A stretch of DNA of 15,481 nt from Chloroflexota bacterium (GTDB lineage Bacteria; Chloroflexota; Anaerolineae; CG2-30-64-16), in NCBI GenBank assembly GCA_029555885.1, contig JAKPQT010000412.1:1-15481 (forward strand). The letters are read 5' to 3'. Positions 1-15,481 of this stretch are shown here, one piece after another (the first letter of the stretch is position 1; each line of letters opens with the position of its first letter). The notes below the pieces were generated by a model, which ran no database searches, had not been told where the DNA came from, and saw only the letters and a list, made by a program, of their open reading frames with translations. A program made the translations under genes and the position numbers.

Positions 1-701
1 CGCGCATCGGGCGTGATTTCGTCGCTTTCCTCCGAGCGAAACGGTGAGGCCACTAGCACCGCTCGCATCCCGATCTTCTGCGGCCCGGCCACATCCACGT
101 CGAGCTTATCGCCCACGAACACGGCCTCCGCGGGCGCCACATCCAGCCGGTCGAGCGCCTGGCGGAAGATGCGCGCGTCGGGCTTCAGGAAGCGCGCCGC
201 GCACGAATAGACCCGCACCGGCAGATACTCCAGCAGGCCGAACCGGGCCAGGTCCGCGTCGTGCATGGACGGCGACCAGAGCGTGTTCGACACCAGGCCC
301 AGGCTGCGGCCCTGTTCGGTCAGGCGGGCGAGCGTGGCAGCGACATCACCGGCAACAGGCTGCACGATCTCCGAGATAGCCGCGTCATACGCGGACATCG
401 CCGGTCCCCAGAGGCGCTCCGGCACCTCGATCTGCACCGCGGCCAGCCCCTCACGGATAATCGTATCGGCGCTGCTGGCGTAGTGGGTGCGCTTGGACTT
501 GGCTTCGATCGCCGCAGCCATCCGTCCCACGGCGCGCACGGCCAGCACTGGATCGGGCACGCGCACTCCGCCATGCGCCGCGACCGTTAAGAAAGCGTGT
601 AGCGCACGCGCGTTAATCACTTCAAATGTGTGCTCAGGCGGCTGCTCGTAGTGCAGCAGCGTGCCGCCCAGGTCAAACAGCACCACTTGTATGCCCGGCA
701 T
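1..701 (-). CDS. HAD-superfamily hydrolase (3' end beyond the window)
   Basis: The gene reads leftward and runs off the window, leaving 233 complete residues. The HAD motifs appear in order: motif I FDLGGTLL with nucleophile D10; motif II LVSNT (S138); motif III Lys at K173 in FLKPDARIF; motif IV VFVGDKLDVD (D198, D201, D203). The region between motifs I and II is helical, as in a class I cap. The Asp two residues after the nucleophile, normally the general acid/base, is Gly12, so standard phosphatase chemistry is uncertain; this variant occurs in part of the family. The ATG at 699-701 follows a strong AGGAGG site and lies 11 bases after the kinase stop codon, so the two genes are almost certainly co-transcribed and perhaps translationally coupled. 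The substrate cannot be told from the sequence. Confidence 0.9.
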   Translation of the reverse strand, partial: MPGIQVVLFDLGGTLLHYEQPPEHTFEVINARALHAFLTVAAHGGVRVPDPVLAVRAVGRMAAAIEAKSKRTHYASSADTIIREGLAAVQIEVPERLWGPAMSAYDAAISEIVQPVAGDVAATLARLTEQGRSLGLVSNTLWSPSMHDADLARFGLLEYLPVRVYSCAARFLKPDARIFRQALDRLDVAPAEAVFVGDKLDVDVAGPQKIGMRAVLVASPFRSEESDEITPDA

Positions 702-712
702 ATCAGTCCCTC

Positions 713-1372
713 CTAATCGCCGCTGAGATCAACGTCGTTGAGATCAACGGGCGAATCATGGTCGTCATCGTCGCCTGCTTCATCGCGATCCTCGGCTTCA
801 TCCTGGTCGTCTGCATCGTCGGGCGGCGCAGCGGCAGGTTCTTCGCCCAGGTAAGCCAGCACCTTGCGCAGGTTCACGGGCAACAGCTCGGCAGTATCGA
901 CCACCAGCCGCGGGCCGGTCAGCCGCTCAAAGCGGGCCCGCGCCTGCTGCACCGCCTCCCAGTCACGCGTGCGGTGCTCCGGCAGGGTCTCCCCGCGGCG
1001 CTCGATGCGCTGCTGCCACTGCGCCTCATCCGTCGTGATGCACTCCACCAGCCGGATTTCGACCCTCACCTGGCGTGCCAGCTCTTCCACCTGGTCCTGG
1101 AACACGCGATAGCCCGCGGGGCTGTCCACCACCACGGGCAGGCCGAGGGTCAGGTTGTCCTTCGCCAGGGGGATGAGCAGCTCATACGAGAGCGCACCGG
1201 CAAACTCTGCGCCGCCCTCCAGCTTGCGCGCCCGCGCCAGCGCCATAGCCGCATCCTTGATCGTGTCCTTATCCAGGTACGTAGCGCGCAGCTCGCGCGC
1301 CACGGCCCGCGCGAGCGTGGTCTTGCCCGTGCCCGGCAACCCGGCGAACACGATCAGCTTGGCATCCGGCAC
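713..1372 (-). CDS. P-loop (AAA/zeta-toxin-like) small-molecule kinase with acidic C-terminal tail
   Basis: A 219-residue protein. Walker A is GLPGTGKTT (residues 11-19) and is followed by LDKDTIKD (33-40), the acidic/Lys segment typical of predicted P-loop kinases related to zeta toxin and chloramphenicol phosphotransferase. A second acidic site VVDSPAGY (81-88) and an Arg-rich lid region QQRIERRGE (120-128) fit a nucleotide-dependent phosphotransferase. Residues about 184-219 form an almost wholly Asp/Glu tail that is not part of the kinase fold. I chose the GTG at 1370-1372 because the Walker A lies at the usual distance from it and an AGGAG lies 11 bases upstream; the reading frame stays open further upstream, but that stretch overlaps the intergenic palindrome and DUF554. 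The downstream HAD gene suggests paired phosphorylation and dephosphorylation, which is inference. Confidence 0.85.
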   Translation of the reverse strand: MPDAKLIVFAGLPGTGKTTLARAVARELRATYLDKDTIKDAAMALARARKLEGGAEFAGALSYELLIPLAKDNLTLGLPVVVDSPAGYRVFQDQVEELARQVRVEIRLVECITTDEAQWQQRIERRGETLPEHRTRDWEAVQQARARFERLTGPRLVVDTAELLPVNLRKVLAYLGEEPAAAPPDDADDQDEAEDRDEAGDDDDHDSPVDLNDVDLSGD

Positions 1373-1401
1373 TGACCCTGATTCTCCTGAATGGGAATTG
1401 G

Positions 1402-1471
1402 TTAGAAACCCGGTTTCCAGGCGAAGGTGTTTCGTTCCGAAACCACGCTTCGCACGAAAACGGGTTTCTAA
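1402..1471. repeat. Intergenic palindromic element A
   Basis: An imperfect palindrome of about 70 bases. The outer arms TTAGAAACCCG (1402-1412) and CGGGTTTCTAA (1461-1471) are exact inverse complements. Inner parts also pair partly, and the centre GTTTCG-TTC-CGAAAC (1429-1443) is a perfect 6-bp hairpin. The right arm contains the TAG stop codon of the DUF554 gene (1468-1470). A related element lies at 6315-6365, sharing AAACCCGGTTTC, GCTTCGC and GAAAACGG in the same order. It sits between two genes read in the same direction, so it would be transcribed as a hairpin. Confidence 0.75.
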
Positions 1472-2202
1472 AAGACCACCCCCAGCAATCCCAATAACAG
1501 CACAATGAGCGGTGCGATGAACACGGCGGGCAACAGATTCGCCACCCGAATCCGCTTGATGTCGAGCAGGATGAAGGCGATGCCCAGGATCACAGTGCCG
1601 CCGGTTGCAGTCATCTCCACTACCCAGGGCGTCTCGCGCGTCACGCCGCCGAGCGCCACGCCGAACAGCATGGCCAACAGGCTGAGCGCGCCCTGGTAGC
1701 CGAACACCGTCCCCGCGGACAGGATGACCCCGGCTCCAAGAGATGCGGCCAGCGCCATCGCCGCGAACCCATCCATCAGCGACTTGACGGCGAGCAGCGT
1801 GTAGTCGCCCATCAGCCCGTCCTGGATGGCGCCCAGGATGGTCATCGGCCCCACGCAGAACACCAGGCTGGCGGTGATGAAACCCTGCGCCAATGGCGGC
1901 TGCCCGGCGCTCCGCCCGTTCGAGAAGCGGCCCAGCCACCGCTCGCTCCAGCGCCCCACTCGCTCCAGCGCGTCCTCGATGCGCAGCAGTTCACCGAGAA
2001 CCCCGCCGATAAGGATGCTGAAGAGCGGAATGAGCACATTTTGCGTGGTGATTGCCATGCTGACGCCGATAATCAGCGTCATCAACCCCAGGCCGTGCAA
2101 GACGGTCTGGCGCATCTTCTCGGGCAGCCGGTTGCCGATCAGCACACCGAGCAGCCCTCCGATAATGACCGTTGCAACGTTGATCAGAGTGCCGGTGATC
2201 AT
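1468..2202 (-). CDS. DUF554 family integral membrane protein
   Basis: A 244-residue, strongly hydrophobic protein with about seven predicted membrane segments. It starts MITGTLINVATVIIGGLLG, the usual DUF554 N-terminus, and carries the family's conserved central block around 116-160: FCVGPMTILGAIQDGL, then LLAVKSLMDG, then an Ala/Gly-rich helix. The length matches the family. DUF554 (YdfK-like) proteins are possible transporters without an established substrate. The ATG at 2200-2202 was chosen because it begins the conserved N-terminus; its Shine-Dalgarno is weak. The stop codon lies inside palindromic element A. The gene is first in a likely operon with the kinase and HAD genes and is divergent from the amidohydrolase. 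Confidence 0.92.
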   Translation of the reverse strand: MITGTLINVATVIIGGLLGVLIGNRLPEKMRQTVLHGLGLMTLIIGVSMAITTQNVLIPLFSILIGGVLGELLRIEDALERVGRWSERWLGRFSNGRSAGQPPLAQGFITASLVFCVGPMTILGAIQDGLMGDYTLLAVKSLMDGFAAMALAASLGAGVILSAGTVFGYQGALSLLAMLFGVALGGVTRETPWVVEMTATGGTVILGIAFILLDIKRIRVANLLPAVFIAPLIVLLLGLLGVVF

Positions 2203-2234
2203 ACAGACAGCTTTCGTGATGATTTCAGGTGCTA

Positions 2235-2263
2235 AGGATAACAGACATTCTGCGCAGGGGCAA
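2235..2263 (-). promoter_or_regulatory. Candidate sigma-70 promoter for the DUF554 gene
   Basis: Read on the minus strand: TTGCCC (2263-2258), 17 bases, then TATCCT (2240-2235). It lies about 33 bases upstream of the DUF554 start, in the divergent intergenic region. Both boxes deviate from consensus, so confidence is moderate. Confidence 0.45.
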
Positions 2264-2284
2264 GCGCGATTTTTGGCACAAGGA

Positions 2285-2314
2285 TTGACAAGTGCGCCGC
2301 GTCTGTAGTACAAG
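2285..2314 (+). promoter_or_regulatory. Candidate sigma-70 promoter for the amidohydrolase gene
   Basis: A perfect -35 box TTGACA (2285-2290), an 18-base spacer and TACAAG (2309-2314) as the best -10 box. It lies 28 bases upstream of the ATG at 2342. A GGGAGG ribosome site follows at 2331-2336. Confidence 0.5.
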
Positions 2315-2341
2315 AGATGAAACGGGGGTAGGGAGGCCAGG

Positions 2342-3691
2342 ATGTCGACGCTCTTGCTCAAACACGCAGACCTGCTGGTGACGATGGACGCCGCGCGGCA
2401 GCGCATTCCCGATGGCGGGCTGTTCGTCCGTGACAACGAGATTGTCCAGGCCGGGCCGACCGCGGACCTGCCCGAGACCGCCGATACCGTCATTGACGCG
2501 GCCGGGATGATTGTGCTGCCCGGCCTGGTGAACACGCACCACCATCTCTGCCAGACATTGACGCGCTGCATCGCCCAGGACAACGTGCTGTTCGACTGGC
2601 TCGTAACGCTCTACCCCATCTGGGCGCGGCTGACGCCGGAGGCCGTCTATGTATCGGCCAAGTTGGGACTGGCCGAGCTGATGTTGAGCGGCTGCACGAC
2701 GTCGAGCGACCATCTGTACATCTATCCCAACGGCGTGCGGGTGGACGACGAGATTCAGGCCGCGGTCGAGCTGGGCATCCGCTTCCACGCGACCCGCGGC
2801 AGCATGAGCCTCGGCCGCAGCCAAGGCGGGCTGCCGCCGGACAACTGCGTGGAGGACGAGCCGTTCATCCTGCGGGAGAGCCGCCGCGCCATCGAGACCT
2901 ATCACCAGGCCAACCGCTTCGGCATGGTGCGCGTGGCGCTGGCGCCTTGCTCGCCTTTCACCGTCACGGCAGACATCATGCGCTCCAGCGCGGAGCTGGC
3001 GCGCGCATACGGCGTGCGGCTGCACACGCACCTGGCCGAAACGAAGGACGAGGAAGAGTTCTGCCTGGAGAGGTTCGGCGCGCGGCCGGTGGACTACGTC
3101 GCGTCGCTCGGCTGGACCGGCCCCGATGTGTGGCATGCGCACTGCGTCCACCTCAACACGGAGGAAATCAGCCTGTTTGCGACCACCGGCAGCGGCGTCG
3201 CGCACTGCCCGTCGTCCAACATGCGGCTGGCGTCGGGCATCGCGCCGGTGCGCGCCATGCGCGATGCCGGGGTGCGGGTCGGGCTGGGCGTAGATGGCTC
3301 CGCCAGCAACGACAGCAGCCACCTGCTCGCGGAGGCGCGGCAGGCCATGCTGCTCCAGCGGGTGATGGGCAACCCGAACGCACTCGGTGCGCAGGAGGCG
3401 CTGGAAATCGCCACGCTCGGCGGCGCGTCCGTGCTGGGCCGCGACGACATCGGCAGCCTCGCGGCCGGCATGGCGGCTGACTTCATCGGCTACCGGCTCG
3501 ACCGGTTGAGCTTCGCGGGCGCGCGGCACGACCCGCTGGCCGCGCTGGTCTTCTGCACCCCGCCCAACGTGGACCTGAGCGTCATCAACGGGCTGGTGCG
3601 CGTGCGCGACGGGGAGATGGTGGGGCTGGACACCCATGCGCTGACCCGCCGGCACAACGAGATCAGCCGGAAGTTGATCGACGGGGAGTGA
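2342..3691 (+). CDS. Amidohydrolase, 8-oxoguanine deaminase / ATZ-TRZ family
   Basis: A 449-residue metal-dependent hydrolase of the cytosine-deaminase-like subgroup. It has an N-terminal beta-sandwich, the metal motif NTHHHL (H66 and H68), LHTHLAE (H228, H230, with catalytic E233), HAHCVH (H265/H267) and the metal Asp in GVDGSASND (D318). The SASNDSSHLLAEAR segment (320-333), the helix after it and the overall length resemble proteins annotated as 8-oxoguanine deaminase or hydroxydechloroatrazine ethylaminohydrolase. From family knowledge, the likely reaction is hydrolytic deamination of an oxidised purine or a related triazine-like heterocycle; the exact substrate is not proven. The ATG follows GGGAGG at good spacing. 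The stop overlaps a possible GTG start of the next gene, so the pair is probably co-transcribed. Confidence 0.92.
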   Translation: MSTLLLKHADLLVTMDAARQRIPDGGLFVRDNEIVQAGPTADLPETADTVIDAAGMIVLPGLVNTHHHLCQTLTRCIAQDNVLFDWLVTLYPIWARLTPEAVYVSAKLGLAELMLSGCTTSSDHLYIYPNGVRVDDEIQAAVELGIRFHATRGSMSLGRSQGGLPPDNCVEDEPFILRESRRAIETYHQANRFGMVRVALAPCSPFTVTADIMRSSAELARAYGVRLHTHLAETKDEEEFCLERFGARPVDYVASLGWTGPDVWHAHCVHLNTEEISLFATTGSGVAHCPSSNMRLASGIAPVRAMRDAGVRVGLGVDGSASNDSSHLLAEARQAMLLQRVMGNPNALGAQEALEIATLGGASVLGRDDIGSLAAGMAADFIGYRLDRLSFAGARHDPLAALVFCTPPNVDLSVINGLVRVRDGEMVGLDTHALTRRHNEISRKLIDGE

Positions 3692-3705
3692 GGGGGGTGA
3701 GGTTC

Positions 3706-4305
3706 ATGCTGCGCGACGAAATCATCCGGTTCGCCCGGTCCTACAGTTTCGAGGAAGGCCACTCGTTCCAGGACGAGCGGCTGGCGTTGCGGCTGTTCGA
3801 CGAGACCGCGCGGCTGGGCCTGCACGCGCTGGCGGAAGTCGAGCCGCCCGCCGGCGAGCTGCGCCCGCGCGCGCTGTTGAGTGCGGCGGCCCTCCTGCAC
3901 GACATCGGCTACGTCGTGGGCTACGAGCAGCACCACAAGACTGCGTTCCGCCTCATCACGGAGAACCCCATCCCCGGCCTCGCGCCCCGCAGCCAGATGC
4001 TCATCGCGCACATCGCCCGTTACCATCGCGGCAGCACGCCTGACCCGGCGAACCACGCGGCGTTCGCCGCGCTCCCGTCAGGGGATCAGCAGCTCGTCAC
4101 GCAGCTCGGCGCTATCCTCCGCTTTGCGGACGGGCTGGACCGCAGCCACACGGATGCGGTGCAGGACCTCCGCTGCGCGCTGGACGGCAGGCAACTCGCC
4201 GTCACCCTGCTGCCGGGCGAGGGCGACGAAGTAGAGCGTTTCGCGGGGCAGAAGAAGGCGCGCTGGTTCGAGAGCGTGTTCGAGGTCAGTGTACAACTCA
4301 AGTGA
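3706..4305 (+). CDS. HD-domain protein like the C-terminal domain of Ppx/GppA
   Basis: A 199-residue stand-alone HD domain. It has LLHDIGY (H65, D66), a following HH pair (H76, H77 in YEQHHKTA), HIARYHRG (H102, H107) and FADGLDRSH (D142, D145), which match the HD part of exopolyphosphatase/guanosine pentaphosphatase proteins. The N-terminal actin-like catalytic half is absent, so polyphosphatase activity is not expected. A phosphohydrolase or nucleotide-binding role is inference. I prefer the ATG at 3706, which has a GGGGGGTG run 7 bases upstream; a GTG at 3688 overlapping the amidohydrolase stop is an in-frame alternative adding six residues. The stop codon TGA is the outer end of the palindrome at 4303-4369. 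Confidence 0.88.
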   Translation: MLRDEIIRFARSYSFEEGHSFQDERLALRLFDETARLGLHALAEVEPPAGELRPRALLSAAALLHDIGYVVGYEQHHKTAFRLITENPIPGLAPRSQMLIAHIARYHRGSTPDPANHAAFAALPSGDQQLVTQLGAILRFADGLDRSHTDAVQDLRCALDGRQLAVTLLPGEGDEVERFAGQKKARWFESVFEVSVQLK

Positions 4306-4369
4306 ACCGCGAAGACGCAAAGACTCAGACTTTATATGCGCTTTGCGTACTTCGCGTCTTCGCGGTTCA
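4303..4369. repeat. Palindromic element C between two converging genes
   Basis: Arms TGAACCGCGAAGACG (4303-4317) and its exact inverse complement (4355-4369), 15 bp, enclose 37 bases; GCAAAG (4317-4322) and CTTTGC (4341-4346) also pair. The left arm begins with the TGA of the HD gene and the right arm, on the minus strand, begins with the TGA of the ABC-F gene, so one symmetric element ends both converging genes. It may act as a bidirectional terminator, though there is no T-run. The right arm resembles that of the element at 8114-8171. Confidence 0.75.
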
Positions 4370-6097
4370 ACGTCTCTCGATATAGTCCGAATACCCTCCG
4401 TTGACCTCCACCGCGCGGCCATCCTCCAGCGCGACGACCCGGTCCACGATGCGGTCCAGGAAGTAGCGGTCGTGCGAGATGACGAGCACAGAGCCATTGA
4501 ACTCCTCCAGCGCGGCCTCCAGCACCTCCGACGCGGGGATGTCCAGGTTGTTCGTCGGCTCATCCAGCAGCAGGAAGTTGACATCCGACAGCATCAGCCG
4601 GGCCAGTTGCAGGCGGCTGCGTTCGCCGCCGCTGAGATGGCGCACCTGTTTCTGCGTCGCCAGGTAATCGAACAGGAACCGCTGCAGCAGCGCAACGGCA
4701 TCGTCCGCGTACATAGGCCGCGCGTCGCGGATGGCATCCACCAGCGACCACTCGGGGTTGAGCGTCTCGTGGAGCTGGGCGTAATAGCCGATCTTGACGC
4801 TGGGACCGAGCTTGATGACGCCCCCGTCCAGCGCGGTATCGGTCAGCGCAGCCGCGCTCCCATTGAGCAGCGCGGCCGGCAGGTTGCCGGACTCCATCGC
4901 CGCGTTGAGAATGCAACGGAACAGCACGGACTTGCCCGCGCCGTTCGGCCCCACCAACCCCACCCGCTCGCCGTGCCACACCTGGAAGCCGATGCCGTTC
5001 AGCACCACGTTGATGTCGTCGCCGTCCGCAAACCACTTCTCCGCAGCCTGTACGTCCAGCACCTTGTTGCTGCCCCGCCAGCCGCCGAGCTCCAGCCGCA
5101 TCCGCGCCTGTTCGCCGGGCCGCTCGACCTTGTCCATGCGATCGAGCATCTTGCGCCGGTGGCGCGCCTGCCGCGCGTGGCGCTCGTTCTGCGTGAAGGC
5201 CGCGGCCTCCTCGAAGCGTTTGATGGCCGCCTCGATCTGGGTGATGCGCTTCTGTTGCGCCTTGTACATCTGCTCCTGGCGCAGCCGCGCAAGTTCCTTG
5301 CTGACGGCATAGTGTGTGTAGCTGCCCGGCCACGACGTGACCTGCCCGCGGTCGAGCTCCACGATGACGTCGACCACCTGATCCAGCAGGTAGCGGTCGT
5401 GCGAGACGATGACCACCGTGCCGGGATAGTCGCAGATGAGCTTCTCCAGCCGCTCCTTGCCCGCAAGGTCGAGGTGATTATCCGGCTCATCGAGCAGCAG
5501 CAGACCCGGCCCCCATACCAGCAGCCGGACCAGCCCCACCAGCTTCGCCTGCCCGCCGCTCAGGACATCGAGCGGCTGCTCGAACGTCTCGTCCGTCAAG
5601 CCGAGGTCGCGCAGGGTCGAGCGCACACGGTTCTCGTAGGTCAGCCCGCCGACCGCCTCGTAGCTGTGCAGCAAATGGGCGTGTTCGTCCAGCACGCGCG
5701 CGAGCCGGTTCGGCTGCTCGTACACGGCCGGGTCGCCCATCCGCGCTTCCGCGGCATCCAGCGCGCGGCGCAGCCGGGCAATCTCGGGGGAACCGGACAG
5801 CGCGGCATCGAGCACCGTACGCGGCGTGGCTGAACCATCCTGCGCATCGGCAGCAAACAACTCACCCGCATCCTGGGGCAGATACCCGGTCATCAGGTCG
5901 CGCACGCGGAAGATCGAACCGGCCTCCGGCGTCGACTGGCCGTGCAGCAGCCGCAGCAGGGTGGACTTGCCCGCGCCGTTCGGCCCGATCAGGCCGATCT
6001 TCTGCCCGGCCTGGATCTCCCAATCCAACCCGACCAGGATCGGCTTGTCGAAATAGGTGAAATGGACACCGCTCAGGTTGACCAGTACAGGAGCCAT
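4367..6097 (-). CDS. ABC-F family ATP-binding protein (ribosome-acting type)
   Basis: A 576-residue soluble protein with two ABC domains and no membrane segments. Domain 1 has Walker A GPNGAGKST (38-46), signature LSGGQ (179-183), Walker B with LLLLDEPDNHLD (199-210) and SHDR (232-235). A charged, helical linker follows (about 262-340), corresponding to the P-site tRNA interaction motif of ABC-F proteins. Domain 2 has GPNGAGKSV (383-391), LSGGE (488-492), DEPTNNLD (512-519) and SHDR (541-544). ABC-F proteins act on the ribosome in translation rescue or antibiotic protection. Odd points are DEPD instead of DEPT in domain 1, Val instead of Thr/Ser at the end of the second Walker A, and an extra segment of roughly 18 residues after it (about 401-425). 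The ATG at 6095-6097 has a GAGG site; the leader upstream looks like an attenuator. Confidence 0.95.
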   Translation of the reverse strand: MAPVLVNLSGVHFTYFDKPILVGLDWEIQAGQKIGLIGPNGAGKSTLLRLLHGQSTPEAGSIFRVRDLMTGYLPQDAGELFAADAQDGSATPRTVLDAALSGSPEIARLRRALDAAEARMGDPAVYEQPNRLARVLDEHAHLLHSYEAVGGLTYENRVRSTLRDLGLTDETFEQPLDVLSGGQAKLVGLVRLLVWGPGLLLLDEPDNHLDLAGKERLEKLICDYPGTVVIVSHDRYLLDQVVDVIVELDRGQVTSWPGSYTHYAVSKELARLRQEQMYKAQQKRITQIEAAIKRFEEAAAFTQNERHARQARHRRKMLDRMDKVERPGEQARMRLELGGWRGSNKVLDVQAAEKWFADGDDINVVLNGIGFQVWHGERVGLVGPNGAGKSVLFRCILNAAMESGNLPAALLNGSAAALTDTALDGGVIKLGPSVKIGYYAQLHETLNPEWSLVDAIRDARPMYADDAVALLQRFLFDYLATQKQVRHLSGGERSRLQLARLMLSDVNFLLLDEPTNNLDIPASEVLEAALEEFNGSVLVISHDRYFLDRIVDRVVALEDGRAVEVNGGYSDYIERR

Positions 6098-6112
6098 GAC
6101 AATCCTCGTCAG

Positions 6113-6148
6113 AAAACAAAAAGGCCGCAGGCGATTGCGCCCACGGCC
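6113..6148 (-). terminator. Terminator-like hairpin 2 in the ABC-F leader
   Basis: On the minus strand GGCCGTGGGCG (6148-6138), loop CAAT and CGCCTGCGGCC (6133-6123) form an 11-bp stem (9 Watson-Crick, 2 G-U), followed at once by TTTTTGTTTT (6122-6113). This is a canonical intrinsic terminator placed only 15 bases upstream of the ABC-F start codon. No coding gene lies upstream on this strand that it could serve, apart from the short leader ORF, so attenuation is the natural reading. Confidence 0.75.
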
Positions 6149-6164
6149 AAAGATTACGTAAAGC

Positions 6165-6205
6165 AAACGAAAAATGGGCGCGTTGAACTAGGTCAACACC
6201 GCCCA
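6165..6205 (-). terminator. Terminator-like hairpin 1 in the ABC-F leader
   Basis: On the minus strand TGGGCG (6205-6200) pairs with CGCCCA (6180-6175), and GTTGA (6197-6193) pairs with TCAAC (6186-6182), with a 2x1 internal loop and the terminal loop CCTAGT. TTTTTCGTTT (6174-6165) follows. The loop contains the TAG stop codon of the leader ORF. The 3' strand GCGCCCA (6181-6175) can instead pair with TGGGCGC (6143-6137), the 5' strand of hairpin 2. Confidence 0.6.
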
Positions 6206-6259
6206 CGAAGGAGTGCACAGCACAGGTAGCAGGGTCGAACCCAGGCGAATGAACAACAT
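6188..6259 (-). CDS. Candidate leader peptide of the ABC-F gene (23 aa)
   Basis: A 23-codon ORF beginning MLFIRLGSTLL and ending CTPSWAVLT, then TAG. It has no Shine-Dalgarno, but its ATG coincides with the position predicted for transcription start (+1 at about 6259-6260) from the promoter at 6267-6294, so it would be translated as a leaderless message. Its last codons (Trp-Ala-Val-Leu-Thr) form the 5' arm of hairpin 1 and its stop lies in the hairpin loop. That geometry fits a regulatory leader peptide whose translation decides RNA folding. Whether it is translated cannot be known from sequence; 23 codons can arise by chance. Confidence 0.45.
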   Translation of the reverse strand: MLFIRLGSTLLPVLCTPSWAVLT

Positions 6260-6266
6260 GGCAGGT

Positions 6267-6294
6267 AGTATACTCACGCGGCCACCGATGTCAA
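6267..6294 (-). promoter_or_regulatory. Strong sigma-70 promoter for the ABC-F transcript
   Basis: On the minus strand TTGACA (6294-6289), a 16-base spacer and TATACT (6272-6267). The -35 is perfect and the -10 matches 5 of 6. Predicted start at about 6259-6260 gives a leader of roughly 160 bases before the ABC-F ATG. Confidence 0.7.
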
Positions 6295-6314
6295 ATGCGG
6301 ACCGCCCCAAGCTC

Positions 6315-6365
6315 ACAAACCCGGTTTCTGTGCAAAGCGCAGCTTCGCCGAGAAAACGGATTTGT
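6315..6365. repeat. Intergenic palindromic element B (related to element A)
   Basis: Arms ACAAACCCGGTTTCT (6315-6329) and AGAAAACGGATTTGT (6351-6365) pair at 13 of 15 positions, and the interior GCAAAGCGCAGCTTCGC (6332-6348) is itself partly self-complementary. It shares AAACCCGGTTTC, GCTTCGC and GAAAACGG with the element at 1402-1471, in the same order. It lies between two diverging transcription units. Confidence 0.65.
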
Positions 6366-6430
6366 AACGGTAGACAGTTACATCCTCCCCAAGAATGAAG
6401 GACGCCGTAACCTGCAATGTAACAAAGTTT

Positions 6431-6439
6431 TGCTAATAT
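6431..6439 (+). promoter_or_regulatory. Candidate extended -10 promoter for the glycine-rich gene
   Basis: TGCTAATAT (6431-6439) matches an extended -10 (TGnTAnnnT) about 77 bases upstream of the ATG at 6516. No good -35 box is seen at 17 bases upstream, which extended -10 promoters tolerate. A hairpin TTTCGCT/AGCGAAA (6473-6479 with 6495-6501) lies in the leader next to the AAAGGGG ribosome site. Confidence 0.35.
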
Positions 6440-6515
6440 GCAGAAGCAATCGCGCAGATGATCGTCTGTGCTTTTCGCTGGGTGAACAGGTAAAAGCGAA
6501 AGGGGTTTTTACACC

Positions 6516-7217
6516 ATGAGTTTGGATGATCTGCTTCAATCGATCCTGGGGGGCGGAAACGCAGGGCAGCGGCGCAGCACAGAGAACGCCAGCAGCGGCG
6601 ATCCGATGGCGGATATGCTGGATGCCATCCTGGGTGGCGGTTCGGCCTCGCAGCAGGGCGGCGGCCTGGAAGACATCCTGGGCGGGATGCTCGGCGGCGG
6701 AGTCGCTGGCAGCGAGTCCCTGCCGCAATCGTCCGGCCAGGCCGGCGCGGGCGGACTGATGGATATCATTTCAGCCATTCTCAACGGCTCGGCGGGCGGC
6801 GCAGCCCAGGAACAGAGCACCTCTATCATCGAGGGCGTCTCCGGGAAGACGGGCCTGTCGCAGATGCTGATCCAGTTGGTCCTCTCCTTTGTGATGAGCA
6901 AGCTGCTGGGCGGCATGACAGGGGGCGGGTCTGGTATGGGCGGTCTGCTGCCCGGAATGGAAAGCGGGGCGACTTCGTCTCAGGGTCGAGTGCAGCCCTC
7001 AGGTGGCGGTCTCGACCTGGACAGCCTCCTGGAGCAGATGGGCCAGGATCCCCGCGTCGCCGATGAGTTCGCAGAGAAGGCCGGCCTCGACAGGGACACG
7101 GCCCAACAGAGCCTGCAGGAAGTCCTCGGCGCGCTCAACCAGCAGCGCCGCAGCGGGGACGCCGGTACCGGCCGGCCCAAGACGGGCGGCATGGATGACC
7201 TGTTGCTGAACCGGTAG
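6516..7217 (+). CDS. Glycine-rich repeat protein, DUF937/YidB-like
   Basis: A 233-residue, low-complexity protein. An approximate repeat of a short amphipathic helix followed by a glycine run recurs: DDLLQSILGGG (4-14), ADMLDAILGGG (32-42), LEDILGGMLGGG (51-62), LMDIISAILNGS (81-92) and MSKLLGGMTGGG (127-138). A hydrophobic segment lies at about 114-131. The C-terminal part (about 164-210) has a more normal helical sequence with DPRVADEFAEKAGLDRDTA, and the protein ends MDDLLLNR, echoing its N-terminus. The style resembles the poorly characterised DUF937/YidB proteins; membership is a guess and the function is unknown. There is no signal peptide. The ATG follows AAAGGGG. The gene is alone, with its own candidate promoter and a clear terminator. 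Confidence 0.8.
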   Translation: MSLDDLLQSILGGGNAGQRRSTENASSGDPMADMLDAILGGGSASQQGGGLEDILGGMLGGGVAGSESLPQSSGQAGAGGLMDIISAILNGSAGGAAQEQSTSIIEGVSGKTGLSQMLIQLVLSFVMSKLLGGMTGGGSGMGGLLPGMESGATSSQGRVQPSGGGLDLDSLLEQMGQDPRVADEFAEKAGLDRDTAQQSLQEVLGALNQQRRSGDAGTGRPKTGGMDDLLLNR

Positions 7218-7244
7218 GCTGTCAGACGAAATCGGAGGCAGCGA

Positions 7245-7277
7245 GGGCGATGGGATCGAGACCCATCGCCCGTTTTT
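7245..7277 (+). terminator. Intrinsic terminator of the glycine-rich gene
   Basis: GGGCGATGGG (7245-7254) and CCCATCGCCC (7262-7271) form a perfect 10-bp stem with a 7-base loop, followed by GTTTTT. It begins 27 bases after the stop codon. Confidence 0.92.
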
Positions 7278-7297
7278 ATGCTTCCGGGCCAGACTGG

Positions 7298-7326
7298 TTG
7301 ACAGCCGGACGCAAAACTCCTATACT
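7298..7326 (+). promoter_or_regulatory. Strong sigma-70 promoter for the Nudix gene
   Basis: TTGACA (7298-7303), a 17-base spacer and TATACT (7321-7326): near-perfect consensus. The predicted start is near 7331-7334, giving a leader of about 60 bases before the ATG at 7392. It has the same boxes as the ABC-F promoter. Confidence 0.75.
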
Positions 7327-7391
7327 CTCCACCGATGCTGCGTTAGCCAGACTCAGGTGCATCGCACGGAGCGTCGGCCGGACTACCACAA

Positions 7392-8108
7392 ATGCGAACC
7401 ACAAATCAAGTAAATACAAATCCAGAGCAAGAAATTGAAAGGCTGCGCAGGACTCTCTTGCGCCCACTGCCCGGTCTGCCTGTGCAGATGGGCATGTCGC
7501 CCGCGCCGCGGCCGGGTACCGAGCGGATCCTCGACCCCCACCTGAATTGCCGGCGTGCAGGCGTGCTAGTGCTGCTGTACCCAGGTGATACCGAGGCATC
7601 GCTGCACCTGGTGCTGACCCGACGCACCAATTCGGTCGAGAGCCATCGCGGGCAGATTTCATTTCCCGGCGGCAGCATGGACCCGGGCGAAGATGCAATC
7701 GCGGCGGCCCTCCGCGAAGCACAGGAGGAACTGGGCGTCGACCCTGCCAGCGTGACCGTCCTCGGCCAGCTCTCGCCGCTGTACATTCCGCCGAGCGACT
7801 TCTGCATCTACCCCGTGGTTGCATTTGCAACCGCGCGACCGGCATTTGTTCCCAGCCCGCACGAGGTGGCGGAGGTATTGGAGGTCCCGCTGGCGCACCT
7901 GCTCAACCCGGCGACGCGCTGCGAGGAGGTCTGGGATATCCGCGGTGCGCCTGTGCGCGTGCCCTATTACGCGTTCGGCGAGCACAAGGTTTGGGGCGCC
8001 ACGGCTATGGTACTGTGCGAGCTGCTGGCGCTGCTGACCGGCGCGGTAGATGGACTGCCCAGCGCAGACGGCATCGCATCCGCACACGACCCGCGTCTTA
8101 CGGATTAA
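7392..8108 (+). CDS. Nudix hydrolase, CoA pyrophosphatase type (NudL/NUDT7-like)
   Basis: A 238-residue protein. A complete Nudix box spans 94-116: G94, E100, then REAQEELGV (108-116), matching Gx5Ex7REUxEExGU. Directly before it, LTRRTNSVESHRGQISFPGG (75-94) is the extra motif that marks the coenzyme A pyrophosphatase branch. The N-terminal IERLRRTLLRPLPG is also typical of that branch. The family cleaves CoA or oxidised CoA to phosphopantetheine and 3',5'-ADP using Mg2+ held by the box glutamates. No clear Shine-Dalgarno precedes the ATG at 7392, and the first codons are A-rich, unlike the rest of the gene; a shorter start in the M33-M35 region is possible but would cut the conserved N-terminal helix. 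The C-terminal 20 residues look disordered. Confidence 0.9.
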   Translation: MRTTNQVNTNPEQEIERLRRTLLRPLPGLPVQMGMSPAPRPGTERILDPHLNCRRAGVLVLLYPGDTEASLHLVLTRRTNSVESHRGQISFPGGSMDPGEDAIAAALREAQEELGVDPASVTVLGQLSPLYIPPSDFCIYPVVAFATARPAFVPSPHEVAEVLEVPLAHLLNPATRCEEVWDIRGAPVRVPYYAFGEHKVWGATAMVLCELLALLTGAVDGLPSADGIASAHDPRLTD

Positions 8109-8110
8109 TT

Positions 8111-8139
8111 TTGTCACGCAAAGACGACATAAATAAAAT
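8111..8139 (+). promoter_or_regulatory. Candidate promoter inside palindromic element D
   Basis: TTGTCA (8111-8116), a 17-base spacer and TAAAAT (8134-8139), each matching 5 of 6 consensus bases. It lies about 50 bases upstream of the oxidoreductase ATG and is formed largely from sequence of the palindrome. Confidence 0.5.
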
Positions 8140-8171
8140 AAGTGCTTCGCGCACTTTGCGTCTTTGCGTGA
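8114..8171. repeat. Palindromic element D
   Basis: Arms TCACGCAAAGACG (8114-8126) and CGTCTTTGCGTGA (8159-8171) are exact inverse complements, 13 bp. An inner hairpin AGTGC-TTCGC-GCACT (8141-8155) lies in the middle. It starts 5 bases after the Nudix stop and ends just before the oxidoreductase ribosome site. It resembles the element at 4303-4369 in the CTTTGCGT and CGTCTTyGCG blocks. Confidence 0.7.
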
Positions 8172-8188
8172 GATTGGGAGGAGATCAC

Positions 8189-9163
8189 ATGCAAGCGATT
8201 CGGATTCACGAGTATGGCGGACCGGAGGTCTTGAAACTGGAGGAGCTGCCCACGCCCGAACCCGGCCCCGGCCAGGCCCTGGTCGAGGTGGCCGCGACAG
8301 GCGTCAACTTCGTCGAAATCTACCAGCGCATGGGGTGGTACAAGCTGCCCGCGCTGCCCGCCATCATGGGCGGGGAGGGCGCGGGGACAGTGCTCAAGGT
8401 CGGGCCGGACGTCACCGCCGTCCAGCCGGGCGACCGGGTGGCCTGGCTCGGCGGCTCGACGGGGAGCTATGCCACGCACACCCTCGTGACTGCCAACCAG
8501 CTTGCACCCGTGCCGGCGGCGCTCACGCTAGAGCAGGCCGCGGCGGTCATGGTCCAGGGCCTCACTGCACATGTGCTGGCCCACCGCACGTATCCCATCC
8601 AGCCGGGCGACTGGGTGCTGATCCATGCGGCTGCGGGCGGGGTCGGGCAGTTGCTCGTGCAGATGGCGAAGATGCGCGGGGCACGTGTCATCGGGACGGT
8701 CTCCACCGAGGAAAAAGCCGCGATTGCGCGCGGACTGGGCGCCGACGCGGTGGTGCTCTACACACAGCAGGACTTCCTGGTCGAGGTCAAACGCATCACT
8801 GGCGGCCAGGGCGTCAACGTGGTCTATGACTCGGTAGGCAGGGACACCTTCGACCGGAGCCTGGACAGCCTGGCCCCGCTCGGCTACCTGGTCAGCTACG
8901 GCCAGTCCAGCGGCTTCCCGCCGCCCCTCGACATCCAGCGGCTGGCCGGCGGTCGCTCGCTGTTCGTGACACGGCCTTCGGTGTTCACTTACCTGCGCAG
9001 CCGTGACGAACTACTCCAACATGCGAACGCCGTGTTCGACTGGATTGCCGCGGGGAAGCTGCAAGTGCACATCGACCGCACGTACCCGCTGGCGGAGGCG
9101 GCGCAGGCGCAGATCGATCTCGCGGGCCGCGGGACGATGGGCAAGCTGCTGTTGGTGGGCTAG
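8189..9163 (+). CDS. Zinc-independent MDR oxidoreductase, NADPH:quinone reductase type
   Basis: A 324-residue medium-chain dehydrogenase/reductase. It starts MQAIRIHEYGGPEVLKLEE, the usual quinone oxidoreductase N-terminus, has GGEGAGTV (61-68) in the catalytic domain and the nucleotide-binding motif AAAGGVG (147-153) in a Rossmann domain at about 125-270. The zinc-binding cysteines of alcohol dehydrogenases are absent, so a zinc-free quinone or enone reductase (Qor-like) is expected; the substrate is not known. The ATG at 8189 follows GGGAGGAG at good spacing; the open frame extends further upstream, but only through the palindrome and the Nudix gene. The TAG stop overlaps, on the other strand, the stop of the DUF488 gene. 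Confidence 0.92.
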   Translation: MQAIRIHEYGGPEVLKLEELPTPEPGPGQALVEVAATGVNFVEIYQRMGWYKLPALPAIMGGEGAGTVLKVGPDVTAVQPGDRVAWLGGSTGSYATHTLVTANQLAPVPAALTLEQAAAVMVQGLTAHVLAHRTYPIQPGDWVLIHAAAGGVGQLLVQMAKMRGARVIGTVSTEEKAAIARGLGADAVVLYTQQDFLVEVKRITGGQGVNVVYDSVGRDTFDRSLDSLAPLGYLVSYGQSSGFPPPLDIQRLAGGRSLFVTRPSVFTYLRSRDELLQHANAVFDWIAAGKLQVHIDRTYPLAEAAQAQIDLAGRGTMGKLLLVG

Positions 9164-9660
9164 GAAGCCTGTTCCGGCGTCAGGTGCGTCACCTGCACGC
9201 CCAGGTCCGCGGCCAGGCGCGTTGCCAGCAGCCCGCGGTGGCAGGCGGTCGGCTCACGCTCGACGCACATGAGCAGCACACGATGCGCGTCGGGCCCCAG
9301 GCTGGCGGCAAACGCGGCGCTATCGAATCCGGCCAATACATCGGCCTCGTACGATGCGACAAATCCGGGGCTAAGTTTGGCACGCTGCCGGCGCGCCGTG
9401 TGTGAGTTCTCATCCGCCTGATGTTGTGCGGCGCGCGTGGCCGCGCTGGGCGCCAGGTCGGGGCGGTGCAGATAGCGGATGCCCAGCTCCGCCAGCCGCG
9501 CCTGCAGCCGCTGGCTGTTGGCGAACGCGTACTCGCGGCCGCGGACGCCCCGCCGGGCGCGGATGTCACAGAAGGTATCGATGCCCGCGGCCTGAAGCGC
9601 AGCATAGAACCGCTCCGGCTCCCAACCATAGACGCCGATGGTCAACAGGTTTAGTTTCAT
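9160..9660 (-). CDS. DUF488 family protein
   Basis: A 166-residue protein with the DUF488 pattern: the N-terminal strand LLTIGVYGWEPERFYAAL, the conserved acidic/basic site CDIRARRGVR (31-40), YAFAN (44-48), and near the C-terminus LLMCVEREPTACHR (129-142), where C132, E134, C140, H141 and R142 are the family's hallmark. DUF488 proteins are small and cytosolic, and their biochemical role is not established. The ATG at 9658-9660 has GGAG upstream at good spacing. The gene probably follows the lactonase in one transcript, separated by a 117-base palindrome-rich gap. Its TAG stop interlocks with the TAG of the converging oxidoreductase in a CTAG. Confidence 0.88.
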   Translation of the reverse strand: MKLNLLTIGVYGWEPERFYAALQAAGIDTFCDIRARRGVRGREYAFANSQRLQARLAELGIRYLHRPDLAPSAATRAAQHQADENSHTARRQRAKLSPGFVASYEADVLAGFDSAAFAASLGPDAHRVLLMCVEREPTACHRGLLATRLAADLGVQVTHLTPEQAS

Positions 9661-9686
9661 CGTCACACTCCACGTCGGACAGACGC

Positions 9687-9781
9687 TTGAGTGCAACCGA
9701 CTCGATTCGTCACTGATTGTGCCCTTCGCATGGCCACAATCATCCTTCCGCGTGGTCTGCGTATTCCGTGGTCGCACTCAA
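9687..9781. repeat. Nested palindrome between the lactonase and DUF488 genes
   Basis: The outer arms TTGAGTGCAACC (9687-9698) and GGTCGCACTCAA (9770-9781) pair at 11 of 12 positions. Inside, GATTGTG (9715-9721) and CACAATC (9735-9741) form a second perfect stem, with a further CC/GG pair across one mismatch. The right arm contains the lactonase stop codon (TGA on the minus strand, 9778-9780). The sequence is not clearly related to elements A-D, but the placement is the same. Confidence 0.65.
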
Positions 9782-10881
9782 AAGAGTATGTGCATCGGCG
9801 TCGTGATATCGACCGCGCTGGCGAACTCCGGCAGGCCGGTATCCGTGTCCATCCGAAATACGGCGACGTTGTGTCCGCGCTGGTTGGCGACCAGCAGCCA
9901 CTCGCCCGTCGGGTCGATCGCAAAGTGGCGCGGGAACGCCGTCTCGTGTGGCCCGGCCAGCGGCACATGCGCTATCGGTGTGAGCCGTCCGCTGGCCGGG
10001 TCCACCGCAAAGACGGCCAGGCTGTCGTGCAGCCGGTTGGCGCAGTAGACGAACCGGCCCGATGGGGCGACCGCAATCTCCGAAGGGTAGTTCTCCCCAG
10101 TGAAGCCGGCGAGCAGGGTCGAGACGTGCTGCATCTCGGCCAGCGCGCCGGTGGCAGGGGTATATGCAAAGACGCTGACGGTCGAATCGAGCTCACCGCT
10201 CACATAGACGACGTCGAGCACCGGGTGAAAGGCCAGATGGCGCGGGCCCATGCCCGGCCGCGTGGCAACTTCCTGTAGCGAGGCATCGAGCCGCGCTGCC
10301 TCTGAGTTAATTGGATACACGAATAACTTGTCAACGCCCAGGTCCGCAACCAGCGCATGGCGGTTGGCGGGGTCCGGCACGATGCAGTGCGCGTGGGGCG
10401 CCTCCTGCCGGTCGGCCTGCGGGCCGGCGCCCGTGTGCTGCCAGACCCGGCTGGGCGTTCGGAGGCGGCCATCCGGCTCGACGGGCAAGCTGGCAACGCT
10501 GCCTGCGCCGTAGTTGGCAACCAGCACGATGCGGCCCGTGCGGTCCAACGCAACGTAGGCCGGGCCTGCGCCGCCGGAGGGCTGCACGTTGAGCAGGGTG
10601 AGGTCGCCCGTCGCACGATCCACGGCATAAGCCGCAACAGCCCCGCTGCTCGCGCCCCCGTAGTCGCCAATCTCGCTCACAGCATACAGCCGCGCGCCAT
10701 CCGGCGTACGGGCCAGGAAGGTCGGATCGGCCAGCTCCGCGGCCAGACCGGTGATGGTCAGCGCACCGCTGGCCGTATCCAGTTCCGCCCGGTAGATGCC
10801 CCGGCTGCGCGACCGATCAGAACCTGCGTCGCCGGTCCCCGTGCCGATCAGGATCCTCAGCTTATCATCCTCGCGCGCCAT
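9778..10881 (-). CDS. pgl: Lactonase family beta-propeller protein (6-phosphogluconolactonase type)
   Basis: A 367-residue protein made of beta-propeller blades. Repeated phrases such as FLARTPDGARLYAVSE, YVALDRTGRIVLVANYG, HLAFHPVLDVVYVSGE, IAVAPSGRFVYCANR and HFAIDPTGEWLLVANQ mark successive blades. Conserved sites include APHAHCIVPDP (161-171), GPRHLAFHP (212-220), NYPSEI (264-269) and PRHFAIDP (317-324), which place it in the YbhE/Pgl-type seven-bladed lactonase family. That family includes 6-phosphogluconolactonase of the pentose phosphate pathway; no other pathway gene is nearby, so another lactone substrate is possible. There is no signal peptide. The ATG at 10879-10881 follows GGGAGGAG; an ORF extension upstream lacks such a site. 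The stop lies in a palindrome arm. Confidence 0.9.
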   Translation of the reverse strand: MAREDDKLRILIGTGTGDAGSDRSRSRGIYRAELDTASGALTITGLAAELADPTFLARTPDGARLYAVSEIGDYGGASSGAVAAYAVDRATGDLTLLNVQPSGGAGPAYVALDRTGRIVLVANYGAGSVASLPVEPDGRLRTPSRVWQHTGAGPQADRQEAPHAHCIVPDPANRHALVADLGVDKLFVYPINSEAARLDASLQEVATRPGMGPRHLAFHPVLDVVYVSGELDSTVSVFAYTPATGALAEMQHVSTLLAGFTGENYPSEIAVAPSGRFVYCANRLHDSLAVFAVDPASGRLTPIAHVPLAGPHETAFPRHFAIDPTGEWLLVANQRGHNVAVFRMDTDTGLPEFASAVDITTPMHILF

Positions 10882-10922
10882 GTGCTGTCTCCTCCCTGTC
10901 GTGTCATCTGTCATTGTGCGCC

Positions 10923-10951
10923 AGTCTACCACGGCACTCACATTCCATCAA
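10923..10951 (-). promoter_or_regulatory. Candidate promoter for the lactonase gene
   Basis: On the minus strand TTGATG (10951-10946), 17 bases and TAGACT (10928-10923), ending 42 bases before the start codon. Each box matches 4 of 6 consensus bases, so this is a moderate call. Confidence 0.45.
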
Positions 10952-11022
10952 CCGCCCACTTAAGCAACGCTGACAGATAATCCTGCTACATTTATGCAAC
11001 ATTCGTAACATTAGACGAATAC

Positions 11023-11051
11023 TTGACACCTGCATCATGGTCTGCTAGAAT
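11023..11051 (+). promoter_or_regulatory. Strong sigma-70 promoter of the glycosyltransferase operon
   Basis: TTGACA (11023-11028), a 17-base spacer and TAGAAT (11046-11051). The predicted start is near 11058, leaving an unusually long leader of about 315 bases before the GTG start at 11375. Confidence 0.75.
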
Positions 11052-11057
11052 CCCGGA

Positions 11058-11374
11058 GTTGAATTTGTGCTATATTAATCCAGTGATTAAGTGAAATGTA
11101 GCACCAAAGTTGTCCGCCATCAGGAAGGGTAATAGGCGCAATAAACAGGCAGCGGCCAAAGACCTGGCAAGCCGGTTGAGTCAGGACGCGGGCCAGCGCC
11201 AGAGACCTTGAGCGCCCAGGGCTGGAAATGCGCTTGTCGTAGCAGTTGCTCCGGCGCATAAACAGGAACCATCTCGCTCTGTCAGGACAGAGTACGGTGG
11301 AACCTGCCATCCTTCTGGCAAAGCAAATTCTGTGTGATGTATTGCAGGTATAAAAGACAAGTGAGAGGTGAGGC
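11058..11374 (+). other. Long untranslated leader of the glycosyltransferase operon, structured but unrecognised
   Basis: No convincing coding frame is seen here. It opens with a long hairpin (11067-11104): GTGCTATA pairs with TGTAGCAC, and TTAATC-CAGT-GATTAA continues the stem with one bulge. GGCGCAATAAACAGG (11135-11149) recurs as GGCGCATAAACAGG (11253-11266). A near-perfect palindrome CTCTGTC-AG-GACAGAG lies at 11277-11292. The middle is GC-rich with several short possible stems. I compared it by eye with c-di-GMP-I, TPP, cobalamin, glycine and molybdenum-cofactor riboswitch cores and found no match. No T-run terminator is visible. Confidence 0.45.
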
Positions 11375-12565
11375 GTGCTGTCAGTTATCGTGCCGGTCCA
11401 CAATGGGTCTGATTATCTGGATCGTTGTCTTGAGGCTATCAGGAAATCGGAATTCGCAGGTTATGAGTGTATCGTTGTGGATGACGGCTCGACGGATGAT
11501 ACGCGCGCGATTGCTGAATCTTCTGGCGTAACGCTCTTATCCCTCCCTCACGGGCCTCACGGCCCGGCCTACGCCCGCAACGCAGGCGCGCAGGCCGCGA
11601 CACATGAGCTCCTCTTCTTTGTCGACGCGGACGTGCTCATCCGCCCAGACACCCTCGGCCACATCGTGGACACCTTCCGGAACGAACCAGACCTCGCAGC
11701 AATCTTCGGCTCCTACGACGAAAGTCCCGCGGCACGCAACTTCGTGTCGCAATACAAGAACCTGGCCCATCACTTCGTTCACCAACGGGGACATGCCGAC
11801 GCGGCTACCTTCTGGAGCGGCTGCGGCGCGATTCGCCGCGCCATCTTCAACAGGCTGGGCGGCTTCGACGCGGCACGCTATCCGCGGCCGAGCATCGAGG
11901 ATATCGAGCTGGGGAGCCGGCTGAAGGCCGCAGGGTATCGCATCAAGCTGGACCGGTCGCTGCAGGTCAAGCACCTGAAGAAGTGGACGCTGGGCGGGCT
12001 GATCAAGTGCGACATCCTCTATCGCGCCGTGCCGTGGACCAAACTGATCTTCGAGCGCCGTGACATGCCGAACGACCTGAATTTGCAGCTTTCCCAGCGC
12101 ATCAGCTCCCTGCTCTTGTGCGCCCTGCTGGCGCTCATCGTTGTGATGATCCCTGTCCGCCCGGTGCTGGCAGCCCTGCCGCTGCTGGCCGCGGCCTTCC
12201 TGCTGCTCGTCGGGTATGGGCATTGGTACGACGTGAGTGCCGAGCCGCGGGACCGCACGCAGGTGTACCTCACCGCGACTGTGGTCGCATTCGCAGCCGG
12301 GATGGCGTTCGTGCTCCTGCAAGCGCCTGTGTGGCTGGCCGCCGTGCTGGCCGCCGGATTGGGCACACTTGTCTTCCTCAATCGGGAGTTCTACCGGTTC
12401 TTCGCTCGTCAGCGCGGCGTGCTGTTCGCCACCGCCGTCATCCCATTCCACCTGCTCTACTATCTCTACAGCGTCGCCGGACTGGCGCTTGGCCTGCTGG
12501 CCGCCTACGCCGCCAGACGCCAACGCCGCATCGCAGAGCCCACCAGCCCGGCGATGTCCGGCTGA
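11375..12565 (+). CDS. Glycosyltransferase family 2 with C-terminal membrane segments
   Basis: A 396-residue membrane-anchored GT2 enzyme. The GT-A domain shows LSVIVPVHNGSDYL at the N-terminus, the nucleotide-binding VVDDGSTDD (34-42), the metal-binding FFVDADV (81-87), and the catalytic acidic site SIEDIELGSRLKAAGY (173-188). HLKKWTL (200-206) stands where processive GT2 enzymes have QxxRW, but that motif is not complete. The C-terminal third (from about 244) holds four to five hydrophobic helices. It likely transfers a sugar from a nucleotide donor to a lipid or lipid-linked acceptor at the inner membrane face. The start is a GTG at 11375 preceded by AGAGGTGAGG. It is the first gene of the operon. 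Confidence 0.92.
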   Translation: MLSVIVPVHNGSDYLDRCLEAIRKSEFAGYECIVVDDGSTDDTRAIAESSGVTLLSLPHGPHGPAYARNAGAQAATHELLFFVDADVLIRPDTLGHIVDTFRNEPDLAAIFGSYDESPAARNFVSQYKNLAHHFVHQRGHADAATFWSGCGAIRRAIFNRLGGFDAARYPRPSIEDIELGSRLKAAGYRIKLDRSLQVKHLKKWTLGGLIKCDILYRAVPWTKLIFERRDMPNDLNLQLSQRISSLLLCALLALIVVMIPVRPVLAALPLLAAAFLLLVGYGHWYDVSAEPRDRTQVYLTATVVAFAAGMAFVLLQAPVWLAAVLAAGLGTLVFLNREFYRFFARQRGVLFATAVIPFHLLYYLYSVAGLALGLLAAYAARRQRRIAEPTSPAMSG

Positions 12566-12601
12566 ACCCTTGACCTGCATCAGGCATCGAGTGACCCATC
12601 T

Positions 12602-14128
12602 ATGACTACGATCACTGTCCAAAACCCATCCGAGGTGCGGCCGCGCGCGGCCATGCGTGAGTCGTCCCGGTCGTATGCCACCGTCATCCTGCTGCTGATC
12701 CTGGTCGCCGCGAGCGCGCTGCGCTTCTATCGACTGGGCGAGGGCCTGTGGCTGGACGAAATCATCACCGATTACGAATACGTGCGCCTGCCATATCACG
12801 AGATCATCACGACGTACGACTCAGAGAACCAGCACTTCCTGTACACGCTCATAGCGCGGGCAGCCTATGACCTCTTCGGTCCCAGCCCGTGGGCGCTGCG
12901 GCTGCCCGCGGCCCTGTTCGGCATCGGGAGCCTCACGGCCCTGTATTTCCTGGCGCGACGCGTCACGAGCGTCTCGGAAGGGCTGCTGGCAACTGCGCTG
13001 CTGGCCTTCTCCTATCATCACATCTGGTTCAGCCAGAATGCACGCGGCTATTCGGGCCTGCTGTTCTGGACGCTGCTCTCCAGTTGGACGCTGTTGGCCG
13101 CGCTCCAGACGGGCCGCATCCGGTACTGGCTGGCCTTTGCGGCGGCAGGCGCGCTCGGCCTTTACACCCACATGACGATGGTCTTCGTGGTATTCGGGCA
13201 GGCCGCGGTGGCGGCGCTCTGGCTGTTCAACCAACGCGCCGAGGCCGCCGCGCTGCTTCGCGGCATGCTGCTCGGTTTCAGCGGCGCGGCCGGTCTGAGC
13301 CTGCTGCTCTATGCGCCGGTGCTGCCTCACCTGCTCCGGGGGCTGGGGCGTGAGCCGAGCGTCGTCGGGGAATGGAAGAGCCCGCTGTGGACGTTGAGCG
13401 AACTGCTGCGGGGCCTGAACATCGGGTTTGCGGGCGGCCTCGCTGCACTGGTCGCGCTCGTCGTCGTCGCGGCCGGGCTGTTAAGCTATCTCCGGCGGCA
13501 ACCTGCAATCGTCGTGCTGCTCGGCGTGCCGGTGCTGGCAGGTGCGCTGGTCGTCATCGGTATGGGGCATCACCTCTGGCCGCGGTTCTTCTACTTCGCC
13601 TTCGGCTTCGGCGCCCTGGTCCTGGTGCGAGGGGCCTTCCTGACCGGCCAATGGATCACCGGCTGGCTCGCCCGGCAGCGTCCTGGTCGGCTGGCCGTTA
13701 ACCCCGCCTGGGGTGGGGTTGCCGTCTGCCTGGTGTTGATCGTCGCGGCGGCCGCCTCCACACCCAAGGTTTACGGACCCAAGCAGGATTACGAAGGGGC
13801 CATGGCTTTCGTTACAGAGCAGCGCCAGCCCGGGGATGCGGTTGTGACCGCAAGCATCGCGGCGCTGCCCTACAAGAACTACTTTCACACCGATTGGCAA
13901 GTCATCGAGGACGTCGCCGTCCTGAATGCAACGCGCGACAGCGCCGCCCGCACCTGGTTTGTCTATACGTTCCCGCCCGTCCTCCAGGCCGTCCTGCCTG
14001 AGGTGATGGCCAGCCTCAATCGAGACTTTGAAGAGGTAGCCCGCTTTGAGGGCACGGTCAGCGGCGGGACGATCTACGTGCTCCGTGCGGACAAAAGTTC
14101 ACTCGCATCTGCAAGTAACGCAAGGTAG
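12602..14128 (+). CDS. GT-C membrane glycosyltransferase (PMT/ArnT-like)
   Basis: A 508-residue polytopic membrane protein with around ten hydrophobic helices from residue 26 on, followed by a soluble C-terminal part (about 390-508). The first extracytoplasmic loop starts GLWLDEI with the acidic pair D52-E53, the catalytic hallmark of GT-C enzymes. ENQHFLYTL (75-83), ALRLPAALFG (98-107) and WFSQNARGYSGLLF (142-155) follow, as in the PMT_2 (dolichyl-phosphate mannosyltransferase-like) family. Such enzymes use polyprenyl-phosphate sugars on the outer face of the membrane. The ATG lies 36 bases after the previous gene; its ribosome site is weak. The next gene, a polyprenyl-phosphate sugar synthase type, would supply the donor. 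Confidence 0.92.
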   Translation: MTTITVQNPSEVRPRAAMRESSRSYATVILLLILVAASALRFYRLGEGLWLDEIITDYEYVRLPYHEIITTYDSENQHFLYTLIARAAYDLFGPSPWALRLPAALFGIGSLTALYFLARRVTSVSEGLLATALLAFSYHHIWFSQNARGYSGLLFWTLLSSWTLLAALQTGRIRYWLAFAAAGALGLYTHMTMVFVVFGQAAVAALWLFNQRAEAAALLRGMLLGFSGAAGLSLLLYAPVLPHLLRGLGREPSVVGEWKSPLWTLSELLRGLNIGFAGGLAALVALVVVAAGLLSYLRRQPAIVVLLGVPVLAGALVVIGMGHHLWPRFFYFAFGFGALVLVRGAFLTGQWITGWLARQRPGRLAVNPAWGGVAVCLVLIVAAAASTPKVYGPKQDYEGAMAFVTEQRQPGDAVVTASIAALPYKNYFHTDWQVIEDVAVLNATRDSAARTWFVYTFPPVLQAVLPEVMASLNRDFEEVARFEGTVSGGTIYVLRADKSSLASASNAR

Positions 14129-14138
14129 TGTGAAGAAA

Positions 14139-15137
14139 ATGAAGAGTAAAATCGAGGGCGTGACGATGATTATCCCGGCCTACAACGAGGGGCTGGGAGT
14201 CGCGGCGCAGATCGAGGCGGTGCGCACTGCGTTGCGCGGACACGGGATTCCGCACGAGATCCTGGTGGTAGACGACGCATCACAGGACAACACCTCCGAT
14301 GAGGCGCTGCGGGCCAGCGCACGCGTGCTGCGGCATCTTGAGAACCGCGGCTACGGCGCCTCCATCAAGGCAGGCATCGACGCGGCGACCTACGACACCG
14401 TCGGCATCATCGACGCAGACTGCACCTACCCCGCGGACCAACTGCCGGTCATGCTGGACCTGCTCGCAGAGGCGGATATGGTCGTCGGAGCGCGCACCGG
14501 CCAGAACGTGCAGATTCCGCTCGTGCGTCGGCCCGCCAAGTGGGTGCTCACCCGCCTCGCTGCCATCATTGCCGGCCGCGCCATCCCCGACCTCAACTCC
14601 GGGCTGCGCGTCTTTCGCCGCCACACCATCCGGCAATACTTCCCGATCCTGTCCAACCGCTTCTCGTTCACCACGACGTCCACCCTCGCGCTGCTGGCCG
14701 ATGAGTATCGCGTCGTCTATCACCCCATCGACTACTATGCGCGGGTCGGCCAGTCGAAGATCGTGCCGCGACACTTCATGGACTTCATCATGCTGGTGTT
14801 CCGCATGGCAATGCTCTTCCAGCCGATGAAGATCTTCGTACCGCTGGCGCTGGCCGTCGGCGGCTTCGGCATGTTCAAGGTCATCTTCGACATTCTTTCG
14901 TTCTTCCCCCGCACCGGGAAATGGGGCTGGGACATGCTGTTCCAGCCGGTCCTGTCCACCTCAGCGGTGCTCCTGCTGCTCGTCGGCCTGCAACTCCTGC
15001 TCATCGGCATGGTGGCAGACGGCGCGCTGCGGCGGATCGCGCAGCACAACGGGCCGCTGGTTCCCTCCTACGGCGCGCGCATCATGGAGCAGAGTCCACT
15101 GGCCGAACCGGCCTTGCAGGAGGAACCGGCAGCATGA
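14139..15137 (+). CDS. Polyprenyl-phosphate glycosyltransferase (DPM1/GtrB-like GT2)
   Basis: A 332-residue GT2 protein. It has MIIPAYNEG (10-18), ILVVDDASQDNTS (41-53) with D45-D46, ENRGYGASIKAGI (68-80), the metal site IIDADCTYP (90-98), and DLNSGLRVFRR (151-161), which is typical of dolichyl/undecaprenyl-phosphate sugar transferases. YYARVGQSKI (199-208) is the family's usual C-terminal site. Two hydrophobic helices (about 232-256 and 272-292) anchor it. The expected reaction is transfer of a sugar from a nucleotide to polyprenyl phosphate. The chosen ATG lies 11 bases after the previous stop; an in-frame GTG at 14130 is an alternative. The stop overlaps the next start as ATGA, so the genes are translationally coupled. 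Confidence 0.93.
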   Translation: MKSKIEGVTMIIPAYNEGLGVAAQIEAVRTALRGHGIPHEILVVDDASQDNTSDEALRASARVLRHLENRGYGASIKAGIDAATYDTVGIIDADCTYPADQLPVMLDLLAEADMVVGARTGQNVQIPLVRRPAKWVLTRLAAIIAGRAIPDLNSGLRVFRRHTIRQYFPILSNRFSFTTTSTLALLADEYRVVYHPIDYYARVGQSKIVPRHFMDFIMLVFRMAMLFQPMKIFVPLALAVGGFGMFKVIFDILSFFPRTGKWGWDMLFQPVLSTSAVLLLLVGLQLLLIGMVADGALRRIAQHNGPLVPSYGARIMEQSPLAEPALQEEPAA

Positions 15138-15481
15138 AGGTAACACTCGCCCGGCCCAATGCCCTCAGGGTGGCGCTGTTCAGCGGGCTTGTTCTGCATA
15201 AAGTCGTCTGGGAGGTGCTGCGGCTGCGGGATCAGACGGCTACGGGTCCAGCCGCCCAATCCGGCACAGCACAACCGGCCATGAAGCAGATTACCAAGAA
15301 GGCGAAAGGGGCTTTCCTGCTGGGGCTACTGGGACAGACCCTCTTTATCACCGCATTTCCCATCTCGGCCCGGCCCGCCCGGATTCGGGCCGTGGGCGGG
15401 CTGCTCTTCCTGGCCGGTCTGGCAACGGCCATTGCGGGGCGAGTCGCGCTCGGCCAGAGTTGGAGCAACATCGAAGACGCC
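15134..15481 (+). CDS. ICMT-like membrane protein (3' end beyond the window)
   Basis: The first 116 residues are visible. It starts at an ATG overlapping the previous stop (ATGA). The visible part has a short N-terminus with a hydrophobic stretch, a polar Ala/Gln-rich linker (about 35-55), and two hydrophobic helices (about 59-76 and 84-101) followed by GRVALGQSWS. The last phrase, a membrane helix then R-x-x-LG-x-x-WS, is the pattern of isoprenylcysteine carboxyl methyltransferase (ICMT/PEMT-like) proteins just before their catalytic C-terminal part, which lies outside the window. A membrane methyltransferase acting on a lipid or lipid-linked product is therefore possible, but the catalytic residues cannot be seen. 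Confidence 0.6.
   Translation, partial: MKVTLARPNALRVALFSGLVLHKVVWEVLRLRDQTATGPAAQSGTAQPAMKQITKKAKGAFLLGLLGQTLFITAFPISARPARIRAVGGLLFLAGLATAIAGRVALGQSWSNIEDA

What the first reader, a model, noticed from the sequence alone, without database searches (positions are those of the whole stretch)
6098..6294. Putative translation-sensing transcription attenuator controlling an ABC-F gene
The leader between a consensus promoter (6267-6294) and the ABC-F ATG (6097) holds, on the minus strand, a 23-codon ORF and two terminator-like hairpins, each followed by a T-run (6165-6205 and 6113-6148). The 3' strand of hairpin 1 (GCGCCCA, 6181-6175) is exactly complementary to the 5' strand of hairpin 2 (TGGGCGC, 6143-6137), so the structures exclude each other. 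The ORF's last codons form the 5' arm of hairpin 1 and its stop sits in the loop. A ribosome stalled near the Ser-Trp codons would mask the 5' arm, free the 3' arm and break the second terminator, allowing ABC-F expression. ABC-F genes that answer ribosome-targeting drugs are known to use attenuators of this general kind; this sequence arrangement is one I do not recognise.
Basis: partly seen in the sequence, partly recalled or inferred. Interest (0 to 1): 0.85.

Follow-up and report, generated by a model that had tools for sequence, protein, structure and literature searches.

The report
Leader-peptide attenuator before ABC-F gene
A tiny translated leader ahead of a ribosome-protection-like gene looks like an RNA switch that turns the gene on only when a ribosome stalls inside the leader, and similar switches with different sensor peptides stand before related genes in many Chloroflexota genomes.

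Summary
Before an ABC-F gene the window (a Chloroflexota relative) has a consensus promoter, a 23-codon ORF, a hairpin over the ORF's end, and a strong terminator whose 5' arm is complementary to the hairpin's 3' arm. A leader of this plan stands before at least 55 of 96 related ABC-F genes read (window included). In 54 of them, both alternative pairings are better matched within a leader than between leaders (0 of 10,000 and 0 of 20,000 permutations; 489 of 20,000 when exchanged only within a peptide class). The ORFs evolve as peptides; conservation peaks at codons 17-19, where a stalled ribosome would cover arm 1 and leave arm 2 free. Corrections: (1) in 38 of 55 leaders the ATG lies 4-9 nt after a -10 box, so the ORF is probably leaderless; (2) hairpin 1 acts as anti-antiterminator, its T-run being nearly private to the window; (3) the window's motif (VLCTPSW) departs from its sisters' LPRIASW. 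Ribosome-mediated attenuation of ABC-F genes is known; I found no description of this Chloroflexota version in the library searched. Start site, stalling and trigger are untested.

The parts
6267..6294 (-). sigma-70-type promoter: TTGACA (6294-6289), 16-nt spacer, TATACT (6272-6267)
   Evidence: TTGACA and TATACT are invariant in the four sister leaders, spacer 17-18 there
6188..6259 (-). uORF MLFIRLGSTLLPVLCTPSWAVLT, ATG 7 nt after the -10 box (probably leaderless), stop TAG 6190-6188
   Evidence: start is predicted, not mapped
6203..6223 (-). codons 13-19 (VLCTPSW), the position of the conserved motif LPRIASW in the sister leaders; predicted stall site
6200..6206 (-). strand 1: 5' arm of hairpin 1
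   Evidence: strand 1 x strand 2 permutation test
6174..6181 (-). strand 2 (GCGCCCAT): 3' arm of hairpin 1 and antiterminator arm
6170..6174 (-). T5 run after hairpin 1, not conserved in relatives
6154..6160 (-). TACGTAA: conserved element of unknown role, [TC]A[TC]GT[ACT]A at a near-fixed place in other leaders
   Evidence: 29 of 54 leaders
6137..6144 (-). strand 3 (GTGGGCGC) within the terminator 5' arm; partner of strand 2
6113..6148 (-). intrinsic terminator: 11-pair stem 6148-6123 and T-tract
4367..6097 (-). ABC-F protein, 576 aa, ATG 6097
   Evidence: NF000355.4 ribosomal protection-like ABC-F, 387.8 bits, cut-off 380; ATG agrees with orthologues

Best explanation
A ribosome-mediated transcription attenuator for the ABC-F gene. 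Transcription starts at or next to the uORF ATG, so the uORF is read as a leaderless mRNA. Untranslated, strand 1 pairs with strand 2 and the terminator (3:4) forms; translated to the stop, the ribosome covers strand 2 and the terminator also forms. If a ribosome stalls with its P site at about codons 15-21, it covers strand 1 and leaves strand 2 free; strand 2 captures strand 3 as that is made, the terminator fails, and the ABC-F gene is transcribed. The stall depends on the nascent peptide and most likely on a ribosome-targeting drug that the ABC-F protein relieves (I give the drug step alone about 0.55). Shown by comparison: conserved layout, matched pairings, selection on the peptide. Inferred: leaderless start, stalling, antitermination in the cell, the trigger, a resistance role of this ABC-F.
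For: Same leader before all four closest orthologues with readable upstream DNA. Leaders curated by eye before 55 of 96 ABC-F genes. Strong terminator within 350 nt: 56 of 96 against 3 of 88 non-overlapping other ORFs of Chloroflexota loci, 12 of 310 ORFs of all loci and 0.35 on average in 20 shuffles; leaderless uORF plus terminator: 28 of 96, 0 of 88, 0 of 310 and 0. Strand 2 x strand 3: matched -14.53, permuted -12.98 kcal/mol, 0 of 20,000; within class 489 of 20,000; seven other windows z between -0.54 and +3.99. Strand 1 (nt 50-72) x strand 2: z -4.39, 0 of 10,000. uORF frame has the lowest pN/pS of the three frames in 8 of 8 classes. Four sister leaders: codons 13-19 differ 3, 0, 16 times at codon positions 1, 2, 3, codons 2-12 41, 25, 40 times. 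Identity peaks at codons 17-19.
Against: No transcript, ribosome-profiling or reporter data. 41 of 96 upstream regions gave no recognised leader. In the window the terminator (-21.9) is more stable than the antiterminator (-15.9 kcal/mol), and the antiterminator is the stronger in only 11 of 54 leaders, so the switch must be kinetic. In the window's own class the 2:3 helix shows no two-sided change. A wider strand-2 window gave a weaker test (36 of 10,000; within class 2518 of 10,000). Two early windows (nt 0-22, 10-32) also match strand 2 at z -2.6. Peptide classes were grouped partly by peptide likeness, which favours low pN. The window's own uORF lacks LPRIA. The permutations ignore relatedness.
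Confidence: 0.8

Rival explanations
1. The uORF is an intrinsic arrest peptide that the ABC-F protein itself resolves: when ABC-F activity is low the ribosome pauses, the terminator is bypassed and more ABC-F is made. The RNA switch is the same; the trigger is the protein's own activity and no drug is needed.
For: uORF likeness follows ABC-F likeness (r 0.75). The ABC-F is not in a named resistance family; the nearest solved chains are EttA, Uup, ExpZ and YheS. Precedents, passages seen: ectopic MsrD suppresses induction through its own leader, EttA acts on the leader peptide MgtL. Window and its relative L090 share a changed linker (EEAAAFT), and the window's uORF is the outlier of its class.
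Against: After allowing for the rest of the protein, the linker does not predict the uORF (partial correlation 0.04, 338 of 2000 permutations as high). L090 has no readable leader. Shared phylogeny alone explains the correlation.
Confidence: 0.25
2. Amino-acid starvation sensor of the trp kind: stalling at hungry codons of the uORF (for example the Trp codon) switches the ABC-F gene on.
For: Trp codon 19 is kept in all five leaders of the window's class and the three-strand plan equals that of amino-acid attenuators.
Against: The TGG also forms part of strand 1. The eight classes share no amino acid at codons 13-19. No run of one amino acid in the window's uORF. The controlled gene is not a biosynthesis gene.
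Confidence: 0.06
3. A terminator of an upstream transcript or an insulating element, with the uORF and pairings incidental.
For: Strong intrinsic terminators end many genes; hairpin and T-tract are present.
Against: The next ORF upstream in the window (6516-7217) is on the plus strand, and the terminator lies downstream of the leader's own promoter. Matched pairings and peptide constraint.
Confidence: 0.04
4. A ligand- or protein-binding leader (riboswitch-like) in which the uORF is not needed.
For: A [TC]A[TC]GT[ACT]A element of unknown role in 29 of 54 leaders.
Against: No Rfam family reaches its gathering score in the window; no further conserved core noticed; the uORF is constrained as a peptide.
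Confidence: 0.04

Closest known systems
vmlR leader of Bacillus subtilis (PMC9226507; passages seen)
   Same: ABC-F gene; uORF within an anti-antiterminator hairpin; antiterminator / terminator choice; induction by drug stalling
   Different: Three-codon uORF (MIN) with Shine-Dalgarno sequence, stall at initiation; no long conserved peptide
are5sc and tiaA leaders of Streptomyces (PMC12421871; passages seen)
   Same: ABC-F genes with uORF and terminator / antiterminator leaders
   Different: uORFs MLV and MVGDDDISG, stall at the start codon
msrD leader MsrDL (PMC10314930; passages seen)
   Same: ABC-F gene; nascent peptide matters; intrinsic terminator; MsrD acts back on its own leader
   Different: Six-residue MYLIFM, stall at the stop codon; streptococcal; no match to the Chloroflexota motifs
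Leaderless leader peptides: peTrpL of Sinorhizobium (passages), ilvBNC of Corynebacterium (passages), polycysteine ORFs of mycobacteria (title in a reference list)
   Same: uORF at or near the 5' end of the transcript in an attenuator
   Different: The named systems sense amino acids and control metabolic genes (trp, ilv, cysteine)

Membership tests
Ribosome-mediated transcription attenuator (trp / vmlR kind) | uORF overlapping the first of mutually exclusive hairpins | tested here: met
Ribosome-mediated transcription attenuator (trp / vmlR kind) | Antiterminator pairing conserved against the terminator across relatives | tested here: met
   0 of 20,000 overall, 489 of 20,000 within class; but no two-sided change within the window's own class
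Ribosome-mediated transcription attenuator (trp / vmlR kind) | Intrinsic terminator between uORF and gene | tested here: met
Ribosome-mediated transcription attenuator (trp / vmlR kind) | uORF is translated and evolves as a peptide | tested here: met
   selection on the peptide; translation itself not testable here
Ribosome-mediated transcription attenuator (trp / vmlR kind) | Stalling changes read-through in the cell | not testable with these tools
   needs reporter or RNA-seq
Leaderless uORF | Transcript starts at the start codon | tested here: inconclusive
   -10 to ATG spacing 4-9 nt in 38 of 55 leaders, 12 Shine-Dalgarno led, 5 unassigned; start not mapped
Antibiotic-resistance ABC-F (named NCBIfam families) | Score above the cut-off of a named resistance family (Msr, Vga, Lsa, Sal, OptrA, TlrC/CarA kind) | tested here: not met
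   only the general NF000355.4 passes (387.8 against 380)
Antibiotic-resistance ABC-F (named NCBIfam families) | Confers resistance | not testable with these tools
   no assay
Known Rfam leader family | Match at gathering score | tested here: not met
   0 matches in the window

The most novel reading that the evidence does not exclude
A family of modular attenuators spread through Chloroflexota: one RNA chassis (mostly leaderless start, strand 2 at a near-fixed distance from the ATG, a [TC]A[TC]GT[ACT]A element, terminator) carrying interchangeable arrest peptides of at least eight classes, each belonging with its own ABC-F lineage, so that the peptide reports the very stall, by drug or intrinsic, that this ABC-F resolves.
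Probability: 0.3. Interest if true: 0.78.

Novelty: new variant of a known kind. Interest (0 to 1): 0.58.

Why it matters
ABC-F proteins free ribosomes stalled by drugs or by difficult sequences, and their leaders tell what they answer to. The ABC-F leaders I read about have uORFs of 3-9 codons with a stall at the start or stop codon. Here a largely uncultured phylum shows uORFs of 20-36 codons, mostly leaderless, with conserved internal motifs in at least eight classes. If they stall, they are a set of new natural arrest peptides, each paired with the ABC-F gene it controls, and directly testable by toeprinting and reporters; they would also tell what these ABC-F proteins, which belong to no named resistance family, are for.

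Tried and rejected
Hairpin 1 as a conserved second terminator: rejected, 5 or more T follow in 2 of 54 leaders. Known RNA family: none at gathering score in the window. A tRNA-like element suggested by GTTCAACGCGCCCA: ARAGORN finds no tRNA. Linker-specific co-evolution of ABC-F and uORF: not supported. The wide strand-2 window gave 36 of 10,000 overall and 2518 of 10,000 within class; I then narrowed it to where the pairing was seen, a choice made on the same data. The leaderless-plus-terminator criterion was set after seeing these leaders. The motif pattern hit 14 of 396 genomes at 15 places: 4 are the known sister leaders, the other 11 were not followed; the backward control hit 2. The RNA model in 10 genomes (150 candidates scored per genome) gave 18 places: the 4 leaders it was built on, G070 (E 3e-22), and 13 with E of 0.018 or more; of the 13 I looked at L202-L205: only L203 stands by an ABC-F gene.

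Rows dropped: L090, L161 (contig ends) had no upstream; L086 (distant ABC-F) left out of the 96; L114 left out of the 54 (no terminator by my score); class GVVS left out of the codon profile (register shifts); L169 left out (protein not fetched), L108 added there. The control used ORFs of 119 loci of several phyla, some of them perhaps antisense; one search repeats it on 88 non-overlapping ORFs of 49 Chloroflexota loci. 55 of 96 is a lower bound: L155 counted as without leader, but the longer stretch L239 of the same genome shows one. Five further ABC-F genes (L236, L238, L240-L242) were read once and are in no count.

Full report
WHAT IS THERE. On the minus strand the window has TTGACA-16-TATACT (6294-6267), an ATG with 7 nt between it and the -10 box (6259), a 23-codon ORF ending in TAG (6190-6188), a hairpin over the end of that ORF, and an 11-pair terminator hairpin with a T-tract (6148-6113), before the ABC-F ATG at 6097. 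The fold is better than most shuffles (z -2.30, 5 of 200 as good). The longest ORF listed for the ABC-F begins at a TTG at 6166, but alignment with orthologues supports the ATG at 6097.

WHERE IT COMES FROM. No genome is held for the window. In the class that holds one of them, 92 of 396 genomes, drawn from a larger group, have an ABC-F match at E 1e-130 or better. The five best (69-77% identical) lie in one order, of which 10 genomes are held. In a draw of 400 genomes of the phylum, 19 have a match at E 1e-140.

THE LEADER IS CONSERVED. Four of those five orthologues have readable upstream DNA, and all four have the leader: promoter, ATG 6 nt after the -10 box, 23 codons to TAG (in L094 the stop reads TGG and the ORF runs to 30 codons), hairpin, terminator. 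The fifth contig is cut off before the leader. A covariance model of the five leaders finds one more in the order, in G070 (E 3e-22): promoter-like boxes and a uORF with LPRSASW; in the 1.5 kb on either side (172 bases masked) no ABC-F match was found, and I could not recognise the terminator by eye, so it looks like a relic. Of 51 sources searched with the model (the window included, the four sisters not), 25 have a match at E 0.01 or better (positions not checked one by one). I read the upstream regions that I had fetched: 55 of 96, window included, have a leader that I recognised by promoter, uORF and terminator. A strong terminator within 350 nt stands in 56 of 96, against 3 of 88 other ORFs of Chloroflexota loci, 12 of 310 ORFs of all loci, and 0.35 on average in 20 shuffles. 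A leaderless uORF with a terminator at the right distance stands in 28 of 96, 0 of 88, 0 of 310 and 0; the criterion was set after seeing the leaders.

THE THREE-STRAND SWITCH. For 54 leaders I paired nt 73-95 from the uORF ATG (strand 2) with the terminator 5' arm (strand 3) of the same or of another leader: -14.53 against -12.98 kcal/mol, 0 of 20,000 permutations as good; when only leaders of one peptide class are exchanged, 489 of 20,000. Seven other windows show no excess of matched pairing (z -0.54 to +3.99). A first version with a wider strand-2 window gave 36 of 10,000 and, within class, 2518 of 10,000. Strand 1 (nt 50-72) with strand 2 gives z -4.39, 0 of 10,000; two early windows gave z -2.6, 55 of 10,000 each. 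The permutations do not allow for relatedness, apart from the within-class one. Examples of different but matched 2:3 pairs: GCGCCCAT/GTGGGCGC (window), GCCTCGG/CCGAGGC (L104), TGCCCCG/CGGGGCA (L113), GTGCCT/GGGCAC (L106). In the window's own class of five, the two hairpins pair in 97.4% of cells with three pairs changed on both sides (18 of 500 shuffles as high); the 2:3 helix pairs in 95% of cells but has no two-sided change, so the class alone says nothing on covariation there. A T-run of 5 or more follows hairpin 1 in 2 of 54 leaders, so hairpin 1 is best read as the anti-antiterminator.

THE PEPTIDE. I grouped 45 of the 55 uORFs in eight classes by motif (my labels: PRIASW, LLAS, RTSSLGC, RPLFLGS, RGF, MTSV, GVVS, IQTS). 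In 8 of 8 classes the uORF frame has the lowest pN/pS of the three frames (0.17-0.84); the grouping by peptide favours this. The four sisters of the window, chosen by their ABC-F and not by the peptide, are the cleaner test: codons 13-19 differ 3, 0 and 16 times at codon positions 1, 2 and 3, and codons 2-12 differ 41, 25 and 40 times. LPRIASW is held as a peptide; the rest hardly at all. Over seven classes, identity is 0.75, 0.72 and 0.77 at codons 17-19 and 0.39 at codon 20; codons 24, 27 and 28 (fewer sequences, overlapping strand 2) again reach 0.64-0.70. The window has VLCTPSW there and keeps only Ser-Trp. Its ABC-F also differs from those of the sisters in the linker which, from recalled knowledge of ABC-F structures, faces the P-site tRNA: EEAAAFT for ELWASIV or ELWASLV. 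Over 55 leaders, however, the uORF follows the ABC-F as a whole (r 0.75), and the linker adds nothing detectable (partial 0.04, 338 of 2000).

LEADERLESS START. In 38 of 55 leaders the ATG lies 4-9 nt after a -10 box, mostly 6 or 7, which is where a transcript is expected to start (recalled); 12 are Shine-Dalgarno led, among them 8 of 9 of class GVVS; 5 are unassigned, four of which show by eye a weaker TAnnnT box 6-7 nt before the ATG. Leaderless genes were predicted in 4 of 12 Chloroflexi genomes (table of PMC3160421, passages seen). No mapped start is available here.

HOW IT SHOULD WORK. Taking the ribosome's front edge at about 16 nt from the first base of the P codon (recalled; a 30S toeprint 16 nt from the start codon is in PMC9226507), a ribosome with P-site codon 15-21 covers strand 1 (nt 54-60) and leaves strand 2 (from nt 79) free. 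The conserved codons lie where such a stall would be made. In the 41 of 54 leaders whose best 2:3 duplex falls at nt 70-90, strand 2 starts at nt 78.2 +/- 2.6, while the stop codon ranges from 60 to 108 (sd 11.4) over the 54: the geometry appears to be set from the stall site and not from the stop. In the window the terminator is more stable than the antiterminator (-21.9 against -15.9 kcal/mol), and the antiterminator is the stronger in only 11 of 54, so order of synthesis must decide. The [TC]A[TC]GT[ACT]A element after strand 2 (29 of 54, 27 of them starting at nt 98-103; 2.2 on average in 200 shuffles) might be a polymerase pause site; this is a guess.

TRIGGER. Not known. Drug-dependent stalling is the likeliest by analogy with vmlR, are5sc / tiaA and msrD (passages seen). 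But only the general ABC-F ribosome-protection model passes its cut-off, and the nearest solved chains are EttA, Uup, ExpZ and YheS. ABC-F proteins of group ARE4a have been reported in Chloroflexi (table of PMC6723617, passage seen); I could not test whether this one belongs there. Feedback on the ABC-F's own activity is therefore a serious rival.

IN PRINT. The searches were: ABC-F, transcription attenuation, leader peptide, uORF, at least three (25 papers, 20 listed); ABC-F with Chloroflexi and attenuation (1); leaderless, attenuat-, leader peptide, antibiotic resistance, ABCF, at least four (37, 20 listed); leaderless with Chloroflexi and translation initiation (8); ABCF with Chloroflexi and ribosome (1); leaderless with uORF, attenuation and antibiotic (12); Chloroflexota, leader peptide, terminator, at least two (399, 10 listed). 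None of the listed titles and abstracts describes this leader; of 11 papers I saw passages. The library lacks most subscription papers and preprints. ABC-F attenuators are known and leaderless leader peptides are known; their combination and its spread in Chloroflexota I did not find.

Noticed in passing
window 6160-6154; nt 98-109 from the uORF ATG in other leaders: A [TC]A[TC]GT[ACT]A element between strand 2 and the terminator in 29 of 54 leaders, 27 of them at a near-fixed place; role unknown.
   Followed up: partly
L198 (G070:C32:2407-2546, minus): A leader of the window's class (uORF with LPRSASW) without a recognisable ABC-F gene in the 1.5 kb on either side: probably a relic.
   Followed up: partly
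L203 (G199:C52, near 13857-14030, minus): A second ABC-F gene in G199 has its own leader with a seven-codon ORF (MTNTITV), GCGCCTGC upstream and a terminator with GTAGGCGCGC: same plan, other sensor (read by eye).
   Followed up: partly
window 4367-6097 (linker) and L090: The ABC-F linker tip is EEAAAFT in the window and in G209 (L090), ELWASIV/ELWASLV in the other four close orthologues; G209's leader is off its contig.
   Followed up: partly
L103, L105, L108 and L127, upstream of ABC-F: Two terminator-like hairpins in tandem before the ABC-F gene (for L127).
   Followed up: no
window 2342-3691 (+) and 7392-8108 (+): An 8-oxoguanine deaminase (NF006055.0, 698.8 bits, cut-off 532) and a Nudix hydrolase nearest to CoA pyrophosphatase but below cut-off.
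   Followed up: no
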